Shown here: piece after piece, positions 1-64,000 of the stretch | How the letters are laid out: each line of letters starts with the position of its first letter | Numbering within the stretch: position 1 is the stretch's first letter | The notes under the pieces: model-generated | Seen by the model: only the letters and a program-made list of their open reading frames with translations | Databases searched by the model: none | Told to the model about the DNA's origin: nothing | Translations under genes and position numbers: made by a program | NCBI GenBank assembly: GCA_028287235.1 | Contig: JAQBQB010000022.1 | Location: 186,001-250,000 of the forward strand | DNA: 64,000 nt | DNA from: Gemmatimonadota bacterium | GTDB taxonomy: Bacteria > Gemmatimonadota > Gemmatimonadetes > Gemmatimonadales > Gemmatimonadaceae | Direction: 5' to 3'

Positions 1-1385
1 GTGCCTTCGATGTTCTCGAGGCCGCAGTTCGCGTTGCCGCAGTTGTTGAAGGCGAAGTACCAGGGCTGCTGGGTGATGCGAACGTTCGGGTTCGCGCCGG
101 CCTTGAGCAGCGCTTCCATCAACGCGAGATGCGTGGTCTGCTGGTTCTGAATCGCCTGCGGCTGCGGGTAGCGCGACTTTGGCGCCCACTGCGCGTTGAT
201 CGCCGCATAGAGCGGCGTCATGTTCACGTTGCTCGCGATGTTCACGTTCGCGCCGCGCGCGATCAGCTTCATCGCAACGTCGAACTGGCCGTTGATCGTG
301 GCGAGCAGCAGCGGTGTGGTATGATCGACCGAGCTCGAGTCGTTGATGTTCGCGCCGCCGTCGAGCAGCGCCATCGCGGCCTCGATGTTTCCCTGGCGCA
401 CCGCGTGGTGCAGCGCGCTCATGCCGCCGACGCCGCCGACCGATCCGAGGAAGCCCGCGACACCGCCGTTGAGCGTGTCGACTTCTTCAGTCACCGGGCC
501 GTTGGAGACCGCCGCGGCGGCAACTCGCCCCGCTTCGATGGCCTGCTGCATTTGATCGGGCGTGAAGGGACCGACGGGAACCGGAGCCGCCGGACCACCA
601 CCGCGTGCGCCCCGGCCACCCGCTGCCGGACCGGCGGCGAGTGCCGCCGCCGCCGCAGCCGCGGCGGCCTTGGCCACCGAGTCACGACGGGCGGGAGGCA
701 TGAAGGAGACGAGGACTTCATTTCGCTTGCGCGTTCCCGCCTGCTCGTGGGCCGACTCCTCGGTGAGGTTCACGACCTTCGTGTGAATCGACGCATCCGC
801 GCCGTGCTTGAGCAGCACGCGAATCGCCGCCGGCCGATCGTACTCCGCCGCGAAGACGAGTGGTGTTTGATCCCACTCCGACTCGCGCGCGTTGGCGTTG
901 GCGCCGGCGTCGAGCAGCGCGGCCACGGCGTCAGGATTGCCAGCCGCGGAGGCGAGATGCAACGGCGCCGCGCCACTGGCCGTGAGGCCGTTGGCGTCGC
1001 TGCCGGCTTTGAGCAGCGCGCGCACCACGGCGGCGTTGCCGCTCTTGCTGGCGATGTGCAGCGGCGTGTAGCTGCCGATACGCGTTACGGCCTTCACGTT
1101 GGCGTGCGCGTGCAAGAGAGCGCCCGTCATCGCGGTATCGCCGCGATCCGCGGCCCAGTGCAGCGCGGTCATGCCGTCGCCCTGGGACACGTTCACGTCG
1201 GCGCCCTGCTCGATGAGCTTTTTCACGGCGGCGAGATCGCCGTGCATCGCCGCGTCGGCCACCGCCACGTTGCGCGCGGGCGGAAGCTTGAGCGCGGTCG
1301 AAGGCCGTTTGTCCTGCGCTGTCGCAACCACGGCCGAAACGACCAGGAATGCTGCGCTCAGGAGAGGAAGAGCAATGCGTCTCAT
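1..1385 (-). CDS. Secreted ankyrin-repeat protein (3' part beyond window edge)
   Basis: The start ATG (1383-1385) follows a GAGGA ribosome site 8 bases upstream that overlaps the stop of the DUF1552 gene, so the two genes are coupled. The protein opens with a signal peptide (MRRIALPLLSAAFLVVSAVV, then ATAQ). Ankyrin repeats follow from about residue 40, with typical TALHWAA, TPLHIAS and APLHLAS helices. A Gly/Ala-rich linker lies near residues 230-265 and further ankyrin repeats follow. Near the left edge there is a Cys-containing loop (FNNCGNANCG). The frame is open to base 1, so the C-terminus is missing and about 461 residues are visible. Ankyrin repeats mediate protein binding; the partner is unknown. 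The placement behind DUF1592 and DUF1552 genes suggests one extracytoplasmic module (inference). Confidence 0.9.
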   Translation of the reverse strand, partial: MRRIALPLLSAAFLVVSAVVATAQDKRPSTALKLPPARNVAVADAAMHGDLAAVKKLIEQGADVNVSQGDGMTALHWAADRGDTAMTGALLHAHANVKAVTRIGSYTPLHIASKSGNAAVVRALLKAGSDANGLTASGAAPLHLASAAGNPDAVAALLDAGANANARESEWDQTPLVFAAEYDRPAAIRVLLKHGADASIHTKVVNLTEESAHEQAGTRKRNEVLVSFMPPARRDSVAKAAAAAAAAALAAGPAAGGRGARGGGPAAPVPVGPFTPDQMQQAIEAGRVAAAAVSNGPVTEEVDTLNGGVAGFLGSVGGVGGMSALHHAVRQGNIEAAMALLDGGANINDSSSVDHTTPLLLATINGQFDVAMKLIARGANVNIASNVNMTPLYAAINAQWAPKSRYPQPQAIQNQQTTHLALMEALLKAGANPNVRITQQPWYFAFNNCGNANCGLENIEG

Positions 1386-1396
1386 TTCAAAGTTCC

Positions 1397-2797
1397 TCAA
1401 ACGCTGAGGGCGAACTCGCCCGTGCTGTCGCCGAAGCTCTTCATGTCGTCGAGGCCGAGCTTGTGCATGAGCGAGAGCATCACGTTGGCCATCGGCGTTC
1501 CGTCGGGCGCCTTGAGGTGCATGTTGCCGGCGATTTGGCCGTTGCCGTGACCGAGGAGCAGGAGCGGGCAGCGGCGGTGGTTGTGCAGGTTGGCGTCGGC
1601 CATGGGCGATCCGTACATGATGACCGTCTTCTCGAGCAGGTCCTTGTCGCCTTCCATCGTGTTCTTGAGCTTGTCGAGGAAGTACGGCAGCATGCTCACG
1701 TGGTAGCGGTTGATCATGTTGAAGTCGAGAATCGCCGCTTCGCGGCCGCCGTGGTGCGACGCCGGATGGAAGCCCTTGTTCGTGCCGCTCTCAGGATAGG
1801 CGCGGCTCGAGGCGTCGCGGCCCGTCTTGAAGGAGAAGACGCGCGTCATGTCCGACTGGAAGGCGAGCACCTGGAAGTCGAACATCAGCTTCATGTGCTC
1901 TTCGAACGAGTCGGGAATGCCGGCGGCTGCCTCGGGCAGCTCGCGCACTTCGCCGGTGCTGTTCCGTGCTTCGACCGCCTGGATGCGGCGCTCGAGCTCG
2001 CGAACGTCCTCGAGATACTTGTCGACGCGCTGGCGATCGGCGGGGCCGAGGTCGCGCTTGAGGCCCGCGACTTCGCCGACGATCCAATCGAGAATGCTCT
2101 GATTGGCCTGGCGGCGGGACATGCGGTCGGAGGCGTTCTTGCCGGCGCCGAACAACAGGTCGAAGGCGACGCGCGGGTTGCGGATCATGGGAAGCGGCTC
2201 GTTCGGGCTCGCCCAGCTGATCGTGTCGGTGTACGCGCAGGCGTAGTTGTAGTAGCAGCCGCCGGCCTGATCGAGATTCTCGATGCACAGCTGCATCGAC
2301 GGGATCGCCGTGTCCTTGCCGTAGCGTCGCGCGTAGAGCTGGTCGAGCGACGTGCCGACGTAGAGGTCGGAGCCCTGCGTCTGCTTGGGATGCGACTGCG
2401 TGAGGAACACCGCGCTCGAGCGGAAGTGATCGCCGCCGATCTCCGGCGCCTCGAACGCTTCGGCCATGCGCACGTCGGTGTTGCTCACGATGGTGAGATA
2501 CTTCCGCCACGGCTCGAGCGACGGCAGCGCGCCGTCGGCAATGAGCTCGAAGTCGTGTCCGACGCCGGCCGGGGCCCAGAGATTCTTCGTTGCGCCCCAC
2601 GCATTGGAACCCGCCGCGCCGTGGACGGACTCGATACACACCAGGCGTGTCTTGTCCGCCGCCGCCGCCGATCCGCCATTCTTGCCGAGCCCACTGAACG
2701 CGGGCACCATCGCATCGAGGTAGGGCAGCGCGACCGTTGCACCGACACCGCGAAGGAAACTGCGGCGGGGCATGCTCTTTCCGCTGAGAATCTGCAT
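1397..2797 (-). CDS. DUF1552 domain-containing secreted protein
   Basis: This 466-residue protein has a twin-arginine-like N-terminus (PRRSFLRG near residues 10-17, then a hydrophobic stretch), which suggests Tat export. The body matches my memory of the DUF1552 family, which is routinely found next to DUF1592-type cytochromes in Planctomycetes, Acidobacteria and Gemmatimonadota; its biochemical role is not established. Features include KGFHPASHHGG around residue 345 and a conserved C-terminal stretch (MYGSPMADANLHNHRRCPLL). It lies 15 bases downstream of the DUF1592 gene and 11 bases upstream of the ankyrin gene, so the three are almost certainly cotranscribed. Confidence 0.9.
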   Translation of the reverse strand: MQILSGKSMPRRSFLRGVGATVALPYLDAMVPAFSGLGKNGGSAAAADKTRLVCIESVHGAAGSNAWGATKNLWAPAGVGHDFELIADGALPSLEPWRKYLTIVSNTDVRMAEAFEAPEIGGDHFRSSAVFLTQSHPKQTQGSDLYVGTSLDQLYARRYGKDTAIPSMQLCIENLDQAGGCYYNYACAYTDTISWASPNEPLPMIRNPRVAFDLLFGAGKNASDRMSRRQANQSILDWIVGEVAGLKRDLGPADRQRVDKYLEDVRELERRIQAVEARNSTGEVRELPEAAAGIPDSFEEHMKLMFDFQVLAFQSDMTRVFSFKTGRDASSRAYPESGTNKGFHPASHHGGREAAILDFNMINRYHVSMLPYFLDKLKNTMEGDKDLLEKTVIMYGSPMADANLHNHRRCPLLLLGHGNGQIAGNMHLKAPDGTPMANVMLSLMHKLGLDDMKSFGDSTGEFALSV

Positions 2798-2812
2798 GAT
2801 CTCGGTTCCTGG

Positions 2813-5239
2813 TTAGCGCTGCTGTTTGTTATCGAGCGCGGCCGCGACAGGGTCGGCCCGCTTGCTACGGAAGGCGCTGCTGTTCACAACGCCGAGAATG
2901 AACGACGACACGCGGTATCCATTTGCTTCAGCGTCGCGCGCGATGGCTCGCACGGTCGGCTGATCATAATCCTCGACGCGCCGGCCGAGGGCGAACGCCA
3001 TCAGGTTTTCGGTGAACGAACGCACGAGCGGCACCGGCCGCTTCAGCAGTGCCGCAGTCAGATCCGCCGGCCGCGTCACCGGCGTTCCATCGTACATCTG
3101 GCCGCGCGTGTCGAGCAGCATGCTGTTCTCGCGATAGCGCCACTTGCCCGTCACGTCGAAGTTGTCGAGCGCGAGGCCGATGGGATCCATGTACTGGTGA
3201 CAGGTGCGGCACGTCGGATTCTTGCGATGGATCTCCATGCGCTCGCGTGTCGTGAGCGGCTTGCCGTCCTTCGCGTCCTGCGTCTCGTCGAGCGTGGGGA
3301 CGTTCGGCGGCGGCGGCGGTGGCGGCATGCCGATCAGCACCTCCATCACCCACTTGCCACGCAATACCGGCGACGTGCGATTGGCGAGCGACGTCTGCAC
3401 GAGCACACTGCCCTGGCCGAGCAGCCCACGGCGCGTGTCGTCGGGATACTTCACCTTCTGGAACTCTTCGCCCGACACGTTCGGAATGCCGTAATGCCGC
3501 GCGAGGCGCTCGTTCACGAAGGTGTAGTCGGCCGTGAAGAGATCGAGCACGCTCTTGTTGTTGCGAACGATGTCGTTGAAGAACAACTCGGTCTCGCGGC
3601 GCATGGAGCTCGCGAGCTGCTGCGTGTAATCGGGGAACCAGAAGGCGTCGGGGCGCACCTTGTCGATGTCCTGGAGCCGCAGCCACTGCGCGGCGAAGCT
3701 CGTGGACAGAATCTCGGAGCGCGGGTCGGCGAGCATGCGCGTGACTTCTTTCTCGAGCGTCGCCTGGTTCGACAGCTTGTGCTGCTCGGCGAGCTTCAGC
3801 AGCTCGTCGTCGGGAATACTGCCCCAGAGGAAGAAGGACAGGCGCGACGCGAGATCGAGATCGCTGATCTGATAATCGGCGCCCGGCGCGACGTTGGCCG
3901 GCACGGTCTCGAAACGGAAGAGGAAGTGCGGGCTGGCGAGCATCGCCTGCAGCGCGTTGCGCACACCTTCCTCGAACCCGCCAGTGGCGGCGCCCTTCGT
4001 GTAGAAGTTCATCAGGCCGTCGCGATCGTGCTGCGTGAGCGGACGACGGTAGGCCTTGGTCGCGAGCCGCGTGAGGATCTTGTCGGCGCACGGACGTTCG
4101 AGCGCCTTCGTCGCCGGCCGGCAGGTGAAGATCGTCTTGCGGCTCGCCGTCTCGGAGATGCCGGTGACCTTCTGCGGTCCGATGATCGCGATCTCCATCA
4201 TGTGCGGCGGCTCCGTCGTACCGGCGCTCCCGGTGCCGTTCGACGCCTTGGACCAATCGTGCGGCTTGATCAAATCCTCATACGGCCCGTCGTTGTGGCG
4301 AATGAACGCCGCGGAGACGCGCTGCTGTCCGGCCTTGATCGCGATCGGCTCCGACCGGATGTAGTCGGCGCCGGCCGGCGAATCGGCCGAGGCGAGGTTG
4401 CGATCGACGCCGCGCTCGTAGCGAAGCAGCGCGACGCGCTCGCCGTTGATCGAAACGTCGAGGTCCTCGAGCTTCGTGCCGATGCCGCCTGAGATGTTGA
4501 GGCGGAAGGAGTAGAGCCCGTCGGCCGGGAAGTCGTGGTCGGCCACGACACCGCCGCGCGTGCCGTACGGCGTGCCTTCGACGTGATCCCACGGATGCTG
4601 CGAGGTGAACGGCGACGCGTTGTAGGTGATCAATGTCGCCGTGGCCGTGCGATCGCCCACGGCCATGCGGCTCACGGCCGACGCGGCGTTCAGGTACGCC
4701 TCGAGCATCGTCGGCGACAGCGCCTGCACGTCGGCGATGTTGTCGAAGTTCGCGCTCTTGGTGTCGAGCGGCAGATAGTCGCCGGCGTTGACCTCGAGGT
4801 CGAGCAGGTCGCGAACGACGCGCTCGTATTCCTGGCGGTTCAGCCGCTGGAACGTGCGCGTGCCTGGGTTGGGACGCGACCGTTTGTCGATGGTCTGTTC
4901 GATCGTCGACACCAGGGCGAGCAGCGTGTCCGGCGTGGGACGCGGTGCGCCGGGCGGCGGCATGATCTGCGCGCGCAGCTTGCGGATGACCTTCTCCGAC
5001 GTCGTCCGCGTTTCCGGCGCCGAGTCGACGTCGAAATGCTCGAGCGAGAGGTTGCCGGAGAGCAGTTGGTCGTTGTGGCAATCCGTGCAATACGTCTGCA
5101 CGACTTGCGTGAGCGCGGCCGACGAAACGTGCGGCGGCGCGGGCGGCTTGGGCGGGTGCACTGAAACGCCGGTTGCGACACCGACGCGGAAGGCGAGTAC
5201 CGCGGTGAGGCCAGCTACAGTTGCAAAAACAATTTTCAT
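2813..5239 (-). CDS. DUF1592-type (PSD1-like) multidomain c-type cytochrome
   Basis: The protein has 808 residues: a signal peptide (MKIVFATVAGLTAVLAF), a first haem-binding motif CTDCH at residues 51-55, and a second CxxCH (CRTCH, near residue 675) in the C-terminal DUF1588/DUF1585 part. The middle matches the DUF1587-DUF1595-DUF1592 order of this family, with LNRQEYERVVRDLL for DUF1587 and RLSFFLWGSIPDDEL for DUF1592. A carbohydrate-binding-like beta region sits near residues 230-340. The family is thought to act in the periplasm or cell envelope, possibly in redox-linked carbohydrate breakdown, but no reaction is proven. It follows the VOC gene by 25 bases. Confidence 0.9.
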   Translation of the reverse strand: MKIVFATVAGLTAVLAFRVGVATGVSVHPPKPPAPPHVSSAALTQVVQTYCTDCHNDQLLSGNLSLEHFDVDSAPETRTTSEKVIRKLRAQIMPPPGAPRPTPDTLLALVSTIEQTIDKRSRPNPGTRTFQRLNRQEYERVVRDLLDLEVNAGDYLPLDTKSANFDNIADVQALSPTMLEAYLNAASAVSRMAVGDRTATATLITYNASPFTSQHPWDHVEGTPYGTRGGVVADHDFPADGLYSFRLNISGGIGTKLEDLDVSINGERVALLRYERGVDRNLASADSPAGADYIRSEPIAIKAGQQRVSAAFIRHNDGPYEDLIKPHDWSKASNGTGSAGTTEPPHMMEIAIIGPQKVTGISETASRKTIFTCRPATKALERPCADKILTRLATKAYRRPLTQHDRDGLMNFYTKGAATGGFEEGVRNALQAMLASPHFLFRFETVPANVAPGADYQISDLDLASRLSFFLWGSIPDDELLKLAEQHKLSNQATLEKEVTRMLADPRSEILSTSFAAQWLRLQDIDKVRPDAFWFPDYTQQLASSMRRETELFFNDIVRNNKSVLDLFTADYTFVNERLARHYGIPNVSGEEFQKVKYPDDTRRGLLGQGSVLVQTSLANRTSPVLRGKWVMEVLIGMPPPPPPPNVPTLDETQDAKDGKPLTTRERMEIHRKNPTCRTCHQYMDPIGLALDNFDVTGKWRYRENSMLLDTRGQMYDGTPVTRPADLTAALLKRPVPLVRSFTENLMAFALGRRVEDYDQPTVRAIARDAEANGYRVSSFILGVVNSSAFRSKRADPVAAALDNKQQR

Positions 5240-5264
5240 CTTCAGCAGTCCCTGGGCGCTGGTT

Positions 5265-5894
5265 CTACAGCTCGTGTTTGGCTTTCGTCTGATTGCTGAT
5301 CTGCAGGTCCCAGCCGTCGGGATCTTTCACGTGGTAGCTCTTGAACTTCGACGTCTTCATGTCGGGATCACCGCCGGAATCGGGACGGGGCGTGAGACCG
5401 CGACTCTCCAGCTCGTGCTTCACGGCGTCGTTGTCCCAGGGCTCGATGCCCCATGAGATGTGGTCGACGACGCCGGTGATCGGCGCGCGCGCAGGCCGGC
5501 CGGCGGTGTCCGGCGCGGCGGCCGGCGGCGCGCCCGCCGACGCACCATTCGCTGCATTACGCCGGCCATTCCGTATGATGATGCCGCCGATTCCATTGAT
5601 GTCCAACGTGGCCTGACGTCCGGCATCCTCCTTCAGCACCTTCCACCCCATGAGGCCCGCGTAGAAGTCGGTGCTTCTCTTGTAATCAGAGACCTGAAAG
5701 GAGATGTGATCCAGGTAGACCGTCTTCCAGGGAGCCGCACTCGACGTCGAGATCGCGGCGGCTGGAATAGTCTGCGCCACTGCAGACGCCACGGGTACGC
5801 CAACCGCAACGAGCGCCAAGCTTTGCACGAGTTGGCGGCGCGTCATCTTTCCGGTTTCGAAGTCCTGCAACAGCCTGGCGATCACTGTTTCCAT
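5265..5894 (-). CDS. Exported VOC-fold (glyoxalase/dioxygenase superfamily) protein
   Basis: The protein has 209 residues. The N-terminus has a double arginine followed by a hydrophobic segment (TRRQLVQSLALVAVG, residues 18-32) and an AVAQ cleavage-like site, so export is likely. The VOC domain spans about residues 60-205: YLDHISFQVSDYKRSTDFYA opens the first beta-alpha-beta unit and VVDHISWGIE the second, with KDPDGWDLQIS near the end. Metal ligands are plausible (His in LDHIS, His in VVDHIS, Glu or Asp near the C-terminus), but the substrate cannot be read. It is the promoter-proximal gene of the VOC-DUF1592-DUF1552-ankyrin operon. A perfect 16-bp palindrome covers its start codon. Confidence 0.85.
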   Translation of the reverse strand: METVIARLLQDFETGKMTRRQLVQSLALVAVGVPVASAVAQTIPAAAISTSSAAPWKTVYLDHISFQVSDYKRSTDFYAGLMGWKVLKEDAGRQATLDINGIGGIIIRNGRRNAANGASAGAPPAAAPDTAGRPARAPITGVVDHISWGIEPWDNDAVKHELESRGLTPRPDSGGDPDMKTSKFKSYHVKDPDGWDLQISNQTKAKHEL

Positions 5895-5906
5895 AGGATC
5901 CTATGG
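5891..5906. promoter_or_regulatory. 16-bp perfect palindrome over the VOC start codon
   Basis: CCATAGGATCCTATGG is its own reverse complement and contains the ATG (5892-5894, minus strand) of the VOC gene that heads the 5894-to-1 operon. An operator or a translational control site is possible; a chance palindrome is not excluded. Confidence 0.4.
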
Positions 5907-6169
5907 TTGGGACGAGCCGGCTCGAGACAGTTTGGGGCTGTATACCATGTATGTACGCACGTGGAGTATCCGACGTTAACCCCCTGTAATCAAGGTGGAG
6001 ACAGCTGGTTGAGCTCGGTGCCGGAGCTCGTAAACGCATGTTTCCGGGCGATTACTTGGTTTCGTCACGCAATTTCCGGTTTGCCGTTGGCGGCTCGAGC
6101 TGCACTGACACGGACACACACGACAAAACACGGACGAAGCATCGAGAACGTTTGCTATCGCGCGGCCGG

Positions 6170-7093
6170 TCATCGCGTACTCCGGACGAACCGCGGCGCC
6201 CAGAGCATTCCCAACACCGTTACCGGAATGATCTGCACCGCCTGGAGGAGGAGAGCCGCGGCAATCGCGGCGTTCGTGGGAACACCGAACGGCGCCGCCG
6301 CGACCGCGTAAGCAAACTGGAAATACCCGACGTTGGCGGGCGTGGCGCGCAGGACCAGCCCGGCGTTGGTGAGCAGCAGCGCGGCGACGCTGCCGGCGAT
6401 CGGCAACGCGACTCCGCTCGCCCGCGCCACGAGCGCGAAGGCCAGGAGCTGGAGCGCCCAGACGACGACCGACAACGCGAACGCGGCACTCATGCGCGGC
6501 AGCGACGCGAGCTCGCCCAACTCGGCGCGAAAGACTCGGACGCGCGCGCGCCACGGCGTTGCTTCGACGCCGGTTCGATCGGGAGCGCGCGACACAATCA
6601 ACCAGATCATCGCCGCGACCAGCGCGCAGAGCATCGCGGCGGCGATGGCCTGCGCGTGCTCGAGCTGCGGCGGCAGCGGCAAGATCCACGCGGCGCCGAC
6701 CAGCAGCAGCACGTAGCAGAGTGGATCGAAGATCCGGTCGAGCGCCAACGTCGCCAACACCGATGAGCGCGAAACGCGGCCTTGTCGAGCGACGAGCAGC
6801 ACGCGCGCCGCTTCACCGCTGTTCGCGATCATGATGTTGTTGACGCCGGCGCCGACGAAGCTCGCGCGAATGGCGAGGCTCACAGACTCGATTCCGATCG
6901 CACGCAGGAAGATCGACCAGCGTACGCCCTTGATCGCCAGCGACAGGAGATTCACAGCGACCGCGGTGGCCAACAGTTGCGGCGACGCATGACGAACCGT
7001 CACGGCGATCGCCCGCCAGCTCAACTTCGTCGCGGCGTATGCCAGCAGCAGAATGACGATGCCGCTGCCGACCCACCGGACCGCGCGCGTCAC
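6170..7093 (-). CDS. Lysylphosphatidylglycerol synthetase/UPF0104-type membrane protein (flippase-like)
   Basis: The protein has about 307 residues with 7-8 hydrophobic segments, starting with VRWVGSGIVILLLAYAATKL. It carries hallmarks of the AglD/MprF transmembrane family: NLLSLAIKGVRWSIFLRA near residue 55, GAGVNNIMIANSGEAARVLL near residue 85 and a C-terminal PANVGYFQFAYAVA. Members are inner-membrane proteins linked to lipid or glycolipid translocation. The GTG start at 7091-7093 overlaps the stop of the methyltransferase gene by four bases (GTGA), indicating translational coupling. A longer reading of this frame towards 7861 is antisense-like Arg/Ala-rich sequence and is not used. The cargo is unknown. 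Confidence 0.82.
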   Translation of the reverse strand: MTRAVRWVGSGIVILLLAYAATKLSWRAIAVTVRHASPQLLATAVAVNLLSLAIKGVRWSIFLRAIGIESVSLAIRASFVGAGVNNIMIANSGEAARVLLVARQGRVSRSSVLATLALDRIFDPLCYVLLLVGAAWILPLPPQLEHAQAIAAAMLCALVAAMIWLIVSRAPDRTGVEATPWRARVRVFRAELGELASLPRMSAAFALSVVVWALQLLAFALVARASGVALPIAGSVAALLLTNAGLVLRATPANVGYFQFAYAVAAAPFGVPTNAAIAAALLLQAVQIIPVTVLGMLWAPRFVRSTR

Positions 7094-7749
7094 ACCGTCT
7101 CCGCGACGGCACGACGCCGGCGCCGTGGCAGGCGACGTGATGCGGGCAGGTATGCCGGCTCGCCCTTCGTCATCACGGTTACCCACTGCGGTGTGATGAG
7201 CAAATCGAACCGGCTCCGCGCAATGTGCAGCGTGGTGTCGGCGAGGTACGGAAGCAGCCGGCGAGGCGTGAGCTTGTGGATGTGGATCTCGCGGGCACGC
7301 CACGGATTGCCGAACAGGATCATGGCGGTGGGCACCACGTACAGGCCGCGAATCGGCTCCGCCGGATAGACGAAGAGCGCCGAGCCGCCGGGCTTCAGCA
7401 CGCGATCGATCTCCTTGAACGCCGCGGCGAGATCGGGAATGTGCTCGATGGCGTGGAAGGAATAGATCTTGTCGAACGATTCGGCGGCGAAGGCGAGACG
7501 CTGGGCGTCCATCACCTCGAGCTGCTCGGTCGTACCGTTCGCGATCGCTTCGGGATTCAGGTCGATGCCGCGCGTGAGCGGCGCGACGGCCTGAACGCGC
7601 TTGGTGAGAAAGCCGCGCCCGCAGCCGATCTCGAGGAGCCGCTCGTGCGCCGCGGGCTGGAGAAACCGCTGCACACGTCCGAAGTGCCGGTTCACTTCGA
7701 TGTCGGTATTGAGCAGCGCGTACTTTCGCGAACGATAATTCATTGCCAT
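7090..7749 (-). CDS. SAM-dependent class I methyltransferase
   Basis: The protein has 219 residues starting MAMNYRSRK. Motif I is LLEIGCGRGFL near residue 39 and the acidic residue after beta-2 is GIDLNPEA. The post-motif region has FDKIYSFHAIEHIPD and a VLKPGG turn, typical of Methyltransf_11 proteins acting on small molecules or lipids. It probably works in the cytoplasm with the membrane protein encoded downstream, with which it overlaps. This pairing suggests modification and translocation of one lipid or isoprenoid compound (inference). ATG at 7747-7749 is preferred; ATG at 7741-7743 is equally readable. The upstream extension of this frame runs antisense to the BTAD gene and is spurious. 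Divergent from the regulator at 7912. Confidence 0.88.
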   Translation of the reverse strand: MAMNYRSRKYALLNTDIEVNRHFGRVQRFLQPAAHERLLEIGCGRGFLTKRVQAVAPLTRGIDLNPEAIANGTTEQLEVMDAQRLAFAAESFDKIYSFHAIEHIPDLAAAFKEIDRVLKPGGSALFVYPAEPIRGLYVVPTAMILFGNPWRAREIHIHKLTPRRLLPYLADTTLHIARSRFDLLITPQWVTVMTKGEPAYLPASRRLPRRRRRAVAETV

Positions 7750-7911
7750 GTGAGGTCTCTCGCAACGAGTCGGGGGCGAGCGCGCCGGTCTCCATTGTCC
7801 CGGCCTGCGCGCGCCCGTACGTTGAGAAAGTGCCGGCGGACAGTTGCCCGGCCGTGTGCACGGGCGTGACCTGAGCGTCCCCTGGAAAGCGCGCCCTTCA
7901 TTCCGGTGATC

Positions 7912-10653
7912 ATGATCGAGCTTCGCACGCTGGGGTTGCTCGAGCTGCGCGGCGCCGACGGCGACGAGCTGCGGCCCGTGCTCCGCCAACCGAAACGACT
8001 GGCGCTGCTCGTGTACCTCGCGGCGAACGCACCGCTTCGCTATCACCGCCGCGATGCGCTGCTCGGTCTGTTCTGGCCCGAGCTCGACGCCGAGCACGCG
8101 CGCGCCGCGCTGCGCCGTGCGCTGTATTTCCTGCGACGGTCGCTCGGCGACGGTCTCATCGTGAGTCGCGGCGACGACGAAGTCGGCATTGCCGCGGACG
8201 CGTTGCAGTGCGACGTGATCAGCTTCGATCGCGCACTCGCCGAGGAGCGACACGCCGACGCGCTCGCGTTGTACCACGGGCCACTGCTGCAAGGCTTTTA
8301 CGTGAGCGACTCGCCGGAGTTCGAGCGCTGGCTCGACGAGACGCGGGCGAGCGTTCACCGGCGTGCGACATCGGCCGCGGCAACGCTCACCGACAGCGCG
8401 GAAGCCGTCGGCGACAGCACCGCGGCGGCCGAGTGGGCACGGCGCGCGGCGGCGCTCGAGCCGTACGATGAGCGCATCCATCGGCGGTTGGTCGTCCAAC
8501 TCGAGCGCACGGGAGATCGGGCAGGCGCTCTCCGTGCGCACGACGAGTTCGCGCGTCGGCTGCGCAAGGACTACGACCTCGAGCCGTCGGCGGAGACGGC
8601 GGCGCTCGTCGCGGGCCTTCGCACCTCGCCGCTGCCGCACGCCGACATCGAGGCTCGCGGCGAGTCGGACCCGGCGGTCGATGTTCCCAACGCCACGGCG
8701 CCGTCGGCGAGCGTCATCGCCGTGTTGCCCTTCGTCGTGCGCGGCAACCGCGAGCTCGCCTACCTCGGCGACGGCATCGTGGACCTGCTCAGCACCACGC
8801 TCGATGGAGCCGGGCAGTACCGCACGGTGGACCCGCGCGCGTTGCTCGGCTATCTCGCGCGCGAGGAGTCGCGTGCGCTGGATCCGGAGCGCGCACTTGC
8901 GATCGCGACGCGGTTCGGCGCCGGCCGGTTCGTGATGGGCAGCCTCGTGGAGGCGGGCGGACGTATCAAGATCCACGCGCAACTATATGGAAGCGACGGC
9001 CGCGCGGTCGGGTCGGCCGAGGTGGCCGGCACGAGCGAGTCGGGCTTGTTCGAGATGGTGGACGGTGTAACACGGCAACTCCTCGCCGCGATGAGCCATG
9101 GCCCGGCGCTGAGACTCAGCCGTCTCGCGGCGGCGACGACGCACTCCGTCGTCGCGCTCAAGGCGTATTTGCGCGGCGAGAGCGAGTTCCGCGCCGGGGC
9201 ATTTCAGTCGGCGCTCGAGATGTTCGAGGCGGCGACGGCGGAGGATGCATCGTTCGCGCTTGCGTACTATCGGCTCGCGGCGGCGGCCGCCGCCGTCTTC
9301 AACCTCGAGCTCGCCCATGGCGCGAACGAGCATGCGCTGCGCCATCGCGCGCGACTCACCGACCACGACCGCCTGCTGCTCGACGCGCAGCGCGCGTGGC
9401 TCGGCGGCGACGCGGACGAGGCCGAGCGGCTGTACGAGGAGATCGTGCGCAGCTACCCCGACGACCTCGAGGCGTGGTTCCTGCTCGGCGACGTGCTCTT
9501 CCATCACAATCCGCTGCGCGGCCGCTCGACGGCCGAGGCGAGGCGGGCGTTCGAGAGCGCGGTGGAGTTCGATCCGGACAACGTGAGTGCGCTGGTGCAT
9601 CTGGCGCGCATCGCGGCGATTGAAGGGCGGCGTGAGGACCTGCGTGCGCTCGTGGAGCGCGTGTTGCGCGTGAGCCCGGCCGGCGACCGGGCGATCAACA
9701 TGCGGGCGTTGCGCGCCTTCAGCAGCGGAAACGAGATCGAGAAAGCGCGCGTCGTAACGCTGCTGGCGCGCTCGCGGCCGATGACCGTCGGCATCGCGTT
9801 CACCGACGTCGTGCTGTACGCGCGCGACTACTCGGGTGCGCGACGATTGTCGCGCTTCTTCGTGAAGCTCACGCGCGCGCCCGAGGAGAACGCGCTGTCC
9901 CGCTTCGTGCTCGCGCATCTGGAGCTTGCGTTCGGGCGCTCCGCGGTGGCGTTCGAGGAGCTGCGCGCGGCGGCGGAGCACGAGCCGGCGTGGGCGCTCG
10001 AGTTCACGGGGCTGTTCGCGCTGGTCCCGTTCGTCGCGCTGCCGGCGTCGGAGCTGGTGCGCATTCGCGACGAGCTGCTCGTCGCCGCCGACCGTACCGC
10101 ACCGGCGCACAGAAACCGCGCGCTTGCCGTGCACAACGGTGTTCACCGGGTGGCGCAGCAATATCTGGCCGGGATGCTGAACGCACGTCTCGGACTCGAG
10201 GAAGATGCCGAGCGTGTCGCCGCGGCGCTCTGTGCCGGCGGCGAACCGCCCGAGTTCTGCAGTGGACTCGCCGCGAGTATTCGGTCGTCGATCGCGGCGC
10301 ACGCAGGCGACGCCGCACTGGCGCTTCGGCTGCTCGCGAGCGCGCAGGGTCCGGTGTGGTATCAGGATGCGATCAGCACGCCGTTGCGCGCGCGCGTCCA
10401 CGACCGGTACAGTCGCGGCGAGCTGCTGCGACAGCTCGGCCGCGACGATGAGGCGCTCGGCTGGTACCGCGCGCTCGGCGAGAGCTCTCCGTACGAGCTG
10501 CCGTTCGTCGCCGCCGCGGCCGTGCGGCAGGGAGAGATTCTCGACGCTCGCGGCGAGCGTGCGGCGGCCCGACACCAGTTCGCGCGCGCTGCGGCGCTGT
10601 TGAAGCATGCCGACAAACCGATGGCCGAGCTGCGCGACCGGGCGCGCGTTTGA
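7912..10653 (+). CDS. BTAD-domain transcriptional regulator with TolB-like and TPR regions
   Basis: The protein has about 913 residues. Residues 1-95 form an OmpR-like winged helix (LRTLGLLELRG, then QPKRLALLVYLAANAP). Residues 100-240 form the bacterial transcriptional activation domain, ending in EPYDERIHRRLVVQLERTG and DYDLEPSAETAALV, as in the SARP/AfsR family. A TolB-like segment follows (SVIAVLPFVVRGNRELAYLG, about residues 262-370), then TPR-type helices to the end (for example DDLEAWFLLGDVLFHHNP). Such one-component regulators are expanded in Gemmatimonadota; the signal and targets are unknown. A GTG six bases upstream of the chosen ATG is an alternative start. The Tricorn-like protease gene follows after 62 bases; the methyltransferase gene is divergent. 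Confidence 0.9.
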   Translation: MIELRTLGLLELRGADGDELRPVLRQPKRLALLVYLAANAPLRYHRRDALLGLFWPELDAEHARAALRRALYFLRRSLGDGLIVSRGDDEVGIAADALQCDVISFDRALAEERHADALALYHGPLLQGFYVSDSPEFERWLDETRASVHRRATSAAATLTDSAEAVGDSTAAAEWARRAAALEPYDERIHRRLVVQLERTGDRAGALRAHDEFARRLRKDYDLEPSAETAALVAGLRTSPLPHADIEARGESDPAVDVPNATAPSASVIAVLPFVVRGNRELAYLGDGIVDLLSTTLDGAGQYRTVDPRALLGYLAREESRALDPERALAIATRFGAGRFVMGSLVEAGGRIKIHAQLYGSDGRAVGSAEVAGTSESGLFEMVDGVTRQLLAAMSHGPALRLSRLAAATTHSVVALKAYLRGESEFRAGAFQSALEMFEAATAEDASFALAYYRLAAAAAAVFNLELAHGANEHALRHRARLTDHDRLLLDAQRAWLGGDADEAERLYEEIVRSYPDDLEAWFLLGDVLFHHNPLRGRSTAEARRAFESAVEFDPDNVSALVHLARIAAIEGRREDLRALVERVLRVSPAGDRAINMRALRAFSSGNEIEKARVVTLLARSRPMTVGIAFTDVVLYARDYSGARRLSRFFVKLTRAPEENALSRFVLAHLELAFGRSAVAFEELRAAAEHEPAWALEFTGLFALVPFVALPASELVRIRDELLVAADRTAPAHRNRALAVHNGVHRVAQQYLAGMLNARLGLEEDAERVAAALCAGGEPPEFCSGLAASIRSSIAAHAGDAALALRLLASAQGPVWYQDAISTPLRARVHDRYSRGELLRQLGRDDEALGWYRALGESSPYELPFVAAAAVRQGEILDARGERAAARHQFARAAALLKHADKPMAELRDRARV

Positions 10654-10715
10654 CATTGCGGCTGCCGTCTCCAATATCCTGTAGGACACGCGATTCCCTC
10701 CCGTGGAGATCGGCC

Positions 10716-13700
10716 ATGTACAACACGTCGCCCCGCATTAGCGCGCTGCTCGCCGGCGGGCTCGCACTGGTATCCGCGTTGCCCGCTTTGCCTGTGATCG
10801 CTACCGCGCAGTCACGGCCTACTGTCACCGCGCCGCGCACGGCGCTCGCCGAGCCCGCGATCTCTCCCGACGGGAGAGAGATTGCGTTCGTCGCGGGCGC
10901 CGACATCTGGGTGGTGCCGGCTTCCGGCGGTGAGGCACGTCTGCTCGTGTCGCATCCCGCCGCGGAGTCGCGCCCCATGTATTCGCCCGACGGCAAGCAG
11001 CTGGCGTTCGTCTCGACGCGCGACGGAAGCGTCGACGTGTGGCTGCTGACCTTCGCGACTGGCGACCTGCGCCGGCTCACGTACGACGACGGCAACGAGC
11101 AGCTCGACGGGTGGTCGCGCGACGGGAAGTGGGTCTATTTCTCGAGCTCAGCGAACGACATCTCCGGGATGGCGGACGAATACCGCGTCAGCGCCGACGG
11201 AGGCACGCCGATGGCCGTTGCCGCCGATCGGTACGCGACGGAGTACATGGGCGCGCCGAGTCCCGACGGGTCGGTCACGGCGATCGTGGCGCGTGGCAAC
11301 GCGCAGTCGCAGTGGTGGCGAAAGGGACGCAGCCATCTCGACGAGAGCGAGCTGTGGCTCGTGTCGGGCGACAAGCCGGCATACAAGCAGCTCACGCCAC
11401 TCGGCGCGAAGCAGCAATGGCCCATGTGGAGCGCCGACGGACACACGTTGTACTTCGTGTCCGACCGCAACGGCGCGCAGAACATCTGGTCAATGCCGGT
11501 GACCGGCGTTCCAATGTCGGCGGGCAAACCGATCACTGGCTTCACGGCGGGACGCGTGATGTTCCCAACGATGACGCCCGACGGTAAGACGATCGCGTTC
11601 GAGCGCGACTTCGGCATCTGGTCGCTCGACGTGGCCAGCGGGGCGGCGCATCCGCTGTCGATCGCGCTCGTGGGCGCGAACTCGTCGCCCGCGGCGGAGC
11701 ATCTGACGCTGACGACCGGCTTCCGCGATCTCGCCGTGTCGCCGGATGGAAAGAAGCTTGCGTTCGTGGCGCGCGGCGAGGTGTTCGTGGTGCCGGCGGG
11801 TCAGGGCGGCGACGCCCAGCGCGTGACGCGCAGCGTGGCGATGGAACAGATGGTGACGTGGGCGCCGGACAGCCGGCGTCTCGCGTACGCCGCCAATCGC
11901 GACGGCAGTTGGCATCTGTACCTATATGACTTTGCTAATAACACCGAGACGCAGCTCACACGTGGCGCGGCGAATGATGTATCGCCCTGCTTCTCGCCAG
12001 ACGGAAGACAGGTTGCGTACCTCCACGACGGGCGCGAGCTGCGCGTGCTCGACCTCGGCGGAGCCGGTGGGCCGGGAGTTCCGTTGGGCGACGGGCGCGT
12101 GATTGGCCAGGGATATTTCGGGCGTCCACCAACGATCTTCGAGCGGCCCATCGCCTGGTCGCCAGATGGAAAGTGGATCGCCTATCTCGCCGGCGGTACC
12201 AAGCTGTTCGTGAACGCCAACGTCGTGCCCGTCGCCGGCGGTATGTCGCACCAGGTGAGCTTCCTCTCCGACGCCCAGGCCAACTCGATCTCGTGGAGTC
12301 CCGACGGCTCGTACTTGCTGTTGGACTCCGGACAGCGAACGGAGAGCGCGGTAGTGGCGCGCGTCGACCTCGTGCCGCGCACGCCGCGCTTCCGCGAGGA
12401 TCAGCTCGCGGCCCTCTTCCGGGACGACACGCCGGGACGCACGACGCCTGTTGCGCCTCCCGTGCGAACCGAGCCGGTTGTCACCGATACCACGGTACCG
12501 GCGACGCGAGGCGCACGCGCGGTGCGCGTCGTGACTGATGGTGTGCGCGAGCGGCTGTCGGTGCTGCCGATCGGGATGAACGTCACGTCGCAGGCGATCA
12601 GCCCGGACGGCAAGCAGCTGTTGGTCGTCGCCGACGTGGCGGGTCAGCAGAATCTCTACACTTATTCGCTGGACGAGCTGGCGACAGATCCGGCGATCGC
12701 GCGGCAGCTCACGACGACCCCCGGCCGCAAGACGTCGGTGCAGTGGGCGCCCGACGGAAAGTCGGTCTACTTCCTCGAGCAAGGGCGCATCGTCAACGTG
12801 TCGGTCGACACGCACACGCCGCGTACCGTAGTCGCGCGCGCCGAGCTCGACGTCGATTTCACGCGCGAGAAGATGGGCGTCTTCTATCAGGCGTGGGAGT
12901 TTCTCAACGACAACTTCTACGATCCGAAATTCCATGGCGTCGACTGGAACGGAGTGCGCGAGACCTACGCGCCGCTCATTGCCGGCTCGCGGTCGCCCGA
13001 CGACATGCGGCGTCTGCTCAGCCTCATGGTCGGCGAGCTGAATGCGTCGCACATGGGGATCTCGGCGCCGCGCGACGGCACGCCACCGGAGACGGGACGC
13101 ATCGGGCTGCACTTCGAGCGCGTGCCCTACGAGCAGCGCGGCGAGATGCGAATCTCCGAGGTCGTACCGCTTTCTCCCGCGGCGCTGACCGACAAGATCA
13201 AGCCAGGTGATTATTTGCTGGCGCTCGACGGCGTGGCGGTGGGACAGCACGTGAATCTCGATTCACTGCTCGGGTTCAAGGTCGGGAAGCGCGTCGTGTT
13301 GACGATTGCGTCGGCGCCCGACGGCACCAATCGCCGCGACGTGGCCGTGCGGCCGACGAACGCCGGAACGGAGAAGACGCTGCTGTACCGCGCGTGGGTC
13401 GCCGAGCGACGGGCGTACGTCGAGAAGGCGAGCGGCGGCCGGCTCGGCTACGTGCACATGCTCGACATGGGCGGCACCGCGATCGAGCACCTCAACCTCG
13501 ATCTCGACAGCGACAACCATGCGCGCGAGGGCATCGTGCTCGACGTGCGCAACAACAATGGTGGATCGGTGAACGGCCACGCGCTCGACGTGCTGCAACG
13601 TCAGCCGTACGTGCTCATGGTGCGCCGCGGAGTGCCGCCGATGTCGGGGCGCTCGATCCTCGGCCAGCGCGCGCTCGAGGCGCCGACGGTGCTCGTGACC

Positions 13701-14045
13701 AACCAGCACACGCTCTCCGACGGCGAGAACTTCACCGAAGGCTATCGCACGATGAAGCTGGGCAAGGTGGTGGGTGAGCCGACGTCGGGGTGGGACGTGT
13801 ACACGGGAAGCGGCACGATGGTCGACGGCACGACGGTGCGTTTGCCGTTCATGACCAATGCCTCACTCGATGGCACGCCGCTCGAGCTTCGGCCGCGTGC
13901 GGTCGACGTTCCGGTCGAGCGCGCGATGGGGGAGAGCTATCAGGGGAAGGACACGCAGCTCGACGCGGCGGTCAAGGAATTGTTGTCGCACCTCGGCCCG
14001 CCGCGCGCTGCGCGGGCGACGGGAGTGGGTGAGGGGAAACCGTAG
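10716..14045 (+). CDS. Tricorn-like S41 serine protease with PD40 beta-propellers
   Basis: The protein has 1109 residues. ATG 10716 follows a GGAG site and gives a signal peptide ending LPVIATAQS, so the product is exported. About residues 40-640 are WD40-like PD40 blades with repeated ISPDGR, YSPDGKQLAF and WSPDGKWI motifs, forming two propellers. A core domain with MGVFYQAWEFLNDNFYDPKF starts near residue 720, followed by a PDZ domain (ISEVVPLSPAALTDKIKPGD, near 810) and an S41 fold. The nucleophile candidate is Ser1001 in TLSDGENFTEG. Tricorn-type proteases degrade oligopeptides; this version works outside the cytoplasm. No trace of interruption is visible. Confidence 0.92.
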   Translation: MYNTSPRISALLAGGLALVSALPALPVIATAQSRPTVTAPRTALAEPAISPDGREIAFVAGADIWVVPASGGEARLLVSHPAAESRPMYSPDGKQLAFVSTRDGSVDVWLLTFATGDLRRLTYDDGNEQLDGWSRDGKWVYFSSSANDISGMADEYRVSADGGTPMAVAADRYATEYMGAPSPDGSVTAIVARGNAQSQWWRKGRSHLDESELWLVSGDKPAYKQLTPLGAKQQWPMWSADGHTLYFVSDRNGAQNIWSMPVTGVPMSAGKPITGFTAGRVMFPTMTPDGKTIAFERDFGIWSLDVASGAAHPLSIALVGANSSPAAEHLTLTTGFRDLAVSPDGKKLAFVARGEVFVVPAGQGGDAQRVTRSVAMEQMVTWAPDSRRLAYAANRDGSWHLYLYDFANNTETQLTRGAANDVSPCFSPDGRQVAYLHDGRELRVLDLGGAGGPGVPLGDGRVIGQGYFGRPPTIFERPIAWSPDGKWIAYLAGGTKLFVNANVVPVAGGMSHQVSFLSDAQANSISWSPDGSYLLLDSGQRTESAVVARVDLVPRTPRFREDQLAALFRDDTPGRTTPVAPPVRTEPVVTDTTVPATRGARAVRVVTDGVRERLSVLPIGMNVTSQAISPDGKQLLVVADVAGQQNLYTYSLDELATDPAIARQLTTTPGRKTSVQWAPDGKSVYFLEQGRIVNVSVDTHTPRTVVARAELDVDFTREKMGVFYQAWEFLNDNFYDPKFHGVDWNGVRETYAPLIAGSRSPDDMRRLLSLMVGELNASHMGISAPRDGTPPETGRIGLHFERVPYEQRGEMRISEVVPLSPAALTDKIKPGDYLLALDGVAVGQHVNLDSLLGFKVGKRVVLTIASAPDGTNRRDVAVRPTNAGTEKTLLYRAWVAERRAYVEKASGGRLGYVHMLDMGGTAIEHLNLDLDSDNHAREGIVLDVRNNNGGSVNGHALDVLQRQPYVLMVRRGVPPMSGRSILGQRALEAPTVLVTNQHTLSDGENFTEGYRTMKLGKVVGEPTSGWDVYTGSGTMVDGTTVRLPFMTNASLDGTPLELRPRAVDVPVERAMGESYQGKDTQLDAAVKELLSHLGPPRAARATGVGEGKP

Positions 14046-14074
14046 GCCGCTTGGAACGAATATCAGACAGCTTG

Positions 14075-15121
14075 TTAGTACAGCGTGTCCGTATTCAACA
14101 CGTTGAGCAACGGTTCGCCCGCGAGGTACCGGCGTAGGTTCCGGCAGAACAGCTCCGTGATGCGCGCATTCTCGCGATCGCTGGTGCTCGCGGAGTGCGG
14201 GCTGACGAGGACGTTCGGCATGTCCCACAGCGGATTGTCCTGCGCGGGCGGCTCCTCGGCGAAGACGTCGAGCGCCGCGCCGCCGAGGTGGCCCGATCGG
14301 AGCGCGGCGATCAACGCGAGCTCGTCGATCAACGCGCCGCGGCCGATGTTGATCAACACCGCGCCGGCGGGCAGCAGCGCGAGCTCCGCGGCGCCGATCA
14401 GATGCTCGGTCTCGTCGGTGTGCGGAGTGATCAACACTAGATACTCGGCGCGGCGCAACACGGTGTGCAGGTCGCCCGGGCCGTAAAGCTCATCGAGGTG
14501 CACTGCCGCCGCATCGACGCCGGCGACCGTGCGTTTGACGCCAAGGACGTTCATGTCCATGGCCTTGGCGAGGCGCGCGACTTCGGTGCCGATCCGTCCG
14601 ACGCCGACGATGCCAAGCGTGCGGCCACCGAGTTCAGCTCCGGCATAGCGCTCCCAGTGGTGGCGGCGCTGGTCGTTGAGCATGCGATGTAGTCCCTTGG
14701 CGAACGCGAGCATCGACATGAGACAGAAGTCGGCCAATGGACGCGCGTGCACGCCACTCGACGTCGTGAAAACTGTGTTCGGGAGCCGCCGGTCGTAGGC
14801 GAGTCGGCGGACCGTTTGGCCAATGCCTGCGCTGGTGGCGTGCAACCAACGAAGCTTCGGCGCGAGATCTGGCAGATCCTCGCGATGCGTCTGGTCGAAG
14901 TCGAACAGGATGTCGGCGCGGCCGAGCAGCTCGCGCCACCGTGCGTCCTGCTCCGCGGTGCGCGTAATCACGTTGTAGTGATCGGCGAGGTACCGCGGCG
15001 GCGCGATCAGCCCCGGCTCGTAAACCACGTCGAGCTGCGGGCTCACTTGGCGGATCTGCTCGACGTGCTCAGGCTCGAGGTAGCTGGCGATCAGGACGGT
15101 GTGGCGGGAATCGGCGGTCAT
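14075..15121 (-). CDS. D-2-hydroxyacid dehydrogenase (NAD-dependent)
   Basis: The protein has 348 residues from MTADSRHTVL. The Rossmann motif GIVGVGRIGTEVARL lies near residue 142. Catalytic residues of the family are visible: Arg in NIGRGALIDE, Glu in DVFAEEPP and His in SPHSAST. Family members interconvert 2-keto acids and D-2-hydroxyacids with NAD(P)H in the cytoplasm; substrate specificity cannot be read. An in-frame GTG at 15176-15178 would add 19 residues without homology, so the ATG is preferred, although neither start has a clear ribosome site. The gene converges with the Tricorn-like gene with a 29-base gap. Confidence 0.88.
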   Translation of the reverse strand: MTADSRHTVLIASYLEPEHVEQIRQVSPQLDVVYEPGLIAPPRYLADHYNVITRTAEQDARWRELLGRADILFDFDQTHREDLPDLAPKLRWLHATSAGIGQTVRRLAYDRRLPNTVFTTSSGVHARPLADFCLMSMLAFAKGLHRMLNDQRRHHWERYAGAELGGRTLGIVGVGRIGTEVARLAKAMDMNVLGVKRTVAGVDAAAVHLDELYGPGDLHTVLRRAEYLVLITPHTDETEHLIGAAELALLPAGAVLINIGRGALIDELALIAALRSGHLGGAALDVFAEEPPAQDNPLWDMPNVLVSPHSASTSDRENARITELFCRNLRRYLAGEPLLNVLNTDTLY

Positions 15122-15235
15122 CGATAGCGGTTCGATCGTGCGGCGTACGTCACAGGTGCGCGGAGATTGGATGAGCACATTCTAGCGCCCGCGGTACGCT
15201 GCAACCACTCCCGTCGAGCGACATGACGGAGGGCC

Positions 15236-16528
15236 TTATTGCCGACACGACAGCGCATCGTTGTTGCTGAACACTCGGCCCGCCTCCGCCGAGCGGATGA
15301 ATGCGGCGATTGGGCAGAGCGACTGCGTTTGGCCGCCGCCGCCGCGGCGCATGGAGTACGGGCGAATGAAGACACTCGCCGAATCCACCGGCAGGGTCGC
15401 GACGTTGGCGTAGAACGCTGCAGCTTTGCCGTCGTTGAACAGATACTGCTCGACGTTCGACACATAGAACGCGCTGACGACGCCGTTGTGCCCCGTCAGG
15501 TATGCGCCAATGGCACGAATGGCCCTGGGTCCCGCGAAGTCGCCAGATACGGGCACGATGAGATTTTTCTCATGCAACGACTTGACGTATCTGTAATTCT
15601 CTTCCGACGACAGGAAGCTCCGGGGCTGACCGCTCGCGTCGTCGGAGTAGGCGGTGAGCTCGGCGAAGTCGCCGCCACGGCCGCTCGGGCCGCCGCGCGT
15701 CGAGATGGCGGGGCCGTAATAATAAAACGCGTCGAACACCGCCTTGAGCTTCGCCGATTCGTCGGCCGTGAAGGTGAAGGCGTGCGTCTTCGTCAGCCGG
15801 TCGACGACGCGAACGTAGTCGCGCGCGGATATGGCCGAGTCGGTCTTCACGTTTCGGAACGCGGTCCAGACGTCCTTGATCGGCGTTGCGCTGTCGATGC
15901 CGGCGGGGCGCGGCTTGGCGAAGAGGATCGAGATGAAGTCCGCGCGATCCTTCGCCATCTCGAACATCGCCTTGAACATCAAGTGCTGCATCACCGCCTG
16001 CCGGCGAATGTCCACGACGAAGGCCAGTTTCGGCCGGATGGCGGCGATGTAGGTGAAGTTCTGTTCCGGCCCAACGCCCATGTACACGCCACCGCTCACG
16101 TGCGTGTCGCGCAGCATGCCGTAGAGCCGGCCGACTTCCATCTCGTTCGAGGTGAAGTTGTCCTCGATCTGGAAATAGCCGCCCGGCTCCGAGATCGCGG
16201 TCTCCAACGCCCAGTACTCTGCATCGCCAAGCCGTTCCGGTAGCGCGTTGATCGGCGCGAGTGCCTGAACGACTTGTGGCGGCGGCGCCTGAACCGGCGC
16301 GCTCGTGACGGCGACCGGAGCGGCGCAGCCGGCCAAGAGCATTGTCATCCTGAGGGAGTATCTCGGCATAGTCATCCCGAGGGAGTGTCTCGGCATTGTC
16401 ATCCTGAGGGAGCGTAGCGGCATTGTCATCCTGAGGGAGCGTAGCGACCGAAGGATCGCCGTCCTCGCCGAGAGATCCTTCCCCGTCGCTTCGCTTCGGG
16501 TCAGGATGACAAACGCCGCGAGTTTCAT
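15236..16528 (-). CDS. Lipoprotein of unknown function, signal peptide split by a repeat insertion
   Basis: The ATG at 16526-16528 overlaps the TGA of the upstream BNR gene (ATGA) and has AAGGAG eight bases upstream, so this is the genuine start. The protein begins MKLAAF, then has about 56 residues encoded by a palindromic repeat array (RSLRMTMPL-type nonapeptides), then MLLAGCAAP, a lipobox. The rest (about 365 residues) is a conserved secreted domain with NFTSNEMEVGRLYG and MGVGPEQNFTYIAAIRPKLA, a pattern I associate with methyltransferase-like lipoproteins; the function is not assigned. As it stands the hydrophobic core is separated from the lipobox, so lipidation and export are doubtful. 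The stop is TAA at 15236-15238. Confidence 0.8.
   Translation of the reverse strand: MKLAAFVILTRSEATGKDLSARTAILRSLRSLRMTMPLRSLRMTMPRHSLGMTMPRYSLRMTMLLAGCAAPVAVTSAPVQAPPPQVVQALAPINALPERLGDAEYWALETAISEPGGYFQIEDNFTSNEMEVGRLYGMLRDTHVSGGVYMGVGPEQNFTYIAAIRPKLAFVVDIRRQAVMQHLMFKAMFEMAKDRADFISILFAKPRPAGIDSATPIKDVWTAFRNVKTDSAISARDYVRVVDRLTKTHAFTFTADESAKLKAVFDAFYYYGPAISTRGGPSGRGGDFAELTAYSDDASGQPRSFLSSEENYRYVKSLHEKNLIVPVSGDFAGPRAIRAIGAYLTGHNGVVSAFYVSNVEQYLFNDGKAAAFYANVATLPVDSASVFIRPYSMRRGGGGQTQSLCPIAAFIRSAEAGRVFSNNDALSCRQ
16344..16510. repeat. Palindromic GTCATCCTGAG repeat array inside a coding sequence
   Basis: Four copies of a GTCATCCTGAGGGAG-type sequence begin at 16344, 16371, 16398 and 16425, exactly 27 bases apart. 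The fourth copy is the left arm of a longer hairpin closed by TCAGGATGAC at 16501-16510. Spacing in multiples of three keeps the host frame open, giving repeated nonapeptides. The same family occurs at 46473, 55559 and 59229. Confidence 0.9.
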
Positions 16529-19500
16529 TTTTTCAGCTCCTTGTCGACCGCCGCCAACTCGGCCTTCGCTTCGGTGACTGCCAGCCGCTGCGTGTTCGTT
16601 GGCGCAGCGAAACTTCCCTGTTGCGCGCCGGCTCCATTGAAGCCGCGAGCCACGCCGCCGAGTTTTCCGCGAACGCCGTCGCGTCCTGTCAAACGTCGTT
16701 CGAGCGCGGCGAGACGCGTCGCCTCTTCGCCGGCCGCGGCGGTGCGGCGCGTGCGGAGATCCGCGGCACGCTGCTCCACCTGCACCTGAAGTGCCTGCAC
16801 GTCGAGCAGGAACGTTTCGCGCGCCTTCTGCTGGGCAGTGGTGATGTTGAGCGCTGGATCACCGCGCACCTCGAAGGTGCGCGACGTCGTGTCGCCGTCG
16901 ACGTCGAGCGTGACCTTGAACGTGCCAGGGGAGACGTACGGACCGCGCAGCCCGATGTCGTGCGCCGGAATCGGCAGTTGCACCGGCGCGTCGACTCGGC
17001 CGCGGCCGGCACCGCTACGTCCACCGGCGGGAGCCCCTGCTTCCGGCGGCGGTCCGCCGCCTTCTTCACCGCCGCCACCACCGCCGGCGCCCGCCGTTGC
17101 CGGCGGCGGAACGTGGCGCAGATCCCACGTGGTACGGTGAATCACTCCCGGCGACGTGGAGCCGGCGATGTCGCGAATCACCTTGCCGTCCATTCCGCGA
17201 ACGATGAGCCGAACCTTCTGCGCCGCCTTCGCGAGAGAATAGGTGAATACCGCGCCGTCGGCGGGATTGTCGGCGGCGTACATGCCCTGCGCCGTGTTCG
17301 AGATGTCCTCCCAGTACCACATCAACGTGGCGCGCTTCGGCGCGAAGAGATACGTCAGCTTCGCGGCGATCGCGTCGGTCCACTCGGCGATCGGAGACGC
17401 GTCGTCGAGAATCCAGATGCTGCGGCCGTGCGTGGCGAGCACGAGGTCTTTCGTGCGCGGTTGCACGACGATGTCGTCGTAGCGCGTGGTCGGAAGGTTG
17501 GACGCGAGCCGCGACCATTGCGCGCCGCTGTCACGGCTCACGTACAGCGAGCGCTCGGTTCCGGCGAACAGCACGTTCGCCTTGCCCGGATATTCCTGAA
17601 TGCTGCGCACTGATGCGTCGGGCTGAAGCCCGCTGGTGATCGTTTTCCACGTCTTGCCGAAGTCGGTGGTGCGCGCGATGTACGGCGCGAAGTCGCCGAT
17701 GCGGTGCGCGTCGAACGACACGTAGGCCGTTCCGCGCGACGCGCTAGAAGCAACGATACGGCTGACGTACGTGCCGTTCGCCACGCCGGGAACGCCGGCG
17801 CTCACCTCGCGCCACGTTGTGCCGCCGTCGGTCGAGACCTGAATGTTTCCGTCGTCCGCTCCCACCCACAGCACCTTGGCGTCGAGCGGAGACTCGGCGA
17901 TCGTCGTGAGCTCGCTGTAGCCGGATTCACCGTCGTTCTTCGCGATCTTGATGTCCTTGTCGAGCACGCCCATGAGCCGGAGCGTGTCGCGGTTGACCGA
18001 ACGCGTCAGGTCTTTCGTGCGCGTCCACGTGTTGCCGAAATCTTTCGAGATGAAGAGACGGTTCGCGCCGATGTAGACCGTGCCGGCGGTGTGACGCGAG
18101 GCGATGAGCGGCGCGTCCCAATCCCAACGATATGCCGAGTCGCCCTTGGGCGGCTGCGGCTTGATGTCGATGTGGTCGCCCGTCTCGGGATCGAAGCGTT
18201 GGACGTTGCCGCCGTCGGAGCTCGAGTAGACGTAGCGATAGCCCGCCTTGTCGACCGCCTGCCCCGTGCCGTCGCTGAAGCCGATCTGCTTCCAATCCTG
18301 GTTGAGAATGCCGAGCCAGTGGCGCGTGGCGCTCGGGCCCATCCAGGAGTGCGTGTCCTGCAGGCCGCCGTAGACCCAGTACGGATCGCGATCGTCGACG
18401 GCGATCTTGTAGAACTGGCCGATGGGGATGTTGTTCATGCGCGTGTACGTGAGCCCCAAGTCCCAGCTCTCGTGCATGCCGCCGTCGCCGCCCACGAGCG
18501 TGTGCCGCGAGTTCGCGGGATCGATCCACATCGTGTGGTGGTCGGTCTTGAGTCCCACGTCGTACGCCGGCGAGTTCGGCATGTTCTCGAACGTTGCGCC
18601 GCCGTCCTCGCTCTTGAAGATCGTGACGCCGAGCTCCCACACGCGCTTGTCGTTGGTGGGGTCGATGTAGGGCGCGCTGAAGTACATGGGGCGCGGGTTG
18701 GAGCGGCTCATCTTCTTCCACGTCGCGCCGGCGTCTTCGGTGCGATAGGTGCCCGACTCCGTTGCGTGCTCGACGAGCGCGATGAGCACGTTCGGGTTCG
18801 ACGCGGAGATCGAGAAGGCGATGCGGCCCTTGTCGCCGGCGGGAATTCCGTTCTCCATCTTCTTCCACGTCGCGCCGCCGTCGGTCGTCTTGTACATCGC
18901 GCTGCCCGGACCGCCGCCGTTGTAGCCGAACGTGCTGCGCAAGCGCTGGTAAGTCGCGGCGTAGAGCACGTTGGGGTCGCGCGGATCCATCGCAAGATCC
19001 GTGGCGCCGGTGAGCGTGTCGACGTAGAGGATCTTGTTCCAGGTCCGTCCCCCGTCGGTCGTCTTGAAGACGCCGCGCTCGGGGTTGGGCTTCCAGAGAT
19101 TTCCCGCCGCGGCGACGTACGCGATGTTGGAGTTAGTGGGATGGAGCACGACACGTCCGATGGCGCGGGTGTCGGACAGCCCCAAGGACTGCCAGTGTGC
19201 GCCACCGTCGTTCGATCGATACACGCCGGTACCCCACGACGAGCTCTGTCGGTTGTTCTGCTCGCCGGTGCCAGCCCAGATGATCTTTGGATCGCCGGGA
19301 AAGATTGCGAGGTCGCCGAAGGTGTTGTCGGGCTGGCCTTCGAACACCGGCGTCCAGAAGGTGCCGTGGTTGGTGGTCTTCCAGATGCCGCCACTCGCTG
19401 CCGCAACGTACATGGTCGACGGATCCTTGGGGTCGACCTCGATGTCGTGGATGCGGCCGCCTGTGGCGGCCGGACCGATCGAGCGAAAGTGCAGGGAGTC

Positions 19501-19578
19501 GAACGGCGACTGTGCCTGCGCGAGCGCAGGAAGAAACGCGGCGGCAGCGAAGAAGGTCGCGCGGCGAGCAGTGATCAC
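16525..19578 (-). CDS. Large secreted VPS10/BNR-type beta-propeller protein
   Basis: The protein has about 1017 residues. GTG 19576-19578 has GGAG nine bases upstream and gives a signal peptide (ITARRATFFAAAAFLPALAQA). The body is a sortilin/BNR-like propeller with many sialidase-type Asp boxes: SNDGGAHW, TTDGGRTW, STDGGTTW, SEDGGATF and SRDSGAQW. A Gly/Pro-rich spacer (GGGGGGEEGGG) near residue 850 precedes a C-terminal beta domain and a helical tail. Such proteins are often annotated as glycosyl hydrolases, but I see no catalytic residues, so glycan or protein binding is as likely. It is translationally coupled to the downstream lipoprotein gene. A paralogue is encoded at 50904-54152. Confidence 0.88.
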   Translation of the reverse strand: MITARRATFFAAAAFLPALAQAQSPFDSLHFRSIGPAATGGRIHDIEVDPKDPSTMYVAAASGGIWKTTNHGTFWTPVFEGQPDNTFGDLAIFPGDPKIIWAGTGEQNNRQSSSWGTGVYRSNDGGAHWQSLGLSDTRAIGRVVLHPTNSNIAYVAAAGNLWKPNPERGVFKTTDGGRTWNKILYVDTLTGATDLAMDPRDPNVLYAATYQRLRSTFGYNGGGPGSAMYKTTDGGATWKKMENGIPAGDKGRIAFSISASNPNVLIALVEHATESGTYRTEDAGATWKKMSRSNPRPMYFSAPYIDPTNDKRVWELGVTIFKSEDGGATFENMPNSPAYDVGLKTDHHTMWIDPANSRHTLVGGDGGMHESWDLGLTYTRMNNIPIGQFYKIAVDDRDPYWVYGGLQDTHSWMGPSATRHWLGILNQDWKQIGFSDGTGQAVDKAGYRYVYSSSDGGNVQRFDPETGDHIDIKPQPPKGDSAYRWDWDAPLIASRHTAGTVYIGANRLFISKDFGNTWTRTKDLTRSVNRDTLRLMGVLDKDIKIAKNDGESGYSELTTIAESPLDAKVLWVGADDGNIQVSTDGGTTWREVSAGVPGVANGTYVSRIVASSASRGTAYVSFDAHRIGDFAPYIARTTDFGKTWKTITSGLQPDASVRSIQEYPGKANVLFAGTERSLYVSRDSGAQWSRLASNLPTTRYDDIVVQPRTKDLVLATHGRSIWILDDASPIAEWTDAIAAKLTYLFAPKRATLMWYWEDISNTAQGMYAADNPADGAVFTYSLAKAAQKVRLIVRGMDGKVIRDIAGSTSPGVIHRTTWDLRHVPPPATAGAGGGGGGEEGGGPPPEAGAPAGGRSGAGRGRVDAPVQLPIPAHDIGLRGPYVSPGTFKVTLDVDGDTTSRTFEVRGDPALNITTAQQKARETFLLDVQALQVQVEQRAADLRTRRTAAAGEEATRLAALERRLTGRDGVRGKLGGVARGFNGAGAQQGSFAAPTNTQRLAVTEAKAELAAVDKELKK

Positions 19579-19661
19579 GGAGAGCGGCTCCAATTGTGGA
19601 AGACGATGGACGCTGGAATGTGCAAGCGCGGTGCGGCGATGGCCAGCGCACGTGACGGCGT

Positions 19662-20315
19662 TTGGACGGCGCTCGTCTATTCGGCGTGTCGTCTCCGTCA
19701 CCGCTGTCGCCATCGTCTGGTCGGTCGCACCAGCTCTCGCTCGCGAAGCTCGAGCGCGACACCTACGTGCGAGTCTACTTCGTTCGCGACGGAGTCGCCG
19801 GCGCCGTGGTCGGCGCGCTCAAGGGGCTGACACGGACCGACGCGCGCATCGCGGATGCGGCCGGGGAGATCGTGGAGATTCCGTTCGCGTCGATGACGCA
19901 GGTGAGCGTGCCCGATCTCGACGCGCGATCGGAGAGCTGGGCGAGCGCAATGCCCGATGTCGTGTCGATGCTCGCCGCGCTGGTATTGATCATGGCGCTC
20001 GCCACGCTGGTGTACGGTACGCGGCGACTGTCGTTCGGGGATCTCGCGATTCGCGTGATCGGGATTGGAGCGCCGATCGGCTATCTCATTGGCGGACGGT
20101 TCGCGAAGCGCGTCAACGACGAACGGCGGGGACTGGTCGTCGAGCTGTCGGTTGCCGCGGCAGTGGGGGCGGCGTGGCTTGGGATGTATGCCGTGCGGAA
20201 GGCGCCGGCGCTGCATGCGACCGTGCCGATGCTCGCGACACTCATAGGGGTGACGCTCGTGGGAGCGATCGTTGCAGCCGCGGTGTCGTCGGCAAGAAAA
20301 ACGACGGCCGGATAG
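19662..20315 (+). CDS. Small membrane protein, probably frameshifted after its signal peptide
   Basis: The open frame from TTG 19662 encodes 217 residues: a small beta domain (YVRVYFVRDGVAGAVVGALK to EIVEIPFASMTQVSV), then four hydrophobic segments beginning VVSMLAALVLIMALATLVYG. The N-terminus in this frame is not a signal sequence. In the neighbouring frame, GTG 19652 encodes an excellent signal peptide (RRSSIRRVVSVTAVAIVWSV, then APALA) that runs out of frame at a tandem TCGCTCGC (19737-19744). Removing one TCGC joins the signal peptide to AKLERDTYV. The gene is therefore either freshly mutated or carries a sequence error. Function unknown; the domain resembles SH3-like beta domains common after signal peptides in this group (impression only). 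Confidence 0.6.
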   Translation: MDGARLFGVSSPSPLSPSSGRSHQLSLAKLERDTYVRVYFVRDGVAGAVVGALKGLTRTDARIADAAGEIVEIPFASMTQVSVPDLDARSESWASAMPDVVSMLAALVLIMALATLVYGTRRLSFGDLAIRVIGIGAPIGYLIGGRFAKRVNDERRGLVVELSVAAAVGAAWLGMYAVRKAPALHATVPMLATLIGVTLVGAIVAAAVSSARKTTAG

Positions 20316-20658
20316 CTCCCTCGCCACTTCGCTCGCCCGCTCCGGCTGGCAACGCCGTAACCGTGTGTCGGGCCTCAACTTACGGCGTTGCGGAAGAGCG
20401 GGTCGAGCGTGCCGCGGAGGATTTCTGCGGTGGCGCCGTTCATAACGCGTGCGCCACACCCGTATGGCGGAGCGATGGAACGAAGCGCCGTCTGGAATGG
20501 TCTAGTGCATGGGGCCATCTTAACGTTGGCGGTTCAAACGCCGTCTCCAGATCACGCGTAGACTCTATAGAAGGGAATGCGCCTAAGTCTCGGTCTGAAA
20601 ACTCTTTCCGCGCTCCCGGTGTCCAACCACCCGTAGCTCCACGCTCCTCCCCCAACAG
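20316..20658 (+). other. 343-base intergenic region upstream of the T2SS operon
   Basis: No gene is apparent. It holds a perfect 12-bp inverted repeat (20349-20360 with 20380-20391) and must contain the promoter of the secretion operon. I see no convincing -35/-10 pair. Confidence 0.5.
20349..20391. repeat. 12-bp perfect inverted repeat, 19-base loop
   Basis: GCAACGCCGTAA pairs with TTACGGCGTTGC. It lies 30 bases after the membrane-protein stop. There is no T-tract, so an intrinsic terminator is uncertain; it could be an operator or a small-element remnant. Confidence 0.55.
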
Positions 20659-21138
20659 ATGATGCCTTCCCTACGCGCGCACGCCCGAGGAGTCCGGCGC
20701 GGTCTCCGAGGTCCGATCGGGCGCCGCTCCGGCTTCACCCTCATCGAAATTCTGGTCGTGATCGTAGTGATCGCGATCCTGGCCACGCTCGTTGCGCCGA
20801 ACATCTTCCAGCACGTGGGCGCCGCGAAGAGCGCGACGGCCAAGTCGCAGATCGAGATGCTTGGCGCCGCGCTCGACGCGTATCGTCTCGACAACGGGCG
20901 CTATCCGAGCACCGAGCAGGGACTGAACGCACTGTGGGAGAAGCCGACGATCGACCCGCCGGTGAACTGGCGCGCGCCGTATCTGCGGAAGCCGGTGCCG
21001 GCGGACCCGTGGGGACGGCCGTACCTGTTTCTCTTTCCTGGCCAGGTGAACGTGAACGGATACGACCTGCTCTCGTACGGCGCCGACGGAAAGCCCGGCG
21101 GCGACGGCGAAGACGCCGACATCCTGAGCTGGAAGTAG
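20659..21138 (+). CDS. gspG: Type II secretion major pseudopilin GspG
   Basis: The protein has 159 residues. The prepilin signature GFTLIEILVVIVVIAILATL is at about residues 25-44, with cleavage expected after Gly25 and Glu at position +5 of the mature protein. The rest matches GspG: TAKSQIEMLGAALDAYRLDN and STEQGLNALWEKP, ending in SYGADGKPGGDGEDADILSW, the Asp-rich calcium-binding loop typical of the major pseudopilin. It assembles into the periplasmic piston of the secretion machine. First gene of an eleven-gene plus-strand operon; gspF follows after 17 bases. Confidence 0.97.
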   Translation: MMPSLRAHARGVRRGLRGPIGRRSGFTLIEILVVIVVIAILATLVAPNIFQHVGAAKSATAKSQIEMLGAALDAYRLDNGRYPSTEQGLNALWEKPTIDPPVNWRAPYLRKPVPADPWGRPYLFLFPGQVNVNGYDLLSYGADGKPGGDGEDADILSWK

Positions 21139-21155
21139 GCAGTCGGGTGAGCTGA

Positions 21156-22358
21156 ATGCCGACCTACGCGTATCAAGCCGTCGACGGCTCGGGGAAGCGC
21201 ACGCGTGGCGAGGCTCAGGCCGCGAGCTCCGGCGCATTGGCGCGGACGCTCGAGGAGCGCGGGCTCTTCGTGCTCGACATGGCGGAATCCGCCGAAGGTG
21301 CGGGCACGAAGAAAGGATTCCGCATTGGCCGGCGGCGCGAAGTGCTTGAGGTGACGCGCGCCATGGCCGCGCTCCTTCCCGTCGGGATGCCGCTCGCGCA
21401 GGCGCTGAACGCGTCGTCTGGCGTCGCGTCGGGCGACGTGAAGGCCGCGCTGCAGGTGATCCGCAGCCGCGTCGAGCGCGGCGACACACTCTCGGCGGCG
21501 CTCGCCGAGCATCCGCGGTTGTTCGCGCCAATTTATGTGGGACTCGTGCGCGCGGGCGAGCGGAGCGGCGACATTGATGGGGCATTTGCTCGTTTGTCCG
21601 ATCAATTGGAGCGCGACGAGGCGTTGCGCGGAAAAGTCCTCTCCGCGGCGATCTATCCGTTGCTGCTCGCGACCGCGGGCTCCGTCGCCGTGACGGTGCT
21701 GTTGTTCTTCGTGCTGCCGCGCTTCGTCACGCTCCTCGAGGGAAGTGGCGCCAAGCTGCCTCGCTCCACGGCGACGCTGCTCGCGTTGTCCGCCGCGTTA
21801 CATCGCTTCTGGCCGGTGCTGCTGCTCATTCCGTTCATCGGCGCGGCAATCGCGGCGTGGGTGGCGAACACCGACGAGGGCAAGCGCGCCTGGTCGGCCA
21901 CGTTGCTCGCGCTTCCCGGCGTTCGTACGCTGCGCCGCTACGCGCTCTCCGGACGGTTCGCGCGACTCGTTGGCGTATTGCTCGGCGGCGGCGCGCCGCT
22001 GCTCATGGCGCTCGACGACACGATCGAATCGATCGGCGACCCTATCGCGCGCGACGACGCGGTGCGCATTCGTACGCGCGTGCGCGAGGGCAGCTCGCTG
22101 CGCGCGGCCGTGGGCGACAGCACGCTCTTTCCGCCGATGCTCGCGCAGCTGATCGGCGTGGGGGAAGATTCAGGACAGCTACGTGTATTTCTCATGAAGG
22201 CCGCGGACATTTTCGAGGAGCGCACCGAGCGCGCGACGCAACGCCTAGCCACCTTCGCCGAGCCGGCAATGATCGTGATGTTCGGCGCGATCGTGGCGTT
22301 CGTCGCGCTGTCGCTGCTGCAGGCGATCTATGGCATCAACGCGAACTCGTTCAAGTGA
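21156..22358 (+). CDS. gspF: Type II secretion inner-membrane protein GspF
   Basis: The protein has 400 residues and starts MPTYAYQAVDGSGKRTRGEA, the usual GspF/PilC opening. Two T2SSF domains are visible: one around residues 65-190 with MAALLPVGMPLAQALNA and GLVRAGERSGDIDGAFARLS, the other around 265-390 with LLGGGAPLLMALDDTIES and LIGVGEDSGQLRVFL. Hydrophobic segments lie near residues 168-195 and 215-235 and at the C-terminus. GspF links the GspE ATPase to the pseudopilus assembly platform. A GGGTGAG ribosome site precedes the ATG. Confidence 0.97.
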   Translation: MPTYAYQAVDGSGKRTRGEAQAASSGALARTLEERGLFVLDMAESAEGAGTKKGFRIGRRREVLEVTRAMAALLPVGMPLAQALNASSGVASGDVKAALQVIRSRVERGDTLSAALAEHPRLFAPIYVGLVRAGERSGDIDGAFARLSDQLERDEALRGKVLSAAIYPLLLATAGSVAVTVLLFFVLPRFVTLLEGSGAKLPRSTATLLALSAALHRFWPVLLLIPFIGAAIAAWVANTDEGKRAWSATLLALPGVRTLRRYALSGRFARLVGVLLGGGAPLLMALDDTIESIGDPIARDDAVRIRTRVREGSSLRAAVGDSTLFPPMLAQLIGVGEDSGQLRVFLMKAADIFEERTERATQRLATFAEPAMIVMFGAIVAFVALSLLQAIYGINANSFK

Positions 22359-22376
22359 CGTTCAAGTGATGTCCAC

Positions 22377-22838
22377 GTGACGCGCGCGCGCCGTACCTCC
22401 CGCCGCCCCGGCTTCACGCTGTGGGAATTGACGATGGTCCTCCTCGTGATGACCATCGCCGCGAGCCTCGCCGCGCCGGCGTTCGTCTCGTTCGGTTCCG
22501 AACAGCCGGCGGGAGCCGCCGACAGGATGGTCGGTTTGCTGCACGACTCGCGAAAGGTGGCGATCGACCACAATGCCACGGCTACGCTGCGTCTCGATCC
22601 GAAGACGTTGCGCTATCGCCTCGATACCTCGGGTGTGAACGGCTTCGGTACGTTCACCGAGGGGAAGCTCGAGCTGGGGTTGACGCAGACGCTCGTGACC
22701 GATCAGCCGCGGCTGCAGTTCATCTTCCGTCCCACGGGGGCGGCGTTCGCCGATACGGTGGTCGTGCGCGGCGGAGACGTGCCGTGGGTCGTGCGCGTGG
22801 ATGCATGGAGCGGAGTGGCACGTGCCGATTCGCGATAG
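22377..22838 (+). CDS. gspH: Minor pseudopilin GspH-like
   Basis: The protein has 153 residues from a GTG start. The prepilin cleavage site and hydrophobic helix are PGFTLWELTMVLLVMTIAAS near residue 12, with Glu5 of the mature protein present. The C-terminal beta part contains LLHDSRKVAIDHNATATLRL, like the GspH/FimT domain. It likely joins GspI, J and K in the pseudopilus tip. Its last 17 bases overlap the chosen start of the next gene. Confidence 0.87.
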   Translation: MTRARRTSRRPGFTLWELTMVLLVMTIAASLAAPAFVSFGSEQPAGAADRMVGLLHDSRKVAIDHNATATLRLDPKTLRYRLDTSGVNGFGTFTEGKLELGLTQTLVTDQPRLQFIFRPTGAAFADTVVVRGGDVPWVVRVDAWSGVARADSR

Positions 22839-23217
22839 GCGTGGCGTGTCCCTTCTCGAGGCCGTGGTGTCCGTGGCCATCGTCGGCATGACGTCCATTG
22901 GGGCGCTCGAAGCCGTAGGCAGCGACATGCGCACCGCGGAACGCGCGCGCCGAGCGATCGAGGCGGAGGCGCTGGCGAGCTCGCGGCTCGACTTCATGGA
23001 CCTCCTCAACGACCGCGAGCTTCAGGCGCTCGCCGACTCGGTGACGTCGGGAAAGTTTCCGCCACCGCTGGATGAGTATTCGTGGAAGACGTCGTCCGCC
23101 CCGCTGTCCGACCAGGCCGGCGTGTACGACGTGCATGTCACGATCGCCTGGCCGACGGGCACGTACGTGGCGCGGACGTACGCCTATCGGCGGCCGCCGC
23201 TGGCAACCCGCCGATGA
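22822..23217 (+). CDS. gspI: Minor pseudopilin GspI-like
   Basis: The protein has about 131 residues. GTG 22822 has GGAG six bases upstream, giving a short MPIRDRRGVSLLEAVVSVAI start in which RRG|VSLLE is the prepilin cleavage motif. An ATG at 22801 in the same frame would add seven residues. The rest is short and beta-rich, as expected of GspI. It overlaps gspH at its start and gspJ at its stop (ATGA). Confidence 0.82.
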   Translation: MPIRDRRGVSLLEAVVSVAIVGMTSIGALEAVGSDMRTAERARRAIEAEALASSRLDFMDLLNDRELQALADSVTSGKFPPPLDEYSWKTSSAPLSDQAGVYDVHVTIAWPTGTYVARTYAYRRPPLATRR

Positions 23218-23897
23218 TCGCGCGCGCGCGGACTGGCATGACGCTCATGGAGCTGGTGATCGCCCTCGCGATCACCGGGTTGATGGCCGCGGGCGGCGCC
23301 GCGGCGTTCGGATCGGTCATCGACCATCGCAAGATCATCCGCAACGCGTCGGTGCAGACGGAGCGCGCCGGTGCGCTACGCGAGATGCTCAAGTCGTGGA
23401 TCAGCGCCGGCGAGATCCGCATCCAGATCGGCGGCGTGCCGCGCGGATTGGCGCGCGGCGTGAGTGCCGCGTCGACGTCGCGCAGCACCACGAGCGCCAG
23501 CATCGCGTCTGTCTCCGCGGCGCAGGCGGCCGGCGACGAGTTGCGCTTCACGACGACGGCGCTCAATCCGTCGCTCCTCGGCAACGTGCTCATGCGCCTC
23601 TACGTGGACGCCGACGCCAACACGCCCGAGAAGGGGCTGGCGGTCGAGTATCAGCCCAACTTGCAGCAGCCGCTCGTTCGTAAGATGCTGGACTCCACGA
23701 TCGACACGCTGCGCGTGGAGTTTCTCGACCGCCGCACCGGCCGCTGGTTTGGCGCGGATCAGGTTGCGACGATCGATCCACGCGCCACGCGCGTGACGCT
23801 GCTCTCGAGCAAGCCCGGGCAGCAGTCGCGTATCCTCGGCATCCCGATGCTCTTCACCAACGGTTTTCAGACCACTAACACCAACAGGACGCCATGA
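23214..23897 (+). CDS. gspJ: Minor pseudopilin GspJ-like
   Basis: The protein has 227 residues from ATG 23214, which overlaps the gspI stop. The prepilin motif is TGMTLMELVIALAITGLMAA near residue 7. A Ser/Thr/Ala-rich stretch (STSRSTTSASIASVSAA) interrupts the globular part near residues 85-102. The C-terminal half (VEYQPNLQQPLVRKMLDSTI) is consistent with GspJ, which binds GspI and GspK at the pseudopilus tip. Assignment rests on the motif, the size and the operon position. Confidence 0.82.
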   Translation: MIARARTGMTLMELVIALAITGLMAAGGAAAFGSVIDHRKIIRNASVQTERAGALREMLKSWISAGEIRIQIGGVPRGLARGVSAASTSRSTTSASIASVSAAQAAGDELRFTTTALNPSLLGNVLMRLYVDADANTPEKGLAVEYQPNLQQPLVRKMLDSTIDTLRVEFLDRRTGRWFGADQVATIDPRATRVTLLSSKPGQQSRILGIPMLFTNGFQTTNTNRTP

Positions 23898-24865
23898 GAT
23901 CCCGCCGCGGAGTCGCGCTCATGGCCGCGCTGTGGCTCGTCGTCGCCATCGCGGCGGTGGCGCTGCAGTTCAGCCTCGAGGCGCGCGAGCGCCGAACCAT
24001 TGGGATCCTCGCATCGGAGCGCGGCATCCAGCGCGCGGCGGCGATGGGCGCGTTATCGCTCGTGCAGGCGCGCCTCGACCAGGCGATCCGTGTCGCGCCG
24101 TCTGGAACCAATCCCAATATCGCGCGCCTCGGCGCCTCCGATGCCTGGTACGGCGTCGACTCGGCGTACACCGGCACCGTGTTCGTCGACAGCATGCAAG
24201 TTTACGTCGAGGCTCACGACCTTGGCGAAAAGTTGAACATCAACCAACTCAGCGAAAACGACCTGCAGACGTTCTTCAGCTTTCTGTTGAGTGACTACTC
24301 GAAGGCCACACAGCTCGCGCAGGCCATCATGGACTGGCGCGACGCCGACAGCATTCCGCGGCCCAGCGGCGCCGAGCGCGACGCGTACATCAAGGCCGAG
24401 ATGCTCGCGCTGCCGACGAACGCACCCTTCCGCGAAGTGGAGGAGCTGCAAGACGTCATGGGCATGACGCCCGAGATCTACGCGAAGGCGAAGCCGTACT
24501 TCACGACCAAAGGCAACGGCCAGGTCAACGTCAACACCGCGCCCGTGCCGGTGCTTCGCGCCCTTCCGGGCATGAACGATCAGACGCTCAACATGATCTT
24601 GCAGCTCCGGTCCCAGGGGCGGCGCATCAACAACATCAACGACGTGTTCGCCGCGCAACGCTCCAGGCAGGCGGGCGGACCGGCGGTTACGCCCACCCAG
24701 AACGTTCTGGCGACGCGTGTGACCACGATGGTGAACGTCGTCGAGCTCACGATTACGGCGCGCACGGGCCCGCAGGCGCCCCCGTCGAAGCTCACGGCGA
24801 TCGTCCAGAAAAACGGCGACAACAGCCCGAACGCCAGCGCGAACATCACGTCGAAGCAATGGTGA
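23894..24865 (+). CDS. gspK: Minor pseudopilin GspK
   Basis: The protein has 323 residues. The N-terminus is RRGVALMAALWLVVAIAAVA, a prepilin-like helix in which the usual Glu5 is absent, as is normal for GspK. It contains AHDLGEKLNINQLSENDLQT and MDWRDADSIPRPSGAERD, both GspK family signatures, and a helix-hairpin-helix region (VNVNTAPVPVLRALPGM). It caps the pseudopilus tip. The ATG overlaps the gspJ stop by four bases and its 3' end overlaps gspL by seven. Confidence 0.93.
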   Translation: MRSRRGVALMAALWLVVAIAAVALQFSLEARERRTIGILASERGIQRAAAMGALSLVQARLDQAIRVAPSGTNPNIARLGASDAWYGVDSAYTGTVFVDSMQVYVEAHDLGEKLNINQLSENDLQTFFSFLLSDYSKATQLAQAIMDWRDADSIPRPSGAERDAYIKAEMLALPTNAPFREVEELQDVMGMTPEIYAKAKPYFTTKGNGQVNVNTAPVPVLRALPGMNDQTLNMILQLRSQGRRINNINDVFAAQRSRQAGGPAVTPTQNVLATRVTTMVNVVELTITARTGPQAPPSKLTAIVQKNGDNSPNASANITSKQW

Positions 24866-26295
24866 CCGCTACGCGCGCCGAGCCGAGCTCGAAGAAGAAG
24901 ATTCGCACCGGAATCGCTATCGCGCCCACGGAGCTGTGCGCCGCCGACATCCGGCTCCGCGGCTCAGCTGAGCGCGCGTGGCGCACGGCGCTCGAACCCG
25001 GGCCCGCCGACGGCGGGAGCTGGCCATCGCTCGCGTCGGCGTTGAGCGATCTCGCACGATCGCTCGGCGCCACCGGTATCGCGGGCCGAACGCTTGCCGT
25101 GTCGCTCATGCCGCCGCTTACGGAGATGCGCCGGCTCGAGCTGCCGCCGCTGCGCGACGAGGAGTTGCAGCGGCTGTTGTCGCGCAACGCGTCGCGCTAC
25201 TTCGTGAACGCCCGCGGTCCGCAGATCGTGGGCGCGCTCGCCGCGGCGCGCCGTACGCGCGGTGCACCCGGCCCGGTGATTGCGGCGGCGGCATCGGCGC
25301 GACTCGTAGCGGCCATTCGGCAGGCGGCGCAACAGGCGGGGTGGGACGTCGAGGTCATTGCGCCCGCCGAGAGCGCGTGGGCGGCCGCCGCGCTTGCGCT
25401 CTGGCCGGCGTTCGCGCGACAGAATGCGTGGGCCGTGATCGCACATGTGGATCGCACCGACCTCCTTCAGTTGGAGAATGGCCGGCTGGTGGGAGTGCGG
25501 CGCTTTCGCGCCGGTGCCACCGACGCGCCGATGATCGCCGACACGGTGGGAGTCACGGCGCGCATCGGAGTTGCCGGCCCGGCAGCCGTGCGACGCGAGA
25601 TTAGCGCGGCATTGAGCGCGCTTGGCGTCACCGCGGCCGCTCCGAACGGGGAGTGGGCCGCGGTGTCTGAACGCGCCGACCTGCTCGCGGCGCATTTCGC
25701 GGGAAGCGAGGTGGGTCCTGTGCTTCGCGCCGACGACGCCGTGGTGCTCGATCGCCAGCGGGCGCGGAAGGCGACGTGGATCACCGCCGGCGTGGCCGCC
25801 GCGCTGCTCGTCGTCGCGGCGTTCATCGAGCTCTGGGGTGTGCATCGCCAACTGCGTCTCGTGCAGGACGAGCGCGCGCGACTACGCCCGCAGATCGCAT
25901 CGACGCTCGTGGGCCGCACGACGGTGGATGCCGCGTACCGCCATCTCACGACGCTCAACGCCATCGAGAGCGCCGCGCCGCAATGGTCGTCGATTCTCGC
26001 CACGCTCAGCGAAGCCGTTCCCGGCGATGCGCATCTCACCGCCGTGCGCGCGCGTGACGACTCAATCATCGTCGACGGGTTGGCCCAGCGGGCCGCGCGC
26101 GTCTTCGACGCGTTGGAGAGGACCAGCGTGCTGGTCGACGTGAAGGCGCCGGCGCCCGTGCGCCGCGAGCTGCAAGAGGACGGCACGGCGCTCGATCACT
26201 TCACGATCGCCGCGCGCGTGGCGCGTCCGACGGTGTCGCCGCCGCCCGCCACCACGCCCGCATCCGGGCCCGGCGCGCGGAGACCCGGGCAATGA
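24859..26295 (+). CDS. gspL: GspL-type assembly-platform protein (PilM/PilN-like fusion)
   Basis: The protein has 478 residues. Residues 1-300 look like the cytoplasmic actin-like GspL/PilM domain (TGIAIAPTELCAADIRL at the start; AVIAHVDRTDLLQLENGRLV in the middle). A single transmembrane segment follows near residue 310 (WITAGVAAALLVVAAFIELW), then a periplasmic PilN-like coiled and ferredoxin-like region. A Pro/Thr-rich tail ends the protein. GspL recruits GspE to the inner membrane. Sequence conservation in this family is low; the operon position and architecture carry the call. Confidence 0.82.
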   Translation: MVTATRAEPSSKKKIRTGIAIAPTELCAADIRLRGSAERAWRTALEPGPADGGSWPSLASALSDLARSLGATGIAGRTLAVSLMPPLTEMRRLELPPLRDEELQRLLSRNASRYFVNARGPQIVGALAAARRTRGAPGPVIAAAASARLVAAIRQAAQQAGWDVEVIAPAESAWAAAALALWPAFARQNAWAVIAHVDRTDLLQLENGRLVGVRRFRAGATDAPMIADTVGVTARIGVAGPAAVRREISAALSALGVTAAAPNGEWAAVSERADLLAAHFAGSEVGPVLRADDAVVLDRQRARKATWITAGVAAALLVVAAFIELWGVHRQLRLVQDERARLRPQIASTLVGRTTVDAAYRHLTTLNAIESAAPQWSSILATLSEAVPGDAHLTAVRARDDSIIVDGLAQRAARVFDALERTSVLVDVKAPAPVRRELQEDGTALDHFTIAARVARPTVSPPPATTPASGPGARRPGQ

Positions 26296-26930
26296 AGTGG
26301 AGCACGATGTCGCCGCGCGACCGGCGCGCCGTGGTGATCGGCGCGGTAGTGCTGCTGCCGGGGTTCCTGCTCATCTGGGGCGTGCGTCCGTATCAAGCAG
26401 CGCTCTCTGACGCGCGCGATCAGCTCGCGACCGAGCGGGCGACACTCGCGCGCGAGCGCGCGGCGGTGGCCACGGCACGACAGAATCCACAGCTCCAGCA
26501 CATCGCCGACTCCGCGATGCGCGATATGCGCCCGCGGCTCTTCGAGGGGAAGGACGACGTGATGGCGAGCGCCGAGCTCGCGTCGTACGTCGGCGACGTG
26601 GCGCGAAAGACTCGGGTGTGGCTGCAGGATGCCGGCACGCGTCCCGCGACTCCGGCGTCCGACGGCGTGCGAACGTTGCGCGTCGAGATTCGCGCCGAAT
26701 CGGACATGCTCGGCGCCATGATGTTTCTCCAAGCGCTCGAGCGCGGTCAGAAGCTCGTGCGCATCGACCGCCTCGATATCTCGCGCTCGCCTCGCGCCGA
26801 TGAGAAGGAAGCGGAAACGCTCTCGATCGCCGCGACGATCTCCGGCTTCGCGGTTGGCGATTCCATCGTGACGCCCGCGGCCCGGCCATCGGTTGCGTCG
26901 GCACCTGTGGCCTCGGCGGCACCGCGATGA
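26292..26930 (+). CDS. gspM: GspM/PilO-like assembly-platform protein
   Basis: The protein has 212 residues with one N-terminal transmembrane segment (AVVIGAVVLLPGFLLIWGV, about residues 14-32), then a coiled coil (ARDQLATERATLARERAAVA) and a small periplasmic alpha/beta domain. This is the layout of GspM and PilO, which pair with GspL/PilN. Starts with an ATGA overlap on gspL and ends with the same overlap on the next gene. Confidence 0.82.
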   Translation: MKWSTMSPRDRRAVVIGAVVLLPGFLLIWGVRPYQAALSDARDQLATERATLARERAAVATARQNPQLQHIADSAMRDMRPRLFEGKDDVMASAELASYVGDVARKTRVWLQDAGTRPATPASDGVRTLRVEIRAESDMLGAMMFLQALERGQKLVRIDRLDISRSPRADEKEAETLSIAATISGFAVGDSIVTPAARPSVASAPVASAAPR

Positions 26931-27436
26931 CGATGCGCGAATGGAGCAGGTCTCCGGGAATGCGCATCGCGCTCGGCGTGCTGGCCGCGGCGGCCGTCGT
27001 CACGCTTTGGACGCTCGTCCAGGCGTTCCGTGCCCAGCCCTTGCCGGACACGCTGCCGACGACCATCGCCAGCCTTCAGACGATACGTCGCGGAGTCGCC
27101 CACCCGCCGGCTGACATTCAGGCCGCAGTCGAGAATGATTTGTTCTCGTCGGACCGCACCGCGCCGTCCTCGCCGTACCGCATGCCCGGAGAGAGCGGTC
27201 CGGACGACAAACCGGCGGCGGCACAGCCGGATAAACCGATCGTGCTCGGAACGGCTGTCGCCACCGACGGCCGGCACTTCGCGACAGTTCAACTCGGTGA
27301 TGCACGTCCGACGCTCGTTCACGTCGGCGACAGGATCGGCGAGTGGGTCGTTCGCTCGATCGAGCGCGGCAAGATCGTGCTCGTGACCGCGGGCGGCACA
27401 CGCGTCGACATCACCGTGCCCAAGCCAGGAATCTGA
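26927..27436 (+). CDS. gspC: GspC-like inner-membrane connector
   Basis: The protein has 169 residues: one transmembrane segment (IALGVLAAAAVVTLWTLVQA, about residues 13-32), a proline-rich linker, then a homology-region domain (KPIVLGTAVATDGRHFATVQ and LVHVGDRIGEWVVRSIERGK). This domain in GspC/PilP contacts the secretin N0 domain. No PDZ domain is present, so the protein is short like PilP. The secretin gene follows directly (1-base gap). Confidence 0.84.
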   Translation: MTMREWSRSPGMRIALGVLAAAAVVTLWTLVQAFRAQPLPDTLPTTIASLQTIRRGVAHPPADIQAAVENDLFSSDRTAPSSPYRMPGESGPDDKPAAAQPDKPIVLGTAVATDGRHFATVQLGDARPTLVHVGDRIGEWVVRSIERGKIVLVTAGGTRVDITVPKPGI

Positions 27437-27437
27437 A

Positions 27438-29288
27438 ATGTCTATCGTTTCGCGATTGATCCTTCTGAGCATTACCGCCACCACGCTCGCGCGAGCGACA
27501 CAGGCGCAGCGGCCGGTTGGTGGAGCGCCGCCGCGCGTGCCGGCCGTTCCACCGAAGGTGCAGATGAAACAAGACACCACCAAGAAGACGCAGCAGCCCG
27601 CCGCGGCGGTGTCGCTCGACTTTCAGGACCAGGAGCTGCGCGTGGTGCTCGACGCGATCGCCGCCGCGGGCGATCTGAACGTGACGATGACGAACATTCC
27701 GTCGCAGCGGGTCACGTTGCATCTCGGACGACCGGTGCCGCGCGACGGCATGGTGGACGTTCTCAAGCAGGTCGCCGAGCAAAACGGCCTCAAGGTCACG
27801 CAGTCGGCGAACATCATTCAGATTGCCGGAACGCCGGTCGACAACGGGCGCGGCCAGCAGCAGACGCTCGCGCAGCAATTGTTGCAGCAGCAGCAACAGC
27901 AGAATCAACAGCAACAGATGCGGTTGTTCACGTATCGGCTGAAGCACGCGAGCGCGGTACAGCTCGCGCCGGTGTTGACCAACTTGTTCTCCGGCTTCAG
28001 CGGCGTGCGGAACATCGGTGGCACGTTCACCATTCCGAATGGCAACGGCGGCTTCACGACGATCACCAACCCCACGGTCGGCGGTCCGCCGAACAACATC
28101 ACGGTGAACACGCCGGGCCAGACGAACATTCCGACACCATTCGGCGGCGGCGCTGGTCGCGGGGGTGCCGGCGGTGCCGGCGGCGCCGGACGAGGCGGCG
28201 CGGCCAACCAGGCGAACCAGGTCGCAAACGCACTGCAGCAGGTGACGGGCGCCCTCTCCGGCCAGGCGGGCGACATCCGCATCATCGCCGAGGAGTCGAG
28301 CAACTCGTTGCTCATCCGCGCCACCGACGCCGACTTTGCGCTGGTGCAGCAGGTTCTCGGCAGCATCGATCTTCGGCCCCTTCAGGTACTGATCGAGGTG
28401 ACGATCGCCGAGGTGCAGCGGACGCACGATCTCGACCTGGGCGTGTCGGGCAATGTTCGACGGACATCGACGAGCGGACGGTCGATCGACACGCTGCTTG
28501 CGCCGGCAACCTCGAGCGCTCGCGACTTCATCGTGGCGCTCACCGGCGGGCACGGCACGATCAACTACAACATCGCCATCGCCGCGCTGCAGGAGCGGGG
28601 CGACGTGCGCGTGCTGTCGCTGCCGGTGATCATCGCGCAGAACAATCGGCAGGCCACGTTGAACGTGGGTTCGTCGCGGCCGTTCGTGCAGGTGTCGCAG
28701 ACGGTCGTCAATGATCCGACGGGCCGCGTGCAGACGGTGCAGTACATCGACGTCGGCACCGTGCTCACGATCACTCCGACGATCAACCCCGATGGCTACG
28801 TCAACCTTCAGGTGTCGCAGACCGACAACAGCGCCACGAACGAAGTGCAATTCGACGCGCCGATCATCAACAAACGCGAAGCGACCACGCAGATCTTCAT
28901 TCGCGACGGACAGACCACGGTGATCGGCGGTCTCGCGGGCAAGACGCACGCGTCCGATGTCTCTGGCATTCCCTTTCTCAGCCGCATTCCGCTCATCGGA
29001 CCGCTCCTCTTCGGCCGCACGACGCGCAACGAAGACACGAGCGAGCTGTTCCTCTTCCTCACGCCGCACATCATCTCGAGCGACGAGGACATCGACAAGC
29101 TTCGCCAAGCCGTGCAGAACGGCAGCGATCTGTTGAAGGACGTCGACATCGGACCGCGCATCGTTCCGAAGCCCGACACGCTGCGGATCAAGCCGGATAC
29201 CGCGAAGAAGCCGCCGACGGCGGCGGATTCGCTGACGACGCTCCGCCGCCGTCCGCCCGAGCCGCCCGCGGGTACGCCATGGCGGTAG
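27438..29288 (+). CDS. gspD: Type II secretion outer-membrane secretin GspD
   Basis: The protein has 616 residues with a signal peptide ending ARATQAQ. Order of domains: N0 near residues 55-130 (VSLDFQDQELRVVLDAIAAA), a Gln-rich spacer, N1 near 158-290 interrupted by a Gly/Ala-rich loop (GGGAGRGGAGGAGGAGRGG), N3 near 280-330 (IRIIAEESSNSLLIRATDAD), and the secretin beta-barrel to the end with VPFLSRIPLIG-like SGIPFLSRIPLIGPLLFG. The C-terminal tail (about 70 residues) is Pro/Lys-rich. The product forms the outer-membrane gate. The 3' end overlaps gspE by ten bases. Confidence 0.96.
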   Translation: MSIVSRLILLSITATTLARATQAQRPVGGAPPRVPAVPPKVQMKQDTTKKTQQPAAAVSLDFQDQELRVVLDAIAAAGDLNVTMTNIPSQRVTLHLGRPVPRDGMVDVLKQVAEQNGLKVTQSANIIQIAGTPVDNGRGQQQTLAQQLLQQQQQQNQQQQMRLFTYRLKHASAVQLAPVLTNLFSGFSGVRNIGGTFTIPNGNGGFTTITNPTVGGPPNNITVNTPGQTNIPTPFGGGAGRGGAGGAGGAGRGGAANQANQVANALQQVTGALSGQAGDIRIIAEESSNSLLIRATDADFALVQQVLGSIDLRPLQVLIEVTIAEVQRTHDLDLGVSGNVRRTSTSGRSIDTLLAPATSSARDFIVALTGGHGTINYNIAIAALQERGDVRVLSLPVIIAQNNRQATLNVGSSRPFVQVSQTVVNDPTGRVQTVQYIDVGTVLTITPTINPDGYVNLQVSQTDNSATNEVQFDAPIINKREATTQIFIRDGQTTVIGGLAGKTHASDVSGIPFLSRIPLIGPLLFGRTTRNEDTSELFLFLTPHIISSDEDIDKLRQAVQNGSDLLKDVDIGPRIVPKPDTLRIKPDTAKKPPTAADSLTTLRRRPPEPPAGTPWR

Positions 29289-30808
29289 CCGACCGTCCCG
29301 ACGCGCATCACTCGGCGAGCGAGCTGCTCGAGGTCGAGCGGCTGACCACGGCGCTCTCGGCCGACTGGCTCGAGCAGTACGGCGTGCTCCCCCTTCGACT
29401 CGAGGGCGACCTGCTCGTAGTCGGCACATGGATGGATCGAGTCGAGCCGCTGGCGCTCGACGACCTGCGGCTGCTTTTCGGCGCGCAGGTCTCGCTCGAG
29501 CGCTACTCCGATCATGATTTGCGCACGGCGATTCGGCGCGTCTATGCGCCCGAAGCCGCGACCGCCGAGGGTGTGATCGCCGGCATGACGAGCGAGATGC
29601 GGTCGGCCGACGCGGAAGAAATTCCGCTCGACGACCTGCTCCACCTCGCCAACGAAGCGCCGGTGGTGCGGCTCGTGAATCTCTTGTTGATCGAGGCGCT
29701 CGACTCCCGCGCGTCGGACGTGCACCTCGAGGGCTATCAGGACGGCCTTCGCGTGCGCTACCGCGTGGACGGCGTGCTGCAGAACGCGCCGTCGCCGCCG
29801 CCGCATCTCACCGCGGCGATCATCAGCCGGTTGAAGATCATGGCCGAGCTGGACATTGCCGAACGGCGGCTGCCGCAGGACGGGCGCATCCGCCTTCGTC
29901 TGCAGAACCGCCAAGTCGACGTGCGCGTCTCGACCGTGCCGACGCTGCGCGGCGAGAGCGTGGTGCTGCGTCTGCTCGACAAGGAGCGCGGGCGAATCTC
30001 GCTTGTCGAGCTCGGGATGGCGGCCGATACGCTCGAGCTCTTTACGGAAGTCGTATCGCGGCCCCACGGTATCGTGCTCGTGACGGGCCCGACCGGCTCC
30101 GGCAAGACGACGACGCTATACGCCGCGGTCGAGATGATTCGCACGGGGAAGGAGAAGATTCTCACCGTGGAAGATCCGGTGGAGTACGAGCTCGCCGGCG
30201 TTCCGCAGGTGCCCGTGAACGAAAAGGTTGGGATGACGTTCGCCGGCGCGCTGCGCGCACTGCTGCGTCAGGATCCCGACATCATCCTCGTCGGTGAGAT
30301 TCGCGACGCCGAGACGGCGCAGATCGCTACGCAAGCGGCGCTCACCGGCCACCTCGTGCTGTCCACGCTGCACACCAACGACTCGCCCACGGCGCTGACG
30401 CGTCTGCTGGATCTCGACGTCGCCGCATATCTCGTGGCAAGCACGGTGGACGCTGTGCTTGCGCAACGGCTGGTGCGCGTGATCTGCCCGAGCTGCAAGG
30501 TGGAAACGACGCCGGACAAGGCTGCGTACAGGCGAATCGATGTGGCGGGGCTCGGCTTGTCGCGCGTGTGGAAAGGGGCAGGATGCGAGGAGTGCCGCCA
30601 CACCGGGTATCGTGGGAGAACTGGGTTGTACGAGCTGCTGGTGATGGACAACGACTTACGGCTCGAGGTGCAGAAGCGGCGCGGATCGGAAGAGCTGCGG
30701 ACGATGGCGGTGGCGAAGGGAATGCGCACGCTGCTCGACGACGGCGTGCGCGCGGCGCGAGATGGGGTCACGACCATCGATGAGGTGTTGCGCGTCGCGC
30801 GGGCCTGA
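29279..30808 (+). CDS. gspE: Type II secretion ATPase GspE
   Basis: The protein has 509 residues. An N-terminal MshEN-like domain is followed by LLLIEALDSRASDVHLE, the Asp-box region. Walker A is GPTGSGKTTTLY near residue 272, Walker B/Asp box is DIILVGEIRDAETAQIA, and the His box is TGHLVLSTLHTNDS. A C-terminal zinc module is intact: CPSC and CEEC flank about 35 residues. The hexameric ATPase powers pseudopilus assembly from the cytoplasm. It is the last gene of the operon. Confidence 0.97.
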   Translation: MAVADRPDAHHSASELLEVERLTTALSADWLEQYGVLPLRLEGDLLVVGTWMDRVEPLALDDLRLLFGAQVSLERYSDHDLRTAIRRVYAPEAATAEGVIAGMTSEMRSADAEEIPLDDLLHLANEAPVVRLVNLLLIEALDSRASDVHLEGYQDGLRVRYRVDGVLQNAPSPPPHLTAAIISRLKIMAELDIAERRLPQDGRIRLRLQNRQVDVRVSTVPTLRGESVVLRLLDKERGRISLVELGMAADTLELFTEVVSRPHGIVLVTGPTGSGKTTTLYAAVEMIRTGKEKILTVEDPVEYELAGVPQVPVNEKVGMTFAGALRALLRQDPDIILVGEIRDAETAQIATQAALTGHLVLSTLHTNDSPTALTRLLDLDVAAYLVASTVDAVLAQRLVRVICPSCKVETTPDKAAYRRIDVAGLGLSRVWKGAGCEECRHTGYRGRTGLYELLVMDNDLRLEVQKRRGSEELRTMAVAKGMRTLLDDGVRAARDGVTTIDEVLRVARA

Positions 30809-30925
30809 GGCCGCTGTCACGCGAATTCGAGCGTTTGTCGCTTCGTTCGCACGGTGGTTGCTGCGTGCCGGTCGGAGCGCGTCGCGGTGACGGGCTCGGA
30901 CGCAACCGCAGAACGAGGTGAGCTC

Positions 30926-31357
30926 ATGTACCAGAAGACAATCATTACCGCCGCTGCGCTCGTGATCGCCGGCGCGGTCGGCGCTCGGGCGCAGACGGGT
31001 ACCGAGTGGTACACGCCGATGGGAACGACGTGCAACGGCGTCGACGTGAGCAAGGCGCGCGAGGTCAAGATCAAGACGAATCTCTATGACCCGAACACGA
31101 TGATCTCGCCCGACTCGGCCAAGGTCATCGCGCTGTGCGTCGTTCCGGGGCAGATCGGCTCAGGCGAGATGAACGTCGCCGACGGACGTACCGTGTACGC
31201 GATCGACATCATTCCCGACAAGAAGAAGACGCACGCCAAAGTGAACATCGACGCGCAGACGGGCGCGGTGCTGTCGTCCAAGCAGTTCGGCGGGCTGCGC
31301 GGTCTCGCCGGATGGGTCAAGGAGAGTGCCGATCACAAGAAAAACGTGAAGCCGTAG
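30926..31357 (+). CDS. Small secreted PepSY-like protein
   Basis: The protein has 143 residues from ATG 30926, preceded by GAGGTGAG. A signal peptide (MYQKTIITAAALVIAGAVGA, then RAQ) leads to a mature domain with two cysteines (TTCNGVD and VIALCVVPG). The C-terminal half, VYAIDIIPDKKKTHAKVNID followed by AQTGAVLSSKQFGG, is PepSY-like in pattern; PepSY domains are often linked to protease inhibition. Function unknown. It is 117 bases after gspE, probably with its own promoter, and converges with the YbjQ-type gene with a 3-base gap. Confidence 0.78.
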   Translation: MYQKTIITAAALVIAGAVGARAQTGTEWYTPMGTTCNGVDVSKAREVKIKTNLYDPNTMISPDSAKVIALCVVPGQIGSGEMNVADGRTVYAIDIIPDKKKTHAKVNIDAQTGAVLSSKQFGGLRGLAGWVKESADHKKNVKP

Positions 31358-31360
31358 GGA

Positions 31361-31735
31361 TCAGCGCGGGAGCGGTTCGGAGGAGCTTCGGAGCTGCGGC
31401 GCAACGCGCACGGCGGTGCCGTAGCACAGCACCTCCGACACGCCCTGCATGATCTCGGTGGCGTCGTACCGAACGGCGATCAGCGCGTTGCCGCCCAGCC
31501 CCGTCGCGTGCTCCACCGCTTTGGCGAACGCGTCGGCGCGGGTGCGCTCGCACAGCTCGGCGAGGAGAGAGATGTTCCCCCCGCGCACGGTTTGCAGCAC
31601 GGCCCCTAGCGATCCGAACAGCGATCGGGAGCGCACGACGATTCCGCGAACGATGCCGAAGGTCTGAACGACGTCGTACCCGTCGATCGAGTTCGCGGTG
31701 GTGGTGATGAAGTCGACGGCCGGTTGGCGGGGCAT
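31361..31735 (-). CDS. YbjQ/UPF0145-family protein
   Basis: The protein has 124 residues from MPRQPAVDF; ATG 31772-31774 would add 13 residues. The sequence matches the YbjQ fold family: TTTANSIDGYDVVQTFGIVR at the start, VVRSRSLFGSLGAVLQT, ALIAVRYDATEIMQGVSEVL and GTAVRV at the end. The family forms pentameric beta-barrel-like assemblies and is called putative heavy-metal binding, but its role is not established. Monocistronic; divergent from the D-aminoacylase gene. Confidence 0.87.
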   Translation of the reverse strand: MPRQPAVDFITTTANSIDGYDVVQTFGIVRGIVVRSRSLFGSLGAVLQTVRGGNISLLAELCERTRADAFAKAVEHATGLGGNALIAVRYDATEIMQGVSEVLCYGTAVRVAPQLRSSSEPLPR

Positions 31736-31846
31736 GGCGCAGCTCGCGATGATGGTGATCTCGAATGTGCCCATTCGAGGCCGGATTCGCCATGCCGTTG
31801 CGCTTGGCCCCCTCCCGCCAAAGCCAACCATGACGCATCGTTTGGC

Positions 31847-33397
31847 ATGCCAAAATTCTCCCTCGGTGCCGCAATCGCCGCCATTCTGGTGGCCTGTCCT
31901 CTCTACGCTCAACAACAGGTCGACATCCTCATTCGAGGAGGCACCATCGTCGACGGATCGGGTGGCCCCGCACGCGCCGGCGACGTCGGTATTCGTGGCG
32001 ATCGCATCACGTTCATCGGCAACGCCGCCACCAGCCGTGTTGCCGCCACCAAGACGATCAACGCGAAAGGACTGATCGTCGCGCCTGGATTCATCGATCC
32101 GCACACCCATACCGGTGGCGACCTCTCGAATGCGCAGCGGAAGTCGAACCTTCCGTACCTGATGCAGGGTGTGACGACCGTCATCACGAACAACGACGGC
32201 GGCGGTCCGGTCAACATCGGCGCGCAGCTCGCCGAATGGACGAACAACGGCATTGGCACCAATGCCGCCGTGTACATCGGGCAGGGCTCGGTGCGCGGCG
32301 CCGTGCTCGGAATGTCGGACGGCGCGCCGACCGCGGCCCAGCTCGACTCGATGCGCGCCATCGTCGCCCGCGGCATGGACCAAGGCGCCATCGGCATGTC
32401 GACGGGCCTGTACTACGCCCCTGGCAGCTACGCGCCGACCGAGGAAGTCATCGCGCTGGCGAAGGTGGCGGCCGGCAAGAACGGCATCTACGACTCGCAC
32501 ATTCGCGACGAGAGCTCCTATACGGTGGGCCTGATCGGCGCGATCAACGAGGTGATCCGCATCGGACGCGAAGCGCACATGCCGGTGCACGTCTCGCACA
32601 TCAAGGCGCTCGGCACCGACGTGTGGGGACAAAGCGATACCGTCATCGCGCTGATCAAGACGGCGCGGGCACAGGGCATCGACGTCACCGCGAGCCAATA
32701 CCCCTACACCGCGTCGGGCACGAGCGTCGGCGCGTCGCTGCTGCCGCGGTGGGCCGAGGCAGGCGGGCGCGACTCGTTGCGCGCGCGCGTGGCCGATCCC
32801 GCGACGCGGGCGCGGCTGGTGAGCGAGATGGCGAACAACATGCGCCGGCGCGGCGGCGCCGCGTCGCTGCTCATCACGAACACACGCGACTCCAGCATTC
32901 TGGGCAAACGGCTCGACGCGATCGCCAAGCAGCGCGGCGTGTCACCGATCGAGGCGGGGCTGCAGATCATCCTCGCCGGCGACGCCTCGGTCGCGTCGTT
33001 CAACATGAACGACAAGGACATCGAGAAGTTCATGAAGCAGGACTTCGTGTTCACCGACTCCGACGGCAGCGACGGCCACCCGCGCAAGTACGGCACGTTT
33101 CCGAAGCTGCTGCGTGAATACGTCTACACGAAGCACGTGCTCACGCTGCCACAGGCCGTGCGCCGCAGCAGCGCGTCGACGGCGAAGTTTCTCGGCTTCA
33201 AGGATCGTGGGTCGCTCGCCGTTGGATCGTACGCCGACGTGATCGCGTTCGATCCGGCCACGGTCGCCGATCGCTCGACGTACGAGCAGCCGACCCTTCT
33301 CGCCACGGGAATGAAGTACGTGCTCGTCAACGGCGTCGTCGCGATCGACGGCGGCACGTATACCGGTGCAACCGCGGGGAAAGTGCTACATCGGTGA
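31847..33397 (+). CDS. Secreted N-acyl-D-amino-acid deacylase / D-aminoacylase family amidohydrolase
   Basis: The protein has 516 residues from ATG 31847 with a signal peptide (MPKFSLGAAIAAILVACPLY, then AQ). It is an amidohydrolase of the D-aminoacylase type: APGFIDPHTHTGGD supplies the HxH metal ligands, HIRDE and HVSHIKALG give further ligands, and TDSDGSDGHPRKYGTFP carries the catalytic Asp region. The position of the Cys ligand found in classic D-aminoacylases (GNCG) reads TNNDGG here. It hydrolyses N-acyl-D-amino acids or related D-configured peptides outside the cytoplasm (family knowledge; substrate not shown). A second, diverged family member lies at 56276-57754. Confidence 0.9.
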   Translation: MPKFSLGAAIAAILVACPLYAQQQVDILIRGGTIVDGSGGPARAGDVGIRGDRITFIGNAATSRVAATKTINAKGLIVAPGFIDPHTHTGGDLSNAQRKSNLPYLMQGVTTVITNNDGGGPVNIGAQLAEWTNNGIGTNAAVYIGQGSVRGAVLGMSDGAPTAAQLDSMRAIVARGMDQGAIGMSTGLYYAPGSYAPTEEVIALAKVAAGKNGIYDSHIRDESSYTVGLIGAINEVIRIGREAHMPVHVSHIKALGTDVWGQSDTVIALIKTARAQGIDVTASQYPYTASGTSVGASLLPRWAEAGGRDSLRARVADPATRARLVSEMANNMRRRGGAASLLITNTRDSSILGKRLDAIAKQRGVSPIEAGLQIILAGDASVASFNMNDKDIEKFMKQDFVFTDSDGSDGHPRKYGTFPKLLREYVYTKHVLTLPQAVRRSSASTAKFLGFKDRGSLAVGSYADVIAFDPATVADRSTYEQPTLLATGMKYVLVNGVVAIDGGTYTGATAGKVLHR

Positions 33398-33441
33398 ACC
33401 AATTTTGTAACTAGCGGCGACACTCATCGCATCATATGTTC

Positions 33442-33474
33442 GCCGCGGCACTGACGCCCCAGTCATGCCGCGGC
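33442..33474 (+). terminator. Stem-loop after the D-aminoacylase gene
   Basis: GCCGCGGCA at 33442 pairs with TGCCGCGGC at 33466-33474. An inner TGAC/GTCA extends the stem past a bulge, leaving a GCCCCA loop. It starts 44 bases after the stop and is followed by GTTGTCGTT. It may be a terminator or a leader structure of the SusC gene. Confidence 0.5.
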
Positions 33475-33550
33475 GTTGTCGTTCCCATGCGAGTCATGTG
33501 AGCGCGACGCCTCCCGCCACCCGTCCGAGATCCCGCTGGAGGTTTCCGCT

Positions 33551-36500
33551 GTGAGCATCGTTGCACTCGGCGTCAAGCGCTTGTCGAGTGGAGCCGCGAT
33601 TGCGCTCCTCTTCCTTCTTTCCATCACCGCGGCAGCGCAGGCACAGGCCGGCCGTATCACCGGGACCGTGACCGATTCCGCCGCCGGGTTTCCCGTTGCC
33701 GGCGTGACGGTTGCCGTCACCGGCACGCGGTTCGCCGCGTTGACATCCGATGACGGCCGGTTCACCATCGCGAACGTCCCGCCTGGCACGTACAGGCTCG
33801 AAGCGCGACGCCTCGGCTATGCGCCCGTGTCGCGCGCCGGCGTCGTCGTGACCGCGGGTCAAGCCACGACTGTGGAGTTCAAGACGCAGACGACGGTGCT
33901 CCATCTGCAGGAGACCGTGATCACGGGCGTCGTCGATCCAACGGCGGGCACCAAGGTGCCGTTTACCGTGGGCCGCGTGACGAAGGAGGACATTCCCGTT
34001 CCGCCAACCAACGCCGTGGCGGCGATTCAGGGCAAGATCGCCGGCGTGGCGATCGTGCCGCCGGCGCAGCCGGGCGATGGCATCAGCGTGCAGCTGCGGA
34101 CGCCGACGAGCATCAACAAGAGCAACGCGCCGCTCATCGTCGTCGACGGAGTGATCCTATCCGACATCGACGCGTCGTCGGCGGATCTCAACTCGCTCGA
34201 CATCGAGAGCATCGAAGTCGTGAAGGGTGCCGCGGGCGCCTCGCTCTACGGTTCGCGCGCCGCCAGCGGCGTGATCCAGATTCGCACGGCGCGCGGCAGC
34301 GGGCTCTCGCTGGGCCAGACGCAGTTCACGGTGCGGTCGGAGCTCGGCGGAAGCTCGATGAGCCGCGACGTCCAGCGCGCGCGGTATCACTATTATCTCA
34401 CGAACGCCAACGGCGACTACGTGAACGCCGCCGGCGCGGTGGTGACTCGCGATTTTCGCGTGACTCGTCCCGCGGCGACGCGCTTTCAGGACGTCGCCTA
34501 CAACACGCCGATCTACAATCCGGTCGCCGAGGTGTTTCACCCCGGCAGCACGAGCAACAACTCGATCAACATCGCCCAGAACGGCGACAAGACGAACTTC
34601 CTGACGACGGTGTCGCACAACCGACAGGACGGTGTGCTGCGCGATCACGGGGGATACGACCGCACCGACTTCCGCATCAACCTCGATCACCGTCCGCGCG
34701 ACGACGTCCAGCTCTCGGTGAGCGGCTACCATTCCCGCTCGAACCGCGAGGAGCTCGATCCGACCAACGGAGCCGGAGGCGGAAATCTGTTCTTCAATCT
34801 CACGGCGACGGCGCCGGACGTGAACCTGCTGCAGCCCGACCCCGACGGCACGAAGTACATCTTCCAGCCGGATCCGCAGGGCGTGCATCCGAGTCCACTG
34901 TACATGGCGGAGACGCAGAAGAACACCACGCAGCGCATCCGCACGCTTGGCAGCATGGACCTGCGGTACACACCGCGCCAGTGGTTCTCCGGCGATGCGA
35001 ACGTGAGCTACGATCGGTCCGACATGAACCAGTCCTTCTTCCTCAATCGCGGACTGAAGTCGGAGAACGCGGCGACGGGCGACCCTGGCTTTTTGCAACT
35101 GTACAACGCCTACACCACGGCGCTGAATGCGTCGGCGAGCGCGAGCTTCCTCAAGAACTTCGGAAAGCTCACCGGCCGATCGACCGTTCGCGCGCTGGTC
35201 GAGGAGCAAAAATTCCAAGACGAGACGGCGACGGGAACCAACTTCGCCGTCGGCGGCGTGCCGCGTCTCGACGCGGCCCTGTCGCGCAGCAGCGCGTCGT
35301 CGCAGAACGAGATCAACGCGCAGGGCTATTTTCTCACGGCGGGTTTCGATTACGACAGCCGTCTGATCATCGACGGTCTCGTGCGGCGCGACGCGAGCTC
35401 GCTCTTCGGGGCGGGCGAGCAGTGGCACACCTACACTCGCGAGAGCGCGGCCTATCGCATGGCGCAGGAACACTGGTGGCCCTGGCAGCGGGTGAACGAG
35501 TTCAAGTTCCGCTTCTCGCAGGGCACTGCCGGCACGCGCCCGTCGTTCGCCGACCAGTACGAGACCTACACGATCGGCGCGAACGGCACGCTCGCCAAAT
35601 CCGCGCTCGGCAACCGCTTCCTCAAGCCGGAAACGGCGAAGGAGACGGAGTTCGGCCTCGACGTCATCGTCGACAACCGGTTCTCGCTGCAGCTCTCACG
35701 GGCGAATGAAAAGACGACCGACGAGCTGGTACAGATTCCGCTGCCCGGTGCGGTCGGCTTCACGTCGCAGTGGCAGAACGCCGGAACGGTGGTCGGCAAC
35801 ACGCTCGAAGCAACCTTCGAGGCTGAATTGCTCCATCGCGGCACGACGTCGTGGAAGATGGGCATCACGGCCGATCGCTCGCGGCATCACATCTCCGAGT
35901 TCAATCGCAGCTGCGTTCGCACGAACACGATCTCGTACCGCTGCGCGGGCGAGGATCTGAGCACGATGTACGGCAACGCGTTCGTGCACTCGCTGGCGAA
36001 TCTGCCGGCGTCGCAGTCGAGCGCCGCGCCGGGCACGTTCGAGGTGAACGACGATGGCTTGCTCGTCGCCGTCGGAGCTGGCAACCATTACACGTCGGGC
36101 AAGTGGGGCACGACCGTGGTGAGCAACGGCACCACCTATCAGTGGGGCATGCCGATCGTCCAGCTCGATTCCACCGGCCAACAGGCAATCATCAAGATCG
36201 GCAGCGGCAATCCGCGCTTCCACTACGGTATCTCGAACAACATCCAGTGGCACGGCATTCAGTTCTACGGATTGATCGACACCCAGATGGGCGGCCAGAT
36301 CTACAACCAGAACAACCAGCGCAGCTATCAGTACCAGCGCAGCTCCGACGTCGATCAGGTCGGCAAGGCCGACTCGCTGAAGAAGACGATCGATTATTAC
36401 TCGCTCGTCTACAACGGCAACGCGATCGAAGATTGGTTCGTCGAACCGGGCGGCTTCGTGAAGCTCCGCGAGCTGTCGGCGACGTACAAGATTCCCCCGC

Positions 36501-36688
36501 GCTTCCTCTCGCGCATTCCGGGCAACCGCGGCGTGGGCGCGTCGTTGTCGGTCATCGGACGCAACCTCAAGACATGGACGCGCTACTCCGGGTACGATCC
36601 GGAGGTCGGCACGGTGATCAATCGTCTCGACACGTACGCGTATCCGCAGTACCGGAATTTCACCGCCGTTCTTCAGGTCCAATTCTAA
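33551..36688 (+). CDS. SusC/RagA-family TonB-linked outer-membrane receptor
   Basis: The protein has 1045 residues. GTG 33551 has GGAGG eight bases upstream and gives a signal peptide (GAAIALLFLLSITAAAQAQA). A carboxypeptidase-regulatory-like domain follows (GRITGTVTDSAAGFPVAGVT, about residues 33-115), then the TonB plug with IESIEVVKGAAGASLYGSRA near residue 218, then a 22-strand barrel to the C-terminal ATVLQVQF-like end (FTAVLQVQF). SusC proteins import nutrients bound by their SusD partner, encoded 22 bases downstream. The ligand cannot be read. The pair is typical of Bacteroidota, also common in Gemmatimonadota. Confidence 0.95.
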   Translation: MSIVALGVKRLSSGAAIALLFLLSITAAAQAQAGRITGTVTDSAAGFPVAGVTVAVTGTRFAALTSDDGRFTIANVPPGTYRLEARRLGYAPVSRAGVVVTAGQATTVEFKTQTTVLHLQETVITGVVDPTAGTKVPFTVGRVTKEDIPVPPTNAVAAIQGKIAGVAIVPPAQPGDGISVQLRTPTSINKSNAPLIVVDGVILSDIDASSADLNSLDIESIEVVKGAAGASLYGSRAASGVIQIRTARGSGLSLGQTQFTVRSELGGSSMSRDVQRARYHYYLTNANGDYVNAAGAVVTRDFRVTRPAATRFQDVAYNTPIYNPVAEVFHPGSTSNNSINIAQNGDKTNFLTTVSHNRQDGVLRDHGGYDRTDFRINLDHRPRDDVQLSVSGYHSRSNREELDPTNGAGGGNLFFNLTATAPDVNLLQPDPDGTKYIFQPDPQGVHPSPLYMAETQKNTTQRIRTLGSMDLRYTPRQWFSGDANVSYDRSDMNQSFFLNRGLKSENAATGDPGFLQLYNAYTTALNASASASFLKNFGKLTGRSTVRALVEEQKFQDETATGTNFAVGGVPRLDAALSRSSASSQNEINAQGYFLTAGFDYDSRLIIDGLVRRDASSLFGAGEQWHTYTRESAAYRMAQEHWWPWQRVNEFKFRFSQGTAGTRPSFADQYETYTIGANGTLAKSALGNRFLKPETAKETEFGLDVIVDNRFSLQLSRANEKTTDELVQIPLPGAVGFTSQWQNAGTVVGNTLEATFEAELLHRGTTSWKMGITADRSRHHISEFNRSCVRTNTISYRCAGEDLSTMYGNAFVHSLANLPASQSSAAPGTFEVNDDGLLVAVGAGNHYTSGKWGTTVVSNGTTYQWGMPIVQLDSTGQQAIIKIGSGNPRFHYGISNNIQWHGIQFYGLIDTQMGGQIYNQNNQRSYQYQRSSDVDQVGKADSLKKTIDYYSLVYNGNAIEDWFVEPGGFVKLRELSATYKIPPRFLSRIPGNRGVGASLSVIGRNLKTWTRYSGYDPEVGTVINRLDTYAYPQYRNFTAVLQVQF

Positions 36689-36710
36689 CCCACACGGGGG
36701 GAGCTTCTCG

Positions 36711-38312
36711 ATGTCACTTCGATCGATAGCGCGTCGCTTTGCGTGGGTACCGACCTGCGTGGCGCTCGCGGCATGTGCGGACCTCACGGTCCCGAACAAC
36801 AACAACCCCGATCGCCTGCGCGCCACGAGCACGCCGGGCGACGTCCAGGCACTGATCGCCTCCACGTTCCAGCGCTGGTGGCCGAACGTCTACAGCACCA
36901 CGCCCACCGTCATGTTCGGCGCGATGGGCTACGAGTTCAGCACGCCGTTCCTCTGCTTCGCCGGCCAGCCGATGGAGCAGGAGCCGCGGCCGGCGTGGAA
37001 CAACTCGTCGGCGTTCACGAACGCCAACGTGGCTTCGACGACCTGGCTCAACTTCTACGGCGTGATCTCGCTGGCGAACGACGGCCTGCAGGCGCTCGAC
37101 CGCGGCGTGAACATCGGCACCAACGGCGCCGACAACGCGCGTGCACGCGCGTTCGCCAAGTTCATGCAGGGGGTGGCCCACGGCTATCTCGCGCTCATGT
37201 ACGACAAGGCCGTGATCATCGACGAGCATGCGGACGTCGATACGCTCGCGACGCCGACGTACTCGCCGTATCCGGAAGTGATGGCGGCCGCGATCACGAT
37301 GCTCAAGGCGTCGATCGCGATCTCCGACACGGCAACCTTCACCTTGCCCACCGTGGGTTGGGTGCCGGGGCTCGCGCTCACCAACAAGGATCTGTCGCGT
37401 CTCTCGCACACGTTCATCGCGCGCTTCGAGACCTACGTCGCCCGCAGCGCCACCGAGCGCGCCGCGGTGAACTGGGCCGACGTCATCACGCAGGTGGACG
37501 CCGGCATCACCGCGGATTTCGCGCCGATCGGTGCGCCAAGCGTGCTGTCCGACAGCTACAAGCAGGTGGCCGCGCGCGTGCGCACGATTTCCGGCGACTA
37601 CATGCGGCCGGGCGGCTGGCTCGTTGGTCCGGCGGACTCGACAGACGGCTGGAAGAACTGGGTCGCCACGCCCGTCGCGAATCGCGTCGCGTTCCAACTG
37701 CGCACGAAGGATCGCCGCATCGTGGGCGCCGCGGGTCCCACCGCGCCGGGCACGTACATGGCGTACGATCCGAACATCAGCTTCTTCAACCCTACGCGCG
37801 GCACGTATCTCCAGTCCTTCTATTACTATCTGCGCTACGGCGCCGGCCAGTCGTTCCAGAACGGTCCGCTCGTCGCCATTGGGCGTACGGAGCTCGACAT
37901 GCTCAAAGCCGAAGCGCTCATTCGTCTGAACCGCGCCACGGAAGCGGTGCCGCTCATCAACAAGACGCGCGTCGCCAACGGCAAGTTGCCGGCGCTGGAC
38001 GTCAACGGGCCGACCGACGAGGCCGGATGCGTTCCGCGGAAAACCACGGGTGCGTGCGGCAGTCTGTGGGACGCGCTCCGCTACGAAAAGCGCATCGAGG
38101 GTGCGGGCGTCGACGGACAGGTGGCATATTGGGATTCACGCGGGTGGAACACGCTCGCCGTCAACTCCTTCATTCAGTTCCCGATTCCCGGGCGCGAGCT
38201 CGAGATTCAACGGTTGCCGATCTACACGTACGGCGGTGGCGGTCCGGGCAGCGCACCCGCACCGACGTGGGACAAATGTCCGGCATCCGTCACGTTGGCG
38301 CGGTGTTCGTAA
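36711..38312 (+). CDS. SusD/RagB-family outer-membrane lipoprotein
   Basis: The protein has 533 residues with a lipoprotein signal ending VALAAC (Cys near residue 22). A GGGGGGAGC-like ribosome site precedes the ATG. Helical TPR-like regions and the C-terminal family pattern (GRTELDMLKAEALIRLNRAT and LWDALRYEKRIEGAG) identify a SusD-type binding protein that forms the lid over SusC. Cotranscribed with the SusC gene. Confidence 0.92.
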   Translation: MSLRSIARRFAWVPTCVALAACADLTVPNNNNPDRLRATSTPGDVQALIASTFQRWWPNVYSTTPTVMFGAMGYEFSTPFLCFAGQPMEQEPRPAWNNSSAFTNANVASTTWLNFYGVISLANDGLQALDRGVNIGTNGADNARARAFAKFMQGVAHGYLALMYDKAVIIDEHADVDTLATPTYSPYPEVMAAAITMLKASIAISDTATFTLPTVGWVPGLALTNKDLSRLSHTFIARFETYVARSATERAAVNWADVITQVDAGITADFAPIGAPSVLSDSYKQVAARVRTISGDYMRPGGWLVGPADSTDGWKNWVATPVANRVAFQLRTKDRRIVGAAGPTAPGTYMAYDPNISFFNPTRGTYLQSFYYYLRYGAGQSFQNGPLVAIGRTELDMLKAEALIRLNRATEAVPLINKTRVANGKLPALDVNGPTDEAGCVPRKTTGACGSLWDALRYEKRIEGAGVDGQVAYWDSRGWNTLAVNSFIQFPIPGRELEIQRLPIYTYGGGGPGSAPAPTWDKCPASVTLARCS

Positions 38313-38328
38313 GCACGAGGAGCGTACC

Positions 38329-39468
38329 GTAGCACAACACGACGATTCAACCAAAGTACCAGGGGCGCCGACCACAGCGGTCGGCGCCCGTTCGTCGTTT
38401 GTACAACCTGCGCGCTCGCCCACCGGCTCTTCCGCGGGCAGCTCGTTCACGCCGTTGCAGGATTTTACGGGCACGATCACGCCGGCCGACCTGCACTTCG
38501 AGGTGCACCACGCCGGCGTGCCGGCGATCGACCCGGCAAAGCACACACTGCTCGTGCACGGACGTGTCGATCGTCCAACCGTCTTTTCGCTCGCCGACAT
38601 CAAACGCTTTCCGCAGGTCACGCGCACGCACTTCATCGAGTGCGCGGGCAACGGCGTGCTCGGCTGGGGCACGAATGAGTTCGGCAAGCCGAACCCCGCG
38701 CTCACACCGCAGCAGATCGCCGGCCTGACGAGCAACTCCGAATGGACCGGTGTTCCGCTACGCGTGCTGCTCGCCGAGGCAGGGGTACGCCGCGGTGCGG
38801 CGTGGTTTCTCGCCGAAGGGGGAGATGCGTGCCTCATGGCGCGCAGCATCCCGATGGAAAAAGCGCGCGACGATGCGTTGGTGGTCTGGGCGCAGAACGG
38901 CGAGCCGTTGCGGCCCGAACAGGGATTTCCGCTTCGGCTGTTGCTACCCGGATGGGAAGGCAGTACGAACGTGAAATGGCTGCGCCGCATCGAGCTCGGA
39001 ACGCAACCATGGATGACCCGTTGGGAGACCGCGACGTACACCGATCCGCTCGCCAACGGTACGGCGCGACAGTTCGCATTCGAGATGGACGCGCGCTCGA
39101 TCATCACGTCGCCGTCGCATCCGCAGACGATCGAACGCGGCTGGCGGCAGATCAGCGGCCTCGCCTGGACCGGACGCGGCAAGATCACTCGCGTCGACGT
39201 GAGCACCGACGGCGGCCGCACGTGGGTAACGGCCGTTCTTCAGGATCCCGTTCTCTCCAAGGCGCACACGCGCTTCACGCACATGTGGGAGTGGGACGGG
39301 CGTGAGACGATCATCATGAGCCGCGCCGTCGATGAGACGGGATACGTACAGCCGACACGCGCGCAGTTGATCGAAGCGCGCGGCATCGGCACGCTCTATC
39401 ACTACAATCCGATTTATGGCTGGCGCGTGATGCCGAACGGACGCGTCTTCTTTTACGGTGCGACCTGA
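38329..39468 (+). CDS. soxC: SoxC-like sulfite dehydrogenase, molybdopterin subunit (start codon abnormal)
   Basis: The frame encodes a clear oxidoreductase molybdopterin domain. The Mo-ligand Cys sits in THFIECAGNG, with further family blocks TPLQDFTGTITPADLHFE, LRLLLPGWEGSTNVKWLRR and a Mo-co dimerisation domain with GLAWTGRGKITRVDVSTDGG and RAVDETGYVQPT. No ATG, GTG or TTG exists in frame between the SusD gene and TTG 38455. An AGGAG at 38318-38322 lies six bases before GTA 38329, which I use as the provisional start (379 residues); homology seems to reach back to about VGARSSF. No Tat signal is visible, unlike textbook SoxC. The c-type cytochrome gene follows with a TGATG overlap. Confidence 0.8.
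   Translation, partial: VAQHDDSTKVPGAPTTAVGARSSFVQPARSPTGSSAGSSFTPLQDFTGTITPADLHFEVHHAGVPAIDPAKHTLLVHGRVDRPTVFSLADIKRFPQVTRTHFIECAGNGVLGWGTNEFGKPNPALTPQQIAGLTSNSEWTGVPLRVLLAEAGVRRGAAWFLAEGGDACLMARSIPMEKARDDALVVWAQNGEPLRPEQGFPLRLLLPGWEGSTNVKWLRRIELGTQPWMTRWETATYTDPLANGTARQFAFEMDARSIITSPSHPQTIERGWRQISGLAWTGRGKITRVDVSTDGGRTWVTAVLQDPVLSKAHTRFTHMWEWDGRETIIMSRAVDETGYVQPTRAQLIEARGIGTLYHYNPIYGWRVMPNGRVFFYGAT
38363..38389 (+). terminator. Strong GC hairpin behind SusD / in the SoxC 5' end
   Basis: GGGCGCCGACC (38363-38373) pairs perfectly with GGTCGGCGCCC (38379-38389) around a five-base loop. GTTCGTCGTTTG follows. It looks like the terminator of the SusCD operon but lies inside the apparent SoxC frame. 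Confidence 0.55.
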
Positions 39469-40037
39469 TGCACCGCGCATTCGTCGTCGGCGTCGCGCTG
39501 GCGGTCGCGGCCTGCCGCATGGACAACACCGCCAAGGGCCCGAGCCGCTACGCGCTCGGCCGCGCGGCTACGGCAGCCGAAGTCGCGGAGCGCGACGTCG
39601 ACGTCAGTCCGGACGGGGCCGGGCTTCCCGCCGGACGTGGTACCGTCGCGCAAGGCGCGGCGCTCTACGTGGCGCAGTGCGCTTCGTGTCACGGCGCGAA
39701 CGGGGAAGGAATTCCGCCCTACCCAAAGCTGATCGGCCGCGATCCTGCCGCGGAAGGATTTCCCTTCGGGAAAGACCCGCGCGCGGCGCGCACGATCGGC
39801 AACTACTGGCCGTACGCTACTACGGTGTTCGACTACGTGCGGCGCGCGATGCCGCAGCCGGCGCCCGGCTCGCTCACCGACGATCAGGTGTACGCGATCA
39901 CCGCGTATCTGCTGGCGGCGAATCGGATCATTCCCATGACCGCGACGCTCGACTCCGCGTCGCTCGCCGCGGTGAAGATGCCGTACGCCAATCGCTTCGT
40001 GCGCGACGATCGGCGAGGAGGCAAGGAGGTCAGGTGA
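39468..40037 (+). CDS. SoxD-like c-type cytochrome lipoprotein
   Basis: The protein has 189 residues: a lipoprotein signal (MHRAFVVGVALAVAAC) and a cytochrome c domain with haem motif CASCH near residue 69. A probable axial Met lies in RRAMPQPAPGSLTDDQVYAI, the arrangement seen in SoxD-like electron acceptors of sulfite dehydrogenases. It would take electrons from the SoxC-like enzyme at the membrane surface. The ATG overlaps the SoxC stop (TGATG). Its own stop lies within the 18-bp palindrome at 40032. Confidence 0.88.
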   Translation: MHRAFVVGVALAVAACRMDNTAKGPSRYALGRAATAAEVAERDVDVSPDGAGLPAGRGTVAQGAALYVAQCASCHGANGEGIPPYPKLIGRDPAAEGFPFGKDPRAARTIGNYWPYATTVFDYVRRAMPQPAPGSLTDDQVYAITAYLLAANRIIPMTATLDSASLAAVKMPYANRFVRDDRRGGKEVR

Positions 40038-40049
40038 CAATTGTCACCT
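40032..40049. promoter_or_regulatory. 18-bp perfect palindrome, probable operator
   Basis: AGGTGACAATTGTCACCT is fully self-complementary, with GTGACA/TGTCAC half-sites. It lies 94 bases upstream of the start of the amidohydrolase-ABC-two-component operon. There is no T-tract. The form suits a dimeric repressor or activator; the protein is unknown. Confidence 0.5.
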
Positions 40050-40142
40050 CGTTCTACTGACGTTTCAGAATTGTTTGATGGGTGAAACAACGCGTACTCT
40101 TCGACCGTGATGATGGATGTCTCTCTCCGGTCAGTGTGCTGC

Positions 40143-41936
40143 ATGCGCTCTCTCGCTCTCACCGCTCTCCTGCTTCCTGCCGCGCTCGGCGCGCAGTCGC
40201 GGAGCACTCTGTTTCACGACGTTCGCCTGTTCGACGGGACGCGCGTCACCCAACACCGCGACGTGCTCGTTCGCGACGGCAAGATCGCCGGTGTCGGCGG
40301 GGCGATCGCCGCACCCGCGGGCACGCAGGTCATCAATGGCACTGGGAAGACGCTCCTCCCCGGGCTGATCGACTCGCACACGCATTCGTGGGGCGACGCG
40401 CTCACCAGCGCGCTGATGTTCGGCGTCACGACCGAACTGGACATGTTCACCGACAAGACGTGGGCCGCGCAGATGCGCGCCGAGCAACGCGACGGCAAAG
40501 CCAACGCACGCGCCGACCTGTTCTCCGCCGGCACGCTCGTGACCGCACCGAAGGGACACGGCACCGAGTACGGAATGTCGATTCCCACCATCACGACTCC
40601 GGACTCCGCGCAGGCGTTCGTCGACGCGCGCATTGCGGAGGGTTTGGATTACATCAAGCTGATCCTCGACGACGGACATGCATACGGGCTCACGCTGCCG
40701 ACAATCGACGACGCAACGATGCGCGGCGTGATCGCGGCGGCGCACAAGCGCGGCAAGCTCGCGGTGGTGCACATCGGCGACCTCGCGGGCGCACGCGCGG
40801 CAATCGCTGCCGGCGCCGACGGTCTCATGCACCTCTTCGTCGATCGCGATCCCGATCCGGAGTTCGGCCGCTTCGTTGCCGCGCACCACGCGTTCGTCGT
40901 CCCCACCTTCGTCGTGCTCAAAGGCGTCACCGGCTCGGCGGGTGGAGCGCCGCTCGTTACCGACCGCAGAACCGCTCCGTACCTGACGACGGCCGAAGTG
41001 ACGGCGCTCGGGCAGACGTTTCCCATGCGCACCGGCGTTGCCATGTCGTACGGCGCAGCCGAGAAGTCGGTGAAGCAGTTGGTGGCCGCGGGCGTTCCCG
41101 TGCTCGCCGGCACTGATGCAGGCAACCCGGGCACGTCGCATGGTGCCGCGCTGCATCGCGAGCTCGAGCTGCTCGTGCTCGCAGGAATGACGCCGACGCA
41201 GGCGTTGGCGGCGGCGACGAGCGCGCCGGCCAAGGCCTTTCGTCTCGCCGATCGCGGTCGCATCGCGAAAGGGCTTCGTGCCGATCTCGTTCTCGTGAAT
41301 GGCGATCCGACGACCGACATCACGGCAACCCGCGACATCGATGGAATCTGGAAAGGCGGTGTGCGGGCCGATCGCGCGGCGTACGCGGCCGCCGTTGCGG
41401 CGGCCAGCGCCCAAGCGCACGCGATGCCCGCCGGCGCGGCCGACGGATTGGTCAGCGACTTCGAGAGTGGCAAGCCCGACGCGCGATTCGGCTCCGGATG
41501 GATCGTGTCCAACGACGCGATGGCAAATGGAAAATCCAGCGGCGAGATGGCGGTCGTGGAGGGCGGCGCGAATGGCAGTGCGAAGTCGCTGTCCGTAACC
41601 GGCACGATCTCCGGCGCGGTCGCATACGCCTGGGCGGGCGCGATGTTCAATCCCGGAACCACGCCGATGCAGCCCGTGAACCTGTCGTCCAAGAAGGAGA
41701 TCACCTTCTGGACAAAGGGCGACGGCAAGAGCTATCGCGTGATGATCTTCGCCGAGAGCAAGGGGTACACGCCGCTCGTGCAGACGTTCGTCGCTGGTCC
41801 CGAGTGGACGCAGGTCACGATGCCGCTGTCCACGTTCGGCGGAATCGACGGGCACGGCATCATGGGGCTGATCTTCGCCGGTGGCCCGCAGCCGGGCAGC
41901 TTCTCCTTTCGGATCGACGATGTCCGCTTCCGGTAG
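40143..41936 (+). CDS. Secreted amidohydrolase with C-terminal CIA30-like beta domain
   Basis: The protein has 597 residues from ATG 40143 with a signal peptide (MRSLALTALLLPAALGAQS); ATG 40107 in frame would add 12 residues. The amidohydrolase part covers residues 20-415: GLIDSHTHSWGD gives the HxH metal site, VVHIGD and DAGNPGTSHG further active-site positions, and ADRGRIAKGLRADLVLVNGD the family's closing segment. Residues 430-597 form a separate beta-sandwich (LVSDFESGKPDARFGSGWIV to SFSFRIDDVRFR) resembling CIA30/CBM11-like domains. Substrate unknown. Its last 17 bases overlap the ABC ATPase gene. Confidence 0.88.
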   Translation: MRSLALTALLLPAALGAQSRSTLFHDVRLFDGTRVTQHRDVLVRDGKIAGVGGAIAAPAGTQVINGTGKTLLPGLIDSHTHSWGDALTSALMFGVTTELDMFTDKTWAAQMRAEQRDGKANARADLFSAGTLVTAPKGHGTEYGMSIPTITTPDSAQAFVDARIAEGLDYIKLILDDGHAYGLTLPTIDDATMRGVIAAAHKRGKLAVVHIGDLAGARAAIAAGADGLMHLFVDRDPDPEFGRFVAAHHAFVVPTFVVLKGVTGSAGGAPLVTDRRTAPYLTTAEVTALGQTFPMRTGVAMSYGAAEKSVKQLVAAGVPVLAGTDAGNPGTSHGAALHRELELLVLAGMTPTQALAAATSAPAKAFRLADRGRIAKGLRADLVLVNGDPTTDITATRDIDGIWKGGVRADRAAYAAAVAAASAQAHAMPAGAADGLVSDFESGKPDARFGSGWIVSNDAMANGKSSGEMAVVEGGANGSAKSLSVTGTISGAVAYAWAGAMFNPGTTPMQPVNLSSKKEITFWTKGDGKSYRVMIFAESKGYTPLVQTFVAGPEWTQVTMPLSTFGGIDGHGIMGLIFAGGPQPGSFSFRIDDVRFR

Positions 41937-42825
41937 TCCAATCGCGCGGTTGGATCGCGTCACGAAACGCTACGGCGACATCGCCGCGCTGCACGACGTG
42001 AGCCTCGAGCTGCATCAGGGTGTGACCGCGCTGCTCGGACCCAATGGCGCCGGCAAGACCACGGCGGTGAAGCTGCTCCTCGGACTCGCCAAGGCGACGA
42101 GCGGCAGCGTCACCGTTCGCGGCGGCGACCCGCGACTCACGTCGACGCGCGAGCAGATCGGCGCGATGCTGCAGGTGGGCAAGGTGCCGGAAACGCTCCG
42201 CGTGCGCGAGCACGTGGATCTCTTCCGTCACTACTATCCCAAGCCGATGCCGGCGGCGGACGCGATCGAGATGGCCGGCCTCACCGGCTTGGCGGACCGA
42301 AAGTTCGGACAGCTGTCGGGCGGCGAGCGGCAGCGTGTGCTCTTCGCGCTCGCGCTGTGCGGCGATCCGGCGCTGCTCGTGCTCGACGAACCCACAGTGG
42401 GCTTCGACGTCGAGACGCGCCGCGCCTTCTGGGATCGCATCGCGGCATTCGCGCGCTCCGGACGCAGTGTGCTGCTCACCACACACTATCTCGAGGAGGC
42501 CGACGCGCTCGCCGACCGCATCGTGGTCATCGATCGCGGTCGTATCGTTGCCGACGGCACGCCGATCGCGATTAAGTCTCAGAGTGCTACTAAAATCATC
42601 CGCTGCACGACGTCGATTCCCGTTCTCGACCTCCAGGTGATGTTCGGCGTGCAATCGGTCCGCCTCACCGGCGGACGCGCCGAGCTGCTCGTCTCGATCG
42701 CCGAGCCGGTGGTGCGAGAGCTGCTCGCGCGCGACCCCGGCCTTTCGGATCTCGAAGTCGCCGGCGCGGGTCTCGAGGAGGCGTTCCTCGCCATCACGCA
42801 TTCCAACGACGCGGTGCCGGCATGA
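41920..42825 (+). CDS. ABC transporter ATP-binding protein
   Basis: The protein has 301 residues from ATG 41920, overlapping the amidohydrolase gene by 17 bases. Walker A GPNGAGKTT, signature LSGGERQRV, Walker B LLVLDEPTVGFD and H-loop TTHYLEEADAL are all present. It belongs to the DrrA/CcmA-like exporter ATPases. The C-terminal part after residue 225 is a variable accessory segment. It energises the permease encoded next. Confidence 0.95.
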   Translation: MSASGSPIARLDRVTKRYGDIAALHDVSLELHQGVTALLGPNGAGKTTAVKLLLGLAKATSGSVTVRGGDPRLTSTREQIGAMLQVGKVPETLRVREHVDLFRHYYPKPMPAADAIEMAGLTGLADRKFGQLSGGERQRVLFALALCGDPALLVLDEPTVGFDVETRRAFWDRIAAFARSGRSVLLTTHYLEEADALADRIVVIDRGRIVADGTPIAIKSQSATKIIRCTTSIPVLDLQVMFGVQSVRLTGGRAELLVSIAEPVVRELLARDPGLSDLEVAGAGLEEAFLAITHSNDAVPA

Positions 42826-43595
42826 CGGCCAAACGCCTTTTCTCGATCCTCGCGGCCGAGACGAAATACGAATTTCTGAAATTGGTCCGCATGCCGGCGT
42901 ACGCCGCTCCCGTCCTCTTCTTCCCGCTGATGTTCTACGTGATCTTCGGGCTGAGCTTCGGCGGCGCGCGCGCCACGTCGTCGTCGACGATGGCATCGTA
43001 CATGCTCGCGTCCATGGGCACCTTCGGTGTCATCGGTGCGGCGATGTTCGGGCTCGGCGTGTACGTGGCGAGCGAGCGAGGCCAGGGTTGGCTCACGGTC
43101 AAGCGCGCCAGCCCCATGCCGATGGTCACTTATCTTGGCGCCAAGATGCTTGTCGCCATGATATTCGGCGCGATCATCGTCGCCTGTCTATTCACGCTCG
43201 GCGCGACCTTTGGTCACGTGACCCTGTCGCCGGGTGCCTGGGCGTCGCTCGGCGCCGTGCTGGTCGTCGGCGCGATTCCGTTCTGCGCGCTCGGGCTCGC
43301 CGTGGGCTATCTCGCCGGTCCAAACTCGGCTCAGCCGATCGTGAACCTGCTGTATCTGCCGATGGCATTCGCGTCGGGCCTCTGGGTGCCGCTCGAGATT
43401 CTGCCGCAGTTCATTCGGCGCATCGCACCCTTTCTCCCGCCGTTCCACCTCTCGCAGCTCGCGCTCGACGTCACCGGCATCAAGCCCGCGGCGGAGATCC
43501 CGATGCACTTCATCGCTCTGGCGGAGTTCACGGCGCTCTTCCTCGGACTCGCCGCCGTAGGCTATCGCCGCGACGAGGGAAAGACGTATGGTTGA
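42822..43595 (+). CDS. ABC-2 type transporter permease
   Basis: The protein has 257 residues with six hydrophobic segments, among them AAPVLFFPLMFYVIFGLSF near residue 25, MFGLGVYVASE, MLVAMIFGAIIVACLFTLGA and the C-terminal FTALFLGLAAVGYR. PMAFASGLWVPLEILPQFIR is the usual ABC-2 exporter loop. It overlaps the ATPase gene (ATGA). With the following sensor kinase and regulator it matches the DesKR-type transporter cassette found in many Gram-positive and soil bacteria. Confidence 0.93.
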   Translation: MTAKRLFSILAAETKYEFLKLVRMPAYAAPVLFFPLMFYVIFGLSFGGARATSSSTMASYMLASMGTFGVIGAAMFGLGVYVASERGQGWLTVKRASPMPMVTYLGAKMLVAMIFGAIIVACLFTLGATFGHVTLSPGAWASLGAVLVVGAIPFCALGLAVGYLAGPNSAQPIVNLLYLPMAFASGLWVPLEILPQFIRRIAPFLPPFHLSQLALDVTGIKPAAEIPMHFIALAEFTALFLGLAAVGYRRDEGKTYG

Positions 43596-43597
43596 GC

Positions 43598-44683
43598 GTG
43601 TCCACGTTCGCTGAGCGCATTCGATCCTTCCGTCTGCTGCCTCCCAACCGGGAGTTGGGTTGGACGCCGTTCGCGTGGCTGCTGTATCTGCCGACGCTGT
43701 TCGTTGCGCCGGCGTCGCAGCATGCGTCGCCGCTCGCCTGGACGGTCACGATCGTCGTGGTCTGTCTCTTCCTTCCGAGCTACTTCCGGGGCTTCTGGTC
43801 GCGGAAGCGGCGCCGATTGCTGCCGATCGTCGCATTCCAAGTGGCGCTCGGTATCGTCCTATCGACGGTGAACGGCGGTGCCGTCGTCCTCTTTGTCTAC
43901 GCCGCATCGTTCGCGGCACAGGTCGACAACTCGAAGCTCGCCGTTCGGTTGATCGCGGCGATCACCGTCATCGGCGTGGTCGTGGCGGCGATCTTCGACG
44001 GGCCGTCGTATCAATGGATCGTCGCGCTCATCGTCACTCCGGTCATCGGCGGAGTGAATCTGCACTACTCCGAGGTGGGCCGCGCGAACGCCAAGCTGCG
44101 CCTGGCCCATGACGAGATCGAGCACCTGGCGGTGGTGGCCGAGCGCGAGCGAATCGCGCGCGACATGCACGACGTGCTGGGACACACGCTGTCGCTCATC
44201 GTGCTCAAGGCGGAGCTCGCGTCGAAGCTGGCCGACATCGATCCCGCTCGCGCCACGAAGGAGATCCGCGAGCTCGAGCAGGTGGCGCGTCATGCGCTCC
44301 AGGAAGTTCGGCAGGCCATTGGCGGCTACCGCGCCACGCTCGCCGAAGAGGTCGTGCGCGCGCGAACGTTGCTCGAGGCGGCGGGCATCGCCGGCGACAT
44401 CGACATTCCGCACGTGCAACTCGAGCGCAATCGTGAAGAGGTGTTGGCCTTTGCGCTGCGCGAGGCCGTGACCAACGTCGTGCGTCATTCGGGCGCGAAG
44501 CGTGTCACGATCCGCTTGGTGGGCGACGGCGATTCGTTGTCGCTCGACGTGGCGGACGACGGACATGGCGGCGACCAGACCGAAGGCGCCGGTCTCCGAG
44601 GCATGCGCGTCCGCGTCGAAGCGATCGGCGGCACGCTGTTCCGGGAGCACGGTGGGGGTACGCGTCTCACGGTGCGGTTGTGA
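43598..44683 (+). CDS. DesK/NarL-type sensor histidine kinase
   Basis: The protein has 361 residues from a GTG start two bases after the permease stop. Four to five transmembrane segments cover residues 20-150. The HisKA_3 box is ERERIARDMHDVLGHTLSLI with the phospho-acceptor His near residue 191. The HATPase part shows LREAVTNVVRHSGA (N box) and DVADDGHGG (G1). It probably senses membrane state or the transporter substrate and phosphorylates the regulator encoded next. Confidence 0.94.
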   Translation: MSTFAERIRSFRLLPPNRELGWTPFAWLLYLPTLFVAPASQHASPLAWTVTIVVVCLFLPSYFRGFWSRKRRRLLPIVAFQVALGIVLSTVNGGAVVLFVYAASFAAQVDNSKLAVRLIAAITVIGVVVAAIFDGPSYQWIVALIVTPVIGGVNLHYSEVGRANAKLRLAHDEIEHLAVVAERERIARDMHDVLGHTLSLIVLKAELASKLADIDPARATKEIRELEQVARHALQEVRQAIGGYRATLAEEVVRARTLLEAAGIAGDIDIPHVQLERNREEVLAFALREAVTNVVRHSGAKRVTIRLVGDGDSLSLDVADDGHGGDQTEGAGLRGMRVRVEAIGGTLFREHGGGTRLTVRL

Positions 44684-45282
44684 TTCGCGTCCTCGTTGCC
44701 GAGGACCAGTCCATGGTGCTCGGCGCGCTGGCGGCGCTGCTCGAGATCGAGCGCGACATCGAAGTGGTGGGGCGCGCGCGCGACGGGAGAGAGGCCATCG
44801 ACCTCGTGGCGGTACAACGGCCCGACGTGCTGCTCACCGACATCGAGATGCCGCACCTGAGCGGCCTCGAAGTCGCCGCCGAAGTGACGCGCCGTGCGCT
44901 GCCGACGCGCGTGATCATTCTCACGACGTTCGCGCGCTCCGGATACTTGCGGCGCGCGCTCGACGCAGGCGCGAGCGGATATCTGTTGAAGGACAGTCCA
45001 TCGGAGGCGCTCGCGAACGCGATCCGCACCGTGCACGCCGGTGGCCGGGCCGTCGATCCGGTGCTCGCGCAGGAAGCGTGGACGGAGAAGGACCCGTTGA
45101 ACGACCGCGAGCGGCAGGTGCTGCGCTTGGCGAGCGAAGGGCTGCCCGGCTCCGCCATCGCGGCCGCGACGAATCTGTCCGAGGGCACCGTGCGCAACTA
45201 TCTGTCCGATGCCATCTCGAAGCTCGGCGCCGCGAACCGCGTGGAGGCGGCCCGGATCGCGCGCACCAAGGGGTGGCTCTAA
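44680..45282 (+). CDS. DesR/NarL-type response regulator
   Basis: The protein has 200 residues from a GTG start overlapping the kinase stop (GTGA). The receiver domain carries the phospho-acceptor Asp in VLLTDIEMPHLSG (near residue 53), Thr in ILTTFARSG and Lys in YLLKDSPSEAL. The C-terminal LuxR-type helix-turn-helix reads LNDRERQVLRLASEGLPGSA to LSEGTVRNYLSDAISKLG. It likely regulates the transporter operon it belongs to. Confidence 0.95.
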   Translation: MIRVLVAEDQSMVLGALAALLEIERDIEVVGRARDGREAIDLVAVQRPDVLLTDIEMPHLSGLEVAAEVTRRALPTRVIILTTFARSGYLRRALDAGASGYLLKDSPSEALANAIRTVHAGGRAVDPVLAQEAWTEKDPLNDRERQVLRLASEGLPGSAIAAATNLSEGTVRNYLSDAISKLGAANRVEAARIARTKGWL

Positions 45283-45317
45283 CGGCGCGCTGCGCGGCAA
45301 AAGGCTAGATTGAGGAC

Positions 45318-46466
45318 ATGTCGTCAACGCCCATGCTGCCCGCCGAGTCCGCGCCCTTCGGCACTTTCTTCGTCCCGGGGCCCACGGAGATCCGCCCGGA
45401 GATCCTCGCGCAGATGACGCGGCCGATGATCGGCCATCGCGGGCGCGCCTTCGAGGCGATGTTCGCGCGAATCGAGGCCGGGCTGCGCGACGTGTTCCTC
45501 ACCTCGCGCCCCGTGTACGTGGGTGCGACGTCGGCAACGGGCTTCATGGAGATGGCGATCCGCAACGCGCCCGAGGGCGCGATCCTGTCGCTCGTCAACG
45601 GCGGTTTCTCGGAGCGCTTCGCGAAGGTCGCCGAGTCGTGCGGCCGCAGAGTCGAGCGGATCGTAGTGCCGTGGGGCGGAACGTTCAACCTCGACCTGAT
45701 CGAGGAACGGCTGGCTGCGGAAAAGTTTATCGCCGTCACCGTAGCGCACTCGGAGACGTCGACCGGTGTGTTGACCGACGTGCGCGCCATCGCGCCGATC
45801 GCGCATCTCCACGGCGCGTTCCTCATCGTGGATAGCGTGTCGGGCCTCGGAGGCGCAAAGCTCACGGTGGACGAATCGGGCCTCGATTTCGTCCTCACCG
45901 GATCGCAGAAGGCGCTCGCGCTGCCGGCGGGTCTCGCCTTTGCCGTTGCGTCGGCGGAATACGTCGAGCGCGCGAAGAAGGTCGAGAACCGCGGATTCTA
46001 CTTCGACATCGTGCAATACGACTCGTACGCGGCCAAGAATCAAACGCCGAGCACGCCGGCGACTTCGCTGCTGTACGCGCTCGAGGCGCAGATGGGCGAC
46101 ATCGGCCGCGAAGGCATCGAGCGCCGGTGGGACCGCCACATTGCGATGCGCGACGCGACGATCGACTGGGTGAAGGGCATGCAGGACCGGCGTGGAGTGG
46201 AGCTCGGGATCATCGCGCCGGAGGGTGCGCGCTCGCCGACCGTCACGGCCATCTCGCTGCCTGCGGGGATGACAGCGAAGGAAGTGCGCGAGGCGATCAC
46301 CGCGCGCGGCTATACCGTGGGCGGTGGGTACGGACAGCTCGCCGACAGCACCTTCCGTATCGGCCACATGGGCGATCACACCGTGGATGGCGTGAAGCGC
46401 TGTCTGCATGCGTGCGAGACGGCGATCACCGAGTTGGCGGAGCGGCGGCGGTTGGTGCGGGTGTAG
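45318..46466 (+). CDS. Class V aminotransferase (alanine-glyoxylate/serine-pyruvate type)
   Basis: The protein has 382 residues. PFGTFFVPGPTEIRPEILAQ and MTRPMIGHRGRAFEAMF are the typical opening of the AGXT/SGAT family. The PLP-binding lysine is in LTGSQKALALPAGLAF near residue 198, and VDSVSGLGGAKL holds the Asp that contacts the pyridine nitrogen. A TTGAGGAC ribosome site precedes the ATG. Members use serine or alanine and glyoxylate or pyruvate; some are phosphoserine-related, and the substrate is not determined here. Confidence 0.92.
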   Translation: MSSTPMLPAESAPFGTFFVPGPTEIRPEILAQMTRPMIGHRGRAFEAMFARIEAGLRDVFLTSRPVYVGATSATGFMEMAIRNAPEGAILSLVNGGFSERFAKVAESCGRRVERIVVPWGGTFNLDLIEERLAAEKFIAVTVAHSETSTGVLTDVRAIAPIAHLHGAFLIVDSVSGLGGAKLTVDESGLDFVLTGSQKALALPAGLAFAVASAEYVERAKKVENRGFYFDIVQYDSYAAKNQTPSTPATSLLYALEAQMGDIGREGIERRWDRHIAMRDATIDWVKGMQDRRGVELGIIAPEGARSPTVTAISLPAGMTAKEVREAITARGYTVGGGYGQLADSTFRIGHMGDHTVDGVKRCLHACETAITELAERRRLVRV

Positions 46467-46472
46467 GCGGCT

Positions 46473-46510
46473 GTCATCCCGACGGCTTCGCTTGCTTCGC
46501 TCGGGATGAC
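46473..46510. repeat. Short copy of the GTCATCC palindromic repeat
   Basis: GTCATCCCGA at 46473-46482 pairs with TCGGGATGAC at 46501-46510 around a GCTTCGCTTGC-type core. It lies between the aminotransferase stop and the next gene's ribosome site. Confidence 0.8.
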
Positions 46511-46529
46511 GACAACGACAGAGGTTACC

Positions 46530-46946
46530 ATGCAGAAAAAGGCCGTGCGTGGCGCCGGAACCCGGGCGCAGCCGTGGGTCTTGAACACGCCGAGCGGGTC
46601 CGAGTATCTGGCCTTTCGCGACGAGACGACCACGCCGCCGATGCTCATTGTGAAAGTCGGCAAGACGGAGCTGCGCTACGACCTTCGCGCCATCGCCGAT
46701 CTGCACGCGATGCTCGAGACGCATGGCGACTGGATGCTCCTCGGAAGCGCCGACGAGCAGAAGCCGGCCGCCGCCGGCACGGTCGAGGCTTGGGCGCGAT
46801 CGTCGGACAATCCGATCGGCGGATGGTACGGATTGAAGAAAGGATTGCGCGGCCGCTTCGCGATGTACGTTCCTCCGGTGCTCGACGCGCTCGGCTTGGC
46901 CGAAGTGGAGAGCAAGCCGCGCGACAACCGCATGCGGGCGATCTAG
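46530..46946 (+). CDS. Conserved small cytoplasmic protein (DUF6855-like)
   Basis: The protein has 138 residues from ATG 46530, preceded by AGAGG. A start further upstream would lie in the palindromic repeat. The sequence has no signal or membrane segment. The conserved core is QPWVLNTPSGSEYLAFRDE and HAMLETHGDWMLLGSADEQK, with a C-terminal half (NPIGGWYGLKKGLRGRFAMY) seen in a family I associate with DUF6855. Function unknown. Confidence 0.75.
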   Translation: MQKKAVRGAGTRAQPWVLNTPSGSEYLAFRDETTTPPMLIVKVGKTELRYDLRAIADLHAMLETHGDWMLLGSADEQKPAAAGTVEAWARSSDNPIGGWYGLKKGLRGRFAMYVPPVLDALGLAEVESKPRDNRMRAI

Positions 46947-47000
46947 CAGAGTAGCCGCGACACGACGGCACGCAGTGCGCCGCGTTCGAGCTGCTCGAAG

Positions 47001-48134
47001 CTATCGAATTATCCCGAGCGCCTGTGCGTCGCCGCCAAGATAGATCGGAGCGCGCTCGACGTAGACGGCGGCGTTCGGCGACAAGGCCGCCGGATAGCTC
47101 CCGATGTTCCACTCGATGGTGAGCTTCGCGCGACCCGTGCTCTCGTCGATCGCGAACAATCCGTAGTATGTGGGGCCGCGATTGTTGAGCGTGAACATGA
47201 TCCTGCCCGGCGCGTCGCCGAACTGCCACACGCCGTCGGTGTTGTTCTTGTTCCCGGGGAAGGACCAGTCGTGATCCATCAGCTCGACGCGCTGGAAATG
47301 GCCGTAGCTGTTGGTCACGTCGAAGATCGTCATGACATCGTAGTACACGGGGTCGACGACGCTCCATCCCTTGTTGGTGCAGATCCACTCGCCGGCCACC
47401 GTGCCTTTGTGATCGGCGTGGAAGAGCATCTTGTTCGTGAGGAACGGCTCCCAGGGGCGTTGAACGCCGGCCGACTGTCCGGTGCGAAAATACGGCTCGA
47501 CGACTTCGACGGTGTAGCGCGCGACGAGCGCCGCCTTCACGTCGTCGCGCAGATAGTCGAACGGCGACACGGGCGAGCCAAAGCTGCCGCCCGTCCGCTC
47601 GCCGTCGCTGCGGTTGTTGTCGATGAGGTTGAACTCGGCGCTGTTGGTCTCCGTCGCCACCGGGTCGCCTTCCTTCACCACGTCGCCGACCTTCACGAGC
47701 GGCACGTCGGTGTCGAGGTGCTTGCCGACGAGCCCCTGCCCGTAGTCGATCGTTATGAAATACTCATGACGTCCGTCGCTCGTGCCGCGCGGGCCCATGT
47801 CCTCGATCTTCGTCACCTTGCCGGCGGCCCAACTGCGCACCGTCGTCACCGTCGTCGGGATCCAAACGTGGTTCAGTCCTTCGACGTGGCCGCCCTCGTG
47901 CGCGCCGAACGCGCCCAGTCCGTTGAAGCCGCCGCTGAGTAGGATGCTCGCCAAGGGCACGGGCAGGTTGAGTCGCACGGGTGAGCCCCATGCGGGCACC
48001 GGCTGCGTCCAACTGTTTTCCGTCCACGGAACGGGACGCGTCGCGACCGGGCCGGTGGGTCCGGAAGGGGAATCTCCGCCGCAGGCGGCGAGGACGGCCG
48101 CGGCGAGCGCGGGTGCGACGAGTCGTATTCTCAC
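47001..48134 (-). CDS. Lipoprotein with M23-like biotinyl/lipoyl-type segment
   Basis: The protein has 377 residues from GTG 48132-48134 with a lipoprotein signal (VRIRLVAPALAAAVLAAC). The middle (HVEGLNHVWIPTTVTTVRSW to VGDVVKEGDPVATET) has the pattern of M23 peptidases and related beta-sandwich proteins: a GHVEG-type His, a DYGQGLVGKHLDTD stretch and a KVGDVVKEGD turn. I see no complete HxxxD/HxH zinc set, so catalysis is doubtful. The C-terminal 150 residues are unique beta-rich sequence. Convergent with the gene at 46530. Confidence 0.77.
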   Translation of the reverse strand: MRIRLVAPALAAAVLAACGGDSPSGPTGPVATRPVPWTENSWTQPVPAWGSPVRLNLPVPLASILLSGGFNGLGAFGAHEGGHVEGLNHVWIPTTVTTVRSWAAGKVTKIEDMGPRGTSDGRHEYFITIDYGQGLVGKHLDTDVPLVKVGDVVKEGDPVATETNSAEFNLIDNNRSDGERTGGSFGSPVSPFDYLRDDVKAALVARYTVEVVEPYFRTGQSAGVQRPWEPFLTNKMLFHADHKGTVAGEWICTNKGWSVVDPVYYDVMTIFDVTNSYGHFQRVELMDHDWSFPGNKNNTDGVWQFGDAPGRIMFTLNNRGPTYYGLFAIDESTGRAKLTIEWNIGSYPAALSPNAAVYVERAPIYLGGDAQALGIIR

Positions 48135-48163
48135 GAGAGGGAGACGACCCGCCGGGACCACAG

Positions 48164-48529
48164 TCAAATACGTTCCGGCTTGGCGACCGTTCGCGCGTCG
48201 GTGGCGCTGCCGGTGTTGAGCGTTTCGGCCGGCTCGAACAGCACGACCTCGACCTCCTCCGCGGCGACCGGGCGGTGCTCCACGCCACGTGGGACGACGA
48301 TGAAGTCGCCCGCCTCGAGGCTGACCGTGCGATCGCGGAACTCCATGTCGAAGCGGCCGCGATGCACGAGGAACATCTCGTCCTCGCGGTCGTGATGATG
48401 CCAGACGAATGCTCCTTGAAACTTCACGACCTTCACCTGCTGGCCGTTCAGATCGGCGACGATCTTGGGACTCCAGTGTTCGGTGAACGCGGCGAACTTG
48501 TCGGCGAGGTTCAGCTTGTTTGGGGTCAT
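48164..48529 (-). CDS. Cupin-domain protein
   Basis: The protein has 121 residues. Cupin motif 1 is WHHHDREDEMFLVHRGRFDM (His, His, Glu and Gly in place) and motif 2 is GDFIVVPRGVEHRPVA. A single metal-binding cupin barrel is expected in the cytoplasm. Such small cupins act as isomerases, dioxygenases or sensors; none can be chosen from sequence. It lies in a minus-strand series from GNAT to lipoprotein with gaps under 30 bases. Confidence 0.9.
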   Translation of the reverse strand: MTPNKLNLADKFAAFTEHWSPKIVADLNGQQVKVVKFQGAFVWHHHDREDEMFLVHRGRFDMEFRDRTVSLEAGDFIVVPRGVEHRPVAAEEVEVVLFEPAETLNTGSATDARTVAKPERI

Positions 48530-48547
48530 GAGGAAAGCTACCGACGC

Positions 48548-49732
48548 CTACTGTCGTCCGCCGCACCCGCGAACGATGGCCAGGGCGTCCCCAACCGCTC
48601 GCTCTCCCTCTTTGTCCGACGGCCGGTTCGCGACGCGCAGCGCGCCCGGCGAATCCGGATCTGTATACACGAGCGTCGTCGAGCCGCCGCCGTCGAGATT
48701 GAGCGCGTCGCGCGCGCCGAGCGCGCGCATGAGGTTCGCGAGCTCGCGCAGCGACATGCCGTCGCTGTACGGCGCCTGCCGCCCGTCGACGACGGCGAGG
48801 ATGAGACGCTTCCCGTTGCGCGCGACGCCCGCAGCGGTGCGTGGGTTGCGAGCGATGAAGCTCGCCTGGCCCGACGTGTCGACGGCCGACGAGACCACGC
48901 TGTCGCGCAGGAGCAGCGGACGTCCCCCGACTGCTTCGCGCGGTTGAAAGGGTGCGAGCGACATCGTCGTACGAATCGTGTCGCCGACTTTGAGCGCAAG
49001 CAGGCCGGCGCGCACGTTCTCGGGAGCATTTCGGCCGGCGACGAGCACCGCTCCGTCGGTGGGGATCAACACGCCCGCGGTGGTCGTGTCGATCGCCGCG
49101 ACGCGCGACGGATTGTGGCCGGTGAGCACGACTTCGATCGCCGCCGTCGCCGTATCGGTCGAAAGTCCCCACGCCGCGTCGAACAGTGCCAGCCCACGCG
49201 GCGCGGCGCGATTCCACCCGGCGATGTCGACGACCTGCGCGCCGAGAAACGCGCTACCGACCGAACGAACCGTCGTGATGCTCGCCATGCCGGCGGCATC
49301 GAAGGCGAGCACCGGCTGCACAGTCGGACCCGTCACCACGCGGCCGTTCGAGACGAGCGCGCCGACGGGAACGCCGAGCGGGGCGGCGAGCGAGAAGAAG
49401 TCGGCGTTGACGCCGCCGATCACGTCGCGCGTTGCCGCGAGCTCGCGCAGCAGCGTGGACGTCTTCGTGCGGCCGATGGCTCCATTCGCTCCCTTCACCG
49501 CCAGCGCCGAGTAGCAGCGATCGAGATCGATCTCGAGCACGTGAATCGCCCACGGTCCCGACGGCGCGTAGATGAAGCGGCTCAGCACACCGGGGCGCAG
49601 CTGCTGCGTGCGCAGCGTGTCGGCGGCGAACGGCAGTGCGAGCGGCCGAGGGACAGGGGGGCGCGCGCGGGCGCAGGCCGCGAGCAGCGCTGGAACGAGA
49701 AGTCGCGGAACCCATTGTGCGGCGCGGATCAC
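48548..49732 (-). CDS. Phosphodiester glycosidase (NAGPA-domain) lipoprotein
   Basis: The protein has 394 residues with a lipoprotein signal (VPRLLVPALLAAC). The NAGPA/phosphodiester glycosidase domain shows VIGGVNADFFSLAAPLGVPV near residue 102, VVDGRQAPYSDGMSLRELA and the closing LNLDGGGSTTLVY. The family removes GlcNAc from phosphodiester-linked sugars in eukaryotes, and bacterial members act on cell-wall or exopolysaccharide phosphodiesters. Start overlaps the stop of the acetyltransferase gene by four bases. Confidence 0.92.
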   Translation of the reverse strand: MIRAAQWVPRLLVPALLAACARARPPVPRPLALPFAADTLRTQQLRPGVLSRFIYAPSGPWAIHVLEIDLDRCYSALAVKGANGAIGRTKTSTLLRELAATRDVIGGVNADFFSLAAPLGVPVGALVSNGRVVTGPTVQPVLAFDAAGMASITTVRSVGSAFLGAQVVDIAGWNRAAPRGLALFDAAWGLSTDTATAAIEVVLTGHNPSRVAAIDTTTAGVLIPTDGAVLVAGRNAPENVRAGLLALKVGDTIRTTMSLAPFQPREAVGGRPLLLRDSVVSSAVDTSGQASFIARNPRTAAGVARNGKRLILAVVDGRQAPYSDGMSLRELANLMRALGARDALNLDGGGSTTLVYTDPDSPGALRVANRPSDKEGERAVGDALAIVRGCGGRQ

Positions 49733-50247
49733 GGCGCCTCGCCGTCCGAGGAGTACAACCGAAGCTCAGGCACATCGTCGCCGAGCCTGACCATGCGTAC
49801 GAACCGGAGTCCGGCTCTTTCGAGAACTTTAATCGATGCGACGTTGTCCGGATCGGTGATGGCGACGAGGCGGGGGAGTGCCAGTGTTTCGAGCCCGTGC
49901 CGCACGGCCGCCGCGGCCGATTCATGCGCGTATCCGTTCGACCAGAATTCCGGTAGAAAGGCAAAGCCGACGTCGACGTCGGGCAGCGTGTCCCGCTTCA
50001 CCAGCCCGGCGATCCCCGCCGGGCCGCCCGATGCCTTGAGCTCGACGAGCCAGAGCCCGAAGCCGTTGCGCTCGTAGCTCTCGATCATCCGGCTCGAGAT
50101 GTAGGCGCGGGCGTGGTCGATCGTGCGCACGCCGCGATCGCCGATGAAGCGCAGAAACGACGGCTCGTTCAACAGTCGCAGGATGAACTCCGCGTCGTCG
50201 AGCGACACGGTGCGCAGGGTCAGGCGCTCGGTTTCGAGGACGATCAC
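49729..50247 (-). CDS. GNAT-family acetyltransferase (RimJ/RimL type)
   Basis: The protein has 172 residues. LETERLTLRTVSLDDAEFIL is the standard Acetyltransf_3 opening, VDVGFAFLPEFWSNGYAHES carries the acetyl-CoA loop region and PDNVASIKVLERAGLRFVR the C-terminal motif. It transfers an acetyl group to a protein N-terminus or small amine; the target is unknown. First gene of the GNAT-NAGPA pair (4-base overlap). Confidence 0.92.
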   Translation of the reverse strand: MIVLETERLTLRTVSLDDAEFILRLLNEPSFLRFIGDRGVRTIDHARAYISSRMIESYERNGFGLWLVELKASGGPAGIAGLVKRDTLPDVDVGFAFLPEFWSNGYAHESAAAAVRHGLETLALPRLVAITDPDNVASIKVLERAGLRFVRMVRLGDDVPELRLYSSDGEAP

Positions 50248-50294
50248 CCGCGAACGATGCGTCTTAGGGATTGATTTCGGTAGACTGCGATCGC

Positions 50295-50789
50295 TCAGGT
50301 TCGCGCGCGGCGCTTCGTTGAGGCCAGCTCGTCGATCACCACCGCGGCGGCAAGGATGTAGACGTCGTCCTCGCCGTCGGGAATCTCGACGCCGTAGGTA
50401 TCGGTGCCCTTCATATCCGTTTTAGAGACCGTCGCGACGACACGCTCTCCCCGCTGGAAGGTGTACTCGCGTCCGGGGAAATCGCCCCGGGCTTCGAGAT
50501 CCTTCTTTCGCGGCTTCTCCACGGTGAAGTGGTAGTCCTGCAGCGTGAACAGCTGCTCCTTGACCACCGCCTCGATCATGCCGTTCCGATAGATCTCGAA
50601 CGTTCGGCCGCGGGCAAAGACCTTTTGCTTGACGTACGCGAGCTCGCGGCCCGTCAGATCCTGAAAGGACAATTGGTCGCCTGCGCGAAGCGACTTTCCA
50701 TCGACGAAGAAGACGTCGTGATCGTGGTCACTCCGAATGAAAAAATCGTCCTCCCACGACAGGAGCTGCTGTTTCAACACGTAGCGCAT
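50295..50789 (-). CDS. LURP-one-related (Tubby-like fold) protein
   Basis: The protein has 164 residues from ATG 50787-50789 (MRYVLKQQLLSWEDDFFIRS). The pattern FFVDGKSLRAGDQLSFQDLT and YVKQKVFARGRTFEIYRNG matches the LURP-one family, a Tubby-like beta-barrel. It has no signal peptide. In bacteria the function is not known; phospholipid association is suggested for the fold. Upstream in-frame codons would add 14 residues without family similarity. Confidence 0.85.
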   Translation of the reverse strand: MRYVLKQQLLSWEDDFFIRSDHDHDVFFVDGKSLRAGDQLSFQDLTGRELAYVKQKVFARGRTFEIYRNGMIEAVVKEQLFTLQDYHFTVEKPRKKDLEARGDFPGREYTFQRGERVVATVSKTDMKGTDTYGVEIPDGEDDVYILAAAVVIDELASTKRRART

Positions 50790-50903
50790 AGTCGTGCAGA
50801 TTACCCTCGCAGCCCTGGATTCGCCATGCACCAGCCGGCAACCGGCACGAAGGACGCCGAGTAACCGGTGTACCGCCGCCGCAAATCTCGGGCTAATTGT
50901 CCC

Positions 50904-53900
50904 TTAGCATACCGGCGCGCTCGGAGGGGAAGAAGTTGGGATCGGCTTCACGTTGTTTCGCGCCAGCACGGCGTTGAATGTCGGAACGTCCTGCGAATTG
51001 ATCGAGCGCCACGCCACCGTCGCCGACTTCAGCTCGGCGCAGGTCGCGCGATAGATGCTCTGCATCGGCTCGTTCGGCGCCATGTCTCCAGATTCGAGCG
51101 TGTTCTGCTGGCGATTCATGGCGCCCACGATCGCGGCGAAGTTCGGCGCCGGCGGGGGACCCTGAGCACCGCCGCGTCCGCCGCCGCCACCACCGCCGCC
51201 GCGCCCCGCACCGCCGCTCCCGCCGACGGCCGCCAACTTTGCTCCGAGCGCACTCGCCGCCGCGGCCACGTCCGCCGGCGGATTGGCGCGGGTAAGGTCG
51301 GCGAGGGCCGCGCGCATCGCGGAAACCTGTGTGTACCCAGTCCACGCGGTCTTCGACCCGTCGAGCAACTTCATCATGAGGTCGTGCTGCGCCCGCAGGT
51401 CAACGGCCGTGGCCGGCGAACGCGGGTCGTTCTTCACGGTGAGCGGTTGGGAATATGACTTTCCATCCACGGTCAACTTGACCGTGTACACGCCCGGCAG
51501 CGCCAGCGGGCCTTCGGGCGACGCCGGCGTCTCGCCGGGGTTCGCGTTGATCTCGTAGTTGTGCGTGAACGTCGGCGGGCTGTCGTAGCGAAGATTCCAG
51601 TTGATGCGGTTGGTGCCGGGCTCGGTCGGCATGGGCAGCCGCTTCTCGAGCCAATAGTCGGGCACGGCCGGCGGCGGTTCGGTGAGCGGCGCGATCGCGG
51701 CGCTCGACATGTGCCGCACCACCTTTCCGCTCGCGTCCGCGATCTCGAGCGCGACGCCTCCGCTCGGGCGCGCACCGAGGTAGTAGTAGATGAGCGCACC
51801 CACCGGCGGGTTGGCGGCGTGCGGCACCTCGGGCGGGAAGGGCGTGTCGCCGTTCATGTTGCGCCGAACGCGAATCGCATCGCCGGGCTTGAACAAGTGC
51901 GCCGGCTCGGACGCGATGCCTGGCGTCATTTGCCGCAACGGCGAGAAGTCGTCGAGAATCCAGAAGCTGCGCCCGTACGTGCCGACCACGAGATCGTTGT
52001 CCTTGATCACGAAGTCGCGATACGACGTATTCGGAAGATTGAGCATCAACGACTGCCAGGAGTCGCCGTCGTCGAACGAGACGTAGACCGAGCTTTCGGT
52101 CCCGGCGAAGAGCAGGCCCTGCTTCTTCGTGTCGCTGCGAATGACGCGCGCAAAGCTGCCGCTCGGCTGATCCGTGCGCATGCCGTTCACGATCTTCGTC
52201 CACGTCTTGCCGTAGTCGTGCGTGCGATAGAAGTACGGCGTGTAGTCGCCGGCCGTGTGGTAGTCGATCGCCGCGTACGCCGTCGCGGGATCGTGGTGCG
52301 ACGCTTCGATCGTCGAGATGTCGGCCCGCGTCGGATTCGGCAGACCGGCGATGGTGACGTCCTGCCACGTTGCGCCGTGATCGCGCGTGAGCTTGATCAA
52401 GCCATTGTTCGTGCCGACCCAGATCGTGCCCGCGGCGAGTGGCGAGGGTGACACCGATTCGATCGAGCCGCCGGCGCCCGGAGATCCAGGCGGCGCTGCC
52501 GGCTGACTCCTCGGCGGCGGTGCAACGCCCGCCGGATAGCCGAGGTCGGGGCTGAGCTTCTTCCAGTGCATGCCGCCGTCGGTCGTCGCCATGAGATACT
52601 GGAACGCGACCATGAGCTCGTGCGGATTCGTCGGCGACCAGACGATGGGTTGGTTGCCGACTTTCCGCAGCGCGAGACTGGTGTCCATGTTCGGACTGAT
52701 GTTGATCCACTGCCCGCTCGGGTAGGTGATCTTCACCACGCCGCCGCCGGGCCCGCCGGCGTAGATGATCTTCGCGTTGAGCGGATCGGCGACGATGTAG
52801 CCGAACTCGTAGCCCGGCGTCGGCAGCCAATCGAGGTTCGTGATCTCGCCCAAGTCGCCGCGGCTGCGCGTGGCGATGGAGCCGGCATCCTGCAGCGTGC
52901 CGTACACCCAGTACGGATACGAGTTGTCGACGGAGATGTGATACGCCTGCGCGGTCGCCTGGTTGTACCACGAGCTCCAGGTCTGTCCCGCGTCGAGCGA
53001 GATCGTGGCGCCTTGATCGACGCCGAGAAACAGGCGGTTGCCGTCGGTGGGGTCGATCCACATCTGCTGCGGGTCGTCGCCGCCGGGCGCACCCTTGAAC
53101 GCGGCGAACGTGTTGCCGCCGTCGGTAGACCGGTAGCTCGACGTCGCGAGCGTGTAGACGATGTCGGGATTTTTCGGATCGACGTAGACGCCGGAGGTGT
53201 AGTTGCCCTGACCGTTGGCGATGCGCCGGTCGCTCGCCGCCATCTGCCGCCACGTGGCGCCGCCGTCGTCTGAGCGATAGAGGCCGAAACCGCCGATGAG
53301 GTACATCCGCTGCGAGTTGGTGTTCATCGCGACGGCGACGCTCGTGCGCCCGGTGAGCGCCGGCAGTCCGCCGCCGGCGAGCTCCTTCCAGGTCACGCCT
53401 TCATCAGTAGACTTGAATAGCGACGTGCCGCTCGGTCCGGTCTGTGCGCCCCCGCCGCCTCCCCGGCCAACCACGCGCGGATCGGTGTAGTGACGCACGG
53501 TCGCGGCGAGCATGACTCGCGGATTGTCGTACGCCCACGCGAGCTTTTGCACGCCCGTCTGATTGTCGACGTAGAGCGTCTTCGTCCAGCTCTTTCCGCC
53601 GTCGGTGCTGCGATACAGCCCGCGCGTCTCACTTGGCTTGTGAATGTCGCCCTGCGCTCCGAGCATCACGAGATTCGGATCGTGTGGATCGACGAGGATG
53701 GTGGGGATCTGCTTGGTATCGTCCAGCCCGAGGTGCTGCCACGTTTTTCCGGCGTCGATCGATTTGTAGACGCCGTTGCCCTCGTTGATGCCGCCGCCGG
53801 TGACGAGGTCGCCGGTGCCGACGTAGATGACGTTCGGATCGGAGGGCGCCACTTCGATGGCGCCGATCGATGAGACTTCTTTAATAGAGTCGAAAACCGG

Positions 53901-54152
53901 GAACCAGGTCACGCCGGCGCTCGTCGTCTTCCATACGCCGCCCAGCGGAAGGCCCGCATAGAAGACGCCCGGCTGGCCGATGGCCCCGCTCACGGCGGCA
54001 ATGCGTCCGCCGCGAAAGGGACCAATGCTGCGCCAGACGAGCCCCGACAGCAGGTCCGGCCTCACCGGCGCGGCGGCGACAACGGTCAGCAGTCCGACAA
54101 CCAGCAGGGATGCGCCGAGCGCCCAACGACGATTGGAGCCGCGTGTCGACAT
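50904..54152 (-). CDS. Large secreted VPS10/BNR-type beta-propeller protein (paralogue)
   Basis: The protein has about 1082 residues from ATG 54150-54152 (an ATG at 54180-54182 adds ten). The signal peptide is WALGASLLVVGLLTVVAAAP. Asp-box repeats such as SIDAGKTW, STDGGKSW, SDDGGATW, SLDAGQTW and TTDGGMHW run through the first 720 residues. A beta-sandwich region and a Gly-rich spacer (GGAGRGGGGGGGG) close the protein. The architecture parallels that of the protein at 16525-19578. No sialidase-type catalytic residues are evident, so a binding or scaffolding role is possible. Its C-terminus has a Pro/Ser tail ending APVC. Confidence 0.88.
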   Translation of the reverse strand: MSTRGSNRRWALGASLLVVGLLTVVAAAPVRPDLLSGLVWRSIGPFRGGRIAAVSGAIGQPGVFYAGLPLGGVWKTTSAGVTWFPVFDSIKEVSSIGAIEVAPSDPNVIYVGTGDLVTGGGINEGNGVYKSIDAGKTWQHLGLDDTKQIPTILVDPHDPNLVMLGAQGDIHKPSETRGLYRSTDGGKSWTKTLYVDNQTGVQKLAWAYDNPRVMLAATVRHYTDPRVVGRGGGGGAQTGPSGTSLFKSTDEGVTWKELAGGGLPALTGRTSVAVAMNTNSQRMYLIGGFGLYRSDDGGATWRQMAASDRRIANGQGNYTSGVYVDPKNPDIVYTLATSSYRSTDGGNTFAAFKGAPGGDDPQQMWIDPTDGNRLFLGVDQGATISLDAGQTWSSWYNQATAQAYHISVDNSYPYWVYGTLQDAGSIATRSRGDLGEITNLDWLPTPGYEFGYIVADPLNAKIIYAGGPGGGVVKITYPSGQWINISPNMDTSLALRKVGNQPIVWSPTNPHELMVAFQYLMATTDGGMHWKKLSPDLGYPAGVAPPPRSQPAAPPGSPGAGGSIESVSPSPLAAGTIWVGTNNGLIKLTRDHGATWQDVTIAGLPNPTRADISTIEASHHDPATAYAAIDYHTAGDYTPYFYRTHDYGKTWTKIVNGMRTDQPSGSFARVIRSDTKKQGLLFAGTESSVYVSFDDGDSWQSLMLNLPNTSYRDFVIKDNDLVVGTYGRSFWILDDFSPLRQMTPGIASEPAHLFKPGDAIRVRRNMNGDTPFPPEVPHAANPPVGALIYYYLGARPSGGVALEIADASGKVVRHMSSAAIAPLTEPPPAVPDYWLEKRLPMPTEPGTNRINWNLRYDSPPTFTHNYEINANPGETPASPEGPLALPGVYTVKLTVDGKSYSQPLTVKNDPRSPATAVDLRAQHDLMMKLLDGSKTAWTGYTQVSAMRAALADLTRANPPADVAAAASALGAKLAAVGGSGGAGRGGGGGGGGRGGAQGPPPAPNFAAIVGAMNRQQNTLESGDMAPNEPMQSIYRATCAELKSATVAWRSINSQDVPTFNAVLARNNVKPIPTSSPPSAPVC

Positions 54153-54203
54153 GGAGTTCACTCTCGCGATGTAGTCGTTCATCGCGAAAGCATACGGCGC
54201 GAT

Positions 54204-55526
54204 TTACGGTCGCGCCACCGCTCCGCGCACGCGCCACACCGTGTTCCCCACGTCGTCGGCGACGAGGAGCGCGCCGTGCGAGTCGACGGCTAGTCCCACC
54301 GGACGCCCGAGCGCCTTGCCCTCGTCGTCGAGAAATCCGGTGAGCACGTCGACGGGCAATCCCGCCGGCTTGCCGCCGGCGAAGGGCACAAAGATCACTT
54401 TGTAGCCGCTGAACGGCTTCCGATTCCACGAGCCATGCTGTCCCACGAACATGCCGTGGTCGAACGGGGCGGGCAGGGTCGCGCCCTTCGACGACGTGAG
54501 CCCGAGCGATGCGGTGTGCGAGCCCAGCGCGTAGTCGGGCGGGATGGCCGCGGCGACGAGGTCGGGCCGCTGCGGCTTGGCGCGATCATCGACGTGTTGG
54601 CCGTAGTAGCTGTAGGGCCATCCATAAAACGCGCCGTCGCGAACGGCCGTCATGTAATCGGGCACGAGATCACTTCCGAGCTCGTCACGCTCGTTTACCG
54701 ACGCCCAGAGCGCGCCGGTTTCCGGTTCCCACGTCATGCCCACGGGATTGCGGAGGCCCGACGCGAAGACGCGATGGCTGCCGGTGTTCGGGTCGATCTC
54801 CCAGACGGCGGCGCGCCCCACTTCGGCGTCGACGCCGTTCTCCATGATGTTGCTGTTCGAGCCGACGCTCACGTACAGCTTCGACCCGTCGGCGCTCGCG
54901 ACGACGTTCTTCGTCCAGTGGTGGTTGATCGTGCCGCCGGGAAGATCGGCGACCTTGATCGCGGGCGCCGTGATGTGCGTGTCGCCGGCGGTATAGGGAA
55001 AGCGCACGAGCGCGTCGGCATTCGCGACGTACAGGGCGTTCCCCACCAACGCCATCCCAAATGGCGAGTAGAGCGAATCGAGAAGCACGGAGCGCACGTC
55101 AGCAATTCCATCACCGTTCGTGTCGCGCAGCAGCGTGATGCGGTTCGCGCTCGGCACTCCGGCGCCGGCCTTCTTCTGATAGTGCTTGAAGAACCAGCCC
55201 TTGATTCCCTTGTTGTCGTCCGGCCGCACGGGAGCGTTCGTTTCGGCCACGAGCACGTCGCCGTTCGGCAGGACGTAGAGCATGCGCGGATGATTCAGCC
55301 CCGACGCGAACGCACCGACAGCGGTTCCCGCGGCGGCGATCGGCTTGACGCCACTTGGCCAACCTTTCGCCGGGGCGATCTTCACCGTTGGAATGAGCGA
55401 CCTGCTTGGCGACGGAATCGTAGGGTTGGGCCCCGTTTCGTCGGTGACGGGAATGCGAGCTGACGCGCCGCACGCGAGGAGACCGCCGGCGGCGGCAATG
55501 AGCATTGTGTGATGAATTCGGCGCAT
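54204..55526 (-). CDS. PQQ-type sugar (sorbosone-like) dehydrogenase lipoprotein
   Basis: The protein has 440 residues with a lipoprotein signal ([12 protein letters not shown]). A six-bladed soluble glucose/sorbosone dehydrogenase propeller follows: [32 protein letters not shown] (calcium-like loop), [15 protein letters not shown] and [19 protein letters not shown]. The family oxidises aldoses or L-sorbosone with PQQ in the periplasm. The next gene downstream on this strand is the BNR protein, 51 bases away. ATG 55524-55526 is preferred over TTG nine bases upstream. Confidence 0.9.
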
Positions 55527-55558
55527 TGTTGGCAATCTCGCGGCAAGTTTCTCGTCTT

Positions 55559-55604
55559 GTCATCCTGCAGGTTTCTCGTCATCCTGAGCGAAGCGAAGGA
55601 TCTC
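55559..55604. repeat. Partial copies of the GTCATCCTGAG repeat
   Basis: A truncated copy (GTCATCCTGCAG) at 55559 is followed by GTCATCCTGAGCGAAGCGAA at 55578, ending in GGATCTC. There is no closing arm within the gap, so this is a half element. Confidence 0.8.
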
Positions 55605-55682
55605 CTGCAATGGCGAGGCGCTACTTCGGCACGCTGCGCTCTCGAGTGTCGACCAATCCAGACACTTTGCGTGCCGTTCCCG

Positions 55683-56279
55683 CTAAGTAGCGGGCTCGGC
55701 GTCGGCTGTCGCGGCGGGAACAGGATCGCCGCTGCGCCATGCGGCATAGAGGCCGATCACGATGCTGGCAACACACAGCAGGACGGCGACCGCGCGCATG
55801 CGGGCGGCGATGATCGTGTCCTTGTCGAGCACGCCCCAAATGGTGAACAGGTTGTTCCAGTCGTGTCCGTCGCTCTCCTGCCCGGTCTGGCCGCTCACGA
55901 GCATGAGCACGCCGGCGCGCGCGTCGTTGGCGTAGATCGCGACATCGAGGAGATTGATCGACGTCCACCACAGGCAGACCATCGCCGCGTGTACGTCGCG
56001 CCGCTGTCCGGCGCGGTCGCGCACGAAGTACGCGATGAAGATCAGCGGAAAGACGATTTGAAAGAGCGATCCGCCGAGGATCACCATCGTTCGGCCGAGG
56101 ATCGGAATGCCGAACGGCATGAACAGCACGTGCCCGAACTCGTGAACCGCCAGGTCGATGTCGCTCAGGATCGGCACCACGCCGTATTCGTCGTGGAACG
56201 CGCTCCACGCAAGGCGCGCGAGCAGGAGCGTGAGAAAAACTCGCGCCCAACGAGAGGCGTTGGGCGCGTCGCTGCTCAC
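55683..56279 (-). CDS. Small membrane protein with HEFGH zinc-peptidase motif
   Basis: The protein has 198 residues from a GTG overlapping the D-aminoacylase stop (GTGA). Hydrophobic segments near residues 12-25, 50-80 and 95-110 and at the C-terminus (AVAVLLCVASIVIGLYAAW) indicate a polytopic membrane protein. HEFGH near residue 41 is an HExxH zinc motif in SDIDLAVHEFGHVLFMPFGI, like M50-type peptidases. A possible third ligand is in GHDWNNLFTIWG. Substrate unknown. Its coupling to the D-aminoacylase is notable. Confidence 0.8.
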   Translation of the reverse strand: MSSDAPNASRWARVFLTLLLARLAWSAFHDEYGVVPILSDIDLAVHEFGHVLFMPFGIPILGRTMVILGGSLFQIVFPLIFIAYFVRDRAGQRRDVHAAMVCLWWTSINLLDVAIYANDARAGVLMLVSGQTGQESDGHDWNNLFTIWGVLDKDTIIAARMRAVAVLLCVASIVIGLYAAWRSGDPVPAATADAEPAT

Positions 56280-57754
56280 TTGGCCTTGTGCGCCCGGATC
56301 GCGCGGCCCGGCGTCACGCCGTTCACCAACTGATCCTTGCGTACGACGAACGTTCCGTTGACCATGACGTACGGAATGCCGTCGGAGTACTGCGCCGGCT
56401 GCTCGAACGTCGCGAGGTCGATCACGTGCGCCGGATCGAAGACCGTGAGGTCGGCGTCGGCGCCCACCTGCACGCGGCCCTTCTTCTTCATCCCCGGATC
56501 GATCGCTTCCAGCCGGCGCGCCGGCAACAAGGTCATCTTCTTCACGGCGTCCATCAACCCGATGACGTGACGCTCGCGTACGAAACGCCCGAGCACGCGC
56601 GCGTGCGTACCGGCGCTGCGCGGATGTCCGATCACCTTGCCGTTTACCGTGTCGAAACCACCGTCGCTCGCGACCATCACCGGCGGATCGCGATACGCCT
56701 GATCCGCGGCCGCCTCCGGAATCATGAAGATGACGACCAACCCGCCCTCTTTCCGGTTTCGCGCGAACGTCTCTTCGGTGAGCCGCTCGCCTGTCTTCGT
56801 CCACAGGATGTCGTGATAGGTGATCCCCAGCCGTTGCTGGAATCCGGGATCGAACATCGCGCTCTGGAGCGACGTGGCACCCGCCACATACGGATAGGCT
56901 TCCGTCGTGACGTCGAGCCCGTGCGACCGGGCGCCGTCGATCATGTCGAGCAGAACGGGTGTCGCGCCAAGGCCCATGCTCGTGACGTGTACGACGTGCA
57001 GCGACGCGCCGGTCGCCGCGGCATCGGCGATCACTTCCTGCACGCCGGGGACACCGCCCAGCGTGTCGCCAAGGCCGGCCGACCGCAGGTGCACGAACAC
57101 CGGCACCTTGTTGCGCGCCGCCACGCCGAACACGTGAAAGACTTCGTCGCGCGTCGCCGCAGGCGAATAGTTGATCCCCATGCCGATCGCGAGTCCGCCT
57201 TCGCGAAGCCCCGTGTTCAAGCGCGACTCGAGCTCGGGCAGCCGTGCTTTCGGTATCGCGTCGCGAACGAAGCGCTTGTCGGCGTCGAGAACCTTGGAGC
57301 CTTCGCCGGCCGAGTCGGCGTCGAGCATGGCACGCCGCGCGCCGAGATGTCCCACGGCGGTGCCGTAATTGATCAGCGATTTCCCTTCGCGCCTCGCGTA
57401 CCACGGCGCAACCGGGTAGGTGCCGACCTCCAGCTCGAGCGCCGTGGTCACGCCGTCGCGAGCGAGAAAGCCGTAGTTCACGGCGTCCTGGCCATGCGAG
57501 TGGAGATCGATGAAGCCCGGCGCCACGACGAGTCCGCGCGCGTTCACCGTATCGCGCGCCGCCGGCACCGCCGTTGCCGAGATCACGACGATGCGTCCGT
57601 CTTTGACGCCGACGTTGCGCACCGCGTCCAACCCCGTCTCGGGGTCGAGCACTCTGCCGCCGACGAACACGACGTCGAGCGGCGCGGCGCGCTGCGCCAT
57701 GGCTGGCGGCGTGCCGAGCATCAGCATGGCCAGCAGAGGACCGAGCACTCTCAT
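56276..57754 (-). CDS. Secreted D-aminoacylase-type amidohydrolase
   Basis: The protein has 492 residues from ATG 57752-57754 with a signal peptide (MRVLGPLLAMLMLGTPPAMA). GFIDLHSHGQD gives the HxH metal site, VHLRSAG and HVVHVTSMG further ligands, and VASDGGFDTVN the catalytic Asp. Where classic D-aminoacylases have GNCG, the strand reads TTALELEVG, so the Cys ligand is replaced, perhaps by Glu. It is a diverged relative of the enzyme at 31847-33397. GTG 57761-57763 is an alternative start. Cotranscribed with the HEFGH membrane protein. Confidence 0.9.
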   Translation of the reverse strand: MRVLGPLLAMLMLGTPPAMAQRAAPLDVVFVGGRVLDPETGLDAVRNVGVKDGRIVVISATAVPAARDTVNARGLVVAPGFIDLHSHGQDAVNYGFLARDGVTTALELEVGTYPVAPWYARREGKSLINYGTAVGHLGARRAMLDADSAGEGSKVLDADKRFVRDAIPKARLPELESRLNTGLREGGLAIGMGINYSPAATRDEVFHVFGVAARNKVPVFVHLRSAGLGDTLGGVPGVQEVIADAAATGASLHVVHVTSMGLGATPVLLDMIDGARSHGLDVTTEAYPYVAGATSLQSAMFDPGFQQRLGITYHDILWTKTGERLTEETFARNRKEGGLVVIFMIPEAAADQAYRDPPVMVASDGGFDTVNGKVIGHPRSAGTHARVLGRFVRERHVIGLMDAVKKMTLLPARRLEAIDPGMKKKGRVQVGADADLTVFDPAHVIDLATFEQPAQYSDGIPYVMVNGTFVVRKDQLVNGVTPGRAIRAHKAK

Positions 57755-57798
57755 GATATTCACCGATTCTGGAGGATCAGGCTGACTAGCGCGTTGGA

Positions 57799-58230
57799 TC
57801 ACCGAACGATTTGCATGACGGACGCGCCCACTCGGTCGCGCAGCGATGCCGAGTACTCGCCCTGCATTCGGCGGCGAGCTGAATCCGGTTGCACGCGTAC
57901 GCCAGCGGCGGTGAGGGCATCGCTCAAGCCGCGAAGCTGCGCCGAGTCGCGCAGCAAAAAGACGCGCATGTGCGTCCACGGAAGCGTGCTGTCGCTCGCC
58001 AGGTAGGTGGTGACCGAGAGAAACGCGCCGGTCCGTTGCGCCTCGTGGTCGATCGGTTCGGCCACGTCGCGAATGTAGCGCGTGTATTCATCGACCTTCG
58101 CCGGCCGTGCGCGCCAGAAGTAGACCTGTGCAAGGGCGGCGCCGGAGGGCGCCGCCGCCGTAGTGGGCCGCCGGCTCGCACACGCGGCCGACGCGAGCAT
58201 CGCCGCACTAAACGCGACACGCAGGCGCAT
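57799..58230 (-). CDS. Small lipoprotein of unknown function
   Basis: The protein has 143 residues from ATG 58228-58230, two bases after the stop of the beta-lactamase-like gene. A lipoprotein signal (MRLRVAFSAAMLASAAC) precedes a ferredoxin-like alpha/beta domain (AQVYFWRARPAKVDEYTRYI and LPWTHMRVFLLRD), of the kind seen in dimeric alpha/beta-barrel proteins. I do not recognise a specific family. Confidence 0.75.
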   Translation of the reverse strand: MRLRVAFSAAMLASAACASRRPTTAAAPSGAALAQVYFWRARPAKVDEYTRYIRDVAEPIDHEAQRTGAFLSVTTYLASDSTLPWTHMRVFLLRDSAQLRGLSDALTAAGVRVQPDSARRRMQGEYSASLRDRVGASVMQIVR

Positions 58231-58232
58231 CG

Positions 58233-59201
58233 CTATTTCCACCAGGCGTTCAGGACGTCTTCGGCGATGCGTCCTTCGGTCGCTTCGAGATCGAAGAAGC
58301 TCCCGGTGTTTCCGTTCGTGAACACGGCCATCACGATCGGACCACTCGGCTGCGGGGCGTACATGATGCCGACGTCATTGCCCAGCAGCGGCGGCCAGTC
58401 GCCGGTCTTGTGGCCCATGGTCACGCGAAAGCGCACGCGCTGGGGCAGCCGCGACGCGTACAGCTGTTGGCGCAGGATGCGCCGCATCTCGGTCGTCGAT
58501 TGCGCGCTGGCCAGCTGGCCGCGCTCGAGCTGCTCGAGCAGCCGTGAGATCTCGCGCGCCGTGGTGCGGCCGAGCCACTTGGCGGAGTCGAGCACGAAGG
58601 CGGTGTTGCGCTTCGATGCGAGACTGTCGTTCGGCGAGCCGCGCTCGTACACCTCGCGATCGGTCATCGACGCGTACTTGGGATCGAGCGCCTCCCACAC
58701 GGCGCGGAAGGTCTGTCCCACCGACATGCGAAGCCGCGTGTCGCGATAGCCGAGTGAGTCGAGCATGCGGTTCACGCGCGGCAGCCCGACTTTGGCGATC
58801 ATGATGTCCGTCGCCGTGTTGTCGCTCGTGATGATCATCTCGGTGATCAGGTCGCGCACGGTCGGTTGCAACCCGACGGCGAAGTTCTGCAGCAGACCGG
58901 TGCCGCGGCGGACGTCCTCAGGGCGAATGGTGTAACGCTCGTCGAGGTTGAGCCGGCCGGCGTCGGCGTCGCGGAAGGCGAGGATCATCACCGGAATCTT
59001 GATGACGCTCGCGGTGTTCATTGGCTCGTCGGCGCGAACCGCGATCTCGCGCCCGGTGGAGAGCTGCTTGGCGTAGAACGTTCCGTGCGCCTGCAGCGAG
59101 TCGAGGCGCGCGCGAATCGTCGCCTCGAGCGTGCTGGGTGTTTGGGCGAACAGCGCCGTGGGCGCGACAGCGGTGGCAATCAGCCAGTGATGGATGCGCA
59201 T
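58233..59201 (-). CDS. Secreted class A beta-lactamase-like serine hydrolase
   Basis: The protein has 322 residues with a signal peptide (HHWLIATAVAPTALFAQ). The SxxK motif is TASVIKIP near residue 66, the SDN loop is IITSDNTATD near residue 124, and the KTG triad is GHKTGDWP near residue 268. The sequence before the omega loop is long (ALDPKYASMTDREVYERG) and lacks an obvious ExxLN, so the deacylation Glu of true class A enzymes may be missing. It may be a beta-lactamase or a penicillin-recognising peptidase. Confidence 0.88.
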   Translation of the reverse strand: MRIHHWLIATAVAPTALFAQTPSTLEATIRARLDSLQAHGTFYAKQLSTGREIAVRADEPMNTASVIKIPVMILAFRDADAGRLNLDERYTIRPEDVRRGTGLLQNFAVGLQPTVRDLITEMIITSDNTATDIMIAKVGLPRVNRMLDSLGYRDTRLRMSVGQTFRAVWEALDPKYASMTDREVYERGSPNDSLASKRNTAFVLDSAKWLGRTTAREISRLLEQLERGQLASAQSTTEMRRILRQQLYASRLPQRVRFRVTMGHKTGDWPPLLGNDVGIMYAPQPSGPIVMAVFTNGNTGSFFDLEATEGRIAEDVLNAWWK

Positions 59202-59228
59202 GCGTCTCTTGTTCGAGTCAGTTCGTTT

Positions 59229-59302
59229 GTCATCCTGAGCGCAGCGAAGGATCGCTTCGCGAGGATGGAGATCCTTCGGTCGCTACGCTCCCTCAGGATG
59301 AC
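59229..59302. repeat. Complete copy of the GTCATCCTGAG palindromic repeat
   Basis: GTCATCCTGAGCGCAGCGAA and GGATC form the left arm. GATCC, TTCGGTCGCTACGCTCCC and TCAGGATGAC form the right arm, ending at 59302. The 74-bp hairpin lies between two serine hydrolase genes. It is close to the element at 16425-16510 in sequence. Confidence 0.9.
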
Positions 59303-59314
59303 AATGGTCTTGCG

Positions 59315-60712
59315 TCACGGCGTCCGCTTCAACAGAACGTTTCCGAACGTCGCATCGTCGTGCACGCCGGTGATCCGTCCATTGGCGCGAACGAAGGTCA
59401 GTCGCTCGCGGCCGGCGTACGGCGCCGCATCGAGCTCGAACGAATCTCCGCCGACGTAGATGAGCGCGCGCGGCTTGGCGGTACCGCGAACGATCGCGAG
59501 TCCGCCGCTCGCCATGCTGTCGCCCACGATCTTGATCACCGCCTCGCGGCCGCGGCCCACGCCGCGATATTCGCCGACGTAGTCGGGGGTGTGGCCATGA
59601 AACGCGACGGCGGCGCCCACGACCGGTGGACCCAGCACCACCTGCTCGATCGACTGCGCGATCGCATTGGGCCGAACCGGGCCTTCGGTGTTGATCAGGA
59701 CGACCACGGTGAGCGAGTCGGCGGGGAAGTAGTCCACCTCCGTCGCGAAGCCCGGGATGTCGCCGCCATGTTGAATCGCGAAATGTCCACCCAGCGTATC
59801 GACCGCGAGCCCCTTGGCGTACCGCAGGCGCGTACCGTCGTTGAGTGCGCCTGGCGTAATCAGCTCGCGGTACGAGGCGGGAGAGAGGATTCGTCCTCCG
59901 TGCAGCGCACGAACCCACGCCGCGAGGTCCCACGCCGTAGAGCAGAGCGAGCCGGCCGCGTACGGCCAGAGTTGATCGATGTAGGCCGCCAGGACCAGAC
60001 CGTTCGGTCCCACGTCGTAGCCGTGTGCCCGGCGCTTCACGACGTCGCTCACGCTGCAGTAGCGCGAGTCGGGCATACCCGCGCGGTCGAACAGATTCTT
60101 CTTGACGAAGTCGGCGTACGACTGCCCGCTCGCCTTCTCGATGACGAGGCCGAGGAGAAAGAACGCCGAGTTGTTGTAGACCATCGCGTCGCCGGGCGCG
60201 AAGTCGGCAGGCTTGGTGCTGAACAGCACGACGAGCGAATCGCGCGGGAGCGAGCGCGACATGATCGTTCCGAATTCCGGCAGCTCGGTGTAGCCCTTGA
60301 TCCCCGAGGTGTGATCGAGCAGCCGGCGTATGGTCAGGTGCACGCCTTTCGTCGGATAGCTCGGCAAAAAGCGCGTGATGTCGTCGTCGAGCGAGAGCTT
60401 GCCCTGTTCCTGGAGAAGGAGAATGGACGCGGCGGTGAACTGCTTCGTCGCCGATCCGATCTCATAGACTGCACGCGGCGGGGTCGGCACGTCGAGCTCG
60501 AGGTCGGCTCGCCCGTAGCCCTTGAGCACGAGGGTGTCGGCGCCGCGCACCACGGCGACCGACATTCCGGCCACGCGTCCGCCGGCAAGTGCGGCGGCGA
60601 CGATGGAGTCGACAGCCGCTTGCACGCGGCCGGGGTCGCGCGTTTGCGCGGAAGTGATGCTAGGGAATGCGAGGAGCGCGGCGGCGGAGACGAGGCGAAT
60701 GCGCGGTGTCAT
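59315..60712 (-). CDS. Secreted class C beta-lactamase/esterase-like serine hydrolase
   Basis: The protein has 465 residues from ATG 60710-60712 with a signal peptide (LVSAAALLAFPSITSAQ). SxxK is EIGSATKQFTAAS near residue 92, YxN is MVYNNSAFF near residue 180, and the third motif is HGGDIPG near residue 320. A C-terminal beta domain (DYVGEYRGVGRGREAVIKI) follows, as in many Pab87/D-aminopeptidase-type members. It could be a D-aminopeptidase, esterase or DD-peptidase. Confidence 0.9.
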   Translation of the reverse strand: MTPRIRLVSAAALLAFPSITSAQTRDPGRVQAAVDSIVAAALAGGRVAGMSVAVVRGADTLVLKGYGRADLELDVPTPPRAVYEIGSATKQFTAASILLLQEQGKLSLDDDITRFLPSYPTKGVHLTIRRLLDHTSGIKGYTELPEFGTIMSRSLPRDSLVVLFSTKPADFAPGDAMVYNNSAFFLLGLVIEKASGQSYADFVKKNLFDRAGMPDSRYCSVSDVVKRRAHGYDVGPNGLVLAAYIDQLWPYAAGSLCSTAWDLAAWVRALHGGRILSPASYRELITPGALNDGTRLRYAKGLAVDTLGGHFAIQHGGDIPGFATEVDYFPADSLTVVVLINTEGPVRPNAIAQSIEQVVLGPPVVGAAVAFHGHTPDYVGEYRGVGRGREAVIKIVGDSMASGGLAIVRGTAKPRALIYVGGDSFELDAAPYAGRERLTFVRANGRITGVHDDATFGNVLLKRTP

Positions 60713-60773
60713 GCGCTCCAAGATGCAGCCCGTTCGCCGCTTCCGCCACGCGCCGCCGTGCGCCGGCGCGCGA

Positions 60774-61322
60774 TCAGCTCCCCGATCTCGCCGGCGCCAC
60801 GATCGTAAACTGATTCGACACCCGATGCTCGGCGGGAAGGGGCGTTCCAAACGACAATTTGTCCTGATAGCCGGTCACGACCTGGGTCCAGACAGCCCGG
60901 TACGATCCCGAGATGTCGGTCGTGACGAATGTCGGCAGAAAATTGCTTCCTGGGTATCCGGCGAACACCGAAATGCGGCTCCTGTACTCCTGGCCCGGCG
61001 CGACGACGATCGGTGGGCTGAGGCAGGTCAGCAGGACCGGAGACCAGACCGTCTTCCATTCGCCATTGGTGAGCTTCTGCAGTTGGACGTCCGTGCCGCC
61101 CAGACAGTTCACGAAGTTCGCCGTCTCGTTCGTTTTGTTGGTGTACGTCACGCCGATCGTTCCGGTGTATCCAACGCTCGTCGCGACGAACGTGTACGAA
61201 ACGGAATCTGTTTGAAAGTCGGGCAGTCCGTCGCCCGGCGGACCGACGTCCGTCGCCGGGGAGCAGCTCGCGCCGAGGAACAGAAGCCAACAGACGACCG
61301 GTAGTAGCGGAGGGCGGCGCAT
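60774..61322 (-). CDS. Lipoprotein of unknown function
   Basis: The protein has 182 residues from ATG 61320-61322 with a lipoprotein signal (PVVCWLLFLGASC). The mature part is beta-rich (VSYTFVATSVGYTGTIGVTY and YRAVWTQVVTG) with paired cysteines (FVNCLGG, LLTCLSP), consistent with an immunoglobulin-like sandwich. No family recognised. It lies beside the damaged transporter gene. Confidence 0.75.
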   Translation of the reverse strand: MRRPPLLPVVCWLLFLGASCSPATDVGPPGDGLPDFQTDSVSYTFVATSVGYTGTIGVTYTNKTNETANFVNCLGGTDVQLQKLTNGEWKTVWSPVLLTCLSPPIVVAPGQEYRSRISVFAGYPGSNFLPTFVTTDISGSYRAVWTQVVTGYQDKLSFGTPLPAEHRVSNQFTIVAPARSGS

Positions 61323-61375
61323 TCGGATCCTCGAGAACGGCGATGTAATGCTCAACCGGCCGAACCATCCAATCG

Positions 61376-62218
61376 TCACCGTCGCTCAGAGCCGCAGGCT
61401 CGCCACCATTCTGGCGTGAGCAGCTCGCACAGCCCCGCGCCCATCTGATAGGCGAGCACGGTGACCTGCCGAGAAAGTCCAAGCAGATCGGACAGCGGCA
61501 CGAACACCGGCATCGTGAGCACGGCCTGCCCGCTCACGCTCGGCACCGCGACGTGAATCAGCGCTTGCGCCGGAATCATCGCCAGCGCGGCGACGAGCGG
61601 CGGTGCGTTGCCGAGCGGCGCGGCGAGCGCCTGCAGCATCGTGTCGATCACATGTCCCTCGCTGAGGACGAGCGAAATGCTACGTGCCACGCCGATCAAC
61701 AGGGCCGCCGGCAACAGGCCCTGCATCCCCTCGAGGTACGCGGCCGTCGTTCCCGCCACCCCGAGGCCGCCGAGCACGCCGGCGATGGACGCGCCGATGA
61801 GGAAGCCGGCCGACAGCTCGTTGAATCCCCAACCGAGCGCGATCGACCCGTAGACGTACGCCGCCATCGGCGAGAGGACGAGCAGGAGAATGAGCACGTC
61901 TTTCGCCGACACGCGCGCCGCCGGCGTGTCGTCCGAAAGCGTGATCTCCGTCCTGCGCTTCGACGCGTAGCGCATCGTCCACGCCACCCAGAGCACGAAC
62001 GCGGCGGCGAGCATCGCGAACCGCAGCCCGAACGCCGACGCCGGCGGAAGCTGCGCGAGCTTCATGGCGATGCCGGCCTGAAAGGGATTCGTCGGTCCGA
62101 ACGCGCTACCGATCATCGCGGCGCCGGCGCTCATCCCGACGACGGCAACCGCATCGATGCCAAGGCCCCGGCCGAGAATGAGCAGCACCGGCACGAGAGG
62201 GATGATCTCCTCTTGCAT
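61376..62218 (-). pseudogene. YfcC-type C4-dicarboxylate/amino-acid carrier, truncated at both ends
   Basis: The remaining 280 residues are the middle and C-terminal part of a YfcC-family membrane carrier: IIPLVPVLLILGRGLGIDAV, SAFGPTNPFQAGIAMKLAQL and VLAYQMGAGLCELLTP are family blocks, with about eight hydrophobic segments. The N-terminal 150-190 residues expected for the family are missing; coding similarity stops near 62240 at a repeat element. After LLTP the frame changes to EWWRACGSERR and stops, while another frame continues with QNGG, near the NG expected there. Both ends are thus broken, so I call a pseudogene. Confidence 0.7.
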
Positions 62219-62233
62219 GTTGCGGAAGGCGGC

Positions 62234-62385
62234 GCACAACGGGCAGGGTCTAGGGCCTAGGGGAGGTTCGTCGCGCCTGCGGCGCGACTTGATGGGAGGA
62301 CCTTGCGGCATCCCCATACCAGGCGGCGCGCCCACGGCGCGCCGCACACCTTCCCTAAACCCTATACCCAAGACCCTAGCCCCTG
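62234..62385. repeat. Heptamer-flanked double-hairpin element
   Basis: The left arm GGGTCTAGGGCCTAGGGGAG and the right arm (62347-62385, CCTAAACCCTATACCC then AAGACCCTAGCCCCTG) are inverted, imperfect arrays of a CTAGGGT heptamer. They enclose two perfect hairpins: GTCGCGCC/GGCGCGAC (62270-62288) and GCGGCGCGCC/GGCGCGCCGC (62323-62345), each with a three-base loop. No open reading frame is inside. Confidence 0.75.
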
Positions 62386-62430
62386 TTGTACAGTTGTACC
62401 GTTACGCATCTCCTCTCCGCCGAGTTGTCC

Positions 62431-63018
62431 ATGCGCCCCGTACACCTGTTCGCTGCCCTCTGTGCCTTCGCCGCTTCGCGCCTCGAGGCGCAAGCGTCCA
62501 GCACCATTCCGCCCGTCCGGCAACAGATCGCCGAAGCCGTCACGCCGCTCCCTGACGAGTTGCGCGCAGGAGCCGCGGTGCTCGGATACAACGCCGACGG
62601 AAAGCTCGTGTCGATGCGCGAAGGCAAGAACGACATGATCTGCCTCGCGCCCGACCCCACCGCCAAGGATTTTCACTCGGCGTGCTACCATCGCGGCATG
62701 GAGCCGTTCATGGCGCGCGGGCGTGCGCTGCGCGAGCAGGGCGTGAAGGGTGCGCAGGTGGACACGGTGCGCTTCGCCGAGGTGAAGAGCGGCAAGCTCA
62801 AGATGCCGACGCAACCCACCATGCTCTATCAGATCTTCGGCGGCACGTTCGATCCGGCCACCGAGAAGGTGACGGGCGGCCGGTGGCTCTACGTCACGTA
62901 CATCCCGTTCGCGTCGCCGGCGACGACCGGCCTGTCGGCGAAGCCGAGCGAGAAGGGACCGTGGATCATGTTCCCCGGTACGCCGAAGGCGCACATCATG
63001 TTCACCGTCGGCATGTAG
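62431..63018 (+). CDS. Secreted protein of unknown function
   Basis: The protein has 195 residues from ATG 62431 with a signal peptide (MRPVHLFAALCAFAASRLEA). The mature part starts STIPPVRQQIAEAVTPLPDE and includes NDMICLAPDPTAKDFHSACY (two cysteines) and YVTYIPFASPATTGLS. I do not recognise a family. It begins 46 bases after the heptamer element. A CCGTCGGC/GCCGACGG stem (63005-63025) spans its stop codon but has no T-tract. Confidence 0.78.
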   Translation: MRPVHLFAALCAFAASRLEAQASSTIPPVRQQIAEAVTPLPDELRAGAAVLGYNADGKLVSMREGKNDMICLAPDPTAKDFHSACYHRGMEPFMARGRALREQGVKGAQVDTVRFAEVKSGKLKMPTQPTMLYQIFGGTFDPATEKVTGGRWLYVTYIPFASPATTGLSAKPSEKGPWIMFPGTPKAHIMFTVGM

Positions 63019-63075
63019 CCGACGGCGTCAGACAGGGGACGAGGCGCCATTGCGAGTGAGAGCTCGGCGTCTCAT

Positions 63076-64000
63076 CTACTTCGCCATCAGCCAATCCCAC
63101 GTTTGCGCCATGCGAGCGTGCGCCGCGGTGAGATCTTCGGGCAGCATGAACCGCTGTGCGATCAGCCGCCGCGCCGCGGCATCCACGTTGTCGAGAAAGT
63201 GCGTCTTATTCGTGTATAGCTCCTCGATCGACGGGCGCGAGTCACGGCTCGCCGCCCGCTCTGCCTTCGTGCGAGGCAGGGGCACGAACGTTCCGCGAAA
63301 GCTCATCAACCGATCGGGCGCCGCGGGCATTCCCGTGCGGAGCTGCCAGGGGAAGTACGTCGCGAGCGGCGCCTGCGCTTCGACGCTGCGAATGCCGCCG
63401 AGGTCGTTGCCGATCGAATCGACGCGCGGCACGAGCACGACGTACGGCGCGCCGAGCTTGGGCGGCTCAGTCGCGATGATGCCCGACTTCCACTCCGGCC
63501 CGAGATCGATGCGGTACGGCTGATAGGGCCGGCGCGCCACGGCCAAGTTGGGAATGGCGGGGAAGCGAACATCGCGCGCCGCGACGAGCGTCTTGCCGGC
63601 AATCGTGGGATAGAGCGAGGCGGGCGGCGGAGTGCCCGATTTCACCCAGTCCACGAGATCCACCATCAACGCGCGCAGCGCGAGACGTTGGTCGAGTGGG
63701 TCGCCGCGGTAGGCAGCCGTGCCGGCCATGCCCGACCCGGCGGGCGGCGGAAACGCGCCCGGGCTCGAATGCTGTGCCGACGACACGACGTACCTCCGCT
63801 CGCTCGGCAAGAAATTGGCGTCGTGCGCACCGTTGGCGGTCGTGTGCGTCAGCGACGCCGCGCGCCCCCAGTACTCGTAGCCGCCGTCGACGTAGAACAC
63901 CTTGGGAAGTGCGGTCTCGTAGCGAATCCGCCCCACGGCCGATCGCAGGCCGCCGCGCGCCTTGGTGGCGGGATCGACTTCGTCCGTGCTAGTGAACGGG
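63076..64000 (-). CDS. Alpha/beta hydrolase domain protein (5' part beyond window edge)
   Basis: The frame is open from the right window edge (first full codon at 63999) to the stop at 63076, about 307 residues. TSTDEVDPATKARGG and KVFYVDGGYEYWGRAASLTH followed by TTANGAHD are typical of a large alpha/beta hydrolase domain family (PF20091 type). The catalytic nucleophile probably lies upstream, outside the window; a His candidate is in SAQHSSPG. A GTG at 63934-63936 exists, but similarity continues upstream of it, so the gene is truncated by the window, not by mutation. Confidence 0.82.
   Translation of the reverse strand, partial: PFTSTDEVDPATKARGGLRSAVGRIRYETALPKVFYVDGGYEYWGRAASLTHTTANGAHDANFLPSERRYVVSSAQHSSPGAFPPPAGSGMAGTAAYRGDPLDQRLALRALMVDLVDWVKSGTPPPASLYPTIAGKTLVAARDVRFPAIPNLAVARRPYQPYRIDLGPEWKSGIIATEPPKLGAPYVVLVPRVDSIGNDLGGIRSVEAQAPLATYFPWQLRTGMPAAPDRLMSFRGTFVPLPRTKAERAASRDSRPSIEELYTNKTHFLDNVDAAARRLIAQRFMLPEDLTAAHARMAQTWDWLMAK

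Follow-up and report, generated by a model that had tools for sequence, protein, structure and literature searches.

Introduction

How can a lipoprotein gene hold 167 bases of palindromic repeat inside its signal peptide and still be read in one frame, and what becomes of the leader? The question is raised by a gene at positions 15236-16528 (minus strand) of the window, by which is meant the whole stretch of 64,000 nucleotides analysed; it belongs to contig C15 of a Gemmatimonadota genome of 5.73 Mb (G000). The best-known examples of palindromic elements read in frame come from Rickettsia, which is intracellular and has a reduced genome. The reading developed here, to which we give a probability of roughly 0.8, is that a palindromic element inserted in the lipoprotein signal peptide and was multiplied in place by duplication spanning the junction, with the frame kept and export probably weaker or altered.

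The Host Gene and Its Interrupted Leader

The gene, recognised from the ORF list, its orthologues and a Pfam match (E 3e-33), encodes 430 residues with a DUF7790 domain (PF25046), and the nearest named match to its product is from a Gemmatimonadetes bacterium. Its ATG (16526-16528, minus strand), from which MKLAAF would be read, overlaps as ATGA the TGA of an upstream Sortilin/BNR-repeat ORF (16525-19713, minus strand, from the ORF list and Pfam, with a putative start) and is preceded by an AAGGAG Shine-Dalgarno site (16537-16542, minus strand); the overlap and the site, with which the preliminary description had fixed the start, are both present. The frame is open from this ATG through all the repeat bases, that is, MKLAAF is followed by the array and then by MLLAGC, of which the lipobox LAGC (16325-16336, minus strand) aligns with LAAC and LTAC of the orthologues. 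Past the lipobox, neither an ATG nor a GTG start was seen in the sequence and the ORFs before the conserved mature domain begins, so a start 3' of the array would cost the protein its lipobox.

The closest orthologues come from two species of the same genus (G002 and G005, 68% and 66% identical). Neither carries the insert, and in both the lipoprotein signal peptide is unbroken (MNVARLIVSIALLPLAAC; MNAARRIVSIALPFLTLTAC), with a charged n-region, a hydrophobic core and a lipobox ending in Cys near the N-terminus. In relatives from other genera the N-terminal leader is likewise hydrophobic and free of the repeat. An Arg/Met-rich leader was looked for and not found among the same-genus orthologues. 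Since the orthologues and the relatives from other genera are all without the repeat, the Arg/Met-rich leader arose by insertion in this lineage and interrupts the signal peptide, as had been proposed; at 66-68% identity the orthologues do not show the precise empty site or the ancestral form of the leader. G002 also has a second DUF7790 copy (L022, on its contig C196), in which the coding sequence is broken up into several frames and Trp stands where the lipobox Cys is expected.

Structure of the Array

The array covers 16344-16510 and is in frame on the minus strand. It is made up of a complete hairpin element of 86 bases, GTCATCC...GGATGAC (16425-16510), with ten base pairs at its ends, and three extra tandem units of 27 bases (16344-16424, plus strand), each composed of 22 bases of element tip and five bases of host flank (GCATT or GCATA); GCATT also stands outside the first unit. 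Units start at 16344, 16371, 16398 and 16425, and the closing arm is at 16501-16510. The 86-base hairpin has a DNA folding energy of -27.4 kcal/mol (z -5.6), which no shuffle equalled, and the window holds ten matches to the 11-mer tip GTCATCCTGAG with at most one mismatch against 0.84 expected, a number likewise reached by no shuffle.

Four GTCATCC units at 27-base spacing with a closing arm, in frame inside the host gene, had been described at this place and are there, at the length of 167 bases, and taking out 168 bases does join MKLAAF to MLLAGC. The frame arithmetic of that description had to be refined: 167 is not a multiple of three, so the insertion must have involved either one additional base or the removal of some host bases. 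The remnant of the host leader amounts to 34 bases (18 for MKLAAF and 16 from the array to the Cys codon) compared with 51 in the G002 orthologue, and 167 inserted bases less 17 missing ones give a net 150, a multiple of three. Probably, then, 17 host bases were lost at insertion, which fits both frame and length, arithmetic being no proof. By eye no target-site duplication is evident at this locus, where the tandem copies of the flank obscure the view.

A Dispersed Palindromic Element

The repeat is a dispersed, non-autonomous, MITE-like palindromic element, with terminal inverted repeats, a small size and no room for a transposase gene. Its exact 11-mer tip occurs 356 times in G000, compared with twice for the reversed word; the counts are 163 in G004, 108 in G002 and 1-4 in the three congeners G001, G003 and G005, which are thus nearly free of it, and other repeat-rich genomes occur elsewhere in the order. 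The window itself offers for comparison a single intergenic copy of 74 nucleotides (59229-59302). On each strand one reading frame of the tip is closed (TCA TCC TGA) and the other two are open. Rfam gave no match for the element. The load within one genus differs more than 80-fold (G000 against G001, G003 and G005), with no matching Y1 transposase.

A small palindrome of high copy number, mostly intergenic and patchy between species, could be a member of a REP family mobilised by RAYT, but the Y1 (RAYT-type) transposase PF01797 had no match in G000, while five control genomes gave matches, nor in the repeat-rich G004, G014, G035, G139 and G146, and the arrays read end in GTCATCC/GGATGAC, not in a GTAG or CGTC tag. 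With PF01797 absent, mobilisation by RAYT was rejected, and membership of such a family is regarded as very improbable.

Tandem Units and Their Periods

Arrays were read from 46 further stretches and the window, 77 in all, of which one (L079:6754-6828) was rejected as a chance motif match inside coding sequence, leaving about 76, most of them intergenic. Their periods are mostly 14-44 bases and vary among loci and even between the two sides of one array, and some loci have eight or more units. The end of a unit resembles the local flank: the mean shared suffix is 5.08 bases, against 2.03 (sd 0.17) after reassigning the flanks among loci, and with unit-like flanks left out it is 3.98 against 1.96, the maximum of 1000 shuffles being 2.57. 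Because each tandem unit consists of element tip and host flank, periods differ from locus to locus. Such flank-like unit ends are most simply read as the product of in-place tandem duplication over the junction. The preliminary description had regarded the 27-base period as keeping the frame, with gain or loss of a unit never shifting it; this stands for the unit at the window locus, where 27 is the sum of 22 tip and five flank bases, and not for the family, since at most other arrays the period would shift the frame.

Repeat Arrays inside Other Genes

Insertion in frame in a conserved gene, missing from orthologues or relatives, is seen in three cases, namely the DUF7790 gene, a GT2 glycosyltransferase and a PAP2 phosphatase. 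The GT2 gene (L070:88-1401; G000 C9:173787-175097) has about 80 repeat-coded residues inside its catalytic domain, between NLGFAGGNN and YVCLVNNDTVV, by which the Pfam match is broken into two stretches; in relatives without the insert (G008, G012 and G015) the matches break off at query residue 125-127 and resume at 210-214, the two parts being 0-18 bases apart. The PAP2 gene (L069:5545-6591) has about 40 such residues after an N-terminal hydrophobic segment. Arrays are also found at the ends of several genes. Repeat-coded C-terminal tails occur in a CtaA-type protein (L088:3966-4384), where the tail is long and in frame, and in an oxidoreductase-like gene (L073). An array forms or abuts the N-terminus of an alpha/beta hydrolase (L068), and so do arrays at L072 in a carboxypeptidase-regulatory/Plug-domain protein and in a protein weakly like DUF4249. 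As judged from such sequences, the repeat can add peptide to proteins and leave the gene unbroken. Several arrays flanked by coding sequence on both sides turned out to sit between two adjacent genes, and a coding test applied to flanks of 120 bases lacked the power to sort arrays. A search with the repeat peptide in nine relatives gave only two matches, neither a clear gene insertion.

Every one of the nine tandem series in open genes has periods divisible by three, whereas elsewhere this holds for 23 of 71 series (Fisher p 1.2e-4). The p value is optimistic because embedded arrays were picked by their open frames and other periods tend to close a frame. The same bias speaks for the view that the period of 27 is a matter of chance, a frame-neutral length that was not selected and that about a third of arrays have anyway; the 23 of 71 other series and the setting of the period by the amount of flank copied agree with it. 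However, in GT2 and PAP2, whose arrays are interior by relatives or domain matches, four of four series are multiples of three, for which chance gives about 0.01, and we hold the chance origin to be a serious possibility, though less likely than not.

Translation, Export and the Course of Events

The array contains eight in-frame ATGs, and the second ATG of each unit has AGGA or GGGA five bases upstream. The array could accordingly be 5' untranslated DNA, with translation starting at an ATG in a repeat unit (for example MPRYSLRMTMLLAGC, with an SD-like GGGA five bases upstream); the protein would then have a short, possibly working lipoprotein signal, and the repeat would give start sites, not peptide. 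Many REPs at the N-termini of ORFs may in fact be extragenic because translation begins downstream of them (PMC3733652), and arrays lie directly before the signal-peptide cores of two neighbouring L072 genes (L072:4064-4443 and L072:6813-6906). There the repeat peptide KRSFALLRMT could serve as an n-region, and the N-terminal arrays of the L068 and L072 genes may be untranslated. At the window locus, however, the strong AAGGAG-ATG with its ATGA overlap lies upstream of a frame open through the whole array, and GT2 and PAP2 carry the repeat inside the protein, so a start within the array is considered unlikely here. In one predicted RNA structure of positions 16340-16560 the Shine-Dalgarno site pairs with CUCC of the array; if formed, such pairing might damp translation.

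Read from the upstream ATG, the host protein would be longer by about 56 residues with the remainder of the gene intact. It keeps the lipobox LAGC, with Cys as residue 68, and its hydrophobic core is split: the 11 residues before Cys have a mean Kyte-Doolittle value of 0.85, compared with 2.5 and 1.7 in the orthologues, and the most hydrophobic 7-mer of the leader, LAAFVIL, is at the extreme N-terminus. With the core in two short halves export is likely to be weaker or altered, as estimated from hydrophobicity alone. A more severe outcome would be that export is abolished and the gene is becoming a pseudogene, tolerated thanks to the other DUF7790 copies; the split core and three further DUF7790 paralogues in G000 would permit this, but 368 codons after the array are still open with a strong coding signal, and the units differ from one another by several bases without a stop, so that the array is not brand new. 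Abolished export with decay of the gene is considered unlikely.

Under the insertion reading, the order of events would be as follows. A dispersed non-autonomous element would have landed in the hydrophobic core of the signal peptide, probably at the cost of about 17 host bases, and tandem duplication in place, spanning the junction, would then have copied the tip with five host bases as the 27-base unit. As two of the element's three frames on each strand are open and the host frame was kept, the extra residues would be translated into a leader with two short hydrophobic halves. Extended to the family, this would mean that the element multiplies where it sits, its tip being copied along with neighbouring host sequence, that every insertion thereby gets a period of its own, and that within genes only frame-neutral periods persist. 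Export leaders and enzyme loops would in this way receive peptide repeats of variable length that bring start codons with them; we offer this extension as speculation, more doubtful than probable.

Comparison with Known Systems

In-frame palindromic insertions are already known as a kind, from the Rickettsia elements, other MITEs and grouped intragenic REPs. The Rickettsia palindromic elements (RPE) of Ogata, Claverie and co-workers are dispersed hairpins of 105-146 bp inserted in frame in protein genes, N-termini included (PMC2229807, PMC3733652), and one host enzyme, Gmk, was shown to be translated and active (PMC2229807). The present element is like them in its palindromic hairpin, its dispersal and its in-frame position in protein genes, N-termini among them; it differs in its host, a GC-rich genome of another phylum, and in the tandem multiplication of its tip with host flank, and the likeness drawn here is one of behaviour. 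The ORF-carrying MITEs ERIC/RU-1, YPAL/RU-2 and the Correia 107-bp element share with it terminal inverted repeats, open frames and in-frame fusions, and in the portions consulted of that account tandem units capturing flank were not found described (Delihas 2007, PMC2229807). In YPO1552 a predicted signal peptide is made up in part of YPAL (same source), but there YPAL helps to build the signal peptide of a possible new gene, whereas here a signal peptide conserved in orthologues is split. The REPs with GTAG/CGTC tags are mostly intergenic with some intragenic, and in some species grouped repeats code for 43 to 82 residues (Di Nocera 2013, PMC3733652); position and grouping are similar here, but the end tag is lacking and no RAYT-type transposase was found in the genome.

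In the open-access literature no relevant account of such repeats in Gemmatimonadota was found, nor a description of this family in the phylum, of a lipoprotein signal split as here, or of tandem units that take up flank. Compared with Rickettsia, the setting is a Gemmatimonadota genome of 5.73 Mb that contains hundreds of repeat tips and gave no match to a RAYT-type transposase; the host flank inside the tandem units is a record of array growth and the insertions in a signal peptide and an enzyme domain make the tolerance of inserts directly testable.

Follow-up and report, generated by a model that had tools for sequence, protein, structure and literature searches.

A signal-peptide frame and an orphan membrane-protein frame that probably once formed a single gene

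Two adjacent reading frames in a 64,000-base stretch of Gemmatimonadota DNA (the window) are probably the head and the body of one former gene, split by a net shift of one base (probability about 0.65). A signal-peptide-like sequence begins at GTG 19652, and a membrane-protein coding sequence that has no plausible start in its own frame follows it one base out of phase. The former gene would have encoded a membrane protein whose N-terminal part was exported, and a simple indel somewhere in about 19721-19744, near the signal-peptidase region, would have parted the two frames. No normal product would be expected today, because translation from GTG 19652 should run into an Arg-rich out-of-frame tail. 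The locus would then be either a small-indel pseudogene or the site of an indel error in the assembly. Against the split-gene reading, no homologue with both parts joined was found in any of the homologue searches.

The likeliest account of the locus is commonplace, a gene that is broken or was misread, and its importance beyond annotation is small. Automatic gene callers would be expected to start the protein at TTG 19662, GTG 19686 or GTG 19767 and so to miss the signal peptide. Codon statistics combined with a scan for signal peptides in the other frames can suggest a split gene even where no homologue is available.

Layout of the locus

The features referred to below are as follows.

16525-19584, minus strand: Sortilin/VPS10-type BNR-repeat protein gene, divergent, start probably at 19578, with a signal-peptide-like N-terminus of its own
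19652-19744, plus strand: signal-peptide-like frame (VTAFGRRSSIRRVVSVTAVAIVWSVAPALA, then R) from the GTG start at 19652, by translation and signal-peptide score
19719-19727, plus strand: second 4-base tandem doublet (GGTCGGTC at 19719-19726, GTCGGTCG at 19720-19727), bordering the interval in which codon scores favour a switch
19721-19732, plus strand: interval favoured by codon scores for leaving the signal-peptide frame and entering the membrane frame (best point 19729, the others at most about 3 bits worse)
19731-20315, plus strand: membrane-protein coding sequence lacking any plausible start in its own frame, by codon scores, frame-finding path and hydropathy
19737-19744, plus strand: two-unit 4-base tandem TCGCTCGC, which could be the lesion but is not the favoured site
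20330-20446, minus strand: what is left of a PadR-family regulator gene, some 33-40 codons with one in-frame TGA
20659-21138, plus strand: type II secretion protein G (T2SS-G) gene
21156-22358, plus strand: type II secretion protein F gene, following the G gene

The frame opened by GTG 19652, for which GTG 19631 is an alternative start, translates as VTAFGRRSSIRRVVSVTAVAIVWSVAPALAREARARH followed by the Arg-rich out-of-frame tail and meets no stop before 20662. The membrane frame lies one base further on. It is open from 19656 and stop-free over 219 codons; from TTG 19662 to the TAG at 20313-20315 it comprises 217 codons, ends at 20315 and contains HQLSLAKLERDTYVRVYF. Both frames are open across the junction. 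A preliminary description of this DNA had reported the signal peptide at GTG 19652, the tandem at 19737-19744 and a membrane frame one base off, and its letters and coordinates were confirmed here. Inspection by eye revealed no ribosome-binding site ahead of GTG 19652, and a sigma-70-like promoter was looked for without success; both results tell against the split-gene reading.

Coding signal of the membrane frame

The membrane frame is coding DNA from about 19725-19731 onward. The codon model was trained on 17 ORFs, four of them apparently in the wrong frame, and then on a cleaned set of 13. Between 19745 and 20315 the GC content by codon position of the membrane frame is 0.69/0.51/0.81, and that of the training ORFs is 0.69/0.51/0.80 (17 ORFs) or 0.65/0.51/0.85 (13 cleaned). 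Over the same stretch it scored +61 bits with the 17-ORF model, against -38 and -118 for the other two forward frames and no more than +12 in any reverse frame. In the cleaned model the sum over codons 19767-20312 was +62 bits, and the frame-finding path over the window runs as coding in the membrane frame from 19725 to 20293.

GTG 19767 was tried as a start and rejected, since the 12 preceding codons (19731-19766) are strongly coding. With the cleaned set they scored 11.1 bits, a value matched or exceeded in 57 of 42,620 non-coding-frame windows and in 509 of 8,498 in-frame windows. As no ATG, GTG or TTG occurs in frame among these 12 codons, the coding part extends upstream of GTG 19767. The nearest upstream starts in the membrane frame, 19662 and 19686, sit in a stretch that scores as non-coding. 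The locus thus has what is looked for in a frameshift pseudogene, a coding signal that shifts frame and a downstream part without a start codon.

Small-indel pseudogenes are a general class in bacterial genomes. The present locus resembles them in that a short indel would leave the coding signal running on in another frame and in having a gene remnant next to it; unlike those with an intact relative, its ancestral state is reconstructed solely from codon statistics and the signal peptide.

Rarity of the signal peptide

The sequence from GTG 19652 shows the features of a Sec signal peptide, namely a positive n-region, an uncharged hydrophobic core and an A-x-A-type end, as judged by a home-made score of these three properties (not SignalP) that was designed after the candidate had been seen. 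The score was applied to every start codon in six frames. Among the 5,022 start codons of the window, two attained the value of the candidate: GTG 19652 itself and 54152, which is the beginning of ORF 50904-54182. When the window and the fetched loci were taken together (346,867 bases), seven loci copying the window's own DNA being dropped and identical 150-base contexts counted once, the value was attained by four of 23,741 distinct starts, the candidate included; the two additional ones are adjacent starts in a single locus, L033. In third-order Markov sequence it was attained at 2 of 49,327 starts. A chance origin of the signal peptide is unlikely, and because such scores are so rare among start codons, the two pieces were probably once one gene.

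The four starts also differ in what follows them. At the other three (two loci) the best coding score past the cleavage site stays in the start's own frame, with 0.22 and 0.22 in L033 and 0.06 at 54152, the last falling under the cut-off of 0.1 for calling a frame coding. At GTG 19652 the best score, 0.60, is found in a different frame.

Neighbouring genes and the junction

Between the stop of the orphan gene and the T2SS-G gene, the PadR remnant encodes EILRGTLDPLFRNAVS, a stop, and then GPTHGYGVA. Its identity to PadR proteins of the fetched loci is 42-68% across 26-45 residues. The rest of the PadR gene (its 3' part) gave no match beside the remnant, and the short remnant itself gave no match in Pfam; its intact relative in genome G005 scores 72.6 bits as a PadR protein in Pfam, where the cut-off is 27. 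Directly upstream of T2SS-G, and divergent from it, G005 and G004 carry a PadR gene without breaks. A motif look revealed none in the stretches upstream of T2SS-G from G003 and G001, which counts against the split-gene reading. In a DNA search of the region the PadR coding sequence was the strongest repeated match.

The closest relatives of the VPS10 protein are found in G003 and G005 (74 and 71% identity), where the T2SS-G relatives are on other contigs; since the two sets of relatives fall on different contigs of draft assemblies, the junction of the window is not seen in these genomes. The orphan gene was absent from all six fetched stretches (best tblastn E 0.11). Because the VPS10/BNR and T2SS genes adjoin here and their relatives lie on different contigs, a rearrangement has probably taken place, with its breakpoint at about 20315-20340. 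On the simplest reading, the sequence to the left of about 20330 would have replaced the rest of a PadR locus, and damage to an orphan gene at a junction of this kind would be unsurprising.

VPS10/BNR-repeat matches numbered 18 in the window's own genome, some of them pieces of one protein, and 16-30 in each of five congeners, as in an expanded family. The codon model departs from the frame of the VPS10 gene at 16997-17092, a Gly-rich stretch; this was read as an artefact of composition and not as a frameshift.

Decay or assembly error

The membrane frame is otherwise undamaged: its 219 codons are free of stops and have kept their codon bias, as they would if the indel had arisen in sequencing or assembly and the living gene were continuous. 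Against this, the rest of the window reads cleanly. The frame-finding path comprises 60 coding segments, with a change of frame between 32 same-strand neighbours, and at 30 of these 32 changes a start codon coincides with the neighbour's stop or lies close to it; the other two make up a single excursion within the Gly-rich stretch of the VPS10 gene. This argues that indel errors are rare in the window. All 18 VPS10-type matches in the same genome are stop-free as well, a result with which frameshifts are still compatible. We therefore regard an assembly indel as possible but doubtful. It is a special case of the split gene, as is the slippage at the TCGC doublet considered below, and the weights given to these two overlap with that of the split gene itself. 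Decay would be somewhat likelier than an assembly error, because a decayed PadR gene adjoins and the junction is not shared with relatives.

Reading frame of the N-terminus

If the membrane protein were encoded by an intact gene starting at TTG 19662 or GTG 19686, the signal peptide in the other frame would be a coincidence. Multi-pass membrane proteins need no cleavable signal, and it also counts for an intact gene that the membrane frame is open from upstream of both starts. However, over 19662-19730, where it reads LDGARLFGVSSPSPLSPSSGRSH, the membrane frame scored -9.1 bits; over 19652-19729 the signal-peptide frame reached 0.0. The competing frame would also have to carry by accident a signal peptide of a strength reached at only 4 of 23,741 starts.

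The signal-peptide frame (26 codons) scored -0.07 per codon in full and -0.13 for synonymous choice. Its score lies within the range of neighbours with signal-peptide-like starts, which in full per-codon terms was -0.43 to +0.07 at 10716, 31847, 36711, 19578, 55526 and 54152, with +0.36 at 33551. The membrane frame from 19662, at -0.43 per codon, is also within this range and equals the real neighbour start 36711, which favours the intact gene. When only synonymous choice counted, the best of the three was the third frame, read from ATG 19639 (+0.20 per codon, against -0.13 for the signal-peptide frame and -0.20 for the membrane frame). Since the membrane frame is in range too and the third frame is best synonymously, the frame of the N-terminus is not decided by codon scores alone. 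Given the poor score of the membrane frame over 19662-19730 and the rarity of the signal peptide, an intact gene is unlikely.

The codon signal sets in late, 73 bases after GTG 19652. This was considered as a trait of signal-peptide genes and dropped, as the neighbours are mixed: the onset is at 69 bases for 31847, 66 for 36711, 124 for 55526, 162 for 10716 and 10 for 19578, with none for 33551 and 54152.

Position of the frame change

For the split gene, the point at which the frame changes was placed by a switch-point score, in which the codon scores of the signal-peptide frame before the point and of the membrane frame after it were summed. With all codon information the best point was 19729, and the listed points between 19721 and 19730 were within 2.5 bits of it. 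A switch at 19739 costs 6.4 bits relative to the best point, one at 19742 costs 9.9 and one at 19745 costs 10.5. With synonymous choice alone a switch at 19736-19745 costs 8.8-12.2 bits; the best point is then 19678, with 19724 within 1.8 bits, and the signal-peptide frame itself is not preferred upstream of 19730, which counts against the split gene. A change upstream of the TCGC doublet is favoured because the membrane-frame codons at 19731-19745 (CAG CTC TCG CTC GCG) are preferred ones and the signal-peptide frame at 19730-19741 uses mostly rare ones (CCA GCT CTC GCT). This placement is evidence and not proof, as a codon model trained on whole genes might score a signal peptide too low at its Ala/Pro-rich end.

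In the preliminary description the signal peptide and the membrane protein had been taken to be separated by a four-base duplication at 19737-19744, called a classic slipped-strand event. That the two are one base out of frame holds. The duplication of one TCGC by slipped-strand mispairing has in its favour that the signal peptide ends at this site (PALA) and that a 4-base unit yields the observed difference in phase, but a switch at the doublet is 6.4-10.5 bits worse than the best point, and the doublet at 19719 or a change of one base could produce an equal difference. Doublets of 4 bases are common in this GC-rich window, starting at 379 of 63,992 positions and occurring in 209 of 2,132 tiles of 30 bases, with others at 19719 and 19779, and the TCGC doublet itself is weak evidence. 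With only two units present and the codon scores favouring 19721-19732, the doublet is not the favoured lesion site, the slipped-strand claim is not supported, and we consider a TCGC slip improbable.

The proximity of a doublet to a frame break gives no ground for calling it the lesion, and a short tandem near such a break should not be assumed to be the cause.

A working switch

With a functional switch at this boundary, the cell would make exported and non-exported forms of one protein. The orphan gene would be alive, and a rare translational event (a +1 ribosomal frameshift) or a change in repeat length would set its export. Both frames are indeed open across the junction and the body keeps a good codon bias. 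Known +1 frameshift sites such as prfB have a stop codon in the zero frame, but the zero frame at the present junction has none. The doublet resembles phase-variable tetranucleotide loci in being a 4-base tandem within a gene whose change in length shifts the frame, as in icaC of S. aureus (PMC4117637) and the simple sequence repeats of Haemophilus (PMC2651432). It differs from them in having only two units and in that the codon evidence favours another switch point: tetranucleotide repeats were counted from three units up in the Haemophilus survey (PMC2651432), and rows of the table of icaC variants give 4 to 6 units (PMC4117637). Measured against that threshold of at least three units and those icaC values, the two units at 19737-19744 make phase variation unlikely, and a working switch of either kind is very improbable.

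The orphan membrane protein

As far as searched, the membrane protein appears to be an orphan. At E 0.001, only the window's own copy was found among 59 genomes of relatives, its own included, and among 395 genomes of the phylum the one that matched was again its own. Six genomes of the genus, searched at E 10, and 148 genomes of the family, searched at E 0.1 with the soluble part alone, likewise gave nothing but the own copy at E 0.001 (own genome included in both sets). A search of 288 genomes of the order at E 0.02 gave weak matches of 15-18 bits in 11, the own genome among them; chance alone should yield about six. No homologue came from two scans of GTDB contigs, in which only close relatives are visible as exact 8-residue peptides were required, or from a plasmid collection and viral contigs.

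The weak matches from the genus, family and order searches, at 22 loci, were inspected by eye and rejected as short, largely hydrophobic stretches in unrelated or antisense frames. A stretch of about 48 residues links two of these loci, L006 in the own genome and L070, each matching the kind of membrane protein found at the other. The alignment at L071 (115 residues, 30%) passes through a frame with a stop. A further match from the order, in G093, has no locus assigned to it.

The NCBIfam family TIGR04073 was rejected at 15.8 bits against a cut-off of 50. The best Pfam match, DUF1129 (PF06570; E 0.0014), is a weak likeness in the hydrophobic region for which membership is not claimed, as 18.7 bits compare with a gathering cut-off of 29.1. 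By hydropathy, about 60 soluble residues are followed by two strong hydrophobic stretches (VVSMLAALVLIMALATLVY and MLATLIGVTLVGAIVAAAV), a weaker one (GLVVELSVAAAVGAAWLGM) and a marginal one (FGDLAIRVIGIGAPIGYLI). A single-sequence structure model of low confidence (mean pLDDT 54) gives the soluble part two strands and one helix, and shows four long helices besides.
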